DNA of 64,000 nt from Granulicella sp. S190. GTDB taxonomy: Bacteria; Acidobacteriota; Terriglobia; Terriglobales; Acidobacteriaceae. Shown here piece by piece: positions 1 through 64,000 of the stretch (the first letter of the stretch is position 1; the number at the start of each line of letters is the position of its first letter). The stretch covers positions 369,151 through 433,150 of the forward strand of contig NZ_LMUD01000009.1 in the NCBI RefSeq assembly GCF_009766095.1, read 5' to 3'. A program made the position numbers and the translations under genes. The notes under the pieces were generated by a model. The model was given only the letters and a program-made list of their open reading frames with translations. It ran no database searches and was not told the DNA's origin.

Positions 1-207
1 TACGGCTGCGGCGATGCGCGAGGAGCGGGTCTTTGCCGGGCCGGGCTGTGCAATGGGGGTGAGCGCAGGACCTCCTTGCTGGCTGCGACGGGCGCGGTGG
101 GCGGCGAGGCGCTGCGCTACCTGTTCCTTAAGCGCAAAGGGGGCACCAGCTTCCGTTTCGGCCGTGGCTTCGTCCAGTGATTGCAGATCACGCTGTGCAG
201 AGCTCAT
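1..207 (-). CDS. Hypothetical protein, N-terminal part only (runs off the left edge)
   Basis: An uninterrupted leftward reading frame starts with ATG at 207 and is still open at base 1, giving 69 residues. It begins MSSAQRDLQSLDEA and is polar, rich in Ala, Gln, Arg and Glu, with a basic AAHRARRSQQ stretch and no signal peptide or membrane segment in the visible part. It lies head to head with lptD, so the 48 bp between them would have to hold or overlap both promoters. I do not recognise the family and infer no function. A rightward frame over the same bases (14-268) has no ribosome-binding site and is taken as its shadow. Confidence 0.5.
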   Translation of the reverse strand, partial: MSSAQRDLQSLDEATAETEAGAPFALKEQVAQRLAAHRARRSQQGGPALTPIAQPGPAKTRSSRIAAAV

Positions 208-255
208 TGTGCTCAAATTCAAACTCGCTTCCGTAAAATCGTTTAGCCTCAAAGG

Positions 256-2946
256 GTGGCACGTCTGACAAGTTTTATACCGAACAAACAGGGGCCGAAG
301 ACCTATGGGCAGCGCCGACCGCCTGTGCTGTCTTGCGGGTTGTGGCAGTTGCCTGCAGACTCGGATGCTCGTGGGACGTTTCCCTCGCGCGTCCGGACCA
401 GTGTTTACCTCTTGATAACTATCATGGTGCTCGCGGCAAGTCATCCACATCTGTGGGGACAGCAGGTGACAAGTCAGGCAACCCCCCTTGAGGGAGAGCC
501 GCAGTCGTCTTCAAGTCTGCCGGATGAGCCGGGACGCACCCGTTATCCGGTGGCGGAGGTGTTGCCTCCTACCGATGATACGACCGAAGTTACGACTCAG
601 GAAGATACTCTGTCGCGGAATGGAAGCGTTCTCATTCTGGATGGCGATGTAGAGGTGGACTATAGGGATCGCGTGGTCAAGGCGGATCACATCGAGTACG
701 ACCAGGACACGGGGGATCTAACGGCGACGGGGCACCTGCATGTGAGTGGAGGCGCGAACCACGAAGACCTCACAGCCAGCCACGGCACCATGAATCTGAA
801 GAAACAGACAGCCACTTTTTATGATGTGAACGGCTCCGTCGGGATGAAAAATGGCGGCCACACGCTGACGTATTCGAGCAGTAATCCATTCCTATTTACG
901 GGCCGGATGGTCGTGAGGACTGGGCCGCAGGCTTATGAGATCTATGATGGCTCGCTAACAACATGCCAGCTGCCACATCCGGACTGGATGCTCTACGCAG
1001 GAAAGTTCGCGGTAGACAGCGAGAAGGTGAAGGCGCAGAACAGTACCTTCCGGCTGATGAATATACCCATCTTGTTTCTGCCTTACGTCACGCACCCGGT
1101 GGACTCGGAGCAGAGGCAGTCCGGGCTCATGATTCCTGTGCCGGGTTACTCCTCGACAAAGGGATTTACGTTGGGAGAAGAGGTTTACTGGGCGATCAAT
1201 CGCAGTACGGATCTGACGGTGGGAGCGCAGTACTATTCCTTGCGCGGATGGGAGCAGTCGGCTACGTTTCGCTATCGCGGTCTGGGGAATAACTTTGCGA
1301 AGGCGAGGTACACCGGCCTGCTGGATCGCGGAATATTTACGAATGGGGCGTACTTGAACCAGGGCGGTGAGGATGCCTTATTTACCGGGCGTCATGACTT
1401 TAGCGCCGCAACGCGCGTGGTGGGAGACGTGGAGTATCTGAGCTCGTATGCGTATCGCGAGGCGTTTGCAGAGAACTTCAGCGTGGCGGTGTCGAGCGAT
1501 ATTCTTTCGATTCTGTATGGGGTACATGAGTGGGATGGTTATGCCGCTTCGGCGCGCGTGGACCGTTACCAGGGGTTGAAGATGACGGCGGTAGCCGCGA
1601 CGCCGACCACGCCGGCGACTCCTGAGGAAGAGGTGAGAATCTTCCATGCGCCTTCGCTCGACTTCAGCAGTACGGAGCATGAGATCGGTAGGACCGGGTT
1701 GATGTGGAGCGTGGAAGCCTCACACGCTGGACTATCGCGAGTGCAGCCTAACTTTTCCACCGGAGGTTTGACGCAACGGTTCGATGTACATCCGGAGTTG
1801 TCATACGCGCTGGGCCTGGATGGATGGCGAGTGCGGGCCTCGGTGGGGGCGCGGGAGACGGCTTACAGCAGAAGCCGGCAGGTTCCCTATGATCCGGGCG
1901 CTTTGCCCGTCGAGCTACCGGCCTCATTGAACCGGTCCGATGCGGAGGTTGAGCTAGATCTGCGAGCTCCGGTGGTGGAGCGAACGTTTGATTCGTCCAG
2001 CGTGGAGAAGTTGTTTCACGGCAACGATGTGAAGCATACGATTGAGCCGGAGCTGACCTATCGGTACGTGACCGGAGTCAATAATTTTCTAAGTGCGCTT
2101 CGCTTCGACGATGTCGATATCGTCAGCAATACGAATGAGCTGGAGTATGGGGTGACGCAGCGGCTGTTTCTGCGTCCCGTGAAGAACCGGCCATGCAAAG
2201 AGGCGGCACCGCTGAACATGACGCAAACGCATAACTGGGATGACGACAGCCAGACGGTTCAGACCAGGCAACAGGGTGTGTCAGGAAAAGACTCGCAGCC
2301 CAGCTGCGGCAGTCGCCCGTTGATCAGTTGGCGGCTGACGCAGAAGTACTTCTTCAACGAGAACTTCGGCGGGGCGGTTCTCAACGGACGGCGAAACATC
2401 TTCGATACGACGCTGAACTTCTCAGGGATCGCATTCCTGACTGAGCCGCGAGCAATCTCGCCACTGGTCTCGCGGATGCGGGTGAGGACTTCGTCGCATA
2501 TGGATGTGGAGTGGGACTTCGATCTGGATACCGGAGCCAAGAAATTTACATCCAATAACGTGCTGGTGGACGTGCATGAAAATAACGTCTTCGCCGGCTT
2601 GAGTTACGCGCGGTTGAATGCTCCCGGGCGCTTTTATACGGAGGGGGTGACCTCGGCGGTTTCGAACTTTAACCAGCTGCGGCTGCTGCTGGGGTATGGC
2701 TCTCCAACCAAGCCAGGGTTAGGCGTGGCTGGGAATGTAGGTCTGGATTTGAATGCGAATAACACCGGCCTGGTGCAGTATGGAGCGGTGCAGGGATCGT
2801 ACAACTGGGACTGCTGCGGGTTCAGCGTAGAGGTGAGGAAGTATGAGCTGGGCTCGGTGCGAAACGAGACGACGGAGAGGTTCAACTTTACTTTGCTGAA
2901 TATTGGGACTGCAGGAAATCTGCGCCGCGCAGCGAGCCTGTTTTAA
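256..2946 (+). CDS. lptD: LPS-assembly protein LptD (OstA family outer-membrane beta-barrel)
   Basis: LptD is the outer-membrane translocon that, with LptE, inserts lipopolysaccharide into the outer leaflet. The protein is 896 aa from a GTG start, somewhat longer than the E. coli protein. A hydrophobic export segment lies near residues 50-65 and is followed by a Pro/Ser/Thr-rich stretch. From about residue 120 there is an OstA/LptA-like beta-jellyroll (VEVDYRDRVVKADHIEYDQ), and the rest is a beta-rich barrel. Cys237 (TTCQLPHPDW) and the adjacent pair Cys853-Cys854 (WDCCGFSVEV) match in context the E. coli cysteines that form the essential interdomain disulfide. No cysteine corresponds to the E. 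coli N-terminal Cys31 partner. The first 45 residues are unusual for a signal peptide and no good ribosome-binding site precedes 256, so the start is uncertain. Two oxidative-folding and chaperone genes follow. Confidence 0.88.
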   Translation: MARLTSFIPNKQGPKTYGQRRPPVLSCGLWQLPADSDARGTFPSRVRTSVYLLITIMVLAASHPHLWGQQVTSQATPLEGEPQSSSSLPDEPGRTRYPVAEVLPPTDDTTEVTTQEDTLSRNGSVLILDGDVEVDYRDRVVKADHIEYDQDTGDLTATGHLHVSGGANHEDLTASHGTMNLKKQTATFYDVNGSVGMKNGGHTLTYSSSNPFLFTGRMVVRTGPQAYEIYDGSLTTCQLPHPDWMLYAGKFAVDSEKVKAQNSTFRLMNIPILFLPYVTHPVDSEQRQSGLMIPVPGYSSTKGFTLGEEVYWAINRSTDLTVGAQYYSLRGWEQSATFRYRGLGNNFAKARYTGLLDRGIFTNGAYLNQGGEDALFTGRHDFSAATRVVGDVEYLSSYAYREAFAENFSVAVSSDILSILYGVHEWDGYAASARVDRYQGLKMTAVAATPTTPATPEEEVRIFHAPSLDFSSTEHEIGRTGLMWSVEASHAGLSRVQPNFSTGGLTQRFDVHPELSYALGLDGWRVRASVGARETAYSRSRQVPYDPGALPVELPASLNRSDAEVELDLRAPVVERTFDSSSVEKLFHGNDVKHTIEPELTYRYVTGVNNFLSALRFDDVDIVSNTNELEYGVTQRLFLRPVKNRPCKEAAPLNMTQTHNWDDDSQTVQTRQQGVSGKDSQPSCGSRPLISWRLTQKYFFNENFGGAVLNGRRNIFDTTLNFSGIAFLTEPRAISPLVSRMRVRTSSHMDVEWDFDLDTGAKKFTSNNVLVDVHENNVFAGLSYARLNAPGRFYTEGVTSAVSNFNQLRLLLGYGSPTKPGLGVAGNVGLDLNANNTGLVQYGAVQGSYNWDCCGFSVEVRKYELGSVRNETTERFNFTLLNIGTAGNLRRAASLF

Positions 2947-3018
2947 GCGCGATGGGAGTGGGTGTTCTACAGGCCCGCAGCCTTGTAAATCGCCTCTGCG
3001 TGAGATAATCGAGGTATT

Positions 3019-4005
3019 GTGTTGACTGTTGTGAAGCCTTTCCGAGCCCTGATCTTTGCCTCTATGCTGGCTGCCCTTGGCTGCCACGCACAAACGCCAA
3101 TTAAGACCTCTGCGGAGACTCAGGGAAGGCTTTCTCCCGAGCTTACGCGGCGAGTAGAGGTTCTCATCAGGTCGCGTGCGTCGATCCCTCCCGGTTATCA
3201 GATTCAGGTCGGACCGCGCACCAAGAGCGATGTGCCGGGCTTCGACACGATCAGCGTCTCGTTTTTGGCGGATGGGAAGTCGAGCAAACCTTCGGATTTT
3301 CTGATTTCAACCGATGGGAAGACGCTGGCGCAGTTCAGCAGGTTTGACATCAGCAAGGATCCGAAGCTGTTGGTGAGTGGCGAAGGGCGGCCTTCCCGGG
3401 GAGGACCGGCGAATGCGCCGGTGTTGATCGTCGGATTCGACGACCTGGAGTGCCCGTACTGCGCAAAGATGAATGATCAATTGTTTCCTGCGTTGACGGA
3501 GCGGTATAAGGATCAGGTTCGCATTGTGTATCGCGATTTTCCGCTAGATCAGCATCCGTGGGCGATGCGTGCGGCGATCGATACGAACTGCGTAGGCACG
3601 AAGAGTCCGACGGGATACTGGAACTTGGTGGACTACATCCACGAGCATGCCGGAGAGTTAGGTGGCACGGAGAAGAGTCTTGCCAAAGCGAACGAGACGC
3701 TGGACACACTGACCCGCGCTGAGGGGAAGAAGCAGAATCTGAACTTAGAGACGCTGAATGCATGCCTCGCGAAGCAGGACGATTCGACGATCAAGGAGTC
3801 GATCAAACTGGGTGAGAGCATTGGCGTCGATTCGACACCAGCATTGTTTATCAACGGAGAAAAGGTGGAAGGGGCGCTGCCTCTTGGCGATCTGTATCGT
3901 ATGATCGATAGCGCGCTGATCGCCTCTGGCCAGACGCCGCCGCCGCCACCGACACCAATTCAGGCTCAGCCTCAAACCCCGCCGGCGACCAAGCCCGGCA
4001 ACTAG
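3019..4005 (+). CDS. Exported DsbA-like thiol:disulfide oxidoreductase (thioredoxin fold)
   Basis: The 328-aa protein has an N-terminal hydrophobic export signal ending near ALGCHAQ (a weak lipobox), a roughly 100-residue N-terminal region of unknown function, and then a DsbA/DsbG-like thioredoxin domain. The redox motif is CPYC (Cys145, Cys148) in the context DDLECPYCAKM. The cis-proline loop STPALFING follows near residue 280. The C-terminus is a Pro/Gln-rich tail. The family oxidises or isomerises disulfides in the periplasm, and this domain organisation (Thioredoxin_4) is common in Acidobacteria. It sits between lptD and a SurA-like isomerase, which suggests a role in folding outer-membrane proteins, LptD included (inference). 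The start is GTG 3019; TTG 3022 lies at better spacing behind the GAGGT at 3011-3015 and is a close alternative. Confidence 0.85.
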   Translation: MLTVVKPFRALIFASMLAALGCHAQTPIKTSAETQGRLSPELTRRVEVLIRSRASIPPGYQIQVGPRTKSDVPGFDTISVSFLADGKSSKPSDFLISTDGKTLAQFSRFDISKDPKLLVSGEGRPSRGGPANAPVLIVGFDDLECPYCAKMNDQLFPALTERYKDQVRIVYRDFPLDQHPWAMRAAIDTNCVGTKSPTGYWNLVDYIHEHAGELGGTEKSLAKANETLDTLTRAEGKKQNLNLETLNACLAKQDDSTIKESIKLGESIGVDSTPALFINGEKVEGALPLGDLYRMIDSALIASGQTPPPPPTPIQAQPQTPPATKPGN

Positions 4006-4026
4006 CAGACGACGCAGGAGATGTGG

Positions 4027-5148
4027 ATGCGGAACACTGAGGACATGCAGAGCTTGTCGACCGATACCGAACTTACTTCCGTGCCACGCTCTGTTCGTGC
4101 GGGCTCTGTCTCTGCCATGGTTCTTCTGGCTGCGGGGTTGCTGACAGTAGCCGGTTGCGACCGCGGGCACAGCGCAGATGTCGTCGCGACAGTGAACGGC
4201 CATGCGATTATGCAGCCCGATCTGGATAAAGCGTACAAGGCGCAGCTGGGAGATGCGGCTCAACAACAACAGCAGCCTTCGCCCGAGCAGGCGGACTCGC
4301 TGCGGTTGAATATTCTGCGTGAGTTGATCGATGAAGAAATCGTGGAGCAGCGCGCCACGAAGATGAATTTAACGGCGACCAATGAAGAGGTCGACGCGAA
4401 GCTTGCCGAGATGAAGGCTCCTTATACCGAGGAACAGTTTCAGCAGCGGTTAAAGGCGAGCAATCAGTCGGTCGATGATCTTAAGCATGCGCTGCGACGA
4501 AATCTTACGATCAACAAGCTTCTGAATAAAGAGATCAACTCGAAGATCACCGTAACCGATGCCGATGTGGCGAACTATTACAACCAGCACAAAGCCGAGT
4601 TCAACCTGTTGGAGACGAAGTATCACCTGGCTACGATCCAGGTAACCGATGTGCCTTCGCCTCAGCCCGGCAATCTGCAGGGAAGCAAAGCGACCAGCGA
4701 TGTGGAGGCGAAGAAGAAGATCCAGGCGTTGAAGAACAGACTCGATAGCGGGGAAGACTTCGGCACGATTGCGAGCAACTGGTCGGAGCAGCCCGAGACC
4801 GCGCCCAATGGCGGCGATATGGGCTTCGTGGGCGAATCCCAGCTGCATGCGGATCCTTCGGTCTTTGCCGCGGTGATGAAGCTGAAGGCTGGGCAGGTGA
4901 CCGAGATTCTTCCGTTGCTGGATGGACAGACGAAGAAGCCCGCTGGATATGCGGTCTACAAGCTCATCTCGCGGGATCCTGCCGGGCAGCGGGATGTAAA
5001 CGATCCGCGGGTGCAGCAGGCTATTCGGCAGCAGTTGCGCGACGTACGCTCGCAGTTGCTGAAGAGTGCTTACCTGGAGATGCTGCACGATCAGGCCAAG
5101 GTGGAGAACTTTTTCGCGGAACAGATCTTCAAGACGGACGCTCACTAA
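4027..5148 (+). CDS. Periplasmic peptidyl-prolyl cis-trans isomerase, SurA/PrsA/EpsD-like lipoprotein
   Basis: ATG 4027 lies 6 bases after AGGAG (4016-4020), better placed than ATG 4021, which abuts that site. The 373-aa product has a signal segment with lipobox VAGC, so it is likely a lipoprotein. A SurA_N-type helical chaperone domain follows (about residues 50-170: VVATVNGHAIMQPDLDKAY, with a Gln run), and then one parvulin rotamase domain (about residues 190-330: NGGDMGFVGESQ, FAAVMKLKAGQVTEI). This family folds outer-membrane and secreted proteins. The gene starts 21 bases after the thiol oxidoreductase gene and is very likely cotranscribed with it and lptD. E. coli surA is likewise next to lptD, which supports a shared role, although this protein has one parvulin domain rather than two. 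Confidence 0.87.
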   Translation: MRNTEDMQSLSTDTELTSVPRSVRAGSVSAMVLLAAGLLTVAGCDRGHSADVVATVNGHAIMQPDLDKAYKAQLGDAAQQQQQPSPEQADSLRLNILRELIDEEIVEQRATKMNLTATNEEVDAKLAEMKAPYTEEQFQQRLKASNQSVDDLKHALRRNLTINKLLNKEINSKITVTDADVANYYNQHKAEFNLLETKYHLATIQVTDVPSPQPGNLQGSKATSDVEAKKKIQALKNRLDSGEDFGTIASNWSEQPETAPNGGDMGFVGESQLHADPSVFAAVMKLKAGQVTEILPLLDGQTKKPAGYAVYKLISRDPAGQRDVNDPRVQQAIRQQLRDVRSQLLKSAYLEMLHDQAKVENFFAEQIFKTDAH

Positions 5149-5192
5149 CTTTTCTACTCAATAGAATTCACCTGGTCTCTTCAAGAGGTCTC

Positions 5193-6194
5193 ATGACGCA
5201 GTCGCCTGTGCGGTACGCGATTCTGGGCTTTGGTCACCATGCTGTTCGGCGCTTGTTGCCTGGGTTTGCACGGTGTGAATATTCGACTTTAAGTGGGATG
5301 TGGCGAAGAGATCATGCGGCTGCGCTCGCTAATTGCGCCGAGTATAAGATCCCCCATTGCTTTGCAACTCGCGAGGAGCTTTGCTCTTCTTCCGATGTGG
5401 ATGTCGTGTTGATTACATCCCCGGATGCCATGCACCGTGACGATGCGCTGCTGGCGTTCAAGCACGGGAAGGCTGTGTTGTGCGAGAAGCCGCTGGCGAT
5501 GAGTGCTGAGGAGGCTGAGGAGATCAACGATGCGGCGAACGCTGCTGGATTGCTCTTTGGAGTGGCGCAAAACTTTCGCTATAACCGAGGCCTGGAGTGG
5601 ATGCGGGATCAGATCGCTGCCGGACGAATCGGAAATCCACAACTCGCCCATGCGCAGTATTGCTATCCGGCAACGAACTCCGCGAGGAAGTGGATTACAG
5701 ACGCTTCGCTAGCCTATGGCGGCCCGATTGGAGATGTTGGCGTCCACTGCATCGATGCGCTGCGCTTTGTGTTGGATGAAGATGTGGTGAGCGTGAGCAC
5801 GCTGGCTCGGAAGGATACTTCTTCCGGCGCAGTAGAGGCGATGGCTTCGTTGCAGATGGAGATGACCGGCGAGATCTTCGCTGACGTAACGACGAGCGCA
5901 CGTGCGCAGTATCGGTCTTTGGTGGAGGTGGTTGGCAGTGAGGGGGCGCTGATCGCCGAGGGTGGGCTGACTGTTGATCGGCCTGTGAAGATCGTAGTGA
6001 CCAGGGCTGGTGAGGTGGTAGAGACTCTCACGCTGGACAATGGTGATGGTTACACCCGCATGCTGGACAGCTTTGCTGCAACCCTGCGCGACGGCGGAGT
6101 TTTTGCTGCGACAGGAGATGACGGCGTTCACAATATGCGCGTATTGGACGCGGCTATCAAGAGCTGGCAGAGCGGGGCTCGCGAGATTTTGTAG
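5193..6194 (+). CDS. Gfo/Idh/MocA family NAD(P)-dependent oxidoreductase
   Basis: The 333-aa protein has an N-terminal Rossmann fold with the glycine motif ILGFGHHA (residues 10-17), the family signature CEKPLA (about residue 98), and the GGPIGDVGVHCIDALRF motif (about residues 175-191) typical of the substrate-binding half. Members oxidise or epimerise sugars and cyclitols such as inositol, glucose-fructose or glycosides; the substrate cannot be told from sequence. The start ATG follows AGAGGT by 4 bases. There is no signal peptide, so it is cytoplasmic. It lies 44 bases after the isomerase gene on the same strand and may be read through, but its function does not fit the envelope genes upstream. 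Confidence 0.88.
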   Translation: MTQSPVRYAILGFGHHAVRRLLPGFARCEYSTLSGMWRRDHAAALANCAEYKIPHCFATREELCSSSDVDVVLITSPDAMHRDDALLAFKHGKAVLCEKPLAMSAEEAEEINDAANAAGLLFGVAQNFRYNRGLEWMRDQIAAGRIGNPQLAHAQYCYPATNSARKWITDASLAYGGPIGDVGVHCIDALRFVLDEDVVSVSTLARKDTSSGAVEAMASLQMEMTGEIFADVTTSARAQYRSLVEVVGSEGALIAEGGLTVDRPVKIVVTRAGEVVETLTLDNGDGYTRMLDSFAATLRDGGVFAATGDDGVHNMRVLDAAIKSWQSGAREIL

Positions 6195-6229
6195 GCCGTG
6201 GAAACGCTGTCCTGCCATAGAGCCTTGCT

Positions 6230-7456
6230 TTAGCGCAGGGCTGCGGCAAGTGCTGAGGTTCCACCGTGATGCAGAATGGCCACGTCCCGCTCGGGATTGG
6301 CCGGCTGGTATCTTTTATAGACGCTGATGTGAAAGCAGGACTGCTGGAACTCTTCTTCCACATCGACCTTTCCTTCCTGCACCAGAGGGAGAAGGTAGCC
6401 GCGTAACCATGCGATCTCGGCAAGGGATAGACCGTGCTTGGCAATGTCGATGGCCTGACCCGTGAGGTGAGGTGAGGCGGTATCGCCCTCTGCGGGAGCG
6501 GCGTTGCCGTTGATGTGCATCAGGTGTTGCTGGAACTCGACAGTGCGGACGGCGGAGTTGACCTGAAGCGGAGTGTGAAAGCGCGCGTAGTGAGCGCGAG
6601 CCAGGGTTGCAAGGAACTGCGCGGTCCAGGGGCGGCAGTAGCGACGGTTCACGGGGAGACGGTCGTCCACCTGGATAGCTTCGTTGTCAGGCAGAGCGAC
6701 GAGGAGCCGTTGGCTGCGCATATTCAGAAGGTCGTCGTCATCCTGAATACGGGAGAGGCCGTCGCGGTCTGCGATCTCGTTCTGATGAATGAGGATCTCG
6801 TGTGATCCCTTGAGAGCGGGAGGCATGATCAGCCTTCCGCGCTTGTTGTAAAGGTTCGGCAGGATAACTGGAGTGGAAGCGACCTCTTCAATGCTGGCGA
6901 GTTGCGGCCTCTCCGACTCATGACGGACGACGCTGACAACTGGGACTGGTTTGGCCACAGACACAGGTTTAGAGGTGGATTTGCGCGTCGAAGTGGTGGG
7001 AGCTTCCCGGGTTTCGTTAAGCTCTTCGGGGCGGGAGGCTCCATGGATAGCAACTGCGGCCTGGGTTTCGGACTGCGTGGAGGCAGCTGCTCTGAGGAAG
7101 TCCTGCGAGGTTGCCTTCTTTGGTATAGCTTCGGAGGCTGTCAGTTCTGGCCGTGTGGACTGCGGGGCGGGAACGCCCGCGATGTGCCGCAGATGATGAT
7201 TTCTGGTGGCACGCTGTCCATGAATTCGGACGGTTGCCGGGAGATCAGCTTGAGGAGCGCCGTGATGCTTCGGGCTGTGAGCGTGCGTAGGCTTTGCGGC
7301 GGGTTTGCGTTTGGTGAAATGCTTTGCGGCGAGGGTGGCCACGGTCTTTTTGTGGGCCGGGGTGTGATGCGTCGGTTTGGCCAGGCTGCCGGCAGCGGAA
7401 AAAGACAGAGCCGCGAGCGCCAAAAGGGCCGGTATGGGGGCGTTCAAACGCATCAT
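6230..7456 (-). CDS. Exported DUF5715-like protein with M15-type peptidase motifs
   Basis: The 408-aa protein starts at ATG 7456 (ATG 7453 is equivalent; an upstream TTG at 7486 has no ribosome-binding site). A signal peptide (PALLALAALSFSAAGSLA) is followed by a long disordered stretch of about 190 residues rich in His, Lys, Pro, Thr and Ala, then a globular C-terminus. The C-terminus holds SPHLTGQAIDI (His330 and the Asp 7 residues on), which matches the SxHxxGxAxD zinc motif of M15 D,D-carboxypeptidases, and a second CFHISVY histidine. It also has NSAVRTVEFQQHL, similar to the substrate loop of that fold. I infer a periplasmic peptidoglycan hydrolase. The family name is from memory of DUF5715 and should be checked. 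Confidence 0.72.
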   Translation of the reverse strand: MMRLNAPIPALLALAALSFSAAGSLAKPTHHTPAHKKTVATLAAKHFTKRKPAAKPTHAHSPKHHGAPQADLPATVRIHGQRATRNHHLRHIAGVPAPQSTRPELTASEAIPKKATSQDFLRAAASTQSETQAAVAIHGASRPEELNETREAPTTSTRKSTSKPVSVAKPVPVVSVVRHESERPQLASIEEVASTPVILPNLYNKRGRLIMPPALKGSHEILIHQNEIADRDGLSRIQDDDDLLNMRSQRLLVALPDNEAIQVDDRLPVNRRYCRPWTAQFLATLARAHYARFHTPLQVNSAVRTVEFQQHLMHINGNAAPAEGDTASPHLTGQAIDIAKHGLSLAEIAWLRGYLLPLVQEGKVDVEEEFQQSCFHISVYKRYQPANPERDVAILHHGGTSALAAALR

Positions 7457-7570
7457 GATTTTCGGGGGCGCGGAGCGCCAGAGCAACTCTCACGCTAAAC
7501 GTTGACGGAGGAATATAAAAGTGACGAGGCAGGTTCCGTATACTTGTCGATTAACAGGGAGAAGTCGAGG

Positions 7571-7987
7571 ATGAGAGTTTTTGTAGCGTTGGGGATGGTG
7601 GCGTTGGGGTTGATGGGATGGGGGTTACGTGCGGGAACGGTGCGGGCTGCGGGGCCAGATGAGGCAGCGAAGCCGGAGTTTTACACAACAAAAGTGCAGC
7701 CGATCTTTCAGGCGAATTGCTACCGGTGCCACGGCGGCATGAACCATCGCGGCGGATTGAGTATTCAAACTCGGGCGGGGATGTTGAAGGGTGGACATGA
7801 CGGTTCGGTATTAATTCCTGGAGATCCTAAGAACAGTCTCCTTGTGCGGTTGATCCGGCATGAAGGTCCTGAGAAAGATCCGATGCCGATGCCCCCGAAA
7901 CAGCCGAAGCTCTCGGACGCGGATATCGCCACGGTAGAGCGATGGGTGAAGGCAGGAGCGATTATGCCGGAGGATGCCGAGAAATAG
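7571..7987 (+). CDS. Exported c-type cytochrome-domain protein (planctomycete-type cytochrome C domain)
   Basis: The 138-aa protein starts at ATG 7571; upstream in-frame codons from 7502 give no sensible signal peptide. A signal peptide of about 26 residues precedes FYTTKVQPIFQANCYRCHGG, with one CxxCH haem-binding motif (CYRCH), then GGLSIQTRAGMLKGG and a C-terminal WVKAGA. These features match the PSCyt1/cytochrome_CBB3-like domain that often precedes DUF1549/DUF1553 in Planctomycetes and also occurs alone in Acidobacteria. Here it stands alone. It is probably a periplasmic monohaem electron carrier or redox sensor, but no partner is encoded beside it. It is convergent with the sulfatase gene, 14 bases away. 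Confidence 0.8.
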   Translation: MRVFVALGMVALGLMGWGLRAGTVRAAGPDEAAKPEFYTTKVQPIFQANCYRCHGGMNHRGGLSIQTRAGMLKGGHDGSVLIPGDPKNSLLVRLIRHEGPEKDPMPMPPKQPKLSDADIATVERWVKAGAIMPEDAEK

Positions 7988-8001
7988 AGGCCGTGCAGGG
8001 G

Positions 8002-9582
8002 CTACTTTTGCAGGGTGGCCCAGGCCTCGAGATCGGCGGGGGTCTGAATTCGCTGCTGCAAGAGTACATCCATAAGGGCGCGAGTATGAATGGCGGCCCA
8101 GGGTTGATCGATGCGTGCGGCAGTCTCCTGATGCGGGAGTTTGACGATGTAAGCGGGTCGGTCGTCGAACTCGCCACCGCGGCTGGCAGTCTGTTCTTCG
8201 CTGGTCCACCCGGGTGCGTCGGCCCAGATGAGACTGGTCCGCCAGGAGTGATCACCCATCACGATGAGTGTGGTCGAGTCCCACTGGTGTTGCTGTTCGA
8301 GGATCTGGCGAAGGTGGGCCAGATAGGCGTCTGAGAGGGCAAGGTTATCCAGGTAAGAGGTGTGTTTGCGAGAAAAAGACTTTGTCTTGCGGTCGTAGAA
8401 GCCGTAAGGGTGGGGAATGGGCATGTGCAGGAAGAGGAAGTCGATGGTGGGATCGGCAAGGTCTGCATCGCCTGCGGTAACGAGTTGTCGATAGTCGTTG
8501 GTGTGCTGGCGAAGATCGCGGGTCTCTTCTGACGGAGAGCCGGGGCCGCGGCCGAACAGATGCTTTGCGTCGCGCCAGAGACTACGGAACGGGCGAAGTA
8601 TGCTGACGGCGAGAGAACGGTTTGGGGAGAGGTTCGCCGGAGTAGATTCGCGGTAACTCCAAAAACAGTGGTCGAGAACCTGGGGAAGAATGCGGCAGTA
8701 TGGGTTGTACCAACCGGCGATAGCGGTGGTGTAGCCGGAGTTGAGAGCATCCTGAAAGACAGATTGATGTTGATCGAAGCGCGTCCATCTTCCAGTGGAG
8801 GGATTGCGAAGGGAGAGCAGCATGCCGCTTGCGGAGACGTTGATCTCATTGGAGGGCGTGCCGGTGATAAGTGTGGGAAGAATATATCGGGTGTACTCGC
8901 CTGCCGGGATGACGTGGGTGAAGATGGTGGATTCGGCGGCAAGTTGATCGAACGCAGGTAAGTCGAGGCCGGGGTATCGACGTTCGTAGAGCTGCTGATA
9001 CGAGAGCTCGTCGAGGAGAAGCCAGATGACTCGCGGATGAGTCTGGGTGGAGGAGATCTGGGACTGGTGGAGCGTGGGGGCTGGGTTTAGTCTGCGTGCC
9101 TGCCAGCCGCTCCAGCATAGTTGGGCAAAGATGAAGAGACCGATGTAGGCGAAGAACCCGAGTGTGATGGCGGCAACTGGTTGAGCACGCTCGAAGCCAG
9201 GAAGTACCTTCTTCCAAAAAATGGCGATGGCGACCAAAACTAACAAGCAGGTAGAGGCAACTGTGTTAGTGATCCATTCTGGGACCTCTGCGCCCGCGAA
9301 GTTTGCGATGGTATGGAGAAGGAGTGGTGGCAGAGCGAGGAGAAAAGCTGACCAGATAATGACGCGGAGCGGTCCGGGTCTTCTGGGGAACAAAAGGAGT
9401 GCGAAGAACAGAAGGGAGAGGGTAAGCAGGTAAGCGATGACGGGAAGGATAACTGAAGAAGCTGATCCCATGAGGTGGTAGATCAGATCGTGATCGGGGG
9501 CGATGATCGGGCCGGTGAGGTCAATGAGGTACAGATTTGCAATGCCAAAGGCAATGGTGGCGGGGTGGGTCAGTGGTTTCAC
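8002..9582 (-). CDS. Membrane-anchored sulfatase/phosphoethanolamine-transferase-like enzyme (alkaline phosphatase superfamily)
   Basis: GTG 9582 is preceded by AAGGAG at a spacing of 8, so it is preferred over the longer TTG frame at 9714. The 526-aa product has four to five membrane segments in the first 170 residues, then an extracytoplasmic sulfatase-fold domain. That domain has a metal-ligand start PRVIWLLLDELSYQ, a nucleophile region EYTRYILPTLITG and a late metal motif VMGDHSWR. The superfamily includes sulfatases, LtaS-type glycerol-phosphate transferases and phosphoethanolamine transferases. No formylglycine motif (C/S-x-P-x-R) was seen, so a transferase or phosphodiesterase is as likely as a sulfatase. 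The small membrane-protein gene upstream is probably in the same operon. Confidence 0.8.
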   Translation of the reverse strand: MKPLTHPATIAFGIANLYLIDLTGPIIAPDHDLIYHLMGSASSVILPVIAYLLTLSLLFFALLLFPRRPGPLRVIIWSAFLLALPPLLLHTIANFAGAEVPEWITNTVASTCLLVLVAIAIFWKKVLPGFERAQPVAAITLGFFAYIGLFIFAQLCWSGWQARRLNPAPTLHQSQISSTQTHPRVIWLLLDELSYQQLYERRYPGLDLPAFDQLAAESTIFTHVIPAGEYTRYILPTLITGTPSNEINVSASGMLLSLRNPSTGRWTRFDQHQSVFQDALNSGYTTAIAGWYNPYCRILPQVLDHCFWSYRESTPANLSPNRSLAVSILRPFRSLWRDAKHLFGRGPGSPSEETRDLRQHTNDYRQLVTAGDADLADPTIDFLFLHMPIPHPYGFYDRKTKSFSRKHTSYLDNLALSDAYLAHLRQILEQQHQWDSTTLIVMGDHSWRTSLIWADAPGWTSEEQTASRGGEFDDRPAYIVKLPHQETAARIDQPWAAIHTRALMDVLLQQRIQTPADLEAWATLQK

Positions 9583-9756
9583 CGTCTGTTCTCCTTCGAG
9601 ACGACGGAACAGGGTAGAGGCCGCTTCAGAGAGAAAGAGGAAATTTTGGCTCCAGTAGAAATGCCGACTCACGTATCCCGGCAAAAGACTACAGGCTCTT
9701 GAAGCAGGTGACAATGGCCTCTAAATCTAGGTGAGTGGGCTACGCGACTAGAAAGG

Positions 9757-9978
9757 TCAAGATTGCTCCGGCTCGGGCTTTGACTGGGACCTGCTGAAGA
9801 GATTCTTGATGCGGCGACGAAAATAGAAGAGTGCTCCTGAGACTGCTGCACTAATGCCCTGAAAGAGGAGCAGTCCAGAGCCGGGGTCGACGTAGGCATG
9901 TGCCTGGCGCTCAAAGGTGAAGCTAAGCGCAACAAGAAGCATCACGGTAATAGAAAATAGCTTTAATTTGTGAGTCAT
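9757..9978 (-). CDS. Small exported membrane protein with a YVDPGSG motif
   Basis: This 73-aa protein starts with ATG 9978 behind AAAGGA. It has a signal peptide or first membrane helix (residues 6-27), the motif HAYVDPGSGLLLFQG (residues 27-41), one glycine/alanine-rich membrane helix, and a basic tail RRRIKNLFSRSQ. Very small proteins of this layout with a DPG(S/T)G motif are frequent in polysaccharide or lipid-modification loci in many phyla; their role is not known to me. The gene is about 175 bases upstream of the sulfatase-like gene on the same strand, which suggests joint function in envelope modification. Confidence is high that it is a gene, low on function. Confidence 0.75.
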   Translation of the reverse strand: MTHKLKLFSITVMLLVALSFTFERQAHAYVDPGSGLLLFQGISAAVSGALFYFRRRIKNLFSRSQSKPEPEQS

Positions 9979-10169
9979 TCTTGTCCTTTATGCGGTTTTG
10001 TCCACTTGACGGAATATCTTCGAGTCTAAGAGTGAAGACGCGAGAAATTAACAAAAGTTTCGGCAACGCTATTTCTTTTTGTCTATTGGAATGAGACCTG
10101 CACATATGTGTCCAGATCCTCTCAATGGTTGAGAGGCAAATTTGAACGATCTCAGTTCGCCCAGCAGGC

Positions 10170-13100
10170 GTGTACGATGTTTTTATTCGCCTATCCTGTT
10201 CCGCACGGAGCGTTCTCTTGCGCGTTGTCCTACCTGCTGTCTCCCTTCTTGCGCTTCTAGCCGTTGGAGTTACAACCGCTGCACAGACTGCACCCTTAGG
10301 CGAAAAGCCTCATCTGCTGCAAAGGCCAGCGTTGAGTCAGACTCAAATCGTGTTCAACTATGCAGGCGATCTGTGGAGCGTGGACCGGAAGGGTGGCCGT
10401 GCCGTACGGATTACAGTTGGGGTGGGAATTGAAACCTCGCCCGTATTTTCGCCCGATGGCGGCACGATTGCTTTCACGGGAGAGTACGACGGCAATATGG
10501 ATGTATTCACGATTCCCGCCGCTGGTGGAGTACCGCATCGCGTGACCTACCATCCGTCGGCGGATGCTGCAGTGGGTTGGTCACCCGATAGCAGAAAGAT
10601 TCTGTTTCGCTCGGACCGCGAGTCTACCAGTCGCTACACCCAGTTGTACGAGGTCCCAGCCGAGGGCGGCCTGGCAAAGGCTCTGCCATTGCCGATGGCC
10701 TTTCAAGGACAGATCTCCGGGGACGGAGCGAGCATCGCTTATTCGCCGCTGGGGCCGTCGTTCAGCTTCGATTACAACCGGTATGTTGCCTGGGGAAACT
10801 ATCGTGGCGGCCGGGCGAGCACGATCTGGGTAACTGGCCTGAAGGATCTCAACAGCACGGAAATCCCCCATGAGACGGCCTCGGATATCGACCCCGTCTG
10901 GGTGGGAAAGATGGTGTACTTCCTCTCTGACCGCAACGGGTCTATGACATTGTACAAGTACGATCCGGCCACGAAGGCTGTGACAGAGTGCCTGAAGGGT
11001 GCGGGTAAACCGGATATTCATTCGCTGGCCGCCGGACCGGGTGGATTGGTCTATGACGAGTTGGGCGAGATCTATCTGTATGACACCTCCAGCGGGGAGT
11101 CGCACCGGGTGCCGATTGATGTGACGGGCGATCTGCCGGAGGTGCGTCCGCGAATTCAAAATGTAAGCACGGAGATCGATCACGTCGGTATATCGCCGTC
11201 AGGGTTGCGAGCGGTATTTGAAGCGCACGGCGAGATTCTGACGGTGCCAGTGAAGAAGGGGCCGACTCGCGATATTACGAACACACCAGGTGTGATGGAG
11301 CGAAGTCCGGCATGGTCGCCCGATGGGCAATCGATCGCGTACTTTTCGGATGAGTCCGGACTCTATGCAGTTCATATCGCGAACCAGACAGGCAGCGGAA
11401 CGGTGAAGAAGTTCCCGCTGGCGAAAGAGGCTGCGTACTACTTCGATCCGGTGTGGTCACCAGACTCGAAGCTGCTGGCATTTCACGATAACCGGCTGAA
11501 TCTCTGGATGCTCGACACGATAACCGGCAAAGTCACGCACGTTGGCGAGAATGATTTCTTTGCGACGAACAGCCGCGATATCGCATGGTCTCCGGATTCT
11601 AAGTGGATTGCGTATTCGCAGATTGTCTCCAACCATCTTCATGCGTTGTTTCTCTACTCCGTCGAGACCAATAAGGCGACGCAGTTTACGGCGAACTCGG
11701 CTGACTCGCGCTTTCCCACATTTGATCGCAATGGAAAGTATCTGTACTTTACGGCGAGCACAAACTCAGGAGGCAGCTCGGCTGGTCTTGATATGACGAG
11801 CGATCTGCTCTATCCGAATCGCAGTGTGTACGCTCTGGTTCTCGCCTCGGATCAGGCCTCACCCATTGCTCCAGAGAGTGACGACGAAAAGACACCTGCC
11901 GAGACGCACGAAAAGGCAAAGGAGAACACCGACGCTACCCCGGCAGGCGAGGCCACCGAAGCAAAGGAGGAAGAGAAAGGCAAAACCACTGCAAAGGCTC
12001 CAACGCCTCCGAAGCCGGTGAAGATCGATCTCGCAAATATCGAGAGTCGTATTGTTGCCCTGCCGTTGCCCGCTGCAAACTATGAGAGCTTGACCGCAGG
12101 GAAGCCTGGAACTCTGTACCTGCTTCAGACCTCTGAAGGGAACCGGTTCGCGGATCGTACTGCGGTGCTTAACCGGTTTGTCTTCGATACACGTAAGACG
12201 GAGAAGCTTGCTGAGCATGTAGACAGCTTCGATCTCTCGGCAGATGGCGAAAAGATGCTGCTCGGGCTGCTTCCCGATGGCGGAGAGAGTGCAGGCGGCG
12301 GACATGATCATCCCTCGTATGTCATCCTTCCCGCGAACGTTCCTGTGAAGGCTGGCGAAGGTTCAGTATCGTTGGCTGATCTTCAGATACGCATCGATCC
12401 CGCAGCGGAGTGGAATCAGATGTACCACGAGGTGTGGCGGGTGGAGCGGGCATACTTCTACGACCCCAACTTTCACGGAGTAGATACGGTTGCGGAAGAG
12501 AAGCGCTTCGAGCCCTACGTTCAGTCGATAGCAGCACGCAGCGATCTGAACTACATCTTTCAAGAGATGCTGAGCGGATTTTCCGTCGGGCATCTGCGTG
12601 GAACTGGAGGAGCGATTCCAGAAGCGAAGAAGGTTCCAGGTGGGCTGCTTGGAGCGGATTACATCATCGCAAACGGACACTATTGTGTTGCGAAGATCTA
12701 TACCGGAGGAAGCTGGAATCCGGAAGTGAAAGCGCCGCTGGCCGAGCCCGGATTGAATGTTCACGTGGGCGACTGCATTCTTTCCATCGGCGGTCAGGAG
12801 TTGAAGGCCGAGGACGATATTCAACGCTTGCTCGAAGGAACCGCAGGGCACGCGATTACTCTTCGCCTCGCCCCTGCCGGTGGAGCGAATGCTCGCGATA
12901 TTACGGTCGTTCCCATTCGTAGCGAAGCTTCATTGCGAAATAGCGAGTGGATTCAGGACAATCAACGCAAGGTGGACCAGCTCTCTGGAGGAAAACTGGC
13001 GTACGTCTATCTGCCGGATACCGGTGCGGGCGGATTTACGAACTTCAATCGTTTCTATTTTTCGCAACTCGATAAGCAGGGCGCTGTGATCGATGAGCGC

Positions 13101-13598
13101 TTCAATGCGGGAGGCCAGGTGGCCGACTACATCATCGAAGCGATGCAACGAAAGGTCGTCGGCTATTGGGCGCAGCGCTATGGCGCAGTGCAGAAGACAA
13201 CGAATGCTTCGATATCAGGCCCGAAGGTGATGATTATTAACGAGGTGGCCGGCTCCGGCGGCGATGCAATGCCGTGGCTCTTTCACCAGGAAAAAGTTGG
13301 AACACTGGTGGGAAAACGCACCTGGGGCGGTCTGGTTGGCATCGGCGCGATTCCGGTATTGATGGATGGAGGCAACGTAACCTCTCCGAGCTTTGGCTAC
13401 TTTTCGCCCGAGGGGAAGTGGCAGATCGAGAATCACGGAACCGATCCTGATGTCGTGATCGAACAGGATCCTAAAGCTGTTCGAGAGGGGCATGATCCCC
13501 AGTTGGAGAAGGCGGTAAGCCTGGCGATGCAGGATCTCGCTCTGCATCCCATTCAGGAACCTGCGCAACCTCCGTATCCGAACTATCACAAGAAGTAG
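10170..13598 (+). CDS. Exported tricorn-like protease (S41 family, beta-propeller plus PDZ)
   Basis: The 1142-aa protein has a signal peptide (VVLPAVSLLALLAVGVTTAAQ), then WD40/TolB-like propeller blades (repeated WSPDG/WSPDSK motifs from about residue 45 to 560). A charged Glu/Lys/Thr/Ala-rich linker follows (about residues 570-615), then a second propeller-like segment, a tricorn core helical region, a PDZ domain (about residues 880-945) and the S41 catalytic domain. The catalytic His808 lies in FSVGHLRG, as in archaeal tricorn, and the nucleophile is Ser1029 in VAGSGGDAMP. Archaeal tricorn is cytosolic; the signal peptide here places the enzyme in the periplasm. Start GTG 10170 is used; TTG 10218 has a better GGAG site and also leaves a full signal peptide. 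Confidence 0.9.
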   Translation: MYDVFIRLSCSARSVLLRVVLPAVSLLALLAVGVTTAAQTAPLGEKPHLLQRPALSQTQIVFNYAGDLWSVDRKGGRAVRITVGVGIETSPVFSPDGGTIAFTGEYDGNMDVFTIPAAGGVPHRVTYHPSADAAVGWSPDSRKILFRSDRESTSRYTQLYEVPAEGGLAKALPLPMAFQGQISGDGASIAYSPLGPSFSFDYNRYVAWGNYRGGRASTIWVTGLKDLNSTEIPHETASDIDPVWVGKMVYFLSDRNGSMTLYKYDPATKAVTECLKGAGKPDIHSLAAGPGGLVYDELGEIYLYDTSSGESHRVPIDVTGDLPEVRPRIQNVSTEIDHVGISPSGLRAVFEAHGEILTVPVKKGPTRDITNTPGVMERSPAWSPDGQSIAYFSDESGLYAVHIANQTGSGTVKKFPLAKEAAYYFDPVWSPDSKLLAFHDNRLNLWMLDTITGKVTHVGENDFFATNSRDIAWSPDSKWIAYSQIVSNHLHALFLYSVETNKATQFTANSADSRFPTFDRNGKYLYFTASTNSGGSSAGLDMTSDLLYPNRSVYALVLASDQASPIAPESDDEKTPAETHEKAKENTDATPAGEATEAKEEEKGKTTAKAPTPPKPVKIDLANIESRIVALPLPAANYESLTAGKPGTLYLLQTSEGNRFADRTAVLNRFVFDTRKTEKLAEHVDSFDLSADGEKMLLGLLPDGGESAGGGHDHPSYVILPANVPVKAGEGSVSLADLQIRIDPAAEWNQMYHEVWRVERAYFYDPNFHGVDTVAEEKRFEPYVQSIAARSDLNYIFQEMLSGFSVGHLRGTGGAIPEAKKVPGGLLGADYIIANGHYCVAKIYTGGSWNPEVKAPLAEPGLNVHVGDCILSIGGQELKAEDDIQRLLEGTAGHAITLRLAPAGGANARDITVVPIRSEASLRNSEWIQDNQRKVDQLSGGKLAYVYLPDTGAGGFTNFNRFYFSQLDKQGAVIDERFNAGGQVADYIIEAMQRKVVGYWAQRYGAVQKTTNASISGPKVMIINEVAGSGGDAMPWLFHQEKVGTLVGKRTWGGLVGIGAIPVLMDGGNVTSPSFGYFSPEGKWQIENHGTDPDVVIEQDPKAVREGHDPQLEKAVSLAMQDLALHPIQEPAQPPYPNYHKK

Positions 13599-13630
13599 CG
13601 AGTGATGCTGGCTGCTGCGGCGGTCGCTGA

Positions 13631-14074
13631 CTAGACCGATACACCTGCTGCAGTAACGACTGACTCCGCCGCAGAGGCGATCTGTCCCATGTCCTTGGTG
13701 GAGATAGCCATCGCCAGGACAATCACAGACGAAGCGATATTAACTGCTTTGTCGACATCCTTGAGCTTATCGAGCGCTTGGTCCGCCTGCGCAGTGGCGA
13801 CCGAGATCTCGGCAACAGCTTGATCTGCATTGGTCAAGGTAAGGTTTGCTGCCGTAAGAGCGAAGTTCGCTGCAATATTCATCAGCGAGTAGACATTCCC
13901 TTGCAGTTGAACGATGTTCGGATCGGTGAGCTTGCTGCCCGCACTGATTGCGTCCAGGCGAACCTGCCCGACTTCAACGGCAATATCGTGGAAAGACTGT
14001 GCCAACGCCTGCATCTGGTCATCGGTAAGTGTGGTGTTAGCCGGGGTGCCGGCGATAGATTTGGTTGATTTCAT
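13631..14074 (-). CDS. Hypothetical helical protein coupled to an upstream lipoprotein gene
   Basis: This is a 147-aa protein of unknown family. It has no signal peptide and appears almost all alpha-helical: Ala/Asp/Gln-rich amphipathic stretches (NADQAVAEISVATAQADQAL) and a hydrophobic segment NIASSVIVLAMAIS near residues 112-125. The ATG (14074-14072) overlaps the TGA of the lipoprotein gene upstream (ATGA, 4 bases), so the two are translationally coupled and probably made in fixed ratio. It converges with the tricorn gene, leaving 32 bases between stops. The amphipathic-plus-hydrophobic-hairpin pattern is seen in several kinds of membrane-associated helical proteins, but I cannot assign one. 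Confidence 0.7.
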   Translation of the reverse strand: MKSTKSIAGTPANTTLTDDQMQALAQSFHDIAVEVGQVRLDAISAGSKLTDPNIVQLQGNVYSLMNIAANFALTAANLTLTNADQAVAEISVATAQADQALDKLKDVDKAVNIASSVIVLAMAISTKDMGQIASAAESVVTAAGVSV

Positions 14075-14964
14075 GGCTGCTTCGACCTCGACTGAATATC
14101 TGAAAGTGCTGTTTTGAGCGACTCGATTGTGGGTGCGACTTGTTTCGCGATCTCCACCATGCTTGCCTTCTTCTCGGCCTGTTGCTTCAGCTTGGCATGG
14201 AGCGAAGCAAAGTCCTCCATGGCTTTTCCGTAGGCAACCATGGAGTCTTTTCGGGATTGCAGAGCAGATTTATCGTAGGCGTATTGCCGCTGTACAAGGA
14301 TAAGAGCGAGGCGCTCCTGTGGTTGTGCGCCTGCCATCGGCCCCTGGTAGAAGGTGTCGAGGCTGAGCTGCTCATTGGCTAGAAGTAAAGCGTAGTCCGA
14401 GGTGATGACCTTGTTGAGCGAGTGGGTTAGCGACTGGATGGCGGGATCGTTGGCAGTAATGAGTTGGCCAAGTTGTTTCTCGCGATAACCATTCGTCACA
14501 GCGTCCGCGAGAGACTTCAGAACACTTTGCGCGTCGTTTCCTGCCGTAATCGCGTTGGCTGAGAAAGATGTATTTGCGCTGGATGCAGTTACATTTTCAT
14601 CGATAGCTGCATCGTAGGTCATTGGCTTGTTGGAGGCGAGCTTACCGAGAGCGTCGAAGTAGGAGACCAGGACATTCTGATCTTTCGCAAGATGATCAGC
14701 CAGTTCTTCGTAGGGTCTACAATCCTGAGCTTGTTCGGTCTTAGGTCGTTCTGCCGGCGGCGTGTTCTCGAAGAGAGTGTTTTGACGCGCGCATGTTCCT
14801 GCAACATCGTTCGAGACTCTGGGGAGCTCGGCCCTCGCTTCATCAGAGAGTTTGGAAAGGCCGGCCGCGTCGTCAAGATCCACACAACTGCTTAGCGAGA
14901 TGCACAACGAGGAGATAGCCACGACCTGCAAGAAGAGATTGCAGCGAATCCGGAGTATGGGCAT
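14071..14964 (-). CDS. Hypothetical lipoprotein with long helical domain
   Basis: ATG 14964, 4 bases after AAGAGG, gives a 297-aa protein starting MPILRIRCNLFLQVV with signal-peptide features and a good lipobox LSSC. An in-frame extension to 15165 exists but would bury the signal peptide, so it was rejected. After a 60-residue linker containing two more cysteines (TCARQ, QDCRPYE), the protein is predicted to be long alpha helices, the last rich in Lys/Glu/Gln (FASLHAKLKQQAEKKASM), suggestive of coiled coil. No family was recognised. It is coupled by ATGA overlap to the helical gene downstream, so the two products probably act together at the inner face of the outer membrane or the periplasm (inference). 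Confidence 0.72.
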   Translation of the reverse strand: MPILRIRCNLFLQVVAISSLCISLSSCVDLDDAAGLSKLSDEARAELPRVSNDVAGTCARQNTLFENTPPAERPKTEQAQDCRPYEELADHLAKDQNVLVSYFDALGKLASNKPMTYDAAIDENVTASSANTSFSANAITAGNDAQSVLKSLADAVTNGYREKQLGQLITANDPAIQSLTHSLNKVITSDYALLLANEQLSLDTFYQGPMAGAQPQERLALILVQRQYAYDKSALQSRKDSMVAYGKAMEDFASLHAKLKQQAEKKASMVEIAKQVAPTIESLKTALSDIQSRSKQP

Positions 14965-15070
14965 AAGGCCTCTTTTCCTGGGCAGATTGAATGTATTCGA
15001 AATCCCCATTTTTTTCACTGAGAATCGACTCTGCCGCCGGGACTCCCCTGTGATTCTTGCGCGCCTGGAG

Positions 15071-15529
15071 TCAGGGTTTTGCGGGCGTATCGGTGTGGGC
15101 CTGGGCGAGCCACTTCTCGGTGCCATGGTGCCGGACCCATACCGTGACGGAATTGTTGTCGCCATTTCTGAGGCTTGGGTTCTCGGCAGTACCGCAGTTG
15201 AAAGTGTTCACCACGTGATAAACGGCGATAGCGGAGTCTGGCGTAAGAAGGCGCACCTGAAGATCACGAAGTTCGTAAGACTCAAGTTTGCAGTGTTTGA
15301 GAGTGATCAGAAGAGTGTCGAGCGCCTGAATGTGGTCATCAATCTGGATAAAGTCTGGTGTAAAGAGGCTCCGCACAGTGGCGAAGTCCCCCTCGGCCAT
15401 GGTGGTCCAGAGATTCTGTTCTAACTTTACGATGTCGATCGGCGCAGGAGGCGTGGCGACCGGGTTTTGCGCAGGCGAGGCACAGGCAAGCATCAAGACG
15501 AGGACCAGGAGGGAGAGGCGCATGGCCAT
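15071..15529 (-). CDS. Exported NTF2-like (DUF4440/SnoaL-type) protein
   Basis: This 152-aa protein has a signal peptide with a possible lipobox (LVLMLACASPAQ). The mature part fits the NTF2-like cone fold: an opening helix (IVKLEQNLWTTMAEGDFATVRSLF), TPDFIQID, and alternating strands ending VTVWVRHHGTEKWLAQAHTDT. DUF4440-type proteins are small binding or enzymatic domains with unpredictable ligands. ATG 15529 or ATG 15523 could be the start. It lies in a leftward run of five genes for small exported proteins (16365 to 13631) with gaps of about 30-110 bases, probably one transcript or a few. Confidence 0.7.
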   Translation of the reverse strand: MAMRLSLLVLVLMLACASPAQNPVATPPAPIDIVKLEQNLWTTMAEGDFATVRSLFTPDFIQIDDHIQALDTLLITLKHCKLESYELRDLQVRLLTPDSAIAVYHVVNTFNCGTAENPSLRNGDNNSVTVWVRHHGTEKWLAQAHTDTPAKP

Positions 15530-15573
15530 TATGTTAGCGCCAGTCCCCTCTTGGCGGGTCTTGCTTCGCGAAT

Positions 15574-15960
15574 CTAGTTGGTGGGACTCTTAGTGCCAAC
15601 CTTACGGACGGAGGCGTCGACAATAGCGTAAAGAAGCTGACCATGGTCTGCCTTTGCCTTGGCTTTGATGTACTCGCCAGCGCGTTTGCCCGCCTCTGCG
15701 CTCTCCGGCAGAGTAAGACCGCGAGTCTGTGCGGAGATTCCAGCAAGCTGCTGGACGATATCGAAGAAGGTAGCCTCATTTTTCCCCGCGAGCTGCCAGC
15801 AGTCGGAGACGGTGCAGGTAAGAATCTGCTCGTTGGTCCAGGTGTGGGGAGTGGCGGAGTCCGCTGAGGGGGAGATGGTGGCTGCGGAGGGTTGCTGGGC
15901 CGAAGCGGTGAGGGTGGCCAGGGCGAGGCAGCAGACGGCGAGGTGATGGGTCAGGCGCAT
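15574..15960 (-). CDS. Hypothetical exported protein
   Basis: This 128-aa protein starts at ATG 15960 behind AGAGGAA. It has a clear signal peptide (MRLTHHLAVCCLALATLTASAQ), a Ser/Ala/Thr-rich linker, and a mainly helical mature domain with two cysteines close together (ILTCTVSDCWQLAG) that could form a disulfide. The text TNEQILTCTVSDCWQLAGKN is followed by predicted helices, which suggests a small soluble periplasmic protein. No family was recognised. It is 44 bases upstream of the NTF2-like gene on the same strand and probably cotranscribed with it. Confidence 0.65.
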   Translation of the reverse strand: MRLTHHLAVCCLALATLTASAQQPSAATISPSADSATPHTWTNEQILTCTVSDCWQLAGKNEATFFDIVQQLAGISAQTRGLTLPESAEAGKRAGEYIKAKAKADHGQLLYAIVDASVRKVGTKSPTN

Positions 15961-15996
15961 GGGTCGTTCCTCTTCGTACGGGTACGCGTTAGGGGT

Positions 15997-16365
15997 TTAG
16001 TAGCGGTGATAGCGATCGTCACGGTTGTTCTGGGCAGCCTGGCCTACGACGGCACCGATGCCGGCGCCTGCCGCTCCGCCAATGATGGTGCCTTTGAGGC
16101 CGCCGCCGAAGACGGCTCCCAGGACTGCACCGCCACCGGCGCCTATCAGGGCTCCTTTGCCGGGGCCGATGCCGCCCTGGTCGCGGCGGTAGTGATCATC
16201 GTGGTAGTGGCGATCGCGGTCGTTGTAGTAGTTACCGCCACGTCCGCCATTGCGCATGCCGTTGTAGTAGGCGCTGTTGTTGTTATAGCGCTGAGCAAAG
16301 GCTGGGGCGACGGTGGTCGCGAGAAGAAGAGGAGCGAGCAGGACCGTGGTTCTTAGCTTGGTCAT
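15997..16365 (-). CDS. Glycine-zipper exported protein
   Basis: This 122-aa protein has a signal peptide (LLLATTVAPAFA), a Tyr/Asn/Asp/Arg/His-rich low-complexity segment (residues 25-62), and a glycine-zipper segment GPGKGALIGAGGGAVLGAVF with further GxxxG repeats to about residue 108. It ends with a polar NNRDDRYHRY tail. Glycine-zipper 2TM domains associate with the outer membrane or form helical hairpins, and such proteins are common in Acidobacteria. It is first in the leftward run of exported proteins. It is divergent from the hypothetical gene at 16578 and shares a region of about 210 bases with it. Confidence 0.75.
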   Translation of the reverse strand: MTKLRTTVLLAPLLLATTVAPAFAQRYNNNSAYYNGMRNGGRGGNYYNDRDRHYHDDHYRRDQGGIGPGKGALIGAGGGAVLGAVFGGGLKGTIIGGAAGAGIGAVVGQAAQNNRDDRYHRY

Positions 16366-16577
16366 TTGAAGTTGGATGCTGAAAAAATGAAAAGCGAAAG
16401 ATTTTTTGTGAGACCCGCTTCCCCTGGTTCACCGGATGGGGTGGGGGGATACCCACGAAATTCGCCGGTGTGGCGCCGTATTGGCGGTTTAGGGGGTTGA
16501 CAGAGGTGTTTTCATGAGAATGTGGTGGTATTTCGTCTGTTTGGCTGGTTGAACCGTCTCTTATTGGCGTAGTTTTT

Positions 16578-17285
16578 GTGAAGAGGATTGGAGGGGCTGT
16601 GAGGAATGTAGCTTGGAGTCTGGTTGGGTGTGTCTTGTGTGGAGTCTCGTTGGCGACAGGTTCTACAGCGATGGGGCAGAGTACTGCGACTCCGCCGGCT
16701 AAGCCGAGTGCAACCCCGGCTGTGCATAAGCCCAAGGCTTCCGCGAAGTTGGTGATGGCGGTCTGGTCGCCGGATGTGCAAAAGACGCTGGGAGTCTCTG
16801 CAGAGGACTTCAAGACAGATGGGTTGAATAAGCTGACGCAGGTGCAGTTGACGAGCCTGGAGGGCTCGGCGAAGCCTGATCCGAAGCGGGCGTGGCTGGC
16901 GTGTCCTGTGCCGTCGGCGTCGGGGGCCCGGGTGTACCTGACAGTGGCGGGGGATGATTCGACGGGCGCGATTGCGGGGCAGATACGGCATGCGGTGAAC
17001 TCGGTGACCGGGGTGACGGTGGTGGATACTGCTGCGCAGGCAGACCGGGCTCTGCATGTCGTGATCCAGGAGCAGACGACGGCGAAGCGGACGATCGGGT
17101 TTACCGCGTCGTACCTGACGGGTACTCCGTGCGTCGAGGATATCGGCGGTAAGAAGACGGATGTGGAGTTGAAGGGGACGTTGGGCACGTACACGGATGC
17201 GAAGGGCGCGGGGCTGGCGACGGACCTTGCGGGGATGCTGGATCAGGATCTGCAGGCGGTGAAGAGTGGTGCTCCAGCGCGGTAG
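16578..17285 (+). CDS. Hypothetical exported protein
   Basis: The protein is 235 aa from GTG 16578. GTG 16599, preceded by GGAGG (16590-16594), is an alternative start that keeps the whole signal peptide (NVAWSLVGCVLCGVSLATG). The mature part has a Pro/Ala/Thr/Lys linker and then a mixed alpha/beta domain. It includes VWSPDVQKTLGV, a segment resembling an ABC-type or LpoB-like fold in outline (ADRALHVVIQEQTTAKRTIG), and one cysteine in TGTPCVEDIGG. I do not recognise the family. It is divergent from the glycine-zipper gene. Confidence 0.6.
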   Translation: MKRIGGAVRNVAWSLVGCVLCGVSLATGSTAMGQSTATPPAKPSATPAVHKPKASAKLVMAVWSPDVQKTLGVSAEDFKTDGLNKLTQVQLTSLEGSAKPDPKRAWLACPVPSASGARVYLTVAGDDSTGAIAGQIRHAVNSVTGVTVVDTAAQADRALHVVIQEQTTAKRTIGFTASYLTGTPCVEDIGGKKTDVELKGTLGTYTDAKGAGLATDLAGMLDQDLQAVKSGAPAR

Positions 17286-17469
17286 TTCGCGTGGGGCTGG
17301 TGCAGAGACGTCTTGCCATGGTGGTAGCTTGACGCAGTCTTTGCGGCTGCGAAGAGATCCGCCTTCGCGGTGATGAGACGGTCACGAAGAGGGGGTATCC
17401 GGTCTCGGGATGGAGATTTTATTTTCCCGTCTTGTTGGATTTGCATCTTACTGGGCTGGAGGTTTTGCC

Positions 17470-17802
17470 ATGAAGGGTTTTCCCTGGATCCTTGCCGGAA
17501 TTGGAATCGGTGTCGCAGTGACGTATGTACTGTTTTTCAGCGAGCCGGAACCGGCGTATGACACGAGCTATGACGGGTTCAGCGACGCAGCGCGCAAGAC
17601 GTTTGCGTGGGGTACCAAGCAGAAGGCCAAGGGTAAGGTAGGCTCGTTTGCGGGTGCGGTGAAGGAGGGCGTCGGAAATCTCACCGGCAACCAGGACCTG
17701 GCCGATGAAGGGACTGCGGATCGCGTCGAGGGTAAGGTGAAGGACGTCGCCGGTCAGGTTGGGCAGGCGGTTGGGCAGACGATTCACGATCTCAACAAGT
17801 AG
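17470..17802 (+). CDS. CsbD-like stress protein with N-terminal membrane anchor
   Basis: ATG 17470 follows GGAGG at a spacing of about 9 and gives 110 aa; the frame is open upstream to 17410 but without a site. Residues 4-22 form one membrane helix (FPWILAGIGIGVAVTYVLF), followed by a CsbD-type amphipathic region with the repeats KGKVGSFAGAVKEGVGNLTG and VEGKVKDVAGQVGQAVG. CsbD proteins are induced by general stress in many bacteria; their biochemical role is unsettled. It is convergent with the DUF3606 gene across a shared terminator hairpin. Confidence 0.8.
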   Translation: MKGFPWILAGIGIGVAVTYVLFFSEPEPAYDTSYDGFSDAARKTFAWGTKQKAKGKVGSFAGAVKEGVGNLTGNQDLADEGTADRVEGKVKDVAGQVGQAVGQTIHDLNK

Positions 17803-17839
17803 ATCTGAAAACACGTAGAGGTGATGCGAAGGAAAGAAA

Positions 17840-17880
17840 CCCACGCTCGCAACGAAGATCGCGAGCGTGGGCTTTTTGTT
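17840..17880. terminator. Bidirectional rho-independent terminator
   Basis: An 11-bp perfect stem, CCCACGCTCGC (17840-17850) and GCGAGCGTGGG (17861-17871), encloses a 10-base loop and is followed by CTTTTTGTTTT on the + strand. On the minus strand the stem is followed by TTTCTTTCC. It sits between the convergent csbD-like and DUF3606 genes and can serve both. Confidence 0.9.
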
Positions 17881-17901
17881 TTGCGTTCCTATGCTTTAAA
17901 T

Positions 17902-18162
17902 CTAGCTGGACTTGTGGTGCTGGAGAGCGGCGCGAACCTTCTCGACGTGGGTGCCGTGGACGCGGATGGCTTCGTGCAACTGGTCGCCGGTGACGCCGAA
18001 CTCTTTGGACCAGTAGTGGATGTCGGAAGACATCTTTGGGTTGATCTCTTTGGGGTCGTGGGGACCTTTTTCGGGTTCGACGTGCTCAGCGTGCGCGGTG
18101 CGAAGCTTCGACTTTTCGACTTCTTCGTGTTCGTGCGGACGTGCTGGGTCTGGGTGAGACAT
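17902..18162 (-). CDS. DUF3606-like small protein
   Basis: ATG 18162 has AGAGGA upstream and gives 86 aa; a longer frame to 18234 lacks a site. The N-terminal half is highly charged (His, Glu, Lys, Pro). The C-terminal half, EINPKMSSDIHYWSKEFGVT followed by GDQLHEAIRVHGTHVEKVRAAL, matches the DUF3606 pattern of a short helical domain with a YWSKEFGV core. DUF3606 proteins are small, often stress-linked and of unknown biochemical role. Its convergent neighbour is another stress-type protein (CsbD-like). Confidence 0.72.
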   Translation of the reverse strand: MSHPDPARPHEHEEVEKSKLRTAHAEHVEPEKGPHDPKEINPKMSSDIHYWSKEFGVTGDQLHEAIRVHGTHVEKVRAALQHHKSS

Positions 18163-18484
18163 GTGTTTGTTCCTCTTTCGTGTTCCTGAGATTAGATGCA
18201 GGATCAGTTTGAGAGAAGGGTCTGGGTGCCCCATCTTCGGCGCGAAGCACGATCCTCACAACTCAGACACGAGAATAAGGACAGGAGTCGGTTCGTCGTA
18301 CATGGAACGACTAAAACTGGACCAGAGCCACTCTTCCGGGTCTTCTTAAGGACTGTTGCAATTAAGTGGTTACCTTTCACAAAATCTTACTGTATGAACG
18401 ATCTTCCCCGCAGAGGTCTACGATTTCCTAAAATGGGGATCCCTCAAAAATAAATCCATAAAAGTGGCATGTTTTTCGAGCCCG
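18163..18484. other. Intergenic region upstream of the DUF3606 gene, no gene seen
   Basis: About 320 bases lie between the start of the DUF3606 gene and the dispersed element downstream of gyrA. They should hold the promoter of the DUF3606 gene. The part from 18360 on is AT-rich (runs of CAAAAAT and CCATAAAAG). No convincing open frame, RNA fold or promoter hexamer pair was identified. Confidence 0.5.
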
Positions 18485-18594
18485 AAAAGTGACGGTCAAA
18501 ACACCACGTTTGCCACGCATCCCACCACAGCTAGACCACCAAAACACCACGTAGAAACGCCCGTTTTTGCCAAAACTACCAGCAAAAACGGGCG
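18485..18594 (-). repeat. Dispersed GTGG-rich 3' element, copy 1 (downstream of gyrA)
   Basis: Read on the minus strand, right after the gyrA stop (18613), this is a 13-bp perfect hairpin (arms 18558-18570 and 18582-18594, CGCCCGTTTTTGC type). It is followed by a series of GTGG(T) blocks with T-rich spacers ending in CACTTTT (18485-18491). A clearly related sequence lies at 33564-33682 downstream of the GH2 glycosidase gene, in the same orientation relative to the gene. Shared blocks include GTGGTGGTSTAG-like, GATGCGTGG/AATGCGTGG and AAACGTGG. It may be a family of 3' processing or termination elements, or a mobile repeat. Confidence 0.7.
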
Positions 18595-18612
18595 TCACCA
18601 CGTCTCAAAAAA

Positions 18613-21519
18613 TTACTGCAGCAGCGTTCCTTCTTCGGGTTGGGTTTTGGCTTCTTCTGGGGGGATCACTACGGCGGCCGCTACCTTGTCCTGGGGTTCC
18701 AGGTCGAGCAGCTTGACGCCCTGGGTGCTGCGGCCTGCGGAGCGGACGCTCTTGGTGTCGATGCGGATGATCTTGCCGAACTGGCTGATGACCATCATCT
18801 CGGTGGTGTCGTCGACGAGCTGGATGGCGGTGACCTTGCCAATCTTGGGGGTGGTCTTCATGTTGATGACACCCTTGCCGCCGCGAGACTGGAGGCGATA
18901 CTGATCGACGTCGGTGCGCTTGCCGAAGCCGTTCTCGCTGACGGTGAGGATGAGGCAGGGGGTGAGGCCGAGCTGCTTGTCGAGCTTTTCTAGTTTGGCC
19001 TGAGCCTCTTCGGAGAGCGCGGGTGCGGCGAGTTCGCCGGGTTCGGCCAGCTCGAGGGGCTGAGCGATGGCGGAGTCGGCGGCTTCGTCGATGGCGGCTT
19101 CGACCTGGGAAATAAGGCCCTTTTGTGCGGCGCGCTCAAGGCGCTGCTTGTTGCGAGCCTCGTTGGAGGGGGTGACGGCGGCGCCGATGAGGTAGTCGCC
19201 CTTTTTGAGCGAGACGCCGCGGTTGCCGGTGGCGGGACGGCCCATGGGGCGTAGATCCTGCTCGGCGAAGCGGATGGCCATGCCGTCGTGGGTGGCGAGG
19301 AAGATGACCTGCTGTCCGTCGGTGATCCGGGCAGTGATGAGCTCGTCGTCCTTGTCGATGTTGATGGCGATGATGCCGCGAGCCATGACGTTGGAGAAGT
19401 CCTTGAGCGCGGTCTTCTTCACCGTTCCATTGCGCGTGGCGAAGAGGATGAACTTGGAGTCTTCTTCAAGGTCGCGGACGGGCAGGATAGTGACGACCTT
19501 TTCGCCGGGCTGAAGGGCGACGAGCGAGGCCATGGCCTTGCCTTTGCCTGCGGCGCCGACGTCGGGGACCTCGTAGACCTTGAGCCAGTAGACGCGGCCA
19601 GTGTTGGTGAAGCAGAGGAGATAGGCGTGGGTGGAGTCGATGATGAGCTGCGCGACGAAGTCCTCTTCGCGAGTCTTCATACCGAGGCGCCCGGTGCCGC
19701 CGCGACGCTGCTGCCGGTAGATAGAGATGGGCGTGCGCTTGAGGTAGCCGGTGTTGGAGACGGTGACGGCGACCTGCTCGTCGGTGATGAGATCTTCAAG
19801 CTGAAGCTCGGCGGTCTCGTCGATAATCTGCGTGCGGCGGGCATCGCCGTACTTGTCGCGAATCTCGGTCAGCTCTTTGATGATGACTTTGCGGAGCTTG
19901 GCCGGCGAGGCGAGGATGGACTCGAACTCGGTGATGTTGTCGCGAACCTCGGCGAGCTCTTTGAGAAGCTCGTCGATGGAGAGCTGGGTGAGGCGGTAGA
20001 GCTGCAGTTCGAGGATCGCGTCGATCTGCTTATAGGAGAGGATGAGCGTTCCGGTGGTGGAGAACGTCATGTCGATGTTGTACTTCTTGGGGTCAAGCGT
20101 GATGCCGGCGAGCTCGGTGCCGCGAAGGTTGATGCGCTTGTTGGAGAAGTAGGAGAAGAGATTCTCGCGGGCGTCGGCGCGGCTGGACGATTGACGGATG
20201 ATCTTGATGACGTTGTCGAGATGATCGAGCGCGATCTGGTAGCCGAGGAGGATGTGTTCGCGGTCGCGGGCCTTGGCAAGCAGGAAGGCGGTGCGGCGGC
20301 GGACGACTTCGGTGCGGTGATCGAGGAAGGCGCGGATGGCGTGGTCGAGTGGGAACTCCTTCGGCTGGCCGTTGTGGACCGCCAGGAAGATCATCGAGAA
20401 CGACTCCTGCATCTGGGTGTGCTTGTGGAGCTGGTTGAGCACGATCTGATGCTCGGCGCCGCGCTTGAGGCCGATGACGATGCGCATGCCGTCGCGGTCG
20501 GACTCGTCACGGAACTCGTCGCGGGCGATATCGGTGATGACGCCCTCGTTGACGAGCTCGGCGATGCGCTCGATGAGCTTGGACTTGTTAACCTGGTAGG
20601 GAATCTCGGTGACGATGATGGCTTGGCGCCCGCCGGAGATGTTCTCGATGGAGGCCTTGGCGCGCATCATGAAGCGGCCGCGGCCGGTCTTGTATGCGTT
20701 CGGGATGTTGGTCTTGCCGAAGAGGAATCCACCGGTGGGGAAGTCGGGGCCGAGAACGTGCTCGAGGACGAGGTCGAGGTCGGAGCGGTGGTCCTGCGGA
20801 GACTTCTGGAGCAGCGCGATGCAGGCGTTCACGATCTCGGTGAGATTATGAGGCGGAATGTTGGTCGCCATGCCGACGGCGATGCCGGAGCTGCCATTGA
20901 CGATGAGGTTCGGGACGCGCGCAGGAAGGACGGTGGGCTCGAGCGAGGACTCGTCGTAGTTGGGCGTAAAGTCCACGGTGTCGTAGTCGATGTCCGCGAG
21001 CATCTCCCCGGCGATGCGGGTGAGGCGCGATTCGGTGTACCGCATGGCAGCGGCGGAGTCACCGTCGACGGAGCCGAAGTTTCCCTGGCCGTCTACTAAG
21101 AGATAGCGAAGCGAGAAGGGCTGGGCAAGGCGAACCATGGTGTCATAGATGGCGGAGTCGCCGTGGGGATGGTAATTACCCATGACGTGGCCGACAACCT
21201 TGGCGGACTTGGTGTACTTCTTGTTGAACTGGAGGCCCATCTCCTGCATGCCATAGAGGATGCGGCGGTGGACGGGCTTAAGGCCGTCGCGAACGTCGGG
21301 CAGGGCGCGGCCGATGATGACCGACATGGAGTAGTCGAGGTACGACTTCCGCATCTCCTCCTCAATATTGATGGAGAGCATGAACGCGGCACCGCGGCCC
21401 TGGACGGTGGAGGGTCCATCGGGTGGAGAGCCCGCGGGGGGAGGGTTGTTGGAGTTCGCGTCCTGCGGGGAGGGCACTTCAGGGTTTTTCGGGTCTTGCG
21501 GAAAGAGATCGTCAGCCAT
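18613..21519 (-). CDS. gyrA: DNA gyrase subunit A
   Basis: The 968-aa subunit carries the breakage-reunion active site of the type II topoisomerase that introduces negative supercoils. An acidic, Pro-rich N-terminal extension of about 45 residues precedes the core. Catalytic Tyr161 lies in [10 protein letters not shown]. The quinolone-determining region [18 protein letters not shown] has Ser122 and Asp126 at the positions of E. coli Ser83 and Asp87, so it looks quinolone-sensitive. The GyrA box QRRGGTG is present, separating it from ParC. The beta-pinwheel C-terminus is interrupted by an insertion of about 75 residues rich in Ala/Glu (about 800-870), which explains the extra length over the usual 820-880. 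The dispersed element is directly downstream. Confidence 0.97.
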
Positions 21520-21658
21520 GGTGTTTCTCTATGATAAATGCTTGATTTGGCTGGGTAAAGGCTTGTCGGAGCGTGGTTTTTGCAGGGTGGGAGTATATGC
21601 ACAAAACGCGGGACTTAGAGGGAATCTGCGAGGGTACTGCGCTGCGGATAAGACAAAA

Positions 21659-21687
21659 AAAGGGACAGGCTTTTGGCCTGTCCCTTT
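21659..21687 (-). terminator. Rho-independent terminator of the Oar-like receptor gene
   Basis: A 12-bp perfect stem, AAAGGGACAGGC (21659-21670) with GCCTGTCCCTTT (21676-21687), has a 5-base loop and is followed on the minus strand by a T run (AAAAAA on the + strand just to the left). It is 30 bases past the receptor stop codon. Confidence 0.92.
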
Positions 21688-21716
21688 GAGTCGTGAGATT
21701 TTGCTTCTTTTTGAAG

Positions 21717-24700
21717 TTAGAAGAAGAGCTTTCCAGACAACTGCATGGAGCGGGCGTTGTTGGTGAAGACCTTTCCAGGCTGATTGAAGAAGCCATTCCC
21801 TACGGTCTGGAAGTTGAGATAGGTAGTGGTGTTGGACGTGGTGTTGATGTTGTTAACCGTACCCGGAGTGTACTGAGCGTGGTTGAGGACGTTGTACGCC
21901 TGGGCTCCGAACTCAAACGAGTAGCGCTCGTGGAAGGTCACGCGCTTCAAGGCTGACATGTCGAAGTTGTTAATGGGGCGTGTAGCGAGGCTGTTGCGTG
22001 AGGCGTTGGGCAAGGTTCCCGCTCCAGCCTGGATGTAGTACGCAGTGGGATCATTGGCTACGTAGCCAACCAGGTTGGCTGGGCATTGACCGGGCGCGGT
22101 CTCAGTATCTGCCGTGCACAGGCTCGCCAGGTTGGTGGCGTACTGCGGGCTGACCAAGCTGGACGTACCCTTGACGCCGGTGGGGTTGATGATCGTGCGA
22201 TCAATTGCGCTGCCACTATCACCGTTCTGGTTGGAGTTGACACCCGAGAGGACAGTGGCATACTCCGGCGACTCATAGGTGTAAATGGGTGCGATGGTCC
22301 AGTTGCCCACGACGTTCCTGAGCAGGAAGGAGCTGGAGTGCTTGTAGAGCTGCAGATCGTAGACCGCTTCGAGAGAGATGCGGTGGGTACGGTCGAGAGC
22401 GGAGCGGCTGTAGTCTGCCGCAACGTTCTGCGAGTTCTGCGGACGGCGTGGAGTGAGTGTGGTGGCAAAGACTTCAGCCGTCGCATCGTCCATCGTCTTG
22501 CTGTAGGTGTAGGAGAGGTTGGTCTGGAATCCGCCGACATACTGGCGGGTCACATTGGCAACCAAGGCGTTGTAGTTGGAGCTGGAGTAAGGCTGATACG
22601 AGGTGATCTTGCTGGTGAAGCCTTGAGCGAGGAAGTCCGGCCTAATGTTGGAGAGCGCCTGAATTGCACCCAGCGTGTTGGCGTTGACTGGAGAGATGAC
22701 AGCACTGCCGCCGCTCAACGAGGTAGGGAGCTGATTCGTTGCGTTGACCCTGGGTTGAATGTTGATCTGGTCCTGGGTTGGGAGGTGGATGCCGCGTGTG
22801 CCTACGTAACCGATCTCACCGGTGTATTTGCTTAGGAAGGTGCGCTGGATGGTGAGGGTGTAGGTCTCGGCGTAGGGGACTGTCTGATTAGGAATGTAGG
22901 CTGCAGTGGCTCCACGCTGATCGGCAAGGCCGGCTGGCGTGTTCGGGAAGACCAGGATGCCGCCATTGCCGGGAGGAAGACCGCCATTGGCAAGGAAGTT
23001 CGGGTCGCCTGGCTGAGGATTGCCGACATTGCCTACATCGTTTGTTGCCGAGTACTGCGGCGGGAAGGAGAGAGTCCCAAGGTTGTCGAAGAGAACATCG
23101 TAGGACAGGCCGAAACCTGCGCGGACTGAGGTCTTATCATCTGGAGCGTAGTTGATGCCGATGCGAGGAGCGAAGCTTTTGTAAGCGGGCTTCGGCTCGG
23201 TGAAGCTAATGAGGCCTGGTACAGAGGCGGCGGAGTTCAACCCCTGTGCTCGCTCACCGACTGGAACGGAGGTGAACTCGTAGCGGAGACCACCGTTGAG
23301 GGTGAGCTTCGGGCTGGCGCGCCAGGTATCGTTTACGTAGCCATAGAGTGCGGTCTGGTCGCCGTAGTAGGTGAGGCTACCGGTGGAGCGCTCGCCGAAG
23401 CTGGTGGGAGCCAGGTCTTGGAGGAATTCGGAGAGGTTGTTCCACTCGTAGTCGCCGCGTGCACGCTGCGTGAATCCCTGGGGCGAGATGTACTTGCGGC
23501 CGTCAAAGCCGATCTTGATGGTGTGCTTGCCTTTGACGTAGCTGACGTTGTCGACCACCTGGTAGAGGTTCTGGATGGTGAACTGTGGCGCGTTCGGGTC
23601 GGGTCCGAGATTGATGTTTCCCTGATCGACGAAGACGAGGTTGGGGAACTGATCGAGGCCCGGGTAGCTAAAGTTGCCAGCGGTCAGGGTGTTCGAGTAG
23701 CGGTTGAAACCGATACGGAACTCGTTGGTGAGGTTGGGAGTAAAGGTATGGAACTCGCTGAGAGCGACGAGCTGATAGCGGAAGGGCTGCTGGGTGAAGA
23801 AGACGGGGAACGGAATCGTGTTGCCGGCCGTGTCGGTGTCAGAGAGACGATTGTAGATGTATCGTCCGCGGAAGCTGTCCTTGTTAGTGATGGTGTAGTC
23901 GACGCTGGTGGTGAGGACGTCGAAGTTGGAAGGCGTTCCGGCGGTGCTCTGATAGTTGCCGAGGGGGATGTTGGTGGAGGCTCCGGAGGTCGCGGAGTTG
24001 ACGGTGAGGAACTGCGCCCCGGTGGCTTCGCTGCCGCAGGCTACGTCGGCTGAGGCATCGATACCAGCGCCACCGGCTCCAGTGATGGTAGCGGGCTGGG
24101 TGTACTTGAGGTACTGGGCAAGGTTGTTGGCGTTGAGACCGTAGGGAGCGCCAAGGGCTTTGAGTGTGCTAAGACCGGCTGCGGTCGGGACGCAGGAGAA
24201 GATGGCAGGATTGTTTCCGATGGAGTTGCGCTCAAAGTTGACGAAGAAGAAGAGCTTGTCCCTGAGGATGGGGCCGCCGACCTGTCCGCCGTAGCGGTTG
24301 TTGTCGTAGCGCGGGTTGATGGCGGGTTTGCCGCCCTGGGTTCCGACCTCTGCGTTGAGGTTGCGGTTCTGGAAGTACTCATAGAGACGTCCGTGGAACT
24401 TGTTGGTTCCGGAGAGGACGTTGGTGTTGAACTGGCCGCCGGAGGAGTGGCCGAACTCTGGAGAGAACTGATTGGTGATGAGCGTGAAACTCTCGACCGA
24501 ATCGTTAGGCAGATAGATGAGTGGGCCAGTGACAGCTTTGTTGTTGTTGTCCACACCTTCGATGGTGAAGTTGTTGTTGCGGGGACGCTGGCCGCCGATA
24601 GAGGGGCCGACGCCGATACCGATCCCGCCGCTGGAGGCGACACCAGGGCTAAGGAGGGAGGCGTTCAGGACACCGAAGCCGTTCGAACCACCCGAGGAGG

Positions 24701-25139
24701 TGGAAGGAAGATCAGTAAGCTCCACGTTGCTGAAGGTCTGGGTGAGGTTGGTGCTGGTCGTGTCGAGGACTGCGCCAGCTTCTGCTGCGACTTCAACCGT
24801 GGTGCTGGCACCGATGGAGAGGGCGACGTTGGTCGTGGAGGTCTTATTGAGCTCGATGACGATGCCGCGAAGGGTGAACGGCTGGAAGCCCGAGGAACTG
24901 ACAACCAGGTCGTACTTGCCGGGGAGAAGATTGCCTACGCGAAACTCGCCGGAGGTCCCGGCTTTTTCGGTAGTGGCGACGCCGGTATCGACGTTGGTAA
25001 CCACGATCGTTGCATTCGCGATGATGGCTCCAGAAGGATCTTTCACGGTACCGACAAGGTCTCCGCTCGTGGTCTGACCAAGAGCAGCGCCAATGAAGGC
25101 CATAGTGATGGCGGGTACAAAGAGGGAAATACGTCGCAT
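21717..25139 (-). CDS. Oar-like TonB-dependent receptor with carboxypeptidase-regulatory-like N-terminus
   Basis: ATG 25139 follows GGAGAAG at about 6 bases and gives 1140 aa; an upstream in-frame codon at 25175 is less likely. Order: signal peptide (ISLFVPAITMAFIGAALGQ); a CarboxypepD_reg-like Ig fold (GDLVGTVKDPSGAIIANATI, LLPGKYDLVVSSSGF, residues 25-110); a plug domain (RPRNNNFTIEGVDNN); then a large outer-membrane barrel with long loops. It ends in aromatic strands typical of barrel insertion (SMQLSGKLFF). These proteins take up large substrates in a TonB-dependent way, and Acidobacteria carry many copies. The substrate is unknown. A strong terminator follows, and a duplicated inverted-repeat box lies about 210 bases upstream. 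Confidence 0.92.
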   Translation of the reverse strand: MRRISLFVPAITMAFIGAALGQTTSGDLVGTVKDPSGAIIANATIVVTNVDTGVATTEKAGTSGEFRVGNLLPGKYDLVVSSSGFQPFTLRGIVIELNKTSTTNVALSIGASTTVEVAAEAGAVLDTTSTNLTQTFSNVELTDLPSTSSGGSNGFGVLNASLLSPGVASSGGIGIGVGPSIGGQRPRNNNFTIEGVDNNNKAVTGPLIYLPNDSVESFTLITNQFSPEFGHSSGGQFNTNVLSGTNKFHGRLYEYFQNRNLNAEVGTQGGKPAINPRYDNNRYGGQVGGPILRDKLFFFVNFERNSIGNNPAIFSCVPTAAGLSTLKALGAPYGLNANNLAQYLKYTQPATITGAGGAGIDASADVACGSEATGAQFLTVNSATSGASTNIPLGNYQSTAGTPSNFDVLTTSVDYTITNKDSFRGRYIYNRLSDTDTAGNTIPFPVFFTQQPFRYQLVALSEFHTFTPNLTNEFRIGFNRYSNTLTAGNFSYPGLDQFPNLVFVDQGNINLGPDPNAPQFTIQNLYQVVDNVSYVKGKHTIKIGFDGRKYISPQGFTQRARGDYEWNNLSEFLQDLAPTSFGERSTGSLTYYGDQTALYGYVNDTWRASPKLTLNGGLRYEFTSVPVGERAQGLNSAASVPGLISFTEPKPAYKSFAPRIGINYAPDDKTSVRAGFGLSYDVLFDNLGTLSFPPQYSATNDVGNVGNPQPGDPNFLANGGLPPGNGGILVFPNTPAGLADQRGATAAYIPNQTVPYAETYTLTIQRTFLSKYTGEIGYVGTRGIHLPTQDQINIQPRVNATNQLPTSLSGGSAVISPVNANTLGAIQALSNIRPDFLAQGFTSKITSYQPYSSSNYNALVANVTRQYVGGFQTNLSYTYSKTMDDATAEVFATTLTPRRPQNSQNVAADYSRSALDRTHRISLEAVYDLQLYKHSSSFLLRNVVGNWTIAPIYTYESPEYATVLSGVNSNQNGDSGSAIDRTIINPTGVKGTSSLVSPQYATNLASLCTADTETAPGQCPANLVGYVANDPTAYYIQAGAGTLPNASRNSLATRPINNFDMSALKRVTFHERYSFEFGAQAYNVLNHAQYTPGTVNNINTTSNTTTYLNFQTVGNGFFNQPGKVFTNNARSMQLSGKLFF

Positions 25140-25899
25140 TCGTTCTTCTCCAACGCTGACTAAATCGGGGTCCAAGCATCGGAGTCCACAGATAAACTCC
25201 TCGATCAGGACTCTTTTGGTTTAGTCGCGTACCTTAGGTTGAGCAATTTGCGGGCCAATTTCATTTGGCAGTCCGTATCGCTCTTTAATACAGATATACA
25301 TAGGACAATGGGGTGCTCTAGAGCTGCCCGTCTCAAAAAGATATGAATTTATGTAGGAACCTACCTCTTCGCTGCATGAACTGGTATGTAGGAACCTACC
25401 TCTTCGCTGCATGAAACTGGACGGTGGCAAAGTGTGTGGGGGAGGATCTGTCTAGCCGATATCTAAACTAAGACTAAATCAGTCTGCTATAACTTGATCT
25501 CGGACTGATACCGTCGTATATTCGGTTTATCTGAGTTTTTAGAGCTTTAGTTATTGGAGGGTTTGACCAGATCCTCGCGGAAAATTCTCTTGGCGGAGAC
25601 CACGAGGACCTGGGAGCTACAGCCGAGTGACTGCAGGTTCTCTGCATTATAAGGTCCGATGTCGGATCGTTCTACTTCGGCTCAAAACTCCATGACTTAT
25701 CAACACAAACCCTGAACCATCCGGCGGCTTGTTTGGTTGGCGAATGCTTTGAGGATAAGCGGTCGTCGGTGAGGTGCGCCTGGTTTCAACTGCACCTTCG
25801 AGTCGCTGGAAGAGGGACTGTGAAGACCGACGCTGTTCTGAAGGAAAGTGAGCGCGATCGATCTTTGCCGAGCACGGAAGTTGATCCGAGGAGATAGGA
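25140..25899. other. Divergent intergenic region between two TonB-dependent receptor genes
   Basis: 760 bases contain no credible gene. The part nearest the leftward receptor (25230-25560) is AT-rich and carries the duplicated box at 25350-25415, so promoters and regulator sites are expected here. The rest should contain the promoter for the siderophore receptor at 25900. No Fur-like inverted repeat was found by eye and no RNA fold was recognised. Short leftward frames in 25647-26137 overlap the receptor start and are read as shadows. Confidence 0.6.
25350..25415. repeat. Two tandem copies of a 31-bp box with a GTAGGAACCTAC inverted repeat
   Basis: Bases 25350-25380 and 25385-25415 are identical 31-mers with a period of 35. 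Each contains GTAGG-AA-CCTAC, an inverted repeat with a 2-base centre, and ends CTTCGCTGCATGAA. The pair lies about 210-290 bases upstream of the Oar-like receptor start. The layout suggests tandem operators for a dimeric regulator. The regulator is not encoded next to it. Confidence 0.8.
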
Positions 25900-28545
25900 A
25901 TGAAGCAGACGGTGCGTAAGGCAGCGGGGAGCAAGAGGAAGAAGGCGCAGATTGGCGGGAGTCGCGGATGGATTGCGGCGGGGACGCTGGCCGCTTATGC
26001 GGCGATGGGCGGCACGAAGACGGCGATGGCTTCGGTGGAGAAGGTCGATCCGGTAACGTGTGGAGCTGCAGAGGCGACACTGCCGCTGAAGAAGTTCGAT
26101 ATTCCGGCTGGGCCACTGGACGAGGCGATGAAGGCATTTGAGAAGGCGACCGGGTTGACTGTGAAGGTTGTACTGCCCGCGGGTACGGTGGCTGGGTTCA
26201 ACTCGAAGGGCGTGGTCGGACTGTTTCGCGAGGATGAGGCGCTGCGTCTACTGCTCGAAGGAACAGGGCTGAACTATCGCGTGGATGATGCCGCGACGAT
26301 GCTGGTTGGAGTGCAGTCGAAGGATACGATCTCTGTAACCGATTCAGTTACTAACTCAGTCTCGCTCTCCAAGTTCACGGAACCTCTGATCGATACGCCG
26401 CAGAGCGTGAGCGTGATTCCGCAGTTTGTGATGAAGGACGAGGGCGTTTCGACGCTGCGCGATGCGCTGCGGAACGTGCCTGGGATCAGCCTGGCTGCTG
26501 GCGAGGCCGGCGCGCAGGGCGACAACCTGACCATCCGCGGATTTACTGCGCGCAATGATATTTTTCTGGACGGGATTCGCGACTTCGGCAGCTACTATCG
26601 CGACTCATTTAACTACGAGCAGGTGGAGGCGCTGGAGGGACCGGCGGGAATCCAGTTTGGGCGCGGCTCGACGGGCGGCGTAATCAACCAGGAGAGCAAA
26701 GTCCCGGTGGTGCAGCAGTTCGTGAATGTGCAGACGCAGTTTGGCACGGACAAGACGCGGAGGATCACCGCCGACATCAATGAGCCCGAGTTGGATGTTC
26801 TAGGCGGCACGGTCTATCGTGCGAACCTGATGGCGCAGGAGGGTGGAGTTGCGGGGCGCGACTATACGGAGGTGCGCAGGTTTGGGATTGCGCCTTCAGT
26901 TTCGATTGGGTTGAACACGAAGACGCGGGCAACGCTGAGCTACCTGCACCTGACCGAGAGCGACACGCCCGACTATGGATTGCCGTGGTTCAACAACAAG
27001 CCTGCGCCTGGCGCGATCCGTCATAACTACTACGGGTTTTCCGATGAGAACTACCTGAAGACGAACGATGACATCCTGACCCTGAAGGTGGAGCACGAGT
27101 TTTCGCCGAACCTGAATCTGCATACGATTGCGCGGGCGGCGAACTATCCGCGGCAAGCGCAGATCACGGAGCCGCAGATCTGTTCGAACGCTCCGCTGAG
27201 TGTCCCGGTGGGTGGATTTGTAACTTCGCTGCCGACCTCCGCTGTGAATACGGCGCTCCCCTGCGCGTATACGGCTGCGAGTGATCCGAGCACGATTGTG
27301 GTGAACCGGAATCAGATCCAGGTGAAGAGTGTGGAAGGTGATCTGTGGGATCAGACAGAGGTAACGGCGCGCTTCAAGACCTTCGGGATCAAGCATGCGC
27401 TGGTGGCTGGAGTAGAAGGCGGGCAGGAGATCTCGAACCCGATCAGAACAAGTTACACCCTTAATAAGATCAACACCGTCCCTACGGCTACCTTGATTGA
27501 CCCGAATGCGCAGCAGCCCTTCGGAGGCACGGGGTACATCTCGTCAATCGTGCACACCAAAGCAGAGAGTATAGGGCTTTATTTCGTCGACACAATCAAG
27601 CTGGGCCGGCTGTTTGAGGCGAGCGGCGGCGTGCGCTGGGATAGGTTCGATACCGGTTACAATTTGTACCAGCCGACTCCGCCTGCGGGTGGAACGGTGA
27701 CGGCTCCGGTGGCTCCTATCAGCCGCGTGGATGAGCAGCCAAGCTATCGTGCGGCGTTTGTGTTCAAGCCTTCGAGCCGGGGAAGTGTGTACTTCGACTA
27801 CGGAACGAGCTTCAATCCTGCAGCGGAGTCGTTGAGCCTGAGCATTGGCCTGGCGAACAGCTCGGCTGCACCTGAGGAGAACGAGACCTACGAGGTAGGC
27901 GCGAAGTGGAGCTTCCTGAATGAGCGGCTGCTGGCAGAGGGCTCGTGGTTCAGAACAGAGAAGGACAACGCGCGCGAGACCGACCCGACGAACTCGAACA
28001 ATATTGTTGCGGCGGGAAATCAGCTGGTGAAGGGAGTTCAGTTCTCGCTGGTGGGCAGGCTGCCGGAGGGAATGGACGTCGTTGCCGGGTATGCCTATCT
28101 CGACAGCGAGGTGATCTTCTCCAAGTTCTTCCCGACCTCGGTTGGATTTCCGCTGGCGAACGTGCCGAAGCAGACCTTCAATCTGTTTGTGACGCATCGT
28201 CTGCCGCTGCGGTTGAACGTCGGCGTAGGCGGAAACTATGTGGCCAGCAGAACGGCCAGCTCCACAGTGCCGTTCGTCCCCACCAGTTACTCCGGGCCGA
28301 TCAACTACGTGACGCCGTCGGGCGCACCGGGGGTTGAGTACCAGGTACTTGCGACCGCGCTGAAGCAGGTGCCGGGGTACTGGGTCTTCAACGCCATGGT
28401 AAGGCGGCCTCTGACCGACCGGCTGGAGCTGCAGGCGAACGTGAATAACATCTTGAACCGCTACTATATTGACCTGCCGCATCCGAGCCATCTGGTTCCG
28501 GGAGCTGGGGCCAATGCGCAAATAGGAATCAACTTCAAGTTCTAA
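25900..28545 (+). CDS. TonB-dependent siderophore receptor with STN domain
   Basis: The 881-aa protein starts at ATG 25900 behind GAGGAGATAGGA. A long basic leader (KKAQIGGSRGWIAAGTLAAYAAMGG) serves as export signal. An STN (secretin/TonB short N-terminal) domain follows (about residues 65-140: KKFDIPAGPLDEAMKAFEKA, LLLEGTGLNYRV), then the plug (about residues 165-300: IDTPQSVSVIPQFVMKDEG, NLTIRGFTARNDIFLDGIRD, GPAGIQFGRGSTGGVINQ) and a 22-strand-type barrel ending QIGINFKF. The plug motifs are those of ferric-siderophore receptors of the FhuA/Fiu group. The STN domain normally signals to an anti-sigma factor, but no FecR/FecI pair is adjacent. A PiuC-type dioxygenase gene follows 88 bases later, as in catecholate-siderophore loci. 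Confidence 0.92.
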   Translation: MKQTVRKAAGSKRKKAQIGGSRGWIAAGTLAAYAAMGGTKTAMASVEKVDPVTCGAAEATLPLKKFDIPAGPLDEAMKAFEKATGLTVKVVLPAGTVAGFNSKGVVGLFREDEALRLLLEGTGLNYRVDDAATMLVGVQSKDTISVTDSVTNSVSLSKFTEPLIDTPQSVSVIPQFVMKDEGVSTLRDALRNVPGISLAAGEAGAQGDNLTIRGFTARNDIFLDGIRDFGSYYRDSFNYEQVEALEGPAGIQFGRGSTGGVINQESKVPVVQQFVNVQTQFGTDKTRRITADINEPELDVLGGTVYRANLMAQEGGVAGRDYTEVRRFGIAPSVSIGLNTKTRATLSYLHLTESDTPDYGLPWFNNKPAPGAIRHNYYGFSDENYLKTNDDILTLKVEHEFSPNLNLHTIARAANYPRQAQITEPQICSNAPLSVPVGGFVTSLPTSAVNTALPCAYTAASDPSTIVVNRNQIQVKSVEGDLWDQTEVTARFKTFGIKHALVAGVEGGQEISNPIRTSYTLNKINTVPTATLIDPNAQQPFGGTGYISSIVHTKAESIGLYFVDTIKLGRLFEASGGVRWDRFDTGYNLYQPTPPAGGTVTAPVAPISRVDEQPSYRAAFVFKPSSRGSVYFDYGTSFNPAAESLSLSIGLANSSAAPEENETYEVGAKWSFLNERLLAEGSWFRTEKDNARETDPTNSNNIVAAGNQLVKGVQFSLVGRLPEGMDVVAGYAYLDSEVIFSKFFPTSVGFPLANVPKQTFNLFVTHRLPLRLNVGVGGNYVASRTASSTVPFVPTSYSGPINYVTPSGAPGVEYQVLATALKQVPGYWVFNAMVRRPLTDRLELQANVNNILNRYYIDLPHPSHLVPGAGANAQIGINFKF

Positions 28546-28567
28546 GATGGACGAGAGAGAGCGAGCC

Positions 28568-28589
28568 GGCCGGGAGATCCCTCCTGGCC
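28568..28589 (+). other. Intercistronic hairpin between siderophore receptor and dioxygenase genes
   Basis: GGCCGGGAG (28568-28576) pairs with CTCCTGGCC (28581-28589), 9 bp with one G-U pair and a 4-base loop. No T run follows, so it is not a classic terminator. It may lower downstream expression or protect the upstream mRNA end. Confidence 0.6.
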
Positions 28590-28633
28590 GCTTGCATCTC
28601 TCCTCAGCTGGCCCGCAGGCAAAGGAGTAGAGG

Positions 28634-29314
28634 ATGCTGATTACGATTCCGGAGGTGTTGACCGCGAACGAGGTGAAGCAGGCGCGGGCGGCGCTCGATG
28701 CAGCGGAGTGGGTGGATGGAAAGGTGACCGCCGGGTATCAGGCGCAGAGCGTGAAGGAAAATCTGCAGCTGCCGGAGGGCCATCCGGTCGCCGCGAAGCT
28801 GGGGGAGATGATCCTGGGGGCGCTGGCACGCTCGCCGCTGTTTATGTCGGCGGCGTTGCCGCTTCGGGTGTTTCCGCCGATGTTCAACCGGTACACGGGC
28901 GGCGGCCACTTCGGCACCCACGTGGACACGGCGATCCGCGCAAACGCCGCGACAGGGCAGAGGATAAGGACAGATGTTTCGGCGACGCTGTTTCTCTCCA
29001 GGCCGGAGGAGTACGACGGCGGCGAGCTGTCGGTAGAGGATACCTACGGCGTGCACTCGGTCAAGCTGCCGGCGGGGCACATGGTCTTATATCCGGCGAC
29101 GAGCCTCCACCGCGTGGCTCCCGTGACGAGGGGTGCGCGGGTGGCCTCGTTCTTTTGGATCCAGAGCATGATCCGGAGCGACGGCGACCGGACGCTGCTC
29201 TACGATCTCGACACGGCGATTCAGCGGCTGGCGGTCGAGTTTCCTGGGAATGCGGCTGGAGTGCAGCTGACCGGGGTGTATCACAATCTGCTGCGGCGCT
29301 GGGCGGAGATGTAG
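28634..29314 (+). CDS. piuC: Fe(II)/2-oxoglutarate-dependent PKHD-type hydroxylase, PiuC/YbiX family
   Basis: The 226-aa cytoplasmic enzyme has the family length. The jelly-roll carries the iron ligands His96-x-Asp98 in [11 protein letters not shown] and His159 in [20 protein letters not shown], with the 2-oxoglutarate-binding Arg in the latter segment. The opening [20 protein letters not shown] and the phrase [10 protein letters not shown] are also typical. PiuC/YbiX genes are found next to catecholate siderophore receptors (Fiu, PiuA) and are iron-regulated; the substrate is unsettled. Its place 88 bases downstream of the siderophore receptor fits one iron-responsive operon. Confidence 0.92.
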
Positions 29315-29719
29315 GTGTTGCTCGCGTGGTCGCGATCCACAGACCGTGCTGATCGGAGCCTAAGGGGGTTAGCCGAGCCGGAAACGCTACGGTTTATCTT
29401 CCGTCCTGCGAAAGAACTCGTTAGCCGCTTCTCTTGAAGGGACGGGGTGACTTAAAGGTACTGGTCCCGGCTCTCCTGTCAATACCATTTCTGGTAGGGG
29501 AAATATATAAATTCATAAAAATCTGCTCGCGGATTAAGTTTTTTCCACTTCATCCGACGGGTAAGTCTTTCTATTGCCTCCCCTTTTAGAAAAAAATCAC
29601 GTGCTTGCTCATTTGGCCCCCAAGCTGCTTCACCGTCTATACACAGATCTTCATGTTGCCTCGCGTCGCCATCACCCGTCGCTGGAGAATTCCGGCCCGA
29701 ACCAGGAGAGCAGAAAAAG
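29315..29719. other. Long 5' region of the second Oar-like receptor gene
   Basis: 405 bases without a credible gene. From about 29490 the DNA is markedly AT-rich (AATATATAAATTCATAAAAA), which suits a promoter. The preceding 150 bases are GC-rich and could fold (for example around 29380-29475), but I matched them to no riboswitch class. A 93-aa leftward frame (29479-29760) overlaps the receptor start and has no ribosome-binding site, so it is not called. Confidence 0.45.
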
Positions 29720-32700
29720 ATGAAAAGGTTTTTCACGCTGCTAGTGCTATTGTTTGCCACCGCGATTATGAGCTACGGGCAGGCCACCTCGGTCAATGGT
29801 GGATCGATTCAGGGTTCCATCACAGATCCCTCCGGCGCCGTAGTAGCTAACGCTACCGTGACCATTGTCGGAACCGACACAGGTTCGACCAAGACGGTTA
29901 CGACCGATAAATCCGGCTACTACAGCGTAGGCCCACTGAATCCTGGTAACTACACGGTGAGTATCACTGGAGCTGGATTTGAAAAGCTCTCCGTTACCAC
30001 GGTAGTCCGTACCGGTACGGCCACCCCCGGAAGTTTTAAGCTTACCCTCGGTTCCTCGGCTGAGACAGTTGAGGTGAACGCTGGCGCACTCCAGGTGAAT
30101 ACGGAACAGATCGGCGTCGCCGGTGTCATCAATCGCGAGCAAATCGACTCCCTCCCGGTCAACGGACGCAATATTCTCGACTACGCTCAGTTGGAACCCG
30201 GGGTAGTTCTTCAGGCGGGACAGACCTTCGATCCTACCAAGGCAGGCTACTCCGCAATCTCGACCAGCGGTGTAGGCGGACGCACCACCCGTATTCTTCT
30301 TGATGGTCAGGACATCACCGACGAAACTGTCGGTACCACCCTCTATAACGTCCCCGCGGGCGCTATTCAGGAGTTTCAGCTCAACCGCTCCACTCAGGAC
30401 GTCTCCGGAACCGTTACCTCGACCGGCCAGGTACTCGTCTCGACTCAGTCCGGCACCAACGGCTTTCATGGAAATGGCTTCTTTAACTTCCAGGATGCGC
30501 GCGCAGGCGCCGCAGACGTGGGTGGCATTCAAGCTCCCTTCCAGCGTAACCAGTTCGGCGGCTACTTTGGCGGACCCATCATCAAAGACAAGCTCTTCTT
30601 CTTCGCAGGAGTCGAACGCATCAAGCAGGCAGAGCAGGACGTCGCCCTCGGTGCCAACCCGGTCTTCTCGTCTATTCTTTCGCAGTTCCCTCTCGTACCG
30701 GCGCCGTTCCGTGACACCTTCAGCACGGCCCGCCTGGACTACAACGGCCCCAAGGGTATTCACTTGTTTGTTCGCGGCGTCTATAGCGTTAACGCTGACA
30801 CTGCCACCTTTGGCCTTGCACCGTACCAGCTCTACCAGAACCGGGATAACGTTCCGGGAATCGTAGGCGGAGCCGACTTCACCACCGGTCACTTCACCCA
30901 CTCCTTCCGCGGCGGCTACGAGAAGTTCCACAATCTCCTCCAAGATGGAACCGCTGCCTTGGGCAACTCCATCTATAACCCCTCCGGCCCCTCAGTAGGT
31001 GGGCAGCTCACCCTGTTCGGCGACCTCAATGCAGGTCCCAACTACCTCGCACCACAGGGAACCTTCCAGACCGACAAGCAGTTCCGCTATGACGGCACCT
31101 GGACCAAGGGAGCCCACAACATTAAGTTTGGCTTTGACATGAACCGTCTGGCCAGCGGAGGCTTCGCAGACTTCTACGGTCCTTCTCTCTTCGCGGACTT
31201 GTCTGCAACCCCGGGCAATCTGGCTGCTGGTGGAGACCCAACCAATCCGCTGGACTATATCGCCCAGTTCTACAACATCGGCAACGGAAACGGCTTCTTC
31301 TCTGAGCGGCCGGGCTTTGGCCTGGTTGGCGGTCTCGATCCGAGCTGGCGCTTTGGTGCCTATGTCGCCGATATCTGGAAGGCAGCTCCGTCCCTCACCC
31401 TCACCGCAGGTCTACGTTGGAGCGTTGATACCGACCGCGCTAACCAGGATCTTGCTACTCCACTCTGCTCCAGCGTCGATCCTTCGGTACAGTTCCCCGG
31501 CTGCACTGGAAATACGCCGCTCTTCGACCAGTATCAGGCAGGTTTTGGCAAGAGAACTCACCAGCCCTACGCCAACTTTGGACCGCAGTTCGGATTCAAC
31601 TTCAGCCCCGGAGACCACAAGACCTCCCTCCGTGGCGGCATCGGGATCTTCTACGAGAGCAGTGTCTTCAACAACACCACCAATGCCCGCACCCCGTCTA
31701 TTCAGTCTCCCATTGCGGCTTTGAACGTAGCGCAATTGGGGCAGGGTGCTAGCAGCCTCACCCTTCCGGGTTTCGGACTTATCACTACATCTCCTGACGG
31801 GACACCAATATCTACGATCTCGAGTGAATCGATCGGTCAGGCTGCGATCGAGGTCAACGCGATCAAATCCGAGTACCAGGCGTCCCAGAAGAATGTCCTT
31901 GGCGTGAATCCCTCTTACATCGGTACCGCTGGGCTAGAAGCGAACAATATCTACGCTGGTCCCTACAAGAGCCCATACTCGATCCAGTTCAACGGCGGAA
32001 TTCAGCGTGAGCTCTCCAAAGGCTTGGTTCTGAGCGTCGACTACGTTCACAATGCAACCCTGAAGATTCCGCTCTCACAGGATGTCAACCACTTAGGAGC
32101 TGCCCGTACCCTGAACGTTACGGCGGCTCAGAATGCCATCGCTGCCCAAACCGCTAAACAGGGCTGCGCAGGCGGCTTTTCCTCGGCAGCCATCACATGT
32201 GCTATTGCGGCAGGTGCGACGATTCAATCCTTCGCGGCGACCCAGACCGATGCAGCCGGCAACCTAATCTCGGGCGGCCTCGATTCTGCGAATGTTTCCT
32301 TGCAGGGAACCCCAGCCTCGTATAACGGTCTCACCGTGGCTACCGGCGCGGCCTTTCCTGGAACCAATCCGAACGTCGGTCTCGGCAAGTTCATCCTTCC
32401 CATTGGTCGCTCCGGTTACGATGCACTCCAGATCGTTCTCCAGCAGCAGAAGGCACATCCCGCACCTGGAATCGTGAGCAGTAACTTCCAGATCTCCTAC
32501 AACCTCTCTCGAATCGTTACCGCAACCGGTTCGGGTACCGCAGGAGACCAGCAATTTGCTGGTGCTGTTCCTTTCGACAATGACGATCCAAATCGTTATA
32601 TCGGTCGTTCTCCTCTGGACCAGAGTAATCAGATAAGCTTCGGAGGCAGCCTCGCCATCAAGTACGGCTTGAATGTCTCGGCGATCGGACACTTCTTCTC

Positions 32701-33325
32701 CGCCACCGCCCAGTCACTCACTCTGGACACTCTCTCTGGAACGACAGGTGCAATTTTCCAGACGGACGTGGATGGCGATGGCTCTAGCGGAGATCTAGTC
32801 CCGGGAACCATTCCTGGAGACTATGAGCACAAGATCAAGGGCGGTAAAGCGCTCAATAACTTGATCAATAACTACAACGCAACCTACGCGGGGACGCCGA
32901 CTCCTGCAGGTCAGGCGTTGATTGCCGCTGGCCTGTTTACCCAAGGACAGTTGGTAGCGCTCAATGGCGTTCAGCAGCCGCTTGCAGCCGCTCCCAGCAA
33001 GCCTTTGAACAACGCTGCACTTCGCACCTTTGACCTTAGCGCAAACTACCCCATCCGGTTACACAAGCTGGGCGAAAGCTTCAGCATCGTTCCTGGAGTC
33101 TCCGTCTACAACGTCTTCAACATGAGCAACTTCAACCCGATCACCAGCATTCCGGGAACCACCTCTGGCGTTTTGCTGAATCAAGCGGATGCCGGCCAGC
33201 CCGGATACTACAACGGCCCAAGCGATCAGGGTACGCTCAATGAAGCTCGTATCGTGCGTAACTCGGGAACCTTCGATCAGGGTGGTCCTCGCACGACTGA
33301 GTTCCAGCTCAAGCTGAACTTCTAA
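29720..33325 (+). CDS. Oar-like TonB-dependent receptor with carboxypeptidase-regulatory-like N-terminus
   Basis: The 1201-aa protein has a signal peptide (FFTLLVLLFATAIMSYGQ), a CarboxypepD_reg-like Ig domain (GSIQGSITDPSGAVVANATV, SGYYSVGPLNPGNYTVSI; residues 25-115), and a plug domain with the SLPVNGRNILDYAQLEPGV signature common in acidobacterial Oar-like proteins. A barrel of about 1000 residues with long loops follows, ending in TEFQLKLNF. The substrate is unknown. Its third codon positions favour C more than the G-rich neighbours do, which may reflect high expression. It is monocistronic: a UUCG-loop terminator follows within 20 bases. It is only loosely similar to the leftward receptor at 21717, so this is not a recent duplication. 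Confidence 0.92.
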   Translation: MKRFFTLLVLLFATAIMSYGQATSVNGGSIQGSITDPSGAVVANATVTIVGTDTGSTKTVTTDKSGYYSVGPLNPGNYTVSITGAGFEKLSVTTVVRTGTATPGSFKLTLGSSAETVEVNAGALQVNTEQIGVAGVINREQIDSLPVNGRNILDYAQLEPGVVLQAGQTFDPTKAGYSAISTSGVGGRTTRILLDGQDITDETVGTTLYNVPAGAIQEFQLNRSTQDVSGTVTSTGQVLVSTQSGTNGFHGNGFFNFQDARAGAADVGGIQAPFQRNQFGGYFGGPIIKDKLFFFAGVERIKQAEQDVALGANPVFSSILSQFPLVPAPFRDTFSTARLDYNGPKGIHLFVRGVYSVNADTATFGLAPYQLYQNRDNVPGIVGGADFTTGHFTHSFRGGYEKFHNLLQDGTAALGNSIYNPSGPSVGGQLTLFGDLNAGPNYLAPQGTFQTDKQFRYDGTWTKGAHNIKFGFDMNRLASGGFADFYGPSLFADLSATPGNLAAGGDPTNPLDYIAQFYNIGNGNGFFSERPGFGLVGGLDPSWRFGAYVADIWKAAPSLTLTAGLRWSVDTDRANQDLATPLCSSVDPSVQFPGCTGNTPLFDQYQAGFGKRTHQPYANFGPQFGFNFSPGDHKTSLRGGIGIFYESSVFNNTTNARTPSIQSPIAALNVAQLGQGASSLTLPGFGLITTSPDGTPISTISSESIGQAAIEVNAIKSEYQASQKNVLGVNPSYIGTAGLEANNIYAGPYKSPYSIQFNGGIQRELSKGLVLSVDYVHNATLKIPLSQDVNHLGAARTLNVTAAQNAIAAQTAKQGCAGGFSSAAITCAIAAGATIQSFAATQTDAAGNLISGGLDSANVSLQGTPASYNGLTVATGAAFPGTNPNVGLGKFILPIGRSGYDALQIVLQQQKAHPAPGIVSSNFQISYNLSRIVTATGSGTAGDQQFAGAVPFDNDDPNRYIGRSPLDQSNQISFGGSLAIKYGLNVSAIGHFFSATAQSLTLDTLSGTTGAIFQTDVDGDGSSGDLVPGTIPGDYEHKIKGGKALNNLINNYNATYAGTPTPAGQALIAAGLFTQGQLVALNGVQQPLAAAPSKPLNNAALRTFDLSANYPIRLHKLGESFSIVPGVSVYNVFNMSNFNPITSIPGTTSGVLLNQADAGQPGYYNGPSDQGTLNEARIVRNSGTFDQGGPRTTEFQLKLNF

Positions 33326-33344
33326 CTCAGACACAGTCCTAATC

Positions 33345-33376
33345 AAAGGGTAGAGACTTCGGTCTCTACCCTTTTT
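33345..33376 (+). terminator. Rho-independent terminator with UUCG tetraloop
   Basis: AAAGGGTAGAGAC (33345-33357) pairs with GTCTCTACCCTTT (33362-33374) as a perfect 13-bp stem closed by TTCG and followed by T residues. It ends the Oar-like receptor transcript. Confidence 0.93.
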
Positions 33377-33563
33377 CTTGCGCTCCACTCTGACTTGTCT
33401 CAATAAGCCTCTTCTCTGGGGTACCGAGACTATAGGCGGCGACTTGAGCGCCATCAGGAGGCCGGTGTTACAACGGAAAGACAGCTCAACCTACGGCTAT
33501 GACGAACGCACGTGCTGGATCAAAAAATAAAGTTGAAATTCGTGGCTTATCTTTCGGCGCCGT
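33377..33563. other. Spacer between terminator and dispersed element
   Basis: About 190 bases with no gene, lying between the ends of two convergent transcripts. No fold or repeat was recognised before the element begins near 33564. Confidence 0.5.
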
Positions 33564-33682
33564 AAAAGTGACTGTTTTCCGTCCACGTTTACCACGCATT
33601 TCACCACGTCTACACCACCGAAAAACCACGGCTACGCAGCATGTTTTTGCGAAAACACCCCTGAAAACACCAGCAAAAATGC
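33564..33682 (-). repeat. Dispersed GTGG-rich 3' element, copy 2 (downstream of the GH2 glycosidase)
   Basis: On the minus strand the element starts with GCATTTTTGCTGGTGTTTTC, has an imperfect second hairpin arm GCAAAAACATGC, and continues with GTGGTTTTTCGGTGGTGTAG and AAATGCGTGGTAAACGTGG, ending in CACTTTTA. These blocks occur in the same order and spacing as at 18485-18594 downstream of gyrA. In both places the element begins within about 60 bases of the stop codon of the leftward gene. The host genes are unrelated, so the element itself is the repeated unit. Confidence 0.7.
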
Positions 33683-33712
33683 GAAACCTCAGGCTGGTCC
33701 GAGGTCCCGCAT
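33679..33712. terminator. Bidirectional terminator after the GH2 glycosidase gene
   Basis: ATGCGAAACCTC (33679-33690) pairs with GAGGTCCCGCAT (33701-33712) over 12 bp with two G-U pairs on the minus-strand RNA. TTTTTTT follows on the + strand and TTTTTGC on the minus strand. It overlaps the start of the dispersed element on the minus strand. Confidence 0.8.
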
Positions 33713-33737
33713 TTTTTTCGTGCAACATTGCACTCCG

Positions 33738-35573
33738 CTACTCGGCTTTACCGAGAGTCTTGTCCTTGTAAGCCTTTTGGAGGATGAAGAACGCCTGTTT
33801 CTTCTCTCCCTGATCGGAGATGAGGCCCTTGCGGTTGAAGTTGTCCTGCAGGCCTGGATTGACGCGGCGGGCAGAGCGGAAGTCCATCAAAAGCCAGGGA
33901 CTTGTACCGCGAAGCTGAGGAATCTTGTTCAGCATCGCGATCTGGTGGCGGTAGATCTCTGCCTGATACTCCTCGGTCCAAAGCGGCGGATGGGCATCGC
34001 CCGCAGGGGCGTGGTTGCCGGCCTTTGCGCCGCCGCCCCACTCGGACATGATGAGCGGCTTGTCGTAGCGTATATCCCACGTAGTGGTGTCGGCGCCTGC
34101 GGCAGTCTGCTCGTACCAGCCGATGTACTCGTTGGTGCCAATAACATCAAGCGCTTTGCCGAGCGGGTCGTCGACGATCTTGTTGGAGCCAGTCGCATTT
34201 TTTTCTGTGCGGACGAGAAGAGCTGCGGTGACGAGGCGAGTGGAATCAAGTTGATGCGCGAGGTCGACCATGGTGGTGAGGTATTTGGTGCGGGCCTCGG
34301 TGTTGGGCGTCTCGTTGGCGACAGACCACAGGATGATCGAGGCTTTATCGCGATCGCGGCGGATCATCTCGGTGAGCTGCTGTTTGGATTTTTCGAGGAC
34401 GGCAGGGTTGTCGAATTGTAGAGCCCAGTAGTCGGGGATCTCTGACCAGACCATGACGCCGAGGCGATCAGCGGTGCGGGTCATGCGTTCGTCGTGAGGA
34501 TAATGGGCGAGGCGGACATAGTTGCACCCCAGCTCTTTTGCCCAGCCAAGGAGCGTGTCCACATCCTTCTGCGTGTAGGCGCGGCCGGTGCGGTAGGGAG
34601 CCTCGGCGTGGATGGAGATGCCGCGCAGGAAGACGGGCTGACCGTTGAGCAGGATCTGGGTGCCGAGAGTTTCGATGGTGCGGAAGCCGATCTCATCGGT
34701 GATCTTGTCGGAGCCTGAGGCCAGTTCGACTTTGTAGAGTTTCGGGTTTTCGGGGGACCAGAGGCTGAGGGACTTTACAGGAATGCTGAGTGGAGCGCGT
34801 GAGTTATCTCCGACGATGGCCTGAACTTTTGCGCGCAGCTCAGGAATAGTAATGGTGACGGTAGAGCCTGCGGGCGCGCCTTCGACGTGAACGTAGCCTT
34901 CGATGAGAGAGTGGTCGGTGCGGCTGAGGTGGAGATCATAGTCGTCGATAAACTGCGTGGGGACGTCGACGAGGGAGACATCGCGGGTGAGGCCGCCGTA
35001 ATTCCACCAATCGGTTTGGAGGGTGGGGACACCGTCGGCGATGCGGGTGTTGTCGACGGAGAGGACGACGAAGTTGTTGCCATCGTGGAGGGCGGCAGTG
35101 ATATCGCAGTCAAAGGGAGTGAAGCCGCCTTCGTGCTGGCAGATCTTCTTCGTGTTGACCCAGACGAAGGTGCGGTAGTTGGCAGCACCGATGTGGAGGA
35201 AGGTGCGCGTGTTGGGGGCGGCTGTGTGCTGAAAGTCCTTCTCATACCAGATGGGGCCTTCATAGTAGAGAAGATCGGGGCGCTGGGTGTTCCAGTCGCC
35301 GGGGACACGGAGGGTGGCGGCATTGGCAAAGTTGTAGTCGTGAGGATCGCCATGAGGGTCAAAGGGAGCGTTCATGAAGAAGCCATCTTTGCGAAGGTTC
35401 TGGTGGAAGTCGTAGAGGCCGGTGGCGTACTGGTCGACGATGGTGTGCCAGTCGCCGTTGAGGGAGGTGGCGGCGCGGTGGTCGATATCTGCGAGGAGGG
35501 TGGTGTTGGTCTGGGCCAGCATGGGAGCGACGAGGAGGAGAGCGAAGAGGGTGCAGGTTGCGGAGTGCGGCAT
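33738..35573 (-). CDS. Exported glycoside hydrolase family 2 enzyme (beta-glucuronidase/beta-galactosidase type)
   Basis: ATG 35573 gives 611 aa with a signal peptide (CTLFALLLVAPMLAQ); the open frame upstream to 35744 lacks signal features. GH2 layout: jelly-roll sugar-binding domain (GLYDFHQNL, WYEKDFQ, residues 40-225), Ig-like domain (about 230-325), and TIM barrel (330-610) opening with LNGQPVFLRGISIHAEAP. The acid/base is Glu421 in WSVANETPN and the nucleophile Glu511 in IMSEWGGG. The domain order and length are closest to beta-glucuronidases; substrate specificity is open. It acts in the periplasm or outside the cell. No transporter or other carbohydrate gene is beside it. Confidence 0.9.
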   Translation of the reverse strand: MPHSATCTLFALLLVAPMLAQTNTTLLADIDHRAATSLNGDWHTIVDQYATGLYDFHQNLRKDGFFMNAPFDPHGDPHDYNFANAATLRVPGDWNTQRPDLLYYEGPIWYEKDFQHTAAPNTRTFLHIGAANYRTFVWVNTKKICQHEGGFTPFDCDITAALHDGNNFVVLSVDNTRIADGVPTLQTDWWNYGGLTRDVSLVDVPTQFIDDYDLHLSRTDHSLIEGYVHVEGAPAGSTVTITIPELRAKVQAIVGDNSRAPLSIPVKSLSLWSPENPKLYKVELASGSDKITDEIGFRTIETLGTQILLNGQPVFLRGISIHAEAPYRTGRAYTQKDVDTLLGWAKELGCNYVRLAHYPHDERMTRTADRLGVMVWSEIPDYWALQFDNPAVLEKSKQQLTEMIRRDRDKASIILWSVANETPNTEARTKYLTTMVDLAHQLDSTRLVTAALLVRTEKNATGSNKIVDDPLGKALDVIGTNEYIGWYEQTAAGADTTTWDIRYDKPLIMSEWGGGAKAGNHAPAGDAHPPLWTEEYQAEIYRHQIAMLNKIPQLRGTSPWLLMDFRSARRVNPGLQDNFNRKGLISDQGEKKQAFFILQKAYKDKTLGKAE

Positions 35574-35834
35574 GAGGGTGTGTCTCCGAGGCGGTATTCG
35601 ATACAGACAGAGGTTCGAAGGTGCGCTCGAGACATAATACTTCGGCCTTTGAACAATTGCTTGGAGGGGTGCGGGTAGGGTACTTAGGAGGGTTGATCCG
35701 TTGACGCAGGGCTTCGGTCGAGAGGACGTTAGACGCGATGGCAACCGCTGAAATGGGCGCTCGAACCAAAAGCAGATCCCTCCGCTTCGCTTCGGGATGA
35801 CAACAAAAGGACCGACAACTGCAGGGTCACGGTG

Positions 35835-38480
35835 CTAGAGCAGAGGCGGGGTTTCGGCCTCGGCCCACGGGAGGAAGAGGGAGAAGATGGTGCCGTGGTG
35901 GATGGGGTGTTCGCTGCTGCGGTACGTGAGCTTGCCCTGATGGCGGCTGACGATGCCTGAGGAGATCCAGAGACCGAGGCCGGTGCCGTTGAGATCCTTG
36001 GTGGTGTAGAAGGGTTCGAAGAGGCGTGCCCGAACGGTGGGGGACATACCGTGGCCGGTGTCAGCGATGGTGATGCGGATGCCGTGGCGTGGCTCCCCGG
36101 TTGAAGTGTTCGCCGAGTTGTCGGTGGCGTCGTGGGCGCGGACGATGAGACGTCCACCGCTGGGACGCATGGCGTCAATGGCGTTGGCGATGAGGTTGTT
36201 CAGGACCTGGCGAATGTCATTTTCAAAGCAGAGGATGGTGGTGCTGGTGGCGTAACGGGCATCGACCTGGATGTGGGAGTTGGCGAGACGGCCCTGGTAG
36301 AGGTTGAGCACGGCATCGACAAGATCGGCTGCACTGACGCGGGTGGCGCGAACCGCTTGGCGATGAAAGCGAAGTGTCTGCGTGGCGATCTGGCAGACGC
36401 GGGTGAGCTCGCCCTGCGCAGTCTGAAGGTACTGGCGGGTGGATTCGGGGAGATCGTCCGAGAGTCCTATGAGGTAAAGCAGGTTGGTGATGGCTTCGAG
36501 CGGATTATTAATCTCGTGCGAGATGGAGCTGGCGAGGCGGCCGACGGCGGCAAGTTTTTCGCTTTGGATAAGGGCGGCTTCGGCTTTTTTCTGATGAGTG
36601 ACTTCGAGGATGACCGCGGCGATGGTCTCGACCGAGCCGTTCGCGCCAACGACAGGCGAATAACTGACATTGAAGGAGCGTTGTTCCCCGGGGCGTCCAG
36701 GGAGTTCTCCGTGCAGAAGTTGATTACGGACTGGGCGACCGGAGGCGGCGATGCGCAACAGCTCTTCGAGGCCAGGCATGACAGGAACGACGTCGGTGAT
36801 GAGCTCGCCGAGGATCTTCTCCCGGGGCAGACCGATGATCTCGACCTGGCGATCGTTGATGCGGAGATAGCGGAGCGTGACGGCGTCGAAGAGTGCGAGA
36901 CCGACGGGAGCGGTCTGATAGATGGATTCGAGCTCGGCGCGCTGGCGTTCGGTCTCTTCCTGCCGCAGCTTGCGGTCGGTGATATCGATAGTGAGGCCGC
37001 GAAGGCGGGTGGTTGGCTGTCCGTCGATGAGGACCGCCTGGCCGCGACTTTCGAGCCAGAGGATTCTACCGTCGCTGGCTTTGACCTGGAACTCCTGCAC
37101 GACCATGGAGCCGGTTTCGACGGCAGTCTTGATGGCGGAGGCGATGGGGGCGAGGGAGTCCGGCAGGACGATCTTCTTGAAGGCGCGGAAGTCGGGAATG
37201 TCTACCAACGGATGGCCGAAGACCGGGTAGGACCCTGCTCCATAGGTGGCTATGCCGGTAACGTAGTCAATGTCCCAGGTGGCGGTCAGGGCGGTCTGCT
37301 GTACCGAGGCGAGGAGATCGTGCTGGCGCTTGAGGATAAGGTCGGATTGGCGACGGGCGGTGATGTCGCGGAAGAAGACGACCATGCCCCCGTCGTAGGG
37401 ACGGCACTGAATGGTAAGCCAGAGGTTGATCGGAGCAGGATAGTAGGCTTCAAACTCGCCAGGGATTCCTTGGTCCATGGCGCGGTGGTAGTGGTAGCGG
37501 TACTCGCTGTTGGACTGCGCGGCTACGGGAAACTCACGCCAGAGATTCTTGCCGAGGAGGTCGCCCTTGGGGCTAAGGATCTCCTTGGCGCGACGATTGA
37601 GATAGGTAAGGTTCCAGTCGTGGTCGATGCTGATGACGGCGTCGGTCGTGGTCTCAAGGACCTGGCGGAGCTGACGGGTGGAGGCGTCACGGAGGAGCTC
37701 GGCGCCCTTACGGTCCGTGATGTCGCTGGAGAAGATGATGATGCCGTCTTCGTAGGGTCTGGCAGAGACGCGAAACCAGATATCGAGCGGCTCTGGGTAG
37801 TAGGCCTCGAACTCGGTGGCGATGCGCCGCTCCATCGTGGCGCGGTAGTGGGAGACGAAGGGCTCTTTCTGGTTGGAGGGGAAGCGCTCCCAGAGATTTG
37901 CGCCGACGAGCGTATCGGTCTTGAGGATGTCGAGCGCGGCCAGGTTGGCAAAGGTGCAGATCCAGTTACGGTCGATGCATACGATGGAGTCCGGGGAGGC
38001 GTCGAAGATCTGCTGGAGCTGGCGGACGGCGGAGTCGCGCAGGCTCTCGGCATGTTTGCGTTCGGTGACATCGCGGTAGTAGAGGGCGACGCCTTCTTCG
38101 GTAGGAAGAATTTGTACATCGACCCAGACGTTGAAGGGTGCATAAAAGTGCTCGATATGTTGAGGGACGCGGTTCAGCATAACGGAGCGATAGGCGCGCT
38201 CGACGGCAGTGCCGACGGTCTCGGGAAAGAGCTGCCAGTGCGTTTTAGCGTGGATGTCGGATGGCTGGATGCGGCTGACCTTGACGGCCTCGGAGTTCGC
38301 GTACGTGCAGACCCAGTTGCGGTCGAAGCAGAGGATCGCCTCCGGTAACAGGGCGACAAGGTGTGAGAGGTTGTCGTTCTCGGCATCGCTCTCCCGCCGG
38401 AACTGAGCACGGCGGTTGAGAGCAACAGGCGCTTTGATGGTGGGGTCAGACATGGGAACGAAGGTGGGCCGAAGCTTCAT
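35835..38480 (-). CDS. Multi-PAS sensor histidine kinase
   Basis: The 881-aa kinase has no clear membrane segment, so it is probably a soluble cytoplasmic sensor. There are five PAS domains: three mutually similar ones (about residues 35-150, 155-275, 280-395; each with a D-x-x-W-x-x-T/C-x-x-N core and ending in RD(V/I)T), then a PAS_3-type (about 405-520) and a fifth (about 525-640). The HisKA domain has His655 in SSISHEINNPLEA. The HATPase domain has N box NNLIANAIDAM, G1 DTGHGM and G2 GTGLGL, so it should be active. No response regulator is adjacent. The start ATG 38480 overlaps the stop of the YceH-family gene (ATGA); ATG 38453 is an alternative. Confidence 0.92.
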   Translation of the reverse strand: MKLRPTFVPMSDPTIKAPVALNRRAQFRRESDAENDNLSHLVALLPEAILCFDRNWVCTYANSEAVKVSRIQPSDIHAKTHWQLFPETVGTAVERAYRSVMLNRVPQHIEHFYAPFNVWVDVQILPTEEGVALYYRDVTERKHAESLRDSAVRQLQQIFDASPDSIVCIDRNWICTFANLAALDILKTDTLVGANLWERFPSNQKEPFVSHYRATMERRIATEFEAYYPEPLDIWFRVSARPYEDGIIIFSSDITDRKGAELLRDASTRQLRQVLETTTDAVISIDHDWNLTYLNRRAKEILSPKGDLLGKNLWREFPVAAQSNSEYRYHYHRAMDQGIPGEFEAYYPAPINLWLTIQCRPYDGGMVVFFRDITARRQSDLILKRQHDLLASVQQTALTATWDIDYVTGIATYGAGSYPVFGHPLVDIPDFRAFKKIVLPDSLAPIASAIKTAVETGSMVVQEFQVKASDGRILWLESRGQAVLIDGQPTTRLRGLTIDITDRKLRQEETERQRAELESIYQTAPVGLALFDAVTLRYLRINDRQVEIIGLPREKILGELITDVVPVMPGLEELLRIAASGRPVRNQLLHGELPGRPGEQRSFNVSYSPVVGANGSVETIAAVILEVTHQKKAEAALIQSEKLAAVGRLASSISHEINNPLEAITNLLYLIGLSDDLPESTRQYLQTAQGELTRVCQIATQTLRFHRQAVRATRVSAADLVDAVLNLYQGRLANSHIQVDARYATSTTILCFENDIRQVLNNLIANAIDAMRPSGGRLIVRAHDATDNSANTSTGEPRHGIRITIADTGHGMSPTVRARLFEPFYTTKDLNGTGLGLWISSGIVSRHQGKLTYRSSEHPIHHGTIFSLFLPWAEAETPPLL

Positions 38481-39208
38481 CTTACAGAGGAATCGTCATG
38501 AGACACAGGTTCTTCGTGGGGGGATTGGAGACGTTCCTGGAGGCGCGCTTCGACGAGATCAACGCGGGACTGCAGGGTTTGAAGAGTCGCAGAGAGGATA
38601 GCGAGGTCGGCCTCCAGTTGAGCAATGCGCTGGGTGGCCGAGGCGGTGGTCTCTGCTCTTTCTGTTCGCCCGGCAGGGATGGCGGTGAGGTCGGGCGGGG
38701 CTCCGAGCAGATGGGCGTAGCGGGCCTCGCGGGAGCCGGGCTGGCGGGGAAGGATGGTAACGAGGGGGCCGGTATCTTCGGATGACGGCTGGTCAGCAGC
38801 AGGTCGGGCGCCCAGCCGCTCGAGAGTGGACTGGACGGCGGCGAGGTCGTCGAAGGTGTAGAGGCGATCGGCGCGGCTGCGGAGTTCGCCTGGAGTCTGG
38901 GGACCGCGCAGCAGCAGGAGGCAGAGGACTGCGGTCTCGTCGCGACGGAGGTTAAGGACGGTGCGGATGCGGTGCTCGTACTTGGGGACACGGCTATCGC
39001 GGACGGGGGTGGTGAGAGCCCTATCTTCCAGAGTATGGAGCGCCTGACGCACCTCCTCCTCGGTGAGCTCGAGGACAGGCTCGCGGCTGGAGCGCTGATT
39101 GCAGGCATTGACCAGAGCGTTAAGCGAGAGAGGGTAGCTCTCGGGCGTGGTGATCTCTTTTTCGATGAGGGAGCCGAGGACGCGGAGGGAGATGGGGTCG
39201 AGCTGCAT
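38477..39208 (-). CDS. YceH family protein (DUF480, tandem winged-helix)
   Basis: ATG 39208 gives 243 aa beginning MQLDPISLRVLGSLIEKEIT, which is the normal family start; ATG 39256 is in frame but adds residues the family lacks. The body has CNQRSSREPVLELTEEEVRQ, GPQTPGELRSRADRLYTFDD and a C-terminal coiled coil (IAQLEADLAILSATLQTL) that may dimerise. YceH proteins carry two winged-helix folds and are presumed regulators or scaffolds; their role is not established. It is coupled to the histidine kinase downstream by a 4-base ATGA overlap, a pairing I do not know from other phyla. Confidence 0.88.
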   Translation of the reverse strand: MQLDPISLRVLGSLIEKEITTPESYPLSLNALVNACNQRSSREPVLELTEEEVRQALHTLEDRALTTPVRDSRVPKYEHRIRTVLNLRRDETAVLCLLLLRGPQTPGELRSRADRLYTFDDLAAVQSTLERLGARPAADQPSSEDTGPLVTILPRQPGSREARYAHLLGAPPDLTAIPAGRTERAETTASATQRIAQLEADLAILSATLQTLQSRVDLVEARLQERLQSPHEEPVSHDDSSVR

Positions 39209-39482
39209 ATCTACTAGGGTGCCATAGGTGTGGTGGGCGTGGCTCGGGAGCTTCATCGCTGGCTTGTGGTATGCAAGTCGGCCGGATCTCAGTCGATGTG
39301 TGGCGGAGAGCTGGTTCGCGACGCATCGTTTGCAAGCAGAGGCGACGGGCGCTCATTCCGGGTCGGTTACAGGTTTTGAACGGGACTCGCGGAGGGTTCG
39401 GCGGAGAATCAAGATATGACACTAAAGTTACAGAGACAGCATCACGGATTTGCGGATGCGTCCGATAAACTAGAAGAAGGCA

Positions 39483-40325
39483 ATGACGAATGGCGAACCT
39501 CATTTGAATGGTCGCATTCGATCTCTAAGCCCCGTGGAGAATGGAATGCATAGAGTGCGCGTGAAGGGTTTTGCAGCGGTTGCGGTCACGACGATGTTGA
39601 TCTTTGGGGTGAGCGGACTGTCGTGGGCCAAGACCGTGCGAACCAGAGTTCACGCTGGATTGCACTCCGGACTGCGTAGCTCCTTGCGGCTCTCTTCGCG
39701 GAGCAAGACGCACCCGGTGATGATTACGGGGGAAGAGGTTGTGCCGGGAGTGATGCCGGACGAGGTCGCTTCATCAGGGACAGTCTCTGGCGAGCTGCCG
39801 GAAGAGGGGAAGCCCTATCAACTTCGGATGACGAATCTGCATACCGGCGAGAGCCTGGATGTGGTCTACCGGGTTGGCGACACCTATGTGCCCGATGCGC
39901 TGGAGAAGCTGGACTACTTTTTGCGCGATCACTATACGCAGGATGTGGTGCACTACGAGCCGAAGGAGTTCGACGTGCTGCATGCGCTGATGGCGCGGCT
40001 GGGACGGGTTAGCGGCGTTATTCAGGTTGTATGCGGCTACAGAACTCCTGAGACCAATCAGGCGCTGCGGCACTCGTCTGTGAAGACCGGGGTGGCTGAG
40101 CATAGCCAGCATATGGAAGGACATGCGATCGACCTGCGCGTACCTGGGGTTTCGACGGTTCAGTTGAGGAATACGGCGCTCTCTCTCCGCGCAGGTGGAG
40201 TGGGGTACTATCCTGTGTCGCAGTTCGTGCATGTAGATGTGGGGCCAGTGCGGGAGTGGGCGTTTGGACTGCCGCCGCACCGTGTAGGACGCAGGACTCA
40301 TGGCGGACGTGCGGTCGGGATGTAG
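39483..40325 (+). CDS. DUF882 (YcbK-like) exported M15-type peptidoglycan hydrolase
   Basis: The 280-aa protein starts at ATG 39483 after AAGAAGG. An export helix lies at residues 28-48 (FAAVAVTTMLIFGVSGLSWA), then a basic Ser/Arg/His linker. The DUF882 domain (about 135-265) has the motif HSQHMEGHAIDLR, where His210 and Asp217 fit the SxHxxGxAxD zinc site, and the second zinc histidine in FVHVDVGP. VVCGYRTPETNQALR is the substrate-loop motif. YcbK/MepK-type enzymes cleave peptidoglycan cross-links. It is likely periplasmic and anchored by its uncleaved or cleaved signal. A terminator follows at 40386. Confidence 0.88.
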   Translation: MTNGEPHLNGRIRSLSPVENGMHRVRVKGFAAVAVTTMLIFGVSGLSWAKTVRTRVHAGLHSGLRSSLRLSSRSKTHPVMITGEEVVPGVMPDEVASSGTVSGELPEEGKPYQLRMTNLHTGESLDVVYRVGDTYVPDALEKLDYFLRDHYTQDVVHYEPKEFDVLHALMARLGRVSGVIQVVCGYRTPETNQALRHSSVKTGVAEHSQHMEGHAIDLRVPGVSTVQLRNTALSLRAGGVGYYPVSQFVHVDVGPVREWAFGLPPHRVGRRTHGGRAVGM

Positions 40326-40385
40326 ATTGCTGGTGGTTCTCATCCTCTCGCGCTTTAGATTTGTAGATAATCCCGTTAGACACTG

Positions 40386-40410
40386 AAGGTCCGGCATTAT
40401 GTCGGGCCTT
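40386..40410 (+). terminator. Rho-independent terminator of the DUF882 gene
   Basis: AAGGTCCGGC (40386-40395) pairs with GTCGGGCCTT (40401-40410), 10 bp with G-U pairs and a 5-base loop, followed by TGTTCTTTT. Confidence 0.75.
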
Positions 40411-40733
40411 TGTTCTTTTAGGATTAGTTCCGGTTAATTGTTTGCAGTCTTTTGAAGGTTGTTTGGCTAGCCGATGGTTCGGGTAGCCGGGAAGAGTGTC
40501 GGCCTTACAACCTGGAGCATTTTCACTGTCCTTGGTGTCTAACTTCGATATGAGCTTTAGAAAGTGGGCTGTACGGCTTGTCCGCTTCATCCTGTTTCCC
40601 ATTGGAAATGACGAAAAGCACGACATCCTAACAAAGGACTCGTCAATGCGCTTGTCGCTATGAAACTCATGATGCTCGATTTATTCGGAGATTTAAGGAC
40701 AGGATATTTTTTCCAGGTTTGCAACAATGCAGA

Positions 40734-40760
40734 AAGGCCGCCATTGCTGGCGGCCTTTTG
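40734..40760 (-). terminator. Rho-independent terminator of the radical SAM gene
   Basis: AAAGGCCGCC (40734-40743) pairs with GGCGGCCTTT (40750-40759), 10 bp perfect with a 6-base loop. It lies 53 bases past the stop of the leftward radical SAM gene. The minus-strand T run after it is short, and the + strand also has TTTTG after the stem, so it may work both ways. Confidence 0.8.
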
Positions 40761-40812
40761 TTGATGCGGTTGTTTGTGCTCTTGCGCGAAGCGCGTCTGC
40801 TGCACGCAATGC

Positions 40813-42903
40813 TTAGTCGCCGGAGACGGTCTCTTCTACCTTGGGTGCCGGAGCCGCCTTGATCTCGCCGATGGAGATGAATCCAGCCGGAGCATCGGGC
40901 TCCTGGAGGATCTCCTTACGGTAGAGCTTGGCCATACGAGCGTTCTCGGCGTCCTGCTTGATCTTCGCATCGCGTGCGCGGATCTTCTCTTCGCGAGAGT
41001 TCTTCGCGATGCCGGACTTGTCGAAGGTGTCGTTGGCAGCCGCGTTGACGTGCTCGTTGTTGAGGACGAGATCGTACTTCATCTCTGCTTCGAGACCGAC
41101 CTTCTTACCGCCGGCGAAGATCTCGTGACGGCCATGCTCCTCATACCATTTGGTGAGGGTGGAGGTCATGTGCATCTTCTCGATGATATTGCGCCAGCCC
41201 ACGCCGGTGTTGTAGGCGCAGAAGCTGATCTCGCCCTCTTGTGTGGCGTAGGGGATGATGCACTGCTCGGTGCGGCGGAAGTCGTAGTTGAAGAGATCCT
41301 GGAACCACATACCGGCTATGAAGAGAAAGTTCCAACGGTCGGAGCGGCGCTTCTCGATATCGGCCATGGTGCGGTCTGCGGAGACCTTGCCGTAGCTGCG
41401 TCCGGTTGCGCCGAAGCTCTTGTCGAACTTCTGCAGCAGGTCCTTGATCTTGAAGTGAGTGGGAGCGGCCTCGGGCTTGTAGTTGCGAAGCAGCGCGAGC
41501 GTGACGCCGATGATGGAGAGCCACTTGCCGCGGGCGGCGTCGTTGATGCGGGCGACGTCCTTGGCGAGGCGGTCTGCGTTGATGAACGCGGTCACGGGAA
41601 CTGCTTCCTTGGTCTCCTTGTCGATCATCAGGGCCATCGAGATACCGCAGTTCGGGTGGCAGCCGCAGGAAAGCTGGCCCCAGTCGCGGTCTGGTCCGTG
41701 CACGAGATCGGCCCAGTCGGAGAAGGTGGACATGAAGGAGATAGGGAACCAGTCGCGGGTCGGCTCGCCGAGGCCGGTCTGGTTCTTCACGTCGTGTGCC
41801 AAATGCGACAGGGTGTAGCGCTGTGCCATACGGCGCTCATCGGAGATGTCCTCGTCGCGGCCGGTGAAGCTGACGGGCTGGAAGCTGAGGAAGTTGATCT
41901 TCTTCGGGTTGTCGAGAGCGAACTCGATGATGCGTCCGACTTGCTCGTTGTTAATTCCGTTGATGATGCAGGTTACGGGAACGATGTCGACTCCGGCCTC
42001 GTGCAGGTTGTGGATAGCCTGCAGTTTCACATCAAACGAGTTTCCGACCTTGCGGTGCGAGTTGGCAGCGTTGCCGATACCGTCGAACTGGAGGTAGGCA
42101 TAGCGGAGACCTGCTTCAGCAGCAGCCTTCGAGAACTCCTTGGACTTGGCGAACTCAATCCCGTTGGTCGCGGCCTGAACGGAGGTATAACCAACCTTGC
42201 GGGCGTAGGCGACGGCATCAAGGAAGTAGGGGCTCAGCGTGGGCTCTCCGCCGGAGAACTGGACCGACATCTGACGCTTGGGCTTGATGGTGACCGCATT
42301 GTCGAGCATGGTCTTGATCTCGTCCCAGGTGAGTTCGTGGACGAAGCCGACCTGATTGGCGTCCATGAAGCAGGGATCGCACATCATGTTGCAGCGGTTG
42401 GTAAGGTCGATGGTGAGAACCGAGCCGCGGCCATGGGTGACAGTGGAGGTGCCGTGATTGTGCAGCTTCTCGTCATTGTGGGCGCGGATGTCGCGGCCGG
42501 GGAAGACCTCTTCGAGATGCTTGAAGAAGGCCGTGTCGATGGACATCAGGTCTTCAAAGTGTCCGTGAATTGGGCAATCCTTAACCATTAGGATTTCGCC
42601 GTCGCGCTCGATGATCTGAGCCTTGATCTCACCGACCTTCTCGTTAAGCAAGATCTCGTGAGGCAGCTTGCCATCGACGATCTGCTGACGGATCTCAGGG
42701 ATACACCTGGGGCAGAGCGAGTCAGTGGTGCGAGGCCAGCCGAGAGGCGGCTTCTCTTTCTGATAGCTCTTGAGAAGCGGCTTGTCGCTCCACTTGGGCG
42801 TGAAGCTGGCGTTGGGGCTGAATGAGTTCAGCTTGTTGAATACTGCCCAACCTGCTTTGGCTCCGTACGTGAGAGCTTTTTCGGCTATTTTTGCCTTCGG
42901 CAT
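40813..42903 (-). CDS. Radical SAM enzyme related to tetraether lipid synthase (Tes/MJ0619 family)
   Basis: The 696-aa protein starts at ATG 42903 after AGGAG. The N-terminus has SLCPRC (Cys64, Cys67) and KDCPIHGHFEDL (Cys110), the rubredoxin-like metal site of the MJ0619/Tes family. The radical SAM site is CNMMCDPC (Cys171, 175, 178), with GGEP at 218-221. Further cysteines sit where Tes has auxiliary clusters: SCGCHPNCG (413, 415, 419) and the C-terminal TEQCIIPYAT/ISFCAYN (548, 562). Archaeal Tes joins two lipid tails to give membrane-spanning lipids. Terriglobales make iso-diabolic acid and branched tetraethers, so this is a good candidate for tail-to-tail coupling (inference). The end (600-696) is charged and specific. 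It appears monocistronic. Confidence 0.85.
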   Translation of the reverse strand: MPKAKIAEKALTYGAKAGWAVFNKLNSFSPNASFTPKWSDKPLLKSYQKEKPPLGWPRTTDSLCPRCIPEIRQQIVDGKLPHEILLNEKVGEIKAQIIERDGEILMVKDCPIHGHFEDLMSIDTAFFKHLEEVFPGRDIRAHNDEKLHNHGTSTVTHGRGSVLTIDLTNRCNMMCDPCFMDANQVGFVHELTWDEIKTMLDNAVTIKPKRQMSVQFSGGEPTLSPYFLDAVAYARKVGYTSVQAATNGIEFAKSKEFSKAAAEAGLRYAYLQFDGIGNAANSHRKVGNSFDVKLQAIHNLHEAGVDIVPVTCIINGINNEQVGRIIEFALDNPKKINFLSFQPVSFTGRDEDISDERRMAQRYTLSHLAHDVKNQTGLGEPTRDWFPISFMSTFSDWADLVHGPDRDWGQLSCGCHPNCGISMALMIDKETKEAVPVTAFINADRLAKDVARINDAARGKWLSIIGVTLALLRNYKPEAAPTHFKIKDLLQKFDKSFGATGRSYGKVSADRTMADIEKRRSDRWNFLFIAGMWFQDLFNYDFRRTEQCIIPYATQEGEISFCAYNTGVGWRNIIEKMHMTSTLTKWYEEHGRHEIFAGGKKVGLEAEMKYDLVLNNEHVNAAANDTFDKSGIAKNSREEKIRARDAKIKQDAENARMAKLYRKEILQEPDAPAGFISIGEIKAAPAPKVEETVSGD

Positions 42904-43207
42904 TTCTGTTGTCTCCTGAGTGTCCGTCTGATGTCTTGGTATCGTCTGGATTCTTACTCGATTTTATCTACTAAGGTCGTCTTTTAGTCTGCTGATCTGA
43001 TGCTTCCAGTGACTAGAGGTATGCATCTTGATTCGAGCTATCTGTTTCTTTTGCTGACAGATGCACGATCAATTCTGTTCGACTTCCTTGTTAACACTAC
43101 TCAGGAGGAGGGCCAGATCGAAGCATGTGGTATCGAATGGCAGGAATCTGCATTGAATGGCGATGGGCGGTGGTGGATGGGGAGGAGTTTTGGGCCCGTG
43201 TCGGAGC
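42904..43207. other. Region between leftward genes, upstream of the radical SAM gene
   Basis: 304 bases that should hold the radical SAM promoter; the stretch 42960-43080 is AT-rich. A 73-aa rightward frame at 43000-43221 starts with ATG but has no ribosome-binding site and no recognisable product, so it is not called. Confidence 0.5.
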
Positions 43208-44158
43208 TTACTGCAGGTTAATGCCGTTGGTGCCGTTCGCAATATTGTTCAGAATGCGCTGAACGAAGATGATGCGAACGTGGACGTGGCTGGCTACGTC
43301 GGGCAGAAATTCGTTGAGCAGATTGCCGGCGGGGTCGATGGCATAGCTGGTTACGACGCGCGTGACGGTAGAGGAGGCATCGTTATGGATGCCGGGCACG
43401 TACTGGTTGGCGAGGACTGCGTCGATGGGATAGCTGAGGAGAACAGCGTAGTTGGGCATGGGGGTGCCATCGTCGTGGCGGGAGATGATGGTGCGCGAGA
43501 TGGAGTAGAGGATGCGCTTCGAGAGCCGAGCGTTCGGCATGCGGAAGTAGCGCGGGTCCTGGTGAAAGGCCACGGGAATGGCGAAGGCGCCGAAGAATTG
43601 ACCGGTGACATCCTGCAGATAACTGACACCGACGGATTTTCCAAAGCCTTTGAGTCCGGGGCCGTAAGCGGAGTGCGAGTCTGCGGCGACAGAGATGGCG
43701 GAGATGCCGACGATGGTGAGGAAGTTCGCGGGATCGGCAAGGTCGTGAAGCGCGAGATAACCCTTCTCCTGCCAGGTCATGGGAATGACGATGTTGGTGC
43801 CGAGAAACTTTTGGTAGGGATAGATAAGGTTCGCGCAGGGTCTGGGTACCTGGTCGAGGCGATTGGGGTTGTAGTAGACGACCTTCATGGCGCGGAAGGC
43901 GTTGCAGGGCTTCGCGCCGTCGCCGGTCTGTTGAAACGAGGCTTGAGCTAACGCAACGACGTTGCTCTGGGAGGTATCGACGGCGCTGGGCGCATCGGGA
44001 AGGTCTAGGTCGGGAAGATTGGCGTGAGGGGATTCCTTCGAAGGGGAGTCCGAGAGGATTGCAACAGTCTCATCTTGCGTTGGGGGCTGCGTGAGGGCCT
44101 GCGGGCGCGCGCTTGCGGCAGAGAGCAGTAGCGCTGTGGTCAGCAACCAGCAACGCAT
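43208..44158 (-). CDS. Hypothetical exported/outer-membrane protein with LPDAPS and HxDPRY motifs
   Basis: ATG 44158 gives 316 aa starting with a signal peptide (MRCWLLTTALLLSAASA); a longer frame to 44275 does not. The mature N-terminus has the motif LDLPDAPSA, recurrent in acidobacterial exported proteins. The body has several weakly hydrophobic stretches (NFLTIVGISAISVAADS, GQFFGAFAIPVAF) and the motif FHQDPRYFRMPNARLSKRIL, which is shared with the next gene. It ends with VRIIFVQRILNNIANG. The function is unknown. The shared motif and gene order indicate a paralogous pair of membrane-associated proteins. Confidence 0.72.
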   Translation of the reverse strand: MRCWLLTTALLLSAASARPQALTQPPTQDETVAILSDSPSKESPHANLPDLDLPDAPSAVDTSQSNVVALAQASFQQTGDGAKPCNAFRAMKVVYYNPNRLDQVPRPCANLIYPYQKFLGTNIVIPMTWQEKGYLALHDLADPANFLTIVGISAISVAADSHSAYGPGLKGFGKSVGVSYLQDVTGQFFGAFAIPVAFHQDPRYFRMPNARLSKRILYSISRTIISRHDDGTPMPNYAVLLSYPIDAVLANQYVPGIHNDASSTVTRVVTSYAIDPAGNLLNEFLPDVASHVHVRIIFVQRILNNIANGTNGINLQ

Positions 44159-44231
44159 GCCTATTCGAGTCAAATTATTTTCTGTATCGGGCCACATTAT
44201 GAAACCAGGAAGCCACAACATAAAAGTAAGA

Positions 44232-45071
44232 TCAGTCAGCCTTCTTAAGGTGAGCCGCCACCAGCGCATCGTCAAGGAATTCGGTGACGACGAACCCGAT
44301 CGCGGAGCCGCCGACCGAGGTTCCGAAGGTCTGCATGGTCTGGCTGAAGCCTCGGTTTGGCTGCGGGTAGTAGGCGTTGGTCAGAGCTGCACCGAAGAGG
44401 TTGCCGCTGAGGAGAGAGAGGTTGACGGTGGAGTTGCCGCTGTCGGTTTTGGTGATAATGGGCCGGGTGGCAGCGTAGACGACCCGTTTGAAGAAGTTAT
44501 TGCCATTGCCCATCTTGTAATAGCGGGGATCTTCATGCAAAAGGGGCGCGAACAGAGAGACGCTGAAGATGCTTTCGCTGACGTTGCGAAGCGCAGTTCC
44601 GCCAAGCCGTTCGCCGAAGGCTGCCTTGTCGGTCCCGTAGTTCGGGCTGCCGTTGGTCAGGTGACTGTAGCCGGCGGAGGTCGCCCAGCCAATGACGGAG
44701 AAGACTGTCACGGACTCTTTGAGACCGAGGACTACCTTGTCGTGAGAGTCGAGCTGGGGTGCGATCTGCCCGGGCAGGATGGTCATATCGCGCCGGGTAG
44801 GCAGCTTTACGTGCAGCTTTGGCGCGGGGATGAAGCCATGTTCGTAATCTGCAAGACCCTCGGCGGAGCTGGACTCGCCGGTTACAGCATCGCTGCTGGA
44901 GAAGCCGGGGGCATCAGGCAAGGAGAGCAGGGCATCCGTCACAGGGGACTGAGGCTGGGGAGTCTGGGCTATCGCGGCTGTTACTGCGGATGCTGCCAAT
45001 GCAAGGCCAGCTAAAGTCTTTACCGACCTGAAAGATATCCTCGAAGTCGGACGTACCCTTGCATTCGTCAA
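44232..45071 (-). CDS. Hypothetical exported protein, paralogue of its downstream neighbour
   Basis: This 279-aa protein has a signal peptide (TLAGLALAASAVTAAIA), then LSLPDAPGFSSS. Later come the hydrophobic stretch SVTVFSVIGWATSAGYSHL and the motif LHEDPRYYKMGNGNNFFKRVV, aligned in position with FHQDPRYFRM in the 43208 protein. Both also share a following R-x-I-I/I-I-T ... D-x-G ... N pattern and a late A-x-x-N/T-x-Y-x-P segment. Two paralogues 73 bases apart on one strand suggest a common complex or substrate family. No known domain was recognised. Confidence 0.72.
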   Translation of the reverse strand: MTNARVRPTSRISFRSVKTLAGLALAASAVTAAIAQTPQPQSPVTDALLSLPDAPGFSSSDAVTGESSSAEGLADYEHGFIPAPKLHVKLPTRRDMTILPGQIAPQLDSHDKVVLGLKESVTVFSVIGWATSAGYSHLTNGSPNYGTDKAAFGERLGGTALRNVSESIFSVSLFAPLLHEDPRYYKMGNGNNFFKRVVYAATRPIITKTDSGNSTVNLSLLSGNLFGAALTNAYYPQPNRGFSQTMQTFGTSVGGSAIGFVVTEFLDDALVAAHLKKAD

Positions 45072-45319
45072 AAATACTCCCTTGCAGGCTTTGGATTGGC
45101 CCGGCTAAAAAGATTGGGGCGAATCGTTCGCATGAGCAAATTTTATAAGCGTTTGCCTATGTATAACGGACGCAGGAACGCTACTGCAAGTTGTATCTGT
45201 CCCCGGACCGAGGTCGAGAGCCTGATCGTTACCATCCCGGCACATCGTGTCTGCGACACTCGATGGAAGTTGACGCTTGTGTTTTGGGCGTCATCTAATC
45301 ATGAAGTAGAGGTGCGCGC

Positions 45320-45568
45320 GTGCCGACAGAACAGCCGAAACGACCGTGGGAGCAGCAGTTGCGGGATGCGGCGACGCATCTGGAAGAAGATCTGAAGCAC
45401 GTTGTCAAGTACATCAACGACGAGGTAGTGCCCGATGTGCGGCGCAACAGCTCTGAGGCGCTACGCGCGGCTGCGGCAGAGTTGCATAAGCTTGCCTCGA
45501 AGATAGACGACCATGCGCGAAGGTCATCGGCTCCCCCACCGCCGCCGAAAGATGCGTCGAAGCCGTGA
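45320..45568 (+). CDS. Small hypothetical protein upstream of rlpA
   Basis: This 82-aa protein starts at GTG 45320 after AGAGGT at a spacing of 6. It is charged, helical and probably soluble: KHVVKYINDEVVPDVRRNS is followed by ALRAAAAELHKLASKIDDHA and a Pro-rich end (APPPPPKD). The stop TGA overlaps the ATG of rlpA (TGATG), so the two are translationally coupled. The helix pattern suits a coiled coil. No family was recognised. Confidence 0.7.
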   Translation: MPTEQPKRPWEQQLRDAATHLEEDLKHVVKYINDEVVPDVRRNSSEALRAAAAELHKLASKIDDHARRSSAPPPPPKDASKP

Positions 45569-46341
45569 TGCGCGCCCGGTTTGGTGGCGCAGTGATCTTT
45601 TCAGCGTGTGCGCTGATGGTGAGCGGCTGCCATAAAGAGACGACACGGGCGTACCGGCCGCCACCGCCACCGTCCGCGACGACCGCTTCCACTTACGCAA
45701 AGACCGCTCGGCCGGTGCGCCCGAGCTCTTCTGCAGACACTGCCAATGTTGCCCCAGCACCCGTGCCGAGCAATCTGGGTAAGCCCGTTTCGAGTGAGGT
45801 CGGCTTGGCGAGCTGGTACGGGCCTCCCTATGCTGGCCGAAAGGGCGCCGATGGCACAGTGTATGACCAGAATGCGATGACTGCGGCGCACCTGACGCTT
45901 CCGATGGGAACCATGGTTCGCGTGACGAACCTGACTAATAATGAGTCAGTGGTCGTGAAAATTACCGACCGTGGTCCATTCGTCCATGGCCGCATCATCG
46001 ATCTGTCGCTCGCGGCTGCGAAGGCGACGGGCGTGTATCGCGCTGGCGTGGCCAAAGTGAAGGTGGAGGCATTCGCAGCACCGGTTCGTGCAAATGCCGA
46101 TCCGGGTGGCAGATGGTGCGTGCAGGTTGGTGCGTTCGCGCATGAGTCCGATGCGGTGAAGCTGAAAGAGCAGATGATTCGCCGCTACGCGACGGCCAAG
46201 GTGATCGAGTTTCCGGGGCCGACAGGGCATTGGGTCAGGATCAGCCCGAGGCTGCCGAACAAGAGCAACGCCAGTGAGGTGGCCGACAGCATTCATCCGA
46301 AGGATCCGGACGCCGCGCCTTATCTGATTAGAACGGACTAG
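45568..46341 (+). CDS. rlpA: Septal ring lytic transglycosylase RlpA family lipoprotein
   Basis: The protein has 257 aa. The start ATG 45568 shares a base with the previous stop; GTG 45565 is possible. Signal peptide with lipobox VSGC, then a Pro/Ser/Thr linker. The double-psi beta-barrel has GLASWYGPPYAGRKGADGT, MTAAHLTLPMGT, KITDRGPFVHGRIIDLS, including the catalytic Asp in TDRGPF. A C-terminal SPOR domain (WCVQVGAFAHESDAVKLKEQ) binds denuded glycan strands at the septum. RlpA cleaves naked peptidoglycan in Pseudomonas; in other species activity is not detected. Confidence 0.92.
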   Translation: MRARFGGAVIFSACALMVSGCHKETTRAYRPPPPPSATTASTYAKTARPVRPSSSADTANVAPAPVPSNLGKPVSSEVGLASWYGPPYAGRKGADGTVYDQNAMTAAHLTLPMGTMVRVTNLTNNESVVVKITDRGPFVHGRIIDLSLAAAKATGVYRAGVAKVKVEAFAAPVRANADPGGRWCVQVGAFAHESDAVKLKEQMIRRYATAKVIEFPGPTGHWVRISPRLPNKSNASEVADSIHPKDPDAAPYLIRTD

Positions 46342-46350
46342 ACGGTTGAG

Positions 46351-46851
46351 TTACGCGAGGATGCGTTTGCCGGTGCGGCGTTCCATCTCTTGTTGAAACT
46401 CTGTCGCAGCGCAGTGATTAGAGCTGTGCGTGATCGTGACGCGGTTGTCGCCGACCACGCGGGTCATGCGGCTACCCTGCATAGCCTGGATCGTTATCAC
46501 CTCGTTGTAGCGAATAGTCTTCGACGGCTGGAACCAGAAGCGCTGTTTGATATCGACAGGAGTCAGCGTGATGGTGCCTGGCATCTGCATGAGGCCGAGC
46601 GCGATGGCCGCCAGAAAGAGCAGCGCCATCCACCACTGAACCTGTTGCTTTTGCGTCGTCGCGAGGTAAAGAAAGAAGAGGATGTAAGCTGGCAGGGCGA
46701 TGGCGCGAGACCAGGCGAAGAGCGGCTTGACGCGGAAGACGAGGCCGTCTGTGGTTTCGCTCACTGAGCCTTTGGTCAGGCGGCTGCCATAGAGCAGCAC
46801 GAGGGCCAGTCCGACAGCGACGGGACGGAGTATGCGTGGGTCGAGAGGCAC
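46351..46851 (-). CDS. Hypothetical membrane protein
   Basis: This 166-aa protein starts at GTG 46851 after AAGGAAG. Three membrane helices are likely (residues 9-21, 45-66, 74-90). The soluble end (PGTITLTPVDIKQRFWFQPS to RVTITHSSNHCAATEFQQEM) resembles a bacterial PH-like domain. The function is unknown. It lies 35 bases downstream of the TldE-like gene on the same strand, so it may end that operon, and converges with rlpA, 9 bases away. Confidence 0.65.
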   Translation of the reverse strand: MPLDPRILRPVAVGLALVLLYGSRLTKGSVSETTDGLVFRVKPLFAWSRAIALPAYILFFLYLATTQKQQVQWWMALLFLAAIALGLMQMPGTITLTPVDIKQRFWFQPSKTIRYNEVITIQAMQGSRMTRVVGDNRVTITHSSNHCAATEFQQEMERRTGKRILA

Positions 46852-46886
46852 CGTTTCTTCCTTAACCTTTCCGCGGATTCGATCGG

Positions 46887-48578
46887 CTACTTGCCGGGCA
46901 GCGCAGGCGGCTCGTAGTAAGGCAGCTTCTGCTGCTCTAGCGTGGCGCGCTTTACACCGATGTCGTCGAAGAGCATGCTGGGCGCGATGGTGGTTTGCGG
47001 TACGGTGCCGAGGGAGTTTGAGACGTAGGGATCATTGCCCGCGGCCACGATGTCGGAGCGCAGGCTGCGGTTGTCGAGCTCGTCGAAGATGGCACCGCGA
47101 ACTAACTGGCGGGTGCCGTCAGGGTGCACGAGATAGAGCAGGCGCGGCAGCAGTTCACCGCCGAGGGTCTCGACCGAGTAAACATCGCGGCCCTGCTCCT
47201 TCGCCATCGTGAGGAGGCGTTTATTGAGTTCCTCTCGCGAGAGCGGCTGGCTGGATTTGACCAGAATGACTCCTGCGCGGGAGTGCGCCGCCTGTGCGGG
47301 AGCGGCGCGGCCATGGCCGTTCGAGGTGTCGAAGTCCCGGACGGGTTCGCGGCCGATGAGGAAGTTCTCCAGCTTGCCGCTGACGACGATATCGACCGAC
47401 TGTGCAGGGACGCCTTCGTCGTCAAAGGTGTAGGCGCCAAGCAAGGCCTTGCCGTCGAACTTTGCCTGGAGCGGATCATCGGTAACGCTGAGCATCTGCG
47501 GCAGGACGCGCGCTTTGAAGCTCGAAGAGTAGGCACCGGTAGTGCGGGCAGTCGTGCCCATCTCGGGCCGGTCGGCTTCGATGTTGGGGACGAAGAGACG
47601 ATCGATCACGTCGGCGGCTGCGTCTCCGCTGAACAGGACTGGCCCATGATAATCGTCCGCGGAGACTACGGGTGCGTTACGCAACTCCTCGTAGCTCTTG
47701 AGGTCTTCGATGGCACGCTTGCGAAAAGCGCTGGCGCTCTCGAGATCCTTTGCGCTGGCGGCAACCGTGCCGTTGTCGCGGCTCAGACGCATGCCGTCTG
47801 CGGCCTGTCCCCCCACGCTGATGGCGCCGTCATATCCGGTGTAACCCTGACGCAGCACGGTGCCTTCGGTATTGACGAGATAACGGTTAAGCGCGATGCC
47901 GCGAATGTTTGCGACGGAGTACTGTACGTGCTCGGCGAAGGGACGCACCTGCTTGTCAGAGGAGAAGAGACCGCTGACTTCGACGATGCGGCGCTTCCAC
48001 TCGTCGCGATCAAGGTCGAGAGTGGCGAGTGGCGAGATCTGTACGACAGGCTTCGCCTGGGCAAAGTCGGGTTGGGCCTGCGCGGACTGAAACTGCTTCA
48101 GCGCAGCTTGTTTTGTCGAGTACGCACGCAGGGCGTTCTTGTACGCGGTGTCGGTCGCAGTCCAGAGAGCATATCGTAGAGCTTCCGGATTGTCGTCGGT
48201 AGGGGCAAGCTCAAGACTGCCGTCGCCACGGCTGGTGCTGCTGTCGGTGGTGTAGTCGCCGATGCGGACGGTGACGCGAACGATGCGCTGACGGTTTTCC
48301 TCTTCGCGAGTGAGCGCGCCGTAGTTCGCGACCGCCTCATAAGAGGTCATATCATCTAGTCGGTACTCCACGTAGTAGGGCCGCTGCATGCCGGGAAGCA
48401 GAAGAGACTTCTCGCGGTCGAGCTCTAACTGCATGGCGCGGAGAAGAGGATCATTCGCCGGCGCAGCAGTCTGTGCAGCTGCGCTATTTGTGTCTGCCAC
48501 CGTGCTGAGCAAAGCTGCAGAGTAAAGCACGGAGGAGAGCAGGCCGCAGATTTGTAACTTACGTAGATGCAATTTCAT
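46887..48578 (-). CDS. Exported TldE/PmbA-like protein without the zinc motif
   Basis: This 563-aa protein has a signal peptide (LQICGLLSSVLYSAALLSTV), which is unusual because TldD/PmbA proteins are cytoplasmic. The TldD/PmbA fold shows in GPVLFSGDAAADVIDRLFVP, the segment aligned with the metal site, and in the C-terminal motif TSNGHGRAAPAQAAHSRAGV. The position of HExxxH reads AADVIDRLFV, so zinc binding is lost. In E. coli the heterodimer is TldD (with HExxxH) and TldE (without), so this is the TldE-like partner of the gene upstream. The ATG overlaps its stop (TAATG), implying coupled translation. Confidence 0.82.
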   Translation of the reverse strand: MKLHLRKLQICGLLSSVLYSAALLSTVADTNSAAAQTAAPANDPLLRAMQLELDREKSLLLPGMQRPYYVEYRLDDMTSYEAVANYGALTREEENRQRIVRVTVRIGDYTTDSSTSRGDGSLELAPTDDNPEALRYALWTATDTAYKNALRAYSTKQAALKQFQSAQAQPDFAQAKPVVQISPLATLDLDRDEWKRRIVEVSGLFSSDKQVRPFAEHVQYSVANIRGIALNRYLVNTEGTVLRQGYTGYDGAISVGGQAADGMRLSRDNGTVAASAKDLESASAFRKRAIEDLKSYEELRNAPVVSADDYHGPVLFSGDAAADVIDRLFVPNIEADRPEMGTTARTTGAYSSSFKARVLPQMLSVTDDPLQAKFDGKALLGAYTFDDEGVPAQSVDIVVSGKLENFLIGREPVRDFDTSNGHGRAAPAQAAHSRAGVILVKSSQPLSREELNKRLLTMAKEQGRDVYSVETLGGELLPRLLYLVHPDGTRQLVRGAIFDELDNRSLRSDIVAAGNDPYVSNSLGTVPQTTIAPSMLFDDIGVKRATLEQQKLPYYEPPALPGK

Positions 48579-50338
48579 TATTGGGCCACCTTTCCACCGC
48601 CTGCTGAGTCCGCTCCAGGCGGAGGAAGAATGGGCGGACGCGCTGTGCCCTGTGCCTGGCGCTGGGTTTCGATCTCGCTGACGAGCATGGCAGGAGCAAC
48701 TGCGCTGACGGGGATACTGCCCGACTCGGCTCCGCAGATGCCGTTGAAGACGTCCTGCTTGTCGTTAGTGGCGAGGATGCGGTTGAGCGCGGCCTGGGGC
48801 GTGCCTACGATGCTGACGCCGCGCACGAGTTCGTCTGGGCGGCCATCCACGTAGACGCGATAGACGACCAGCGGAATGACCTGGAAGGCCTGCGGCGAGC
48901 GGCGGGTGGTAACTGCAAAGCCAGAGGAGATGTCTTCAAAGTAGAGGCCGTAGGCTTTGCCCTGTTTTTTAGCTTCGGCCTTCAACATCTCGCGCAGCTC
49001 CGCGTCGCTGACGGTCTTCGAGGAGGTGACGATGAGGTTTCCCTGGCGGCCGGTGGGCATGTGGCCGGTCTCGGCGCGGCCGTGGCCATTTGAGGTAGAG
49101 AAGCTGGCGATAGGAAGACGCGACATCAGGAAGGTATCGAGGACACCGTCTTTGATCAGGTCGACGCGGCGCGCCTGTTGGCCCTCATCGTCGTAGCTGT
49201 AGTGGCCGCTGAGAGGCGTGCCGTGGAAGTCGGTGAGCGTGGGATCGTCGGAGACGCTGAGAAACGTCGGCAGAATCTGCTTGCCCAGGAGCTTGGTGAA
49301 GGTCTGTCCTTCGTCGTCTCCACGCTGGCGTTGTCCTTCGAGGCGATGCCCCAGGACTTCGTGGAAGAAGACCGCCGAGGCGCGGCCACTGAGAATTGCG
49401 GGACCGTTGAAGGGCTCAGTGACGGGAGCCTCGCGGAGAGCTTCGAGATTTTTGGCCATCGCCATGGTCTTGTCGGTGAGGGTCTTCTGATCGGGAAGAT
49501 GCGCAACCTCGTCGGCCTCGAAGGTCTCGGCGCGGAAGAGATCCATGCCGTCGGCGGCGCGGGTGCGGGCCACGATGACCAGGCGAGCAACATGATTCGG
49601 AGTCGCGACCTTGGCGCCTTCGGAGGAGACGAAGTAGTCCGTCTCGGTGGAAGCTTCGAGCGCGACGTTGTTATAGAAGACGTCTGGGTATTGCTTGAAG
49701 AGGCCGGAGAGTTCGCGCAGACGAGTCTGCCAGGTGGCGGTGTCGACGACCAACGCAGGAGAAGGCGGCAGGATCGCAGACGCAGGTGTCTCCTTCGAGA
49801 AGTCCGCGGATGCGTCCTCTTCTTTGGCACGAACCTGCTGTTCGGTCTTCACCTTCAGATAACCGTCGAGTGCCTTCCCGTAGCCGCGGTTGGTGGCGAA
49901 CCAGAGCGTACGCGCGATGGCGTCGCTGTCGTTGGCAAGAGGCAGCGGAATGGTAGTGAGGGCGCTGTTGCGATGATCGCCATGAGTATTGTCTTCGGCG
50001 GGAGTGCCGAGACGAACCTGAACGTCGGCAGTGCGCCGGTGGCTTTGATGAGAGCCGGTGATGGCGCCGAACTGCGCGGTAAGGCTCATGTTGTCGCTGT
50101 CGGAGACGGCGTAGCTGAGGAAGTAGGGCTTCGGTTGTTGGGTAGCGTCGGTTGCGGTGTTGCCGAGCGAGTTCATCGCGCGATGCAGCTCCGACTCCAT
50201 AGTGTCGATCAGGACCGCTGCCGGTGCGGTTTCAGGACTTTTGGTTGCTGCTGCCGCGATGGGGCTGACGGAGGAGATTGCGACCACTACCAAACCGGCA
50301 AGACCCACGCCGGCTACTGCCACTCTTTGTCTCTTCAT
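48578..50338 (-). CDS. Exported TldD-like metalloprotease with intact HExxxH
   Basis: ATG 50338 gives 586 aa with an export signal (VAVAGVGLAGLVVVAISSVSP); an in-frame extension to 50521 hides the signal and is rejected. The zinc motif HEVLGH (His326-His331) lies in SAVFFHEVLGHRLEGQRQ, matching TldD HEAVGH. The end carries TSNGHGRAETGHMPTGRQGN. TldD/TldE pairs degrade or mature unfolded peptides, such as microcin B17 leader removal. An exported pair would act on periplasmic peptides. Upstream of the next gene by 1 base overlap and behind the sigma/anti-sigma pair by 150 bases. Confidence 0.88.
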   Translation of the reverse strand: MKRQRVAVAGVGLAGLVVVAISSVSPIAAAATKSPETAPAAVLIDTMESELHRAMNSLGNTATDATQQPKPYFLSYAVSDSDNMSLTAQFGAITGSHQSHRRTADVQVRLGTPAEDNTHGDHRNSALTTIPLPLANDSDAIARTLWFATNRGYGKALDGYLKVKTEQQVRAKEEDASADFSKETPASAILPPSPALVVDTATWQTRLRELSGLFKQYPDVFYNNVALEASTETDYFVSSEGAKVATPNHVARLVIVARTRAADGMDLFRAETFEADEVAHLPDQKTLTDKTMAMAKNLEALREAPVTEPFNGPAILSGRASAVFFHEVLGHRLEGQRQRGDDEGQTFTKLLGKQILPTFLSVSDDPTLTDFHGTPLSGHYSYDDEGQQARRVDLIKDGVLDTFLMSRLPIASFSTSNGHGRAETGHMPTGRQGNLIVTSSKTVSDAELREMLKAEAKKQGKAYGLYFEDISSGFAVTTRRSPQAFQVIPLVVYRVYVDGRPDELVRGVSIVGTPQAALNRILATNDKQDVFNGICGAESGSIPVSAVAPAMLVSEIETQRQAQGTARPPILPPPGADSAGGGKVAQ

Positions 50339-50487
50339 GGAAAGGGAAACTCGTTTCGCCTGCAAAATACGCCTGCTGCCGAGTGTATCGGAAGTGTCGA
50401 TGCCGCGCGCACCAGCTTGCGCTTTGCGGCCTTGGCGCAGATGACTGCTGGTTGGACGCAGTGGCGCGGGTTTGGTCGACAGGCGGC

Positions 50488-50841
50488 CTAGCTCACTCCA
50501 TGGCGCCGAACGCTGATCCATATGGTGAGCGCGAGGAACTGGGTCAGCAGGAGAGACTCCGCCAGTCCGAAGCCGGCGTGCCTGCCGTTGTGCAGTGTCA
50601 GGACGATAAGCACCGCCAGCGTAAGGAGCATACCGAGGAAGACTGCATGTTCGCCGTAGTGGGTGGCGGTGACGAACTCCGGCCGGCGTGCAGGGAGGTT
50701 ACGGGCGACACGGGCAGCAAAGTCAGCGGGGATGTCGACTTCGGGCGCAGCCTCGAGAGCACGGAGGAGGCGCTGGTCCAGCTCGTGCTCGAGATCTGCG
50801 GCTCTCTCTTCGGGCTGCGTGTTCTTCAAGTCGTCTGACAT
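50488..50841 (-). CDS. Putative anti-sigma factor / single-pass membrane protein
   Basis: This 117-aa protein starts at ATG 50841, overlapping the sigma gene by 16 bases. The N-terminal 65 residues are soluble and charged (HELDQRLLRALEAAPEVDIP, FAARVARNLPARRPEF), and two hydrophobic stretches follow (residues 68-83 and 91-110). The position, overlap and cytosolic-domain-plus-membrane layout fit an anti-sigma factor, but no ZAS zinc motif (HxxxCxxC) is present. The assignment rests on context. Confidence 0.6.
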   Translation of the reverse strand: MSDDLKNTQPEERAADLEHELDQRLLRALEAAPEVDIPADFAARVARNLPARRPEFVTATHYGEHAVFLGMLLTLAVLIVLTLHNGRHAGFGLAESLLLTQFLALTIWISVRRHGVS

Positions 50842-51383
50842 GCCGGTCTCCTCTCGTTTGTTTGACGTTGCTGAATGGCTTCGCGGAGTTTTTTTCTCCC
50901 GCGGTGCAGATGAGTTCGAACCGTGCCGATCGGCATCCCCAGTGCGTACGAGATCTGCTCGTAAGTGCGCTCCTCTTGATGATAGAGAATGAGGATGGTT
51001 CGCTCAATCTTGCTGAGAAGTTGAAGCTGCTCTTCGACGGCCTGCTGAAACTCGCGCTCCTCTATCTTCTGCTCTGCGTTGCGGTCCGGGTGCGCGAGAC
51101 GCTCCTCCCAGTCAGACGTTTCGTCGGAGAGTGAGATGTGGGAGCGATCGTCACGGCGACGTCGCTTCCACTCGTCCTGCGCGACGTTGACGGCGATGCG
51201 ATAGAGATAGGTGGTAATAAGTGCCTCTCCGCGAAAGCTGGGGAGTGCACGGTAGAGGCGGAGGAAGACGTCCTGGGCGAGATCGTCGAGATGCTCTCGG
51301 CTTCCGGTCAGGCGCAGCAGGGTGCGGAAGACCATGGACTGATGTTCGCGTACCAGCTGTTCGAAGGTGAGATCGGCGTCCAA
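50826..51383 (-). CDS. ECF-type RNA polymerase sigma factor
   Basis: This 185-aa protein has region 2 (VREHQSMVFRTLLRLTG, LDDLAQDVFLRLYRALPSFR, TYLYRIAVNVAQDEWKRRRR) and region 4 (LLSKIERTILILYHQEERTY, ISYALGMPIGTVRTHLHRGR). An in-frame TAA lies just upstream (ATG GTC TAA CCC CGC), so the start is TTG 51383 with no good ribosome-binding site, or an internal codon. That could mean a leaderless or weakly translated mRNA. It is followed by the anti-sigma gene and the TldD/E-like pair and is divergent from a DUF6249-like gene. Confidence 0.92.
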   Translation of the reverse strand: MDADLTFEQLVREHQSMVFRTLLRLTGSREHLDDLAQDVFLRLYRALPSFRGEALITTYLYRIAVNVAQDEWKRRRRDDRSHISLSDETSDWEERLAHPDRNAEQKIEEREFQQAVEEQLQLLSKIERTILILYHQEERTYEQISYALGMPIGTVRTHLHRGRKKLREAIQQRQTNERRPACQTT

Positions 51384-51482
51384 GCGGGGTTAGACCATAG
51401 AGTGCTCCTAAAGTTTCATTGGCGCGAGTGAAACTTTGCAGAAGTGTTCCGGTCTAACGCGGGCAGAAAGAGGAGGTAGCCC

Positions 51483-51938
51483 ATGGATTTTATGATGAGT
51501 CCTTTTATTGTGCCGGTGGCCGGTTGCGCCGTCGGTGCCGTCGCCATCATTTCAGGTATCTGGTTTGAAGCCCAACAACGCCGAAACAAGGCGGAACAAC
51601 GCATGGCCATGATTGCGCGTGGCATTCCGATCGCCGAGATCGAGAAGCTCTTAGGCAGTGGCGACGAGGAGAAGCGCGTTAGAGACCCGCTGCGCAGTCT
51701 CGGCAACGCACGGCGTACAGGAATAGTTTTGGTCTCGGTTGGGATGGGGTTGATCCTGTTTTTTGTGGCCCTCAGCGTTATTGTGCAGGAGCGGGATGTA
51801 TTGGCAGGATCAGCCGCCGGCATCATCCCGCTGGCGATTGGAATTGGCTTCTTCATCGACTACAACCTGCAGAAGCGCGAGCTGTCGCGCTTCGGGTTGG
51901 AGATTAGCGCGGAGCCTGGAGCTGAGTTGCAGAGGTGA
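51483..51938 (+). CDS. DUF6249-like membrane protein
   Basis: This 151-aa protein starts at ATG 51483 behind AGAGGAGG. One membrane helix (FIVPVAGCAVGAVAIISGIW) is followed by a QRRNKAEQRMAMIARGIP segment and two more hydrophobic stretches (TGIVLVSVGMGLILFFVALS, SAAGIIPLAIGIGFFIDYNL). Similar small membrane proteins of the DUF6249 type often sit beside sigma factor genes. It is divergent from the sigma gene, so the shared 100 bases may hold a sigma-dependent promoter. The family name should be checked. Confidence 0.7.
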   Translation: MDFMMSPFIVPVAGCAVGAVAIISGIWFEAQQRRNKAEQRMAMIARGIPIAEIEKLLGSGDEEKRVRDPLRSLGNARRTGIVLVSVGMGLILFFVALSVIVQERDVLAGSAAGIIPLAIGIGFFIDYNLQKRELSRFGLEISAEPGAELQR

Positions 51939-52020
51939 TTCGCGATCGCGCAGGGTGCGGGCTTTGCGTTGGCCTTGGCGGATCAGGCACACTGGCTTCA
52001 CGGTGGATGGAGCCTTTAGA

Positions 52021-53349
52021 TTGAGATTGTTGAATGTGCGCGCAGTTTTGCTGCTTCTGGCGATCGGCCTCCTGGTTGTGACGATCGCGTCGTCGCGGGT
52101 GCTGAGGGCGACTCCAACCGAAGCGCAGGCTCTCCGGGAGGCCGCGCAGAATCGAACGGCCTATACGCTGCCGCCAGAGAAGCTCAAGTTAGCCAAGGAG
52201 CTGTTTCGCGATCGCACCGTGCTCCACTTTGCCTCGGAGGGCTGGGGGATTCTGCAACTGGTGCTACTGCTTGTGCTGGGTGTACCCGCGCGGATGCGTG
52301 ATGCTGCAGAGAGAGTGACAAAGAGTCGGTGGGGCCAGTGTTTTGTCTTTGTCTTTCTCTTCCTGCTGCTGACTACGCTGTTGAATGCGCCGCTGCGGCT
52401 CTATGGACATCACGTATCGCTGGTGTATGGGCTCTCGGTGCAGCGATGGGAAAGCTGGTTTGCGGATTGGGGCAAGAGTTTTCTGCTGACATGGCTGGTG
52501 GCGGGCGTGCTGGTGATGGTGCTGTTTTGGGTAATCCGGAGGTCGCCGAAGCACTGGTGGTTCTGGTTCTGGATCCCGACGATGATCGCCGTGTTGTTTG
52601 GGATCTTCGTCTCGCCGGTTCTGGTCGATCCTCTCTTCAACAAGTTCGAACCCCTCCAGCAACGCGATCCCGCGCTGGTGGCGCAGCTGGAGCGGGTAGT
52701 GGCTCGCAGCGGAGTCGCTATGCCGCCGAACAGGATGTTCTTCATGCGAGCCAGCAGCAAGGTAACGAGCATGAACGCCTACGTCACCGGCTTCGGACCC
52801 TCGAAGCGGCTGGTGTTGTGGGATACGACGATCGCGGCCGCGACGCACGATGAGCTCGCCGGAGTCTTCGGACATGAGCTTGGCCACTATGCGCTCCACC
52901 ACATTGTGCGTGGTCTGCTGTTCAGCGCGGTGTTTCTGCTTCTCGGATTCTTCGTGGGACAGCGAATGACGAGTTGGCTCGTCGCGAAGTATGGTGCGCG
53001 ATGGGGGATTCGCTCTCAGAGCGACTGGGCCTGCCTGGCGGTTCTGGTGCTGGGATTGAATATTCTGAACTTTATCTCTGAGCCCTTTGAAAACGCGGTG
53101 AGCCGTTCGATGGAACATGCCGCCGACGTGTACGGGCAGGAGGCGATTCACGGCATCGTCGCCGACCCGCAAACCACCACACAGCAAGGTTTCCAGAAAC
53201 TTGGAGAGAACTCGCTCGACGATCCAACGCCACATCCATGGGTCGATTTCTGGACCGACGGACACCCCTCCACTGCAAGCCGCGCGGCCTTCGCACTGGC
53301 GTATAACCCCTGGACAGCAGGGCAGCATCCGAAGTACTTTCAACCATAA
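52021..53349 (+). CDS. M48 family membrane metalloprotease (Ste24/CAAX prenyl protease 1 type)
   Basis: TTG 52021 has GGAG at a spacing of 8 and begins just before the first helix (LNVRAVLLLLAIGLLVVTIA), giving 442 aa. Several membrane helices surround an active site HELGH (His285-His289, in GVFGHELGHYALHH) and the third ligand Glu365 (SMEHAADVYG). The order matches Ste24: an N-terminal conserved region YTLPPEKLKLAKELFR, FVSPVLVDPLFNKF, and a C-terminal HPSTASRAAFA. Bacterial members degrade or mature membrane proteins. The stop overlaps the HIT start (TAATG). Confidence 0.9.
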   Translation: MRLLNVRAVLLLLAIGLLVVTIASSRVLRATPTEAQALREAAQNRTAYTLPPEKLKLAKELFRDRTVLHFASEGWGILQLVLLLVLGVPARMRDAAERVTKSRWGQCFVFVFLFLLLTTLLNAPLRLYGHHVSLVYGLSVQRWESWFADWGKSFLLTWLVAGVLVMVLFWVIRRSPKHWWFWFWIPTMIAVLFGIFVSPVLVDPLFNKFEPLQQRDPALVAQLERVVARSGVAMPPNRMFFMRASSKVTSMNAYVTGFGPSKRLVLWDTTIAAATHDELAGVFGHELGHYALHHIVRGLLFSAVFLLLGFFVGQRMTSWLVAKYGARWGIRSQSDWACLAVLVLGLNILNFISEPFENAVSRSMEHAADVYGQEAIHGIVADPQTTTQQGFQKLGENSLDDPTPHPWVDFWTDGHPSTASRAAFALAYNPWTAGQHPKYFQP

Positions 53350-53717
53350 TGAAGGTCAAGTTGAGCAACTCCGCATCTTCCGACTGCCTCTTCTGCCGGA
53401 TCGTAGCCGGAGATATTCCGGCGAACCGCGTCTACGAAGATGAGTTCTGCATCGGGTTTCCCGATATCAATCCCCAGGCTCCCACGCACCTGCTGATCAT
53501 TCCCAAACAACACATCGCTTCGACGGCGAAGTCAGACGCGAAAGACGCGGCGCTCTTAGGTTCGCTGATGTCGGCTGCGGCGGAGATCGCGCGCAGCGAG
53601 AATCTAAGCAAAGGCTACCGGATCGTCGTAAACACAGGCGATGACGGCGGGCAGACGGTGAACCACCTGCACCTTCATCTGCTGGGCGGCAGACACATGA
53701 CCTGGCCCCCGGGTTAG
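53349..53717 (+). CDS. HIT family protein (histidine triad nucleotide hydrolase)
   Basis: This 122-aa protein begins near CLFCRIVAGDIPANRVYED and has the catalytic histidine triad HLHLHLLGGRHM. The cysteines CLFC may bind zinc. HINT-type proteins hydrolyse AMP-lysine and related phosphoramidates. It is coupled by TAATG to the M48 protease gene, an unusual pairing. A terminator hairpin follows at 53732. Confidence 0.93.
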   Translation: MKVKLSNSASSDCLFCRIVAGDIPANRVYEDEFCIGFPDINPQAPTHLLIIPKQHIASTAKSDAKDAALLGSLMSAAAEIARSENLSKGYRIVVNTGDDGGQTVNHLHLHLLGGRHMTWPPG

Positions 53718-53731
53718 TTCTTAAAAAAGCT

Positions 53732-53756
53732 GAGCCCGAGAGAATCTCCCGGGCTC
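53732..53756. terminator. Terminator shared by the HIT gene and the convergent disordered-protein gene
   Basis: GAGCCCG (53732-53738) pairs with CGGGCTC (53750-53756); an inner GAGA/TCTC pair extends the stem. The minus strand has a T run after the stem (AAAAAA at 53723-53728), so termination is best for the leftward gene. Confidence 0.75.
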
Positions 53757-53802
53757 TAACTGGACTTCGTCAAACTTCAGCCGCAAGGGTTTGCCCTCTG
53801 AC

Positions 53803-54927
53803 TTATTGGTTGAAGTTCGGCTCTTCTTCCTCTTCCATCCCATAGCGGCGGAGGAGGTTCGGCAGGTTCTGCGAGAAGGCTGCGCGCGGCATCACGGTGT
53901 CGCAACCAGCTTCTACAGCCTTCGCCTTCAGATCTCCCTGCAGGTGCGACAGGAAGCCGACAATGGAGGTGCTGCGCTTGAGCTTCGCCTTCAACTTGGG
54001 AATCAGCGTCAAAGGCTTGGCGTTCGCGTTGTTGAGATCGAAGACGATCAGACCTGGACGGTCCTCTTCTTCGCCGCCAACGAGTGCGGCGATGGCCTCT
54101 TTATCGTTCTTGACGAATGCGATCTTGACCCCGAGCTTGCGTGCAGTCTCGGAGATTTTGGCGATGAAGAAGAGATCTTCGATGAAAAAGAAAATCTTCG
54201 TCGGCGCATCTTCCGCAATCGGAATAGCGCGGCCCTGAGAGTAGTCGATGGGTTGCGAGTCGCTCTGATAGCTACGGCCGCCGCCATGACCATTGCTGCG
54301 GCCCTGGTAGTTGCCGTTATGCGAGTCCATGGTGGAGGGCGGAGTGTCCGCGAAGTTGCCGTTCACTGCGCGATAGCTGTGGTCCATGGGGCCGACAAAG
54401 CTGCGAGGTCCGCGCGATTGCTGCCTGCCGCCGCCACCCTTGCGCTTGAACCCGCCACTGTTGTTGCCGGGCTGATGGGTGTCGCGATCGCGATAGCCGC
54501 CGCCGTTGCTACTGAACCCGCCACCATTGCTTCCGCTGGCGACGTTGCCGGGATTCTCCGGCGAGCGCGGACGGTCGCGGTCACGGAACTTCTTCTTCCA
54601 GCGCTTTGCCGTGGGCGAGCCATTCTGCTGCTGGCCTGCGCCGGCCTGAAAACCTTGTCCGCCCTGCGGCTGGATGGGTTGTGGAGCGGCTGAACCCTGA
54701 AGGGAGCCGATGGGCTGCCCTGCGCCCTGTTCGCCCGACTGGACACTCTGCGGAGCGTCCGGTCCTTTGCTCTTCCGCTTGCGGCGGCGGCGGCGGCTGC
54801 TTTTGGACTGACCCATGCCGTGCGGGATATTCTGCCCGGCAAATTGCGCCTCTCCGTCCTGCTGGACGGGGGACATTGTCGAACCCTGGTGAGAATCTAC
54901 CTCGGGTACATTCTGCTCTGAAGTCAT
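53803..54927 (-). CDS. Disordered basic RG/G-rich protein with C-terminal receiver-like domain
   Basis: ATG 54927 gives 374 aa; TTG 54957 is less likely. Residues about 40-250 are low-complexity: a basic SSRRRRRKRKSK patch, Gln/Gly/Pro-rich stretches, and Arg/Gly/Asn/Ser repeats with KRWKKKFRDRDRPRSP. The C-terminal 125 residues form a receiver-like fold (KIFFFIEDLFFIAKISETAR, LIVFDLNNANAKPLTLIPKL, TSIVGFLSHLQGDLKAKAVE). The acceptor Asp lies in VFDLN, but the acidic pair is only ED and the usual Lys is replaced by Arg in MPRAAF, so phosphorylation is doubtful. The arrangement suggests a nucleic-acid-binding or condensate-forming protein. The function is unknown. Confidence 0.75.
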   Translation of the reverse strand: MTSEQNVPEVDSHQGSTMSPVQQDGEAQFAGQNIPHGMGQSKSSRRRRRKRKSKGPDAPQSVQSGEQGAGQPIGSLQGSAAPQPIQPQGGQGFQAGAGQQQNGSPTAKRWKKKFRDRDRPRSPENPGNVASGSNGGGFSSNGGGYRDRDTHQPGNNSGGFKRKGGGGRQQSRGPRSFVGPMDHSYRAVNGNFADTPPSTMDSHNGNYQGRSNGHGGGRSYQSDSQPIDYSQGRAIPIAEDAPTKIFFFIEDLFFIAKISETARKLGVKIAFVKNDKEAIAALVGGEEEDRPGLIVFDLNNANAKPLTLIPKLKAKLKRSTSIVGFLSHLQGDLKAKAVEAGCDTVMPRAAFSQNLPNLLRRYGMEEEEEPNFNQ

Positions 54928-55925
54928 GCTTCCACTTCCTATTGCTTTAGATCGCAATTAGCGTTTTCTCCCACGCAGACGGCCTCTTCTTCCCCGTGAG
55001 ATTCACGGAGGAGGAACCAAACCGGTTTTGCAGCGTCGGATGAAACGGTCTCAAGTTTTACTCGAACGGACGTCTTCTTTTGGTATTCGGCTGTCATCAC
55101 ACCGGCAATCCGCCGGCTACGCGCAACCTGGAGCGCCTGACAGCGGCGAACCTTCTTTTCACCCTCTACCTGTTTGCGACAGAGTCCGACAAATCCGGTC
55201 TACTGTAATCCTGTGTCTTTGCCGCCTCCACGAACTCTGACGGCACACAGCGATCGGCACCCACAGCCGGTTCACAAGGCAACTTCAAGGGTACGCCCAA
55301 TGAAGTCACTTGGCAAGAACTCTCTTCTACGACTTCTGGGGCGTATCTACTCTCGAAATCAGAAGGACCGCTTCATGGAAGCGGTCCTTCACATCCTAAT
55401 GGCCAGTCACTGGCCTCCTGAAAAACTTCCGATGAAGGAAGCAGACCTCCGGACTTACGGTCCACACCATCGGTTGGGTGTAGCTTCTGCTGAGCCGGGG
55501 CATTGTCTGGCACACACCGGATCAAGCCAACGTGTTGCCTTTCATCAAGAAGCAATTTAATCACCAAAAGCAGGATCACCCATTCCTTGGCAAACTCTGC
55601 GACATACCACCAAACCGACGCCCAAAGATTCTGAAAATGGAAGATTCACGCGGAAGCGTTCCATATTTCAATAGTGCAATTGCGGAAATTGCGTCCAATT
55701 GACCCTTGTCCGGCTGGACCCTATAATCTATGTGTTCCGGCAGCCCTCTCGTTTTGCTGCCGATTTGCTGGTACGGAAGTCGGTCCGATCGAGGTAAAAG
55801 ATGACGCACTCTGTCTTAAGAGTGTGTTGATCGAGTGGATGGAGGGAACGGCCCAGACGGCACGCGATGGTGCGCCCGAAGCCGTACAAGGTTTGACCAA
55901 TCCCTGAAGGAGTACCACACACCGC
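54928..55925. other. Large gene-poor region upstream of the tandem Skp-like genes
   Basis: 998 bases hold no gene I can support. A 128-aa rightward frame at 55174-55560 has poor codon context and no recognisable product. Two compact hairpins stand out at 55363-55415. The last 200 bases should contain the promoter of the Skp-like gene at 55926. Confidence 0.55.
55363..55415 (+). other. Two adjacent perfect hairpins in a gene-poor region
   Basis: AAGGACCGCTTC (55363-55374) pairs perfectly with GAAGCGGTCCTT (55378-55389) around a 3-base loop. GGCCAG (55401-55406) pairs with CTGGCC (55410-55415). No T run follows either hairpin. They could be parts of a small RNA, an mRNA processing site or a repeat element; the sequence alone does not decide. 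Confidence 0.45.
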
Positions 55926-56612
55926 ATGAATCGTACCTTTGCTTTTGCTACCGCTCTCGCTGCGGCAATGACGTCCGCTGCAGGCGTGGCTCAGACCGCA
56001 GCCGCTCCCGCCGCAGCTTCTACCCAGACAGCGCCCGCTCCCGTCGCGCCTCACGCAATTCCCGCGAAGATCGCCACCATTGAGTTCGAGCAGGTCGCAG
56101 CCGCAACTAACGAAGGACAGCGCGCCCTGCAGACCCTGCAAAAGAAGTACGAGCCGAAGGGCGCCGAACTGCAGGCCAAGTCCCAGGAGATCGATACCCT
56201 GAAGAAGCAGTTGCAGAGCGCTCCCGCGACGATGACAGAAGCGGATCGCGCTGCAAAAGTCCGCGCCATCGACATCAAGGAGAAGCAGCTGCAGCGCGAC
56301 GGCGAAGATGCCCAGCAGGCCGTTTCCGCAGAGCAGCAGCAGGCCGTCGGTGTGGTTGCGAAGAAGCTCGCGCCGATCGTCAAGAAGTACGTGGAAGACA
56401 ATGGCTACACTATGCTGCTCGATATCACCGGCCAGCAGGGTGGTTCGATGAGCGTTCTCTGGACCAGCGAGGGGACTGATATCTCGCGCGCTGTTCTCGA
56501 TGCGTACAACACATCGTCGGGAATCGCCGCACCGGTCCCTTCCGCACCAACCCCCGCAGCTCGTCCGCACGCCTCGGCCGCTCCCAAGCCGGCGCTGCCG
56601 CCGAAGCAGTAA
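55926..56612 (+). CDS. Skp/OmpH-like periplasmic chaperone
   Basis: The 228-aa protein has a signal peptide (FAFATALAAAMTSAAGVAQ) and an Ala/Pro linker. The OmpH core, IATIEFEQVAAATNEGQRAL to VVAKKLAPIVKKYVEDNGYT, has the long coiled-coil tentacle in the middle (KYEPKGAELQAKSQEIDTLK) and the GYTMLLDITGQ terminal motif. A Pro/Ala tail ends it. Skp holds unfolded outer-membrane proteins in the periplasm. It is followed 168 bases later by a paralogue with nearly the same leader (GAAGGAGTACCACA before the ATG). Confidence 0.88.
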   Translation: MNRTFAFATALAAAMTSAAGVAQTAAAPAAASTQTAPAPVAPHAIPAKIATIEFEQVAAATNEGQRALQTLQKKYEPKGAELQAKSQEIDTLKKQLQSAPATMTEADRAAKVRAIDIKEKQLQRDGEDAQQAVSAEQQQAVGVVAKKLAPIVKKYVEDNGYTMLLDITGQQGGSMSVLWTSEGTDISRAVLDAYNTSSGIAAPVPSAPTPAARPHASAAPKPALPPKQ

Positions 56613-56780
56613 CCCTGCGTGATGGAGTTCGGCTACGGGGAGTAAGCCTGGTTGGATACTCCCGGTAGACTCCGAAGACCGAATCGCTCCCTTGAAGCAA
56701 ATTCAACTTTTCGAGATGTTTTGTAACCAGTGATGGAACGATCAAATCGATCGAAACTCTGAAGGAGTACCACAGACCGC

Positions 56781-57458
56781 ATGAATCGCACCCTCGTTCT
56801 TATCTCCGCGCTTAGCGCCGGATTGATGACCACCGCCGGAGTCTCCCAGACCGCTGCAGCACCAGCTCCTGCTACCGCTGCATCCGCCGCCGTCGAGCCG
56901 CAGGCCATCCCCGCAAAGATCGCGCTGGTTGCCTTCGAGCAGGCGGTCTTCGCCACCAATGAAGGCCAGCGCTCCGTCCAGCAGATTCAGGACAAGTACA
57001 AGCCCAAAAAGGATCAGATCGACACGCTCTCGAAGGAGGTCGATTCGCTCAAGGCTCAGTTGCAGAGCGCTCCCGCAACTCTTCCCGATGAAGAGCGCGC
57101 CAGCCGCCTGCGCAACATCGATACGAAAGAGAAGGAGCTGAACCGCAACGCCGAGGATGCTCAGACTGCTTACAACGCGGATCTGCAGGAAGCCTACGGC
57201 AAGGTCGCGGCGAAGGTATCTGTAACATTGAAAGATTATGTGAGCAAGAATGGTTACACCTTGCTGCTCGATGTCAGTGGACAGCAGAGCAACGTAATGT
57301 GGGCAAATCAGAGCACCGATGTGACCCAGGCCATCGTGACGGCGTACAACACCGCGTCGGGTGTCGCTGCGCCTCCGCCGTCGGGCCCGTCTTCTCCGGC
57401 CCCCACAACGGCTCGTCCACGTCCAACGACTCCTAAACCCGCCGCACCCAAGCAGTAG
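56781..57458 (+). CDS. Skp/OmpH-like periplasmic chaperone, tandem paralogue
   Basis: The 225-aa protein has the same layout as its upstream neighbour: signal peptide (VLISALSAGLMTTAGVSQ), linker, then IALVAFEQAVFATNEGQRSV, a tentacle (SKEVDSLKAQLQSAPATLPD) and NGYTLLLDVSGQQ. The paralogue shares LQSAPAT and NEGQR exactly, but the coiled coil is diverged. The ribosome-binding leader GAAGGAGTACCACA is duplicated along with the gene. A terminator follows at 57477. Tandem copies suggest a tuned chaperone set for abundant barrel proteins such as the TonB receptors. Confidence 0.88.
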   Translation: MNRTLVLISALSAGLMTTAGVSQTAAAPAPATAASAAVEPQAIPAKIALVAFEQAVFATNEGQRSVQQIQDKYKPKKDQIDTLSKEVDSLKAQLQSAPATLPDEERASRLRNIDTKEKELNRNAEDAQTAYNADLQEAYGKVAAKVSVTLKDYVSKNGYTLLLDVSGQQSNVMWANQSTDVTQAIVTAYNTASGVAAPPPSGPSSPAPTTARPRPTTPKPAAPKQ

Positions 57459-57476
57459 TCACAGGACCAAATATCG

Positions 57477-57535
57477 CTACGCAGCGAACGGAGGCTCGCG
57501 AGAGCTTCCGTTCACTGCGTAGTGGCTCTTTTTAA
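57477..57535 (+). terminator. Rho-independent terminator of the tandem Skp-like genes
   Basis: CTACGCAG (57477-57484) pairs with CTGCGTAG (57515-57522), and inner segments AACGGA and TCCGTT plus GCTC/GAGC extend the hairpin. TGGCTCTTTTT follows. Confidence 0.82.
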
Positions 57536-57897
57536 GAGCCTAAGCACAGGAACCCTGTGGAAAAATCTGTGGATCGCGGAGAGCGCAAACTCATTTTCCG
57601 TCAGCTGCGGCTGGCGTCAACTTCTGCCTCCCTTTCACGTCGTATGGGCTAAGTGCATACGAATAAAAGGCTTGGAAGGAAGAGGCTTTAGTTATTCCAG
57701 CGAACTATTCGCTGTTCCCGGCAACTAACGCTATTTCAAGGGTTTCCACAGATCAACGTTACGACCAGGTTACAAATTGTTGAATCCAACTCTTTACATC
57801 CGAGTTTGTCCACCTAAAAAAGCTAGCAACTTGATCGTATTTGGACTGAGAGTTGCCCCTGGAGGGCCAGAGTTCTTCTCGACCATCCAAGGAAGGT
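57536..57897. other. Intergenic region between convergent skp-like and lepA transcripts
   Basis: 362 bases with no gene I can support. A 68-aa frame at 57522-57728 overlaps the terminator and lacks a ribosome-binding site. No repeat or RNA fold was recognised. Confidence 0.5.
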
Positions 57898-59700
57898 TTA
57901 TTCCTCTCCGACCTTCAACACGGCCAGGAAGGCCTCCTGCGGAATGTCGACCTTGCCGATCCTCTTCATCCGCTTCTTTCCTTCTTTCTGCTTCTCCAGC
58001 AGCTTGCGCTTTCGGCTGATATCCCCGCCGTAGCACTTCGCGATGACGTTCTTGCGAATCGCAGTAACTGTCTCGCGCGCGATGACCTTGGAGCCGATCG
58101 CAGCCTGGATGGCGACCTCGAACATCTGGCGCGGAATCAGTTCGCGCATCTTTGAAACGAGGGCACGGCCACGCTGCTGCGCAAAATCTTTATGGATGAT
58201 GATCGACAGTGCATCCACGGGATCGCCGCCGATAAGAATCTCCATCTTGACCATCGGCGAAACCCACATCCCCGCAAGAGCATAGTCGAGCGACGCATAA
58301 CCGCGCGAGACCGTCTTCAGGCGATCATAAAAATCCAGCACGATCTCGTTCAAAGGAAGTTCATACGTAATTAGAACGCGCGTGTCGGAGACATACTCCA
58401 TATTCTGCTGCCGTCCGCGCTTCTCTTCGACCAGCTTCAATATGCCGCCGACGTACTCTTCATTGGTCAGGATCTTCGCCACGATCACTGGCTCTTCGAT
58501 CTGCTCGATCTCGGTGGTATCGGGCCAGCGGGAGGGATTGTCCACCTCGCGCACGCTGCCGTCGGTCATGGTGATCTTGTAGCGCACGCCCGGTGCGGTG
58601 GTGATCAGGTCGAGATCGTACTCGCGCTCCAGGCGCTCCTGAATGATCTCGAGATGCAGCAGTCCCAGGAAGCCGCAGCGGAAGCCGAAGCCAAGCGCGA
58701 CCGAAGACTCCGGCTCGAAGGAAAATGAAGCATCGTTGAGGCGAAGCTTCTCCAACGCATCGCGCAGCATGGCGTGCTCGTGGGAGTCGACCGTGTAAAG
58801 ACCCGCGAAGACCATGCTCTTGATGTCTTCAAAGCCCGGCAGAGCTTCAGCGCAAGGGTTCTCGACCGAGGTGATGGTGTCGCCGACCTTGGTGTCTGCG
58901 ACGTTCTTGATGGTGGCCACGAAAAAACCGACCTCGCCCGCGCTGAGTTCGGCAAGCTCTACCGGCTTCGGAGTCATCACGCCCATACTCTCAACGTCGA
59001 AGGTCTTTCCGTTCGACATCACCTTGATCTTCATGCCCTTGCGTAGCCGGCCATTGATGATGCGCGCGAGTACGATGACGCCTCTGTACGGATCGAACCA
59101 GCTATCGAAGATCAACGCCTGCAGCGGAGCCTCGGGGTCGCCTAACGGCTGCGGCAGAAGCGTGACGACAGCCTCGAGGATGCTGGCAACATTCAGTCCG
59201 GTCTTCGCGCTGACGGCGATGGCATCGTCCGCAGGCAGCCCAACCGACTTCTCAATCATCTCCTTCGTGCGCTCGATGTCGGCGCTGGGCAGGTCGATCT
59301 TGTTGATGATCGGAATAATCTCGAGTCCGTTCGAGATGGCGAGGTAGGCATTGGCAAGCGTCTGCGCCTCGACGCCCTGCGACGCATCGACGACCAGTAG
59401 TGCGCCCTCGCACGAAGCCAGTGACCGCGAGACCTCGTAGGAGAAGTCGACGTGGCCCGGCGTGTCGATCAGGTTGAGCTGATAAGTCTCGCCATCCTGC
59501 GCCTTGTACATCATGCGGACGGTGTGGGCTTTGATCGTGATGCCGCGCTCGCGCTCGAGGTCCATGGCGTCGAGCACCTGCGCCTGCATCTCGCGCGAGG
59601 TCAGCGAGCCGGTCAGCTCCAGCAGCCGGTCGGAAAGAGTGGACTTGCCATGGTCGATATGCGCGATGATCGCGAAGTTGCGGATGTGACTTGGATCCAT
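57898..59700 (-). CDS. lepA: Elongation factor 4 (LepA), ribosomal back-translocating GTPase
   Basis: ATG 59700 gives 600 aa, the family length; an in-frame extension to 59757 is rejected. GTPase motifs: [19 protein letters not shown] (P-loop), [20 protein letters not shown]. The LepA-specific C-terminus reads MREL to [20 protein letters not shown], with [20 protein letters not shown]. LepA acts on stalled or initiating ribosomes; in bacteria it is dispensable under many conditions. Confidence 0.97.
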
Positions 59701-59823
59701 TTTGTAGCTGGGTAGCCTCAATATCCATCTTAACACCCGCACGGCGGGACGACGCATCCTGGTTCTGGCCGTCAGCTATGCAAAAGCGGCAACTTTGCGT
59801 AAGCTGTGTGGTCAAATCTCTCC

Positions 59824-60348
59824 ATGGCCTTCACGATTCGGAAGGGTGAACTCGAAGACGCAGCCTCCATCGCGCTGGTTCACGTCGAAAGCTGGAAGAC
59901 TACTTATCGCGGGATCGTCCCCGAATCTTATCTGGCGTCTATGAATCTTGAGTCGCGAACCGAGCTTTGGAAGGCCCAGCTTCTCTCACCTGACACGCTG
60001 ATCTTTGTAGCCGAAGACGAATCCGGAGTCTTCGGTTTTGCCGCAGGAGGAAGAGCGCGAGAGAGCATGGAGCACTGCGATGCAGAGATCTACGCGATCT
60101 ACCTCCTCCACCTTCAACAAGGCCAAGGTGCAGGACGCACCCTGATGCAGACGCTGGCCAACAGCCTGAGGCGAGAAGGTTTCACCGGTGTCCTCGTATG
60201 GGTGTTAGAACAAAACCCTGGGGCCGCCTTCTACAAAAAGCTCGGCGGAGTCCAGGTCGCGCAGAAGTCGATCGAGATCGGCGGAGTGGATCTTTCGGAG
60301 ATCGCGTTCGGCTGGCGAAGCATCGAACAATCTTTTTCGACACACTAA
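59824..60348 (+). CDS. GNAT family N-acetyltransferase
   Basis: ATG 59824 gives 174 aa; GTG 59806 is possible and no ribosome-binding site decides. GNAT features: FTIRKGELEDAASIALVHVE, the acetyl-CoA-binding segment YLLHLQQGQGAGRTLMQTLA (Q/R-x-x-G-x-G/A pattern), and WVLEQNPGAAFYKKLGG. The substrate is unknown. It is divergent from lepA across 120 bases. Confidence 0.87.
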   Translation: MAFTIRKGELEDAASIALVHVESWKTTYRGIVPESYLASMNLESRTELWKAQLLSPDTLIFVAEDESGVFGFAAGGRARESMEHCDAEIYAIYLLHLQQGQGAGRTLMQTLANSLRREGFTGVLVWVLEQNPGAAFYKKLGGVQVAQKSIEIGGVDLSEIAFGWRSIEQSFSTH

Positions 60349-60548
60349 GCAATCATCTCTTTCACGGATTCGGAGTAACGAGGCGTGTATCGGTGTACGA
60401 CGCTCTGTCTCTGCATTCGTACGATTCTTCTAAGCCGTACTCGTCTTTGTTCGCGCGGTGCAGATGATTGTGCGATTGAGACATCATTTACCGGTCGCGC
60501 GTCTTACAATTGGCAGGAACGATGGCGCGAATCACTTTAGGAAGTTCA

Positions 60549-62417
60549 ATGCGGCGGTGGGCACTCGTGGTGAGCTGTGCGCCGCTGGTGATGCTCGCTG
60601 GCTGCCCACAGGACGACACGGCCTCGCCGGGCAAGGCTTCTGCCCAGACGACAGCTCCTGCGATTGCACAAGGCAAGACCTCAAGCACAGCGCAGCCCGG
60701 AGCAGCGGTTCCATCCACGGAGCAGGCCGTCGACAACTCTGCGAAGGCCTTCAAGGTGCAGCAACTCATCAACTCTGCCGAGGCAGCTTACCGCAGTGGA
60801 GTCGATAACTATCGCTCAGGCCATCTCGACGCGGCTCGGCTGGACTTCGACTCCGCCGTCGATCTGATGTTGACCAGCGGCATGGACCTCAAGACAGATC
60901 CACAGCTTGCCGATGAGTTCGATCATCTGTTGAATGCCGTGAACTCGCTTGAGATGGCAGCGCTGAAGCAAGGCAACGGATTCTCACCGAAGATCGAAGA
61001 GGCGCCGCTCGACACCGCCGAAGACCTCACCTTCCCGGCCAACCCCGAGCTGACCGCAAAGCTGAAGGCGGAGCTACAGATCAAATCCGACTTGCCTCTT
61101 GTCATCAACGACCAGGTCGCGGGCTACATCGGCTACTTCGCGAACTCGCCCTCCTTCCACGCCCACATGCTTCGCAGCATGGAGCGCGCTGGAAAATACA
61201 AGGCCATGATCCAGAAGGCGCTGACCGACCAGGGCGTGCCGCAGGATCTCATCTATCTTGCCGTCGCCGAGTCAGGTTTTCAGCCGCAAGTGCTCAACGC
61301 GAAGTCTGGAGCCGGCGGCATGTGGCAGTTTATGCCCACCGGCGCCTACGGCCTGGCGCGCAACGGCTACTTCGATGAGCGCTTCGATCCCGAAAAATCT
61401 TCGATCGCCTACGCAAAGTATATGAAGGCGCTCTACAACCAGTTCGGCGACTGGTACCTTGCGATGGCCGCCTACGACTGGGGTCCGGGCAACGTGCAGC
61501 GCGCCGTACAACGAACGGGGTATGCCGACTTCTGGGAGCTCTATCGGCGCAATGCACTGCCGAAGGAGACCCGTGACTACGTGCCCAAGATCCTAGCCGC
61601 AGTCATCATGGCGAAGAATCCCGAGAAGTATGGCTTGGACAAGATGGTGCCTGACGAAGCCGTGGTGTCGGACACCGTCTCGGTGGACTACGCGATCGAT
61701 CTGCGCCTGGTCGCGGATGTGACCGACTCCACTCTGCAGGAGATCGTCGCGCTCAACCCGAGTCTGCTACGGATGACCACACCGCGCGATATCTCCTTCG
61801 ACCTGCATATCCCGGTGGGCACGCGCGCTGCCTTTACCGAACGCCTTAAGGAGATTCCCGAAGACAAACGCAGCAGCTGGCGCTTCCATGTGGTGCGGGC
61901 TGGTGAGTCGCTCGACGGCATCGCAGGCGCTCTGCACGCTCGTGCGGCCGAGATCTCCGAGGTGAACGATCTGCCCGCAGGCGGCGCAGTCGATGCAGGA
62001 GACGAGCTCGTAGTACCCGTGACGACCGCCGCTGCGAGTGCCCGCCCGCAACGGTATGCCGTGCGTCGCGGAGACACGCTGGTCACCGTCGCCGATCGAT
62101 TCGGCGTCTCTGTTGAAGAGCTGCGGCGATGGAATCATCTTTCGTCGAATACTGTGCGCCCGGGTGCGTCTCTCGCAGTAGCGGAGCCGGTGAAGCTCGC
62201 GCCTGGTACGCGCCTGCGCGGCAGGCGTGCTCGAACAGGAAGCCGCGCATACACTTCTTCGACCAGTGTTTCTCAGGGTGCGGCGCACTCCTCCGCCAAA
62301 CACTCCGGCTCGAAGGCGAGTGGATTGACTGCAACAGGGAGGGCATCGAGTAAGAAAAATTTGGCGGCAGCGAAGCAGAGTGTGACATCCAAAACTAAAA
62401 AGAAAGCTACACGATAA
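60549..62417 (+). CDS. mltD: MltD-like membrane-bound lytic transglycosylase with LysM domains
   Basis: ATG 60549, behind AGGAAG, gives 622 aa with a lipoprotein signal (LAGC); TTG 60510 and ATG 60522 are in frame. An Ala/Ser/Thr linker precedes a helical region (about 75-165). The SLT domain (about 225-345) has catalytic Glu241 in AVAESGFQPQVLNAKSGAGG and MWQFMPTGAYGL, AAYDWGPGNVQRAV. Two LysM domains bind peptidoglycan (FHVVRAGESLDGIAGALHA and RYAVRRGDTLVTVADRFGVS). A basic Ser/Lys/Thr tail ends the protein. It cleaves glycan strands to 1,6-anhydro ends. Confidence 0.94.
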   Translation: MRRWALVVSCAPLVMLAGCPQDDTASPGKASAQTTAPAIAQGKTSSTAQPGAAVPSTEQAVDNSAKAFKVQQLINSAEAAYRSGVDNYRSGHLDAARLDFDSAVDLMLTSGMDLKTDPQLADEFDHLLNAVNSLEMAALKQGNGFSPKIEEAPLDTAEDLTFPANPELTAKLKAELQIKSDLPLVINDQVAGYIGYFANSPSFHAHMLRSMERAGKYKAMIQKALTDQGVPQDLIYLAVAESGFQPQVLNAKSGAGGMWQFMPTGAYGLARNGYFDERFDPEKSSIAYAKYMKALYNQFGDWYLAMAAYDWGPGNVQRAVQRTGYADFWELYRRNALPKETRDYVPKILAAVIMAKNPEKYGLDKMVPDEAVVSDTVSVDYAIDLRLVADVTDSTLQEIVALNPSLLRMTTPRDISFDLHIPVGTRAAFTERLKEIPEDKRSSWRFHVVRAGESLDGIAGALHARAAEISEVNDLPAGGAVDAGDELVVPVTTAAASARPQRYAVRRGDTLVTVADRFGVSVEELRRWNHLSSNTVRPGASLAVAEPVKLAPGTRLRGRRARTGSRAYTSSTSVSQGAAHSSAKHSGSKASGLTATGRASSKKNLAAAKQSVTSKTKKKATR

Positions 62418-62572
62418 GCTTCCTCACCAAAAAGAGTACTTGCCTTCGGTAGCGCTTGGATGCATCCTGTTGCTAGAATCTCGTGCCGGGAAGTAAACGA
62501 GTTTATCGCCGTAGCGAATTGTAAGACGAAGCAGAGAGCGCCGAAGGTAAGAGCAGTGAGGGGATAACAACA

Positions 62573-63346
62573 ATGATGTTCGATGACACAATCAAGCTTT
62601 ACGCAACTGCAGCCGATGACGATCACAGCTATGGCGATGAACCCGAAGACGACGAGGACGACCTGCACAGCTTCAGCGATGACGACGAAGAAGAAGAGGA
62701 GGTCACGATGACCTCGGATGACGATGACGACGAGGAAGACGAAGATCTGCACGGAACCCACGCAGAAGACGCAAAGGTCTTCGCGGCGCCAGCCTCGCCG
62801 ATAAGCAGCTACCAGCCGGCGACGAAGCAGTCCGAAGTCCCGACGCCGATTCCGACCTCCACCCCGCCGACGAAGCCAGCTGCAAAGAAGGCCCCTGCGA
62901 AGAAAGCTGCTCCCGCCAAAAAGGCTGCTCCAGCAAAGGCGGCGAAAAAGGCAACCAAGCCGGCGGTCAAGAAGGCTGTTGCCAAGAAGGCTGTGGTTAA
63001 AAAGACTGCGACGAAGAAGGTTGCAGCAAAAAAAGTTCTGGCGAAGAAGGCAGCTCCAAAGAAAGCCTCCGCCAAATCGAAATCTGCCGCGAAGAAGGTC
63101 AGTGCTCTGCGCGGCGGTAAGGTCGCCCCTAAAAAGGCGGTCGGCAACAAGAGCACTGGAAGCAGTAAAAAACTAAAGACGAGAGGTACTACCTTGGCAA
63201 CTAAGAAAGCAGCAAAGAAGGCTCCAGCGAAGAAGGCAGCAGCAAAGAAGGCTCCTGCTAAGAAGGCAGCCAAGAAGGCTCCTGCAAAGAAAGCCGTAAA
63301 GAAGGCTGTAAAAAAGGCACCAGCAAAGAAGGCCGTAAAGAAGTAA
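62573..63346 (+). CDS. Histone H1-like protein with acidic N-terminus and AAKK-type repeats
   Basis: The 257-aa protein (ATG 62573 or 62576, after GAGGGG) has two opposite halves. Residues 15-70 are strongly acidic (DDDHSYGDEPEDDEDD, SDDDEEEEEV). Residues 95-257 are Lys/Ala/Pro-rich with repeats of PAKKA/AAKKA, as in eukaryotic H1 tails and Bordetella BpH1-type proteins. The basic half should bind DNA nonspecifically. The acidic half may shield it or recruit partners. The gene is followed by a strong terminator. Confidence 0.85.
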   Translation: MMFDDTIKLYATAADDDHSYGDEPEDDEDDLHSFSDDDEEEEEVTMTSDDDDDEEDEDLHGTHAEDAKVFAAPASPISSYQPATKQSEVPTPIPTSTPPTKPAAKKAPAKKAAPAKKAAPAKAAKKATKPAVKKAVAKKAVVKKTATKKVAAKKVLAKKAAPKKASAKSKSAAKKVSALRGGKVAPKKAVGNKSTGSSKKLKTRGTTLATKKAAKKAPAKKAAAKKAPAKKAAKKAPAKKAVKKAVKKAPAKKAVKK

Positions 63347-63367
63347 CTAACACCAAGGCAAGCAAAT

Positions 63368-63405
63368 AGGCCCGGACTCCTCAATTGAGAGCCCGGGCCT
63401 TTTTG
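63368..63405 (+). terminator. Rho-independent terminator of the H1-like gene
   Basis: AGGCCCGG (63368-63375) pairs with CCGGGCCT (63393-63400), extended inside by CTC/GAG, and is followed by TTTTT. It lies 22 bases past the stop, between convergent genes. Confidence 0.88.
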
Positions 63406-63422
63406 CGTCTGCTGATAAGTAT

Positions 63423-63971
63423 TTACTTTTTGTCGGCGTTGATTGCAGCCAGAACTTCCGTACTGTGAACATTGGGATCGACCTTCTCCCACACCTTGAC
63501 GACCTTGCCTTCGGGCGAGATCAGGAAGGTCTCACGGTTGGCAAACTTCGCGACGCCGAAGTTCTTCACCGGAACGCCGTACATGTCGACGACCTTGTGA
63601 TCCGGGTCGGCCAGCAGCTTGAAGCTGAACGTATCCTTCGAGCACCAGGTCTTATGGCCCTCGACGGTATCCAGGCTGACGCCGAGAACGACCGCATTCA
63701 GAGCGTCATACTTGGCGATGTCGCGCTGGAAGTTATGCGCCTCGATGGTGCAGCCGGTGGTCTGGTCCTTGGGGTAGAAGTAGAGGACGACCCACTTGCC
63801 CTTGTAGTCGGTCAGGCTGACGGGCTTGTCTTCCTGCGAGGGCAGGGTAAAGTTGGGCGCCGTGGCTCCAGCCTGTAGTGTATCTGCCGCGGGCGCTGCA
63901 TGGGCTCTCAGGCCTACGCCGCACGCCGCTGCTATGCCGATGATTGCTGCGATCCAAACTGCTTTGCGCAT
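63423..63971 (-). CDS. Exported peroxiredoxin (AhpC/TSA, BCP-like)
   Basis: The 182-aa protein starts at ATG 63971 after AAGGGG. A signal peptide (AVWIAAIIGIAAACGVGLRA) exports it. The peroxiredoxin domain has the P-x-x-x-T-x-x-C motif as PKDQTTGCTIEA, with peroxidatic Cys74. BCP proteins of the atypical type have a resolving cysteine five residues later; here that position is Asn (EAHNF), and the only other cysteine in the mature protein is Cys110 (TWCSKD). It may resolve with Cys110 or be a 1-Cys enzyme. It would detoxify peroxides in the periplasm. Confidence 0.9.
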   Translation of the reverse strand: MRKAVWIAAIIGIAAACGVGLRAHAAPAADTLQAGATAPNFTLPSQEDKPVSLTDYKGKWVVLYFYPKDQTTGCTIEAHNFQRDIAKYDALNAVVLGVSLDTVEGHKTWCSKDTFSFKLLADPDHKVVDMYGVPVKNFGVAKFANRETFLISPEGKVVKVWEKVDPNVHSTEVLAAINADKK

Positions 63972-64000
63972 GGTGGTTCCCCTTATAGGTTTCTTTTTGC

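Follow-up and report, generated by a model that had tools for sequence, protein, structure and literature searches.

A conserved acidobacterial variant of the MJ0619/Tes radical SAM superfamily without the N-terminal [4Fe-4S] motif is a candidate for iso-diabolic acid synthesis

The window, a stretch of 64,000 nucleotides from Granulicella sp. S190 that was analysed as a whole, encodes a protein of the MJ0619 superfamily that is well conserved and is a variant of the archaeal tetraether synthase (Tes), not Tes itself. This protein is the best candidate that was found in the genome for the synthesis of iso-diabolic acid; its chemistry we infer from that of its relatives. It probably couples the iso-C15 tails of ester phospholipids to give ester-bound iso-diabolic acid.

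Published work is cited here from the parts of each text that were available. That bacterial Tes homologues act on lipids has been proposed before: Zeng et al. (2022) reported 456 of them, named those of Edaphobacter aggregans (32% identity), Koribacter (42%) and Solibacter (40%), and proposed a role in the synthesis of branched tetraethers (brGDGTs; PMC8941075), and Halamka et al. (2022) proposed one or both of the Solibacter homologues for diether coupling (PMC10087280). A split into two types, with and without the N-terminal cluster ([Fe4S4]N), was not found in the portions of the literature that were examined, supplements and the paper on the Mss enzyme aside. What is new here is the subfamily from which this cluster is missing, its distribution and a companion radical SAM gene.

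Results

The protein belongs to the MJ0619 superfamily and falls below the Tes equivalog cut-off

The open reading frame and the cysteine sites described in a sequence-only reading of this DNA were found to be real and present as described. The features are given below by window coordinates; identity and fill of regions were calculated from 83 rows of intermediate identity, and site counts from the full alignment.

40813..42903, minus strand: Tes-like radical SAM gene, ATG start, 696 aa
42739..42903, minus strand: N-terminal extension, residues 1-55, with a predicted helix at 3-27; identity 41%, 97% filled
42565..42714, minus strand: rubredoxin-like metal site C64, C67, C110, H113; from the alignment, with PF23545 over its cut-off
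42424..42462, minus strand: position at which the N-terminal [4Fe-4S] motif is expected, reading HNHGTSTVTHGRG; motif absent
42370..42393, minus strand: radical SAM motif C171xxxC175xxC178; kept in 187/187 rows
41647..41667, minus strand: CGCHPNC, with C413, C415 and C419 kept in 185/185, 185/185 and 186/186 filled rows
41218..41310, minus strand: C-terminal cluster region M532, C548, Y552, C562; M532 kept in 181/181 filled rows, each of the others in 179/179
40816..41115, minus strand: charged C-terminal tail, residues 597-696, with 17 K/R and 18 D/E; mostly not conserved

Two Pfam domains scored above their cut-offs, Radical_SAM (PF04055) at residues 167-329 (67.6 bits against 29.5; E = 1.9e-18) and the HMPTM N-terminal zinc ribbon (PF23545) at residues 57-121 (47.2 bits against 27), and together with the GDGT-MAS fold of the predicted structure they place the protein in the MJ0619 superfamily. 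The top NCBIfam model was Tes (NF045702; E = 1.1e-94), and the closest solved relative by sequence was GDGT-MAS (MJ0619; 7tol) at 8.7e-60, the runner-up standing at 2.7e-06. These two matches and those of the predicted fold confirmed the proposed membership of the MJ0619/Tes superfamily. NF045702 is an equivalog model with a curated cut-off of 450 bits, and the window protein scored 317.8 bits; it was rejected as a Tes equivalog on this score and on the missing N-terminal cluster. The protein is therefore not Tes proper, and the genome has no separate Tes-type gene.

An AlphaFold2 model built from 48 aligned sequences had a mean pLDDT of 80.3 and a pTM of 0.84, with values below 50 in several stretches within residues 148-186 and in 555-583 and a weak tail. 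Its best match in the PDB was GDGT-MAS (Foldseek, 2.1e-28). By VIA-align the model was superposed on 7tom with a Z score of 33.4 and an rmsd of 3.0 A, 466 residues being aligned of a 498-residue chain, and on 7tol with a Z score of 29.7; the aligned part spans model residues 55/56-593, and the next fold family, MoaA, reached Z 17.8. The structure prediction that the sequence-only reading had suggested thus gave the GDGT-MAS fold over the whole chain, C-terminal domain included.

The catalytic sites are invariant and the N-terminal cluster motif is absent

The alignment held 202 rows, each a protein of 400 aa or longer and some of them repeats of one gene; 187 were of the window type and nine of the Tes type. 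The six rows outside both groups were MJ0619, three far homologues, a further Tes-type row with CPxxCGxCxxH (L120) and a window-type fragment (L117). Each site cysteine was invariant in all filled window-type rows (179 to 187 filled of 187), and because of this invariance across the clade the motifs lie far beyond chance.

For MJ0619, structural work describes a rubredoxin-like site (C9xxC12..C33xxH36), a cluster near the N-terminus that is held by C73, C77 and C80 together with a histidine, the radical SAM cluster, and a C-terminal cluster for which the available text names one ligand, the labile Met439. The M439A change does not abolish coupling in MJ0619, and both Met439 and Tyr459 are fully conserved over 1000 archaeal homologues (PMC9433317). 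The rubredoxin-like site is present in the window protein as C64xxC67 with C110xxH113, which correspond to C9, C12, C33 and H36 of MJ0619, with C9 and C12 outside the aligned stretch. The features of the C-terminal cluster are likewise present: C419, C548, C562, M532 and Y552 are invariant where filled, M532 being the equivalent of Met439, C548 of C455, Y552 of Tyr459 and C562 of C470. As judged from conservation, C338, C455 and C470 would be the ligands of the C-terminal cluster of MJ0619, and C419, the equivalent of C338, is presumably a ligand in the window protein. Q342 and R349 were also invariant where filled, and S345 was kept in 186/187 rows.

In contrast, the N-terminal cluster motif CPxxCGxCxxH occurred in none of the 187 window-type rows of the alignment, that of the window included, and was kept in all nine Tes-type rows and in MJ0619. 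The auxiliary cysteine sites that had been read from the sequence were therefore borne out in part: those of the rubredoxin-like site and of the C-terminal cluster are kept, but [Fe4S4]N, one of three auxiliary sites, is absent. The middle site (SCGCHPNCG), which had been taken for a feature of archaeal Tes, also divides. MJ0619 reads SSHQHC here, so that C419 alone is common to both proteins and C413 and C415 are absent from the archaeal enzyme. C413 was nearly special to the window clade (2/9 Tes-type rows), and C415 was found in 7/9 Tes-type bacterial rows. The suggestion of a lineage-specific C-terminal tail was upheld in that the tail is mostly not conserved: its end, residues 621-696, had a mean identity of 9% and was 42% filled, against an identity of 85% for residues 531-575 (83 rows). 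A helix was predicted within the tail at 636-664 (AlphaFold2 model).

A radical SAM enzyme may also act on an unrelated substrate such as a cofactor, a peptide or a pterin. The first annotation given to MJ0619 was that of a pterin methylase (PMC9433317), and the neighbours of the window-type genes give little help, since the commonest neighbour cluster is found at 8/89 loci. We consider such a function very unlikely, as the whole chain, C-terminal domain included, aligns with GDGT-MAS at the Z score given above, and the residues that correspond to Met439 and Tyr459 do not vary among the filled rows.

It is the only Tes-model match at 1e-30 in the genome, and one ether-lipid domain was not found

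The genome contained 30 Radical_SAM matches at E <= 0.001. At 1e-30 the window protein was the sole match to the Tes model, the next best reaching 7.4e-15, and a search of the 29 other proteins (one of them partly masked) against NCBIfam at 1e-30 or 1e-20 returned no Tes model. Models over their cut-offs among these 29 were MoaA, MiaB, PqqE, BioB, RimO, HpnH, HemW, MqnE, LipA, RlmN and a UDG-linked protein; a further set weakly matched BchE, HpnJ or B12 models below cut-off, and the remainder were below cut-off or unnamed. Elsewhere in the genome, six radical SAM genes lie within about 11 kb (G000:C12:136090-147188; L259, L263, L264 and L267), five of which weakly match BchE, HpnJ or TIGR04072, a model of ladderane-type lipid proteins.

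The search for ether-lipid genes covered two domains, PF09989 and PF01869, the ElbD and Agps routes falling outside its scope. PF09989, which we take to be a domain of the ester reductases PlsA/Ger, was not found in the genome; the same search matched it in Thermotoga maritima. PF01869, a Ger domain (PMC13274423), was over its cut-off in two frames, of 311 and 320 aa, with a third match below cut-off in a frame of 490 aa. Since PF09989 was not found and PF01869 was over cut-off only in these two frames, ester-bound iso-diabolic acid is the expected product, and because PF09989 was not found branched tetraethers are less likely. The proposed C-C coupling for both kinds of lipid was thus sustained for iso-diabolic acid, for which the protein is a good candidate, and weakened for the tetraethers.

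That the protein serves ether lipids or branched tetraethers would agree with its fold and catalytic residues, which are those of Tes, and with E. aggregans, which has one Tes homologue and makes brGDGTs under oxygen limitation (PMC8941075). Against this stand the two domain results, and Edaphobacter strains whose iso-diabolic acid stands at 25% showed no ethers (PMC11354219); an ether-lipid role is accordingly regarded as unlikely.

The window type is widespread in Acidobacteriota

A window-type gene was present in all 36 other genomes of the same genus, in some only as fragments at contig edges. Beyond the genus, the order and class were represented by 24 genomes, of which 13 had the window type, six the Tes type only and five neither; four of these five are 54-88% complete and the fifth (G059) is 94% complete. 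Across the phylum, 396 acidobacterial genomes, each at least 85% complete, were surveyed, and 203 had a match at 1e-40, 20 of them of the Tes type only (by best E-value), leaving 183/396 with the window type. Among the matches listed, all 51 relatives of the same genus, family or class (21, 26 and 4, respectively) stood at 4.2e-297 or better, and the 20 unmatched genomes that were listed, with 173 further unmatched, were all relatives at the level of the phylum.

Contigs of named genomes were also scanned with a query fragment chosen to be about equidistant from the subgroups (69-76% identity). At least 582 stretches encode a relative, and the best 80 of these were taken. They included Luteitalea, Vicinamibacterales, Bryobacteraceae, a Solibacter MAG and Blastocatellia, a few MAGs under the names of other phyla (names taken as recorded), and two relatives in MAGs named Holophagales and Thermoanaerobaculia. 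In a quick tree, one surveyed genome (G172) grouped with Luteitalea (SH-aLRT 99).

Mutual exclusion of the two types was considered and rejected for the phylum as a whole. It was seen in one family of the same order (14 genomes, 54-98% complete), in which four genomes had the window type only, six the Tes type only, none both and four neither. Phylum-wide, the Tes model was over its cut-off in 34/396 genomes, and 14 of these 34 also had the window type, which 46% of all genomes have. Three genomes of the same family as the window, two of them from one genus, carry both types on the same strand, separated by 6.1, 3.7 and 0.5 kb. For six of the other 11 genomes with both types the coordinates are known, and the two genes lay on different contigs every time, as they did in G058.

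A SPASM-like radical SAM gene accompanies the window type in many genomes

The window-type gene mostly stands alone: no neighbour cluster was found at more than 8 of 89 loci, a set that includes some genomes twice (two records). The commonest cluster was a radical SAM/SPASM-like gene, which at seven of its eight loci lay directly upstream on the same strand (two of the seven belonging to one genome). In nine distinct genomes, from several families, this is the nearest upstream gene and has the same orientation; coordinates served to pick three of these genomes, and in one of the three a frame of 97 aa intervenes.

Loci with the companion upstream of the window-type gene: L127, L136, L138, L148, L171, L187, L234, L235, L236

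The companion is a SPASM-like radical SAM protein of about 340 aa with no NCBIfam equivalog over cut-off. At 1e-50 it was found in 32/50 genomes with the window type and in 0/17 without, a co-occurrence that is partly due to shared descent. The window's genome has it elsewhere (G000:C16:255853-256785; L255:773-1834). Neither G172 nor any of the nine subgroup A3-like genomes that were tested has the companion, and it therefore cannot be a general requirement of the reaction.

The genes that flank the Tes-like gene in the window seldom recur at other loci: among the 25 commonest clusters, a single two-locus cluster includes a gene of the window. Neighbours of the Tes-type genes were dehydrogenase subunits, ThiC, or proteins with no family match; these neighbour lists are rough, as longest-ORF calling also took antisense frames. 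Two genes upstream of the Tes-like gene (window 43208-45071, minus strand) encode proteins of 355 and 279 aa, which matched no Pfam or NCBIfam family at 0.001; by eye, a PDAP stretch is seen in both.

Discussion

Proposed reaction and lipid evidence

Carried over by analogy from MJ0619, the substrate, the product and the parked-radical step would be as follows. The enzyme would take up two phospholipids with iso-C15 acyl chains, and a 5'-deoxyadenosyl radical would abstract a hydrogen from the end of one tail. A sulfide of the C-terminal [4Fe-4S] cluster would hold the substrate radical while a second SAM-dependent abstraction gave a second radical, and formation of the Csp3-Csp3 bond would then yield ester-bound iso-diabolic acid.

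The reported lipids are consistent with this proposal. Iso-diabolic acid is known from subdivisions 1, 3, 4 and 6 (PMC13274423), which the named relatives fit (Luteitalea, Bryobacteraceae, the Solibacter MAG and Blastocatellia); judged by its relatives, the window's own genome probably belongs to subdivision 1. In a table of Edaphobacter strains, five of the six columns put it at 25.0-30.4% of the fatty acids and the remaining column at 11.8%, the E. paludis strains having 25.0-26.2%, and glycerol ethers were not detected in the strains tabulated (PMC11354219). It accounts for 26.8-49.2% of the fatty acids of Occallatibacter and its relatives (PMC12935467) and is among the main fatty acids of Chloracidobacterium (PMC12816986). 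Two points of distribution also favour the proposal: one type replaces the other in one family of the same order, and the two genes lie close together in three genomes of the window's own family.

Several results tell against this explanation. [Fe4S4]N is missing, hence the protein is no plain Tes, the window type is not universal in the class, and over the phylum the two types often occur in one genome. Relatives also occur in MAGs named Holophagales and Thermoanaerobaculia, groups in which, to our knowledge, cultured strains have no iso-diabolic acid. Finally, Thermotoga maritima is a maker of diabolic acid, and it had no match to the Tes model at 1e-30 and none to PF23545; its Mss thus seems to be of another subfamily, and bacterial coupling by Mss need not involve the window family.

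Mss, reportedly the membrane-spanning lipid synthase of Sahonero-Canavesi et al. 2022, could do the coupling in the window's genome, with the window protein modifying some other lipid and having only its fold in common. Mss is a validated bacterial enzyme with homologues in 11/97 acidobacterial MAGs from the Black Sea (PMC11868695). This arrangement is nevertheless improbable, as a search of the genome with the Tes model gave no second match at 1e-30, and Mss models reportedly resemble Tes in their catalytic architecture (PMC13274423).

Significance

In the parts of the literature examined, an acidobacterial enzyme for iso-diabolic acid has so far been proposed and not shown. As a stand-alone gene and the sole Tes-model match in its genome, the window gene is a straightforward target for deletion or expression. 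With one cluster missing, the protein offers a naturally occurring test of which auxiliary clusters coupling requires, a question left open in the available text of PMC9433317.

A broader reading, held more tentatively than the proposed coupling itself, is that the window type represents an acidobacterial third class of Csp3-Csp3 coupler beside Tes and Mss, which would act in aerobes on ester phospholipids, lack a surface-exposed N-terminal [4Fe-4S] cluster, have a SPASM-like partner in many lineages and make a quarter to half of the fatty acids of many soil Acidobacteria. Perhaps, as a guess, the N-terminal cluster was shed as a defence against oxygen. Iso-diabolic acid is the likely building block of the branched tetraethers, and these lipids underlie the palaeothermometers used for soils and lakes.

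Comparison with known systems

The likeness to GDGT-MAS/Tes comprises the predicted fold (residues 56-593), the rubredoxin-like site, the radical SAM motif, the C-terminal cysteines and the equivalents of Met439 and Tyr459. Compared with MJ0619, the window protein is without [Fe4S4]N, has C413 and C415 in addition, and is extended at both termini: MJ0619 has just 8 residues ahead of its first ligand, C9, whereas the window protein has a 55-residue extension. The two halves of the rubredoxin-like site are also 22 residues further apart than in MJ0619. A further mark of Tes is a hydrophobic tunnel that ends at 5'-deoxyadenosine.

The acidobacterial Tes-type proteins (type C) have the superfamily and the catalytic residues in common with the window type. 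The two that were scanned had Tes-model scores of 587 and 590 bits, above the cut-off of 450; seven shared 34-36% identity with the window protein (tblastn), and they differ from it in keeping [Fe4S4]N. In the quick tree of 61 rows, which carries long-branch warnings and groups MJ0619 with the far homologues, all 49 window-type rows are set apart from the Tes-type proteins by a branch 3.3 changes per column in length (SH-aLRT 100). The window type has subgroups of its own, including a paralogue group (B) at about 50% identity. Separately, three genomes of the same genus carry far homologues at 23-26% identity (L066, L067 and L068), two of which keep CPxxCGxCxxH, and one genome (L065, G033:C83) has, in addition to a full-length copy, a paralogue of the window type (about 44% identity) with a frame that stops after about 400 residues.

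Type C probably corresponds to the Koribacter and Solibacter homologues of PMC8941075. The E. aggregans homologue of that paper (32% identity, 4e-61) is, by identity and score, very probably of the window type; it was published as a Tes homologue, and the text examined names no missing cluster. For Mss the same reaction has been proposed; its models are said to have the Tes catalytic architecture, and similarity to Mss was defined by E <= 1e-30 and more than 30% identity (PMC13274423). Gms (GMGT synthase) likewise performs a radical SAM Csp3-Csp3 coupling of lipids, but it carries a SPASM domain (PMC11186832), whereas the window protein carries the C-terminal domain of Tes.
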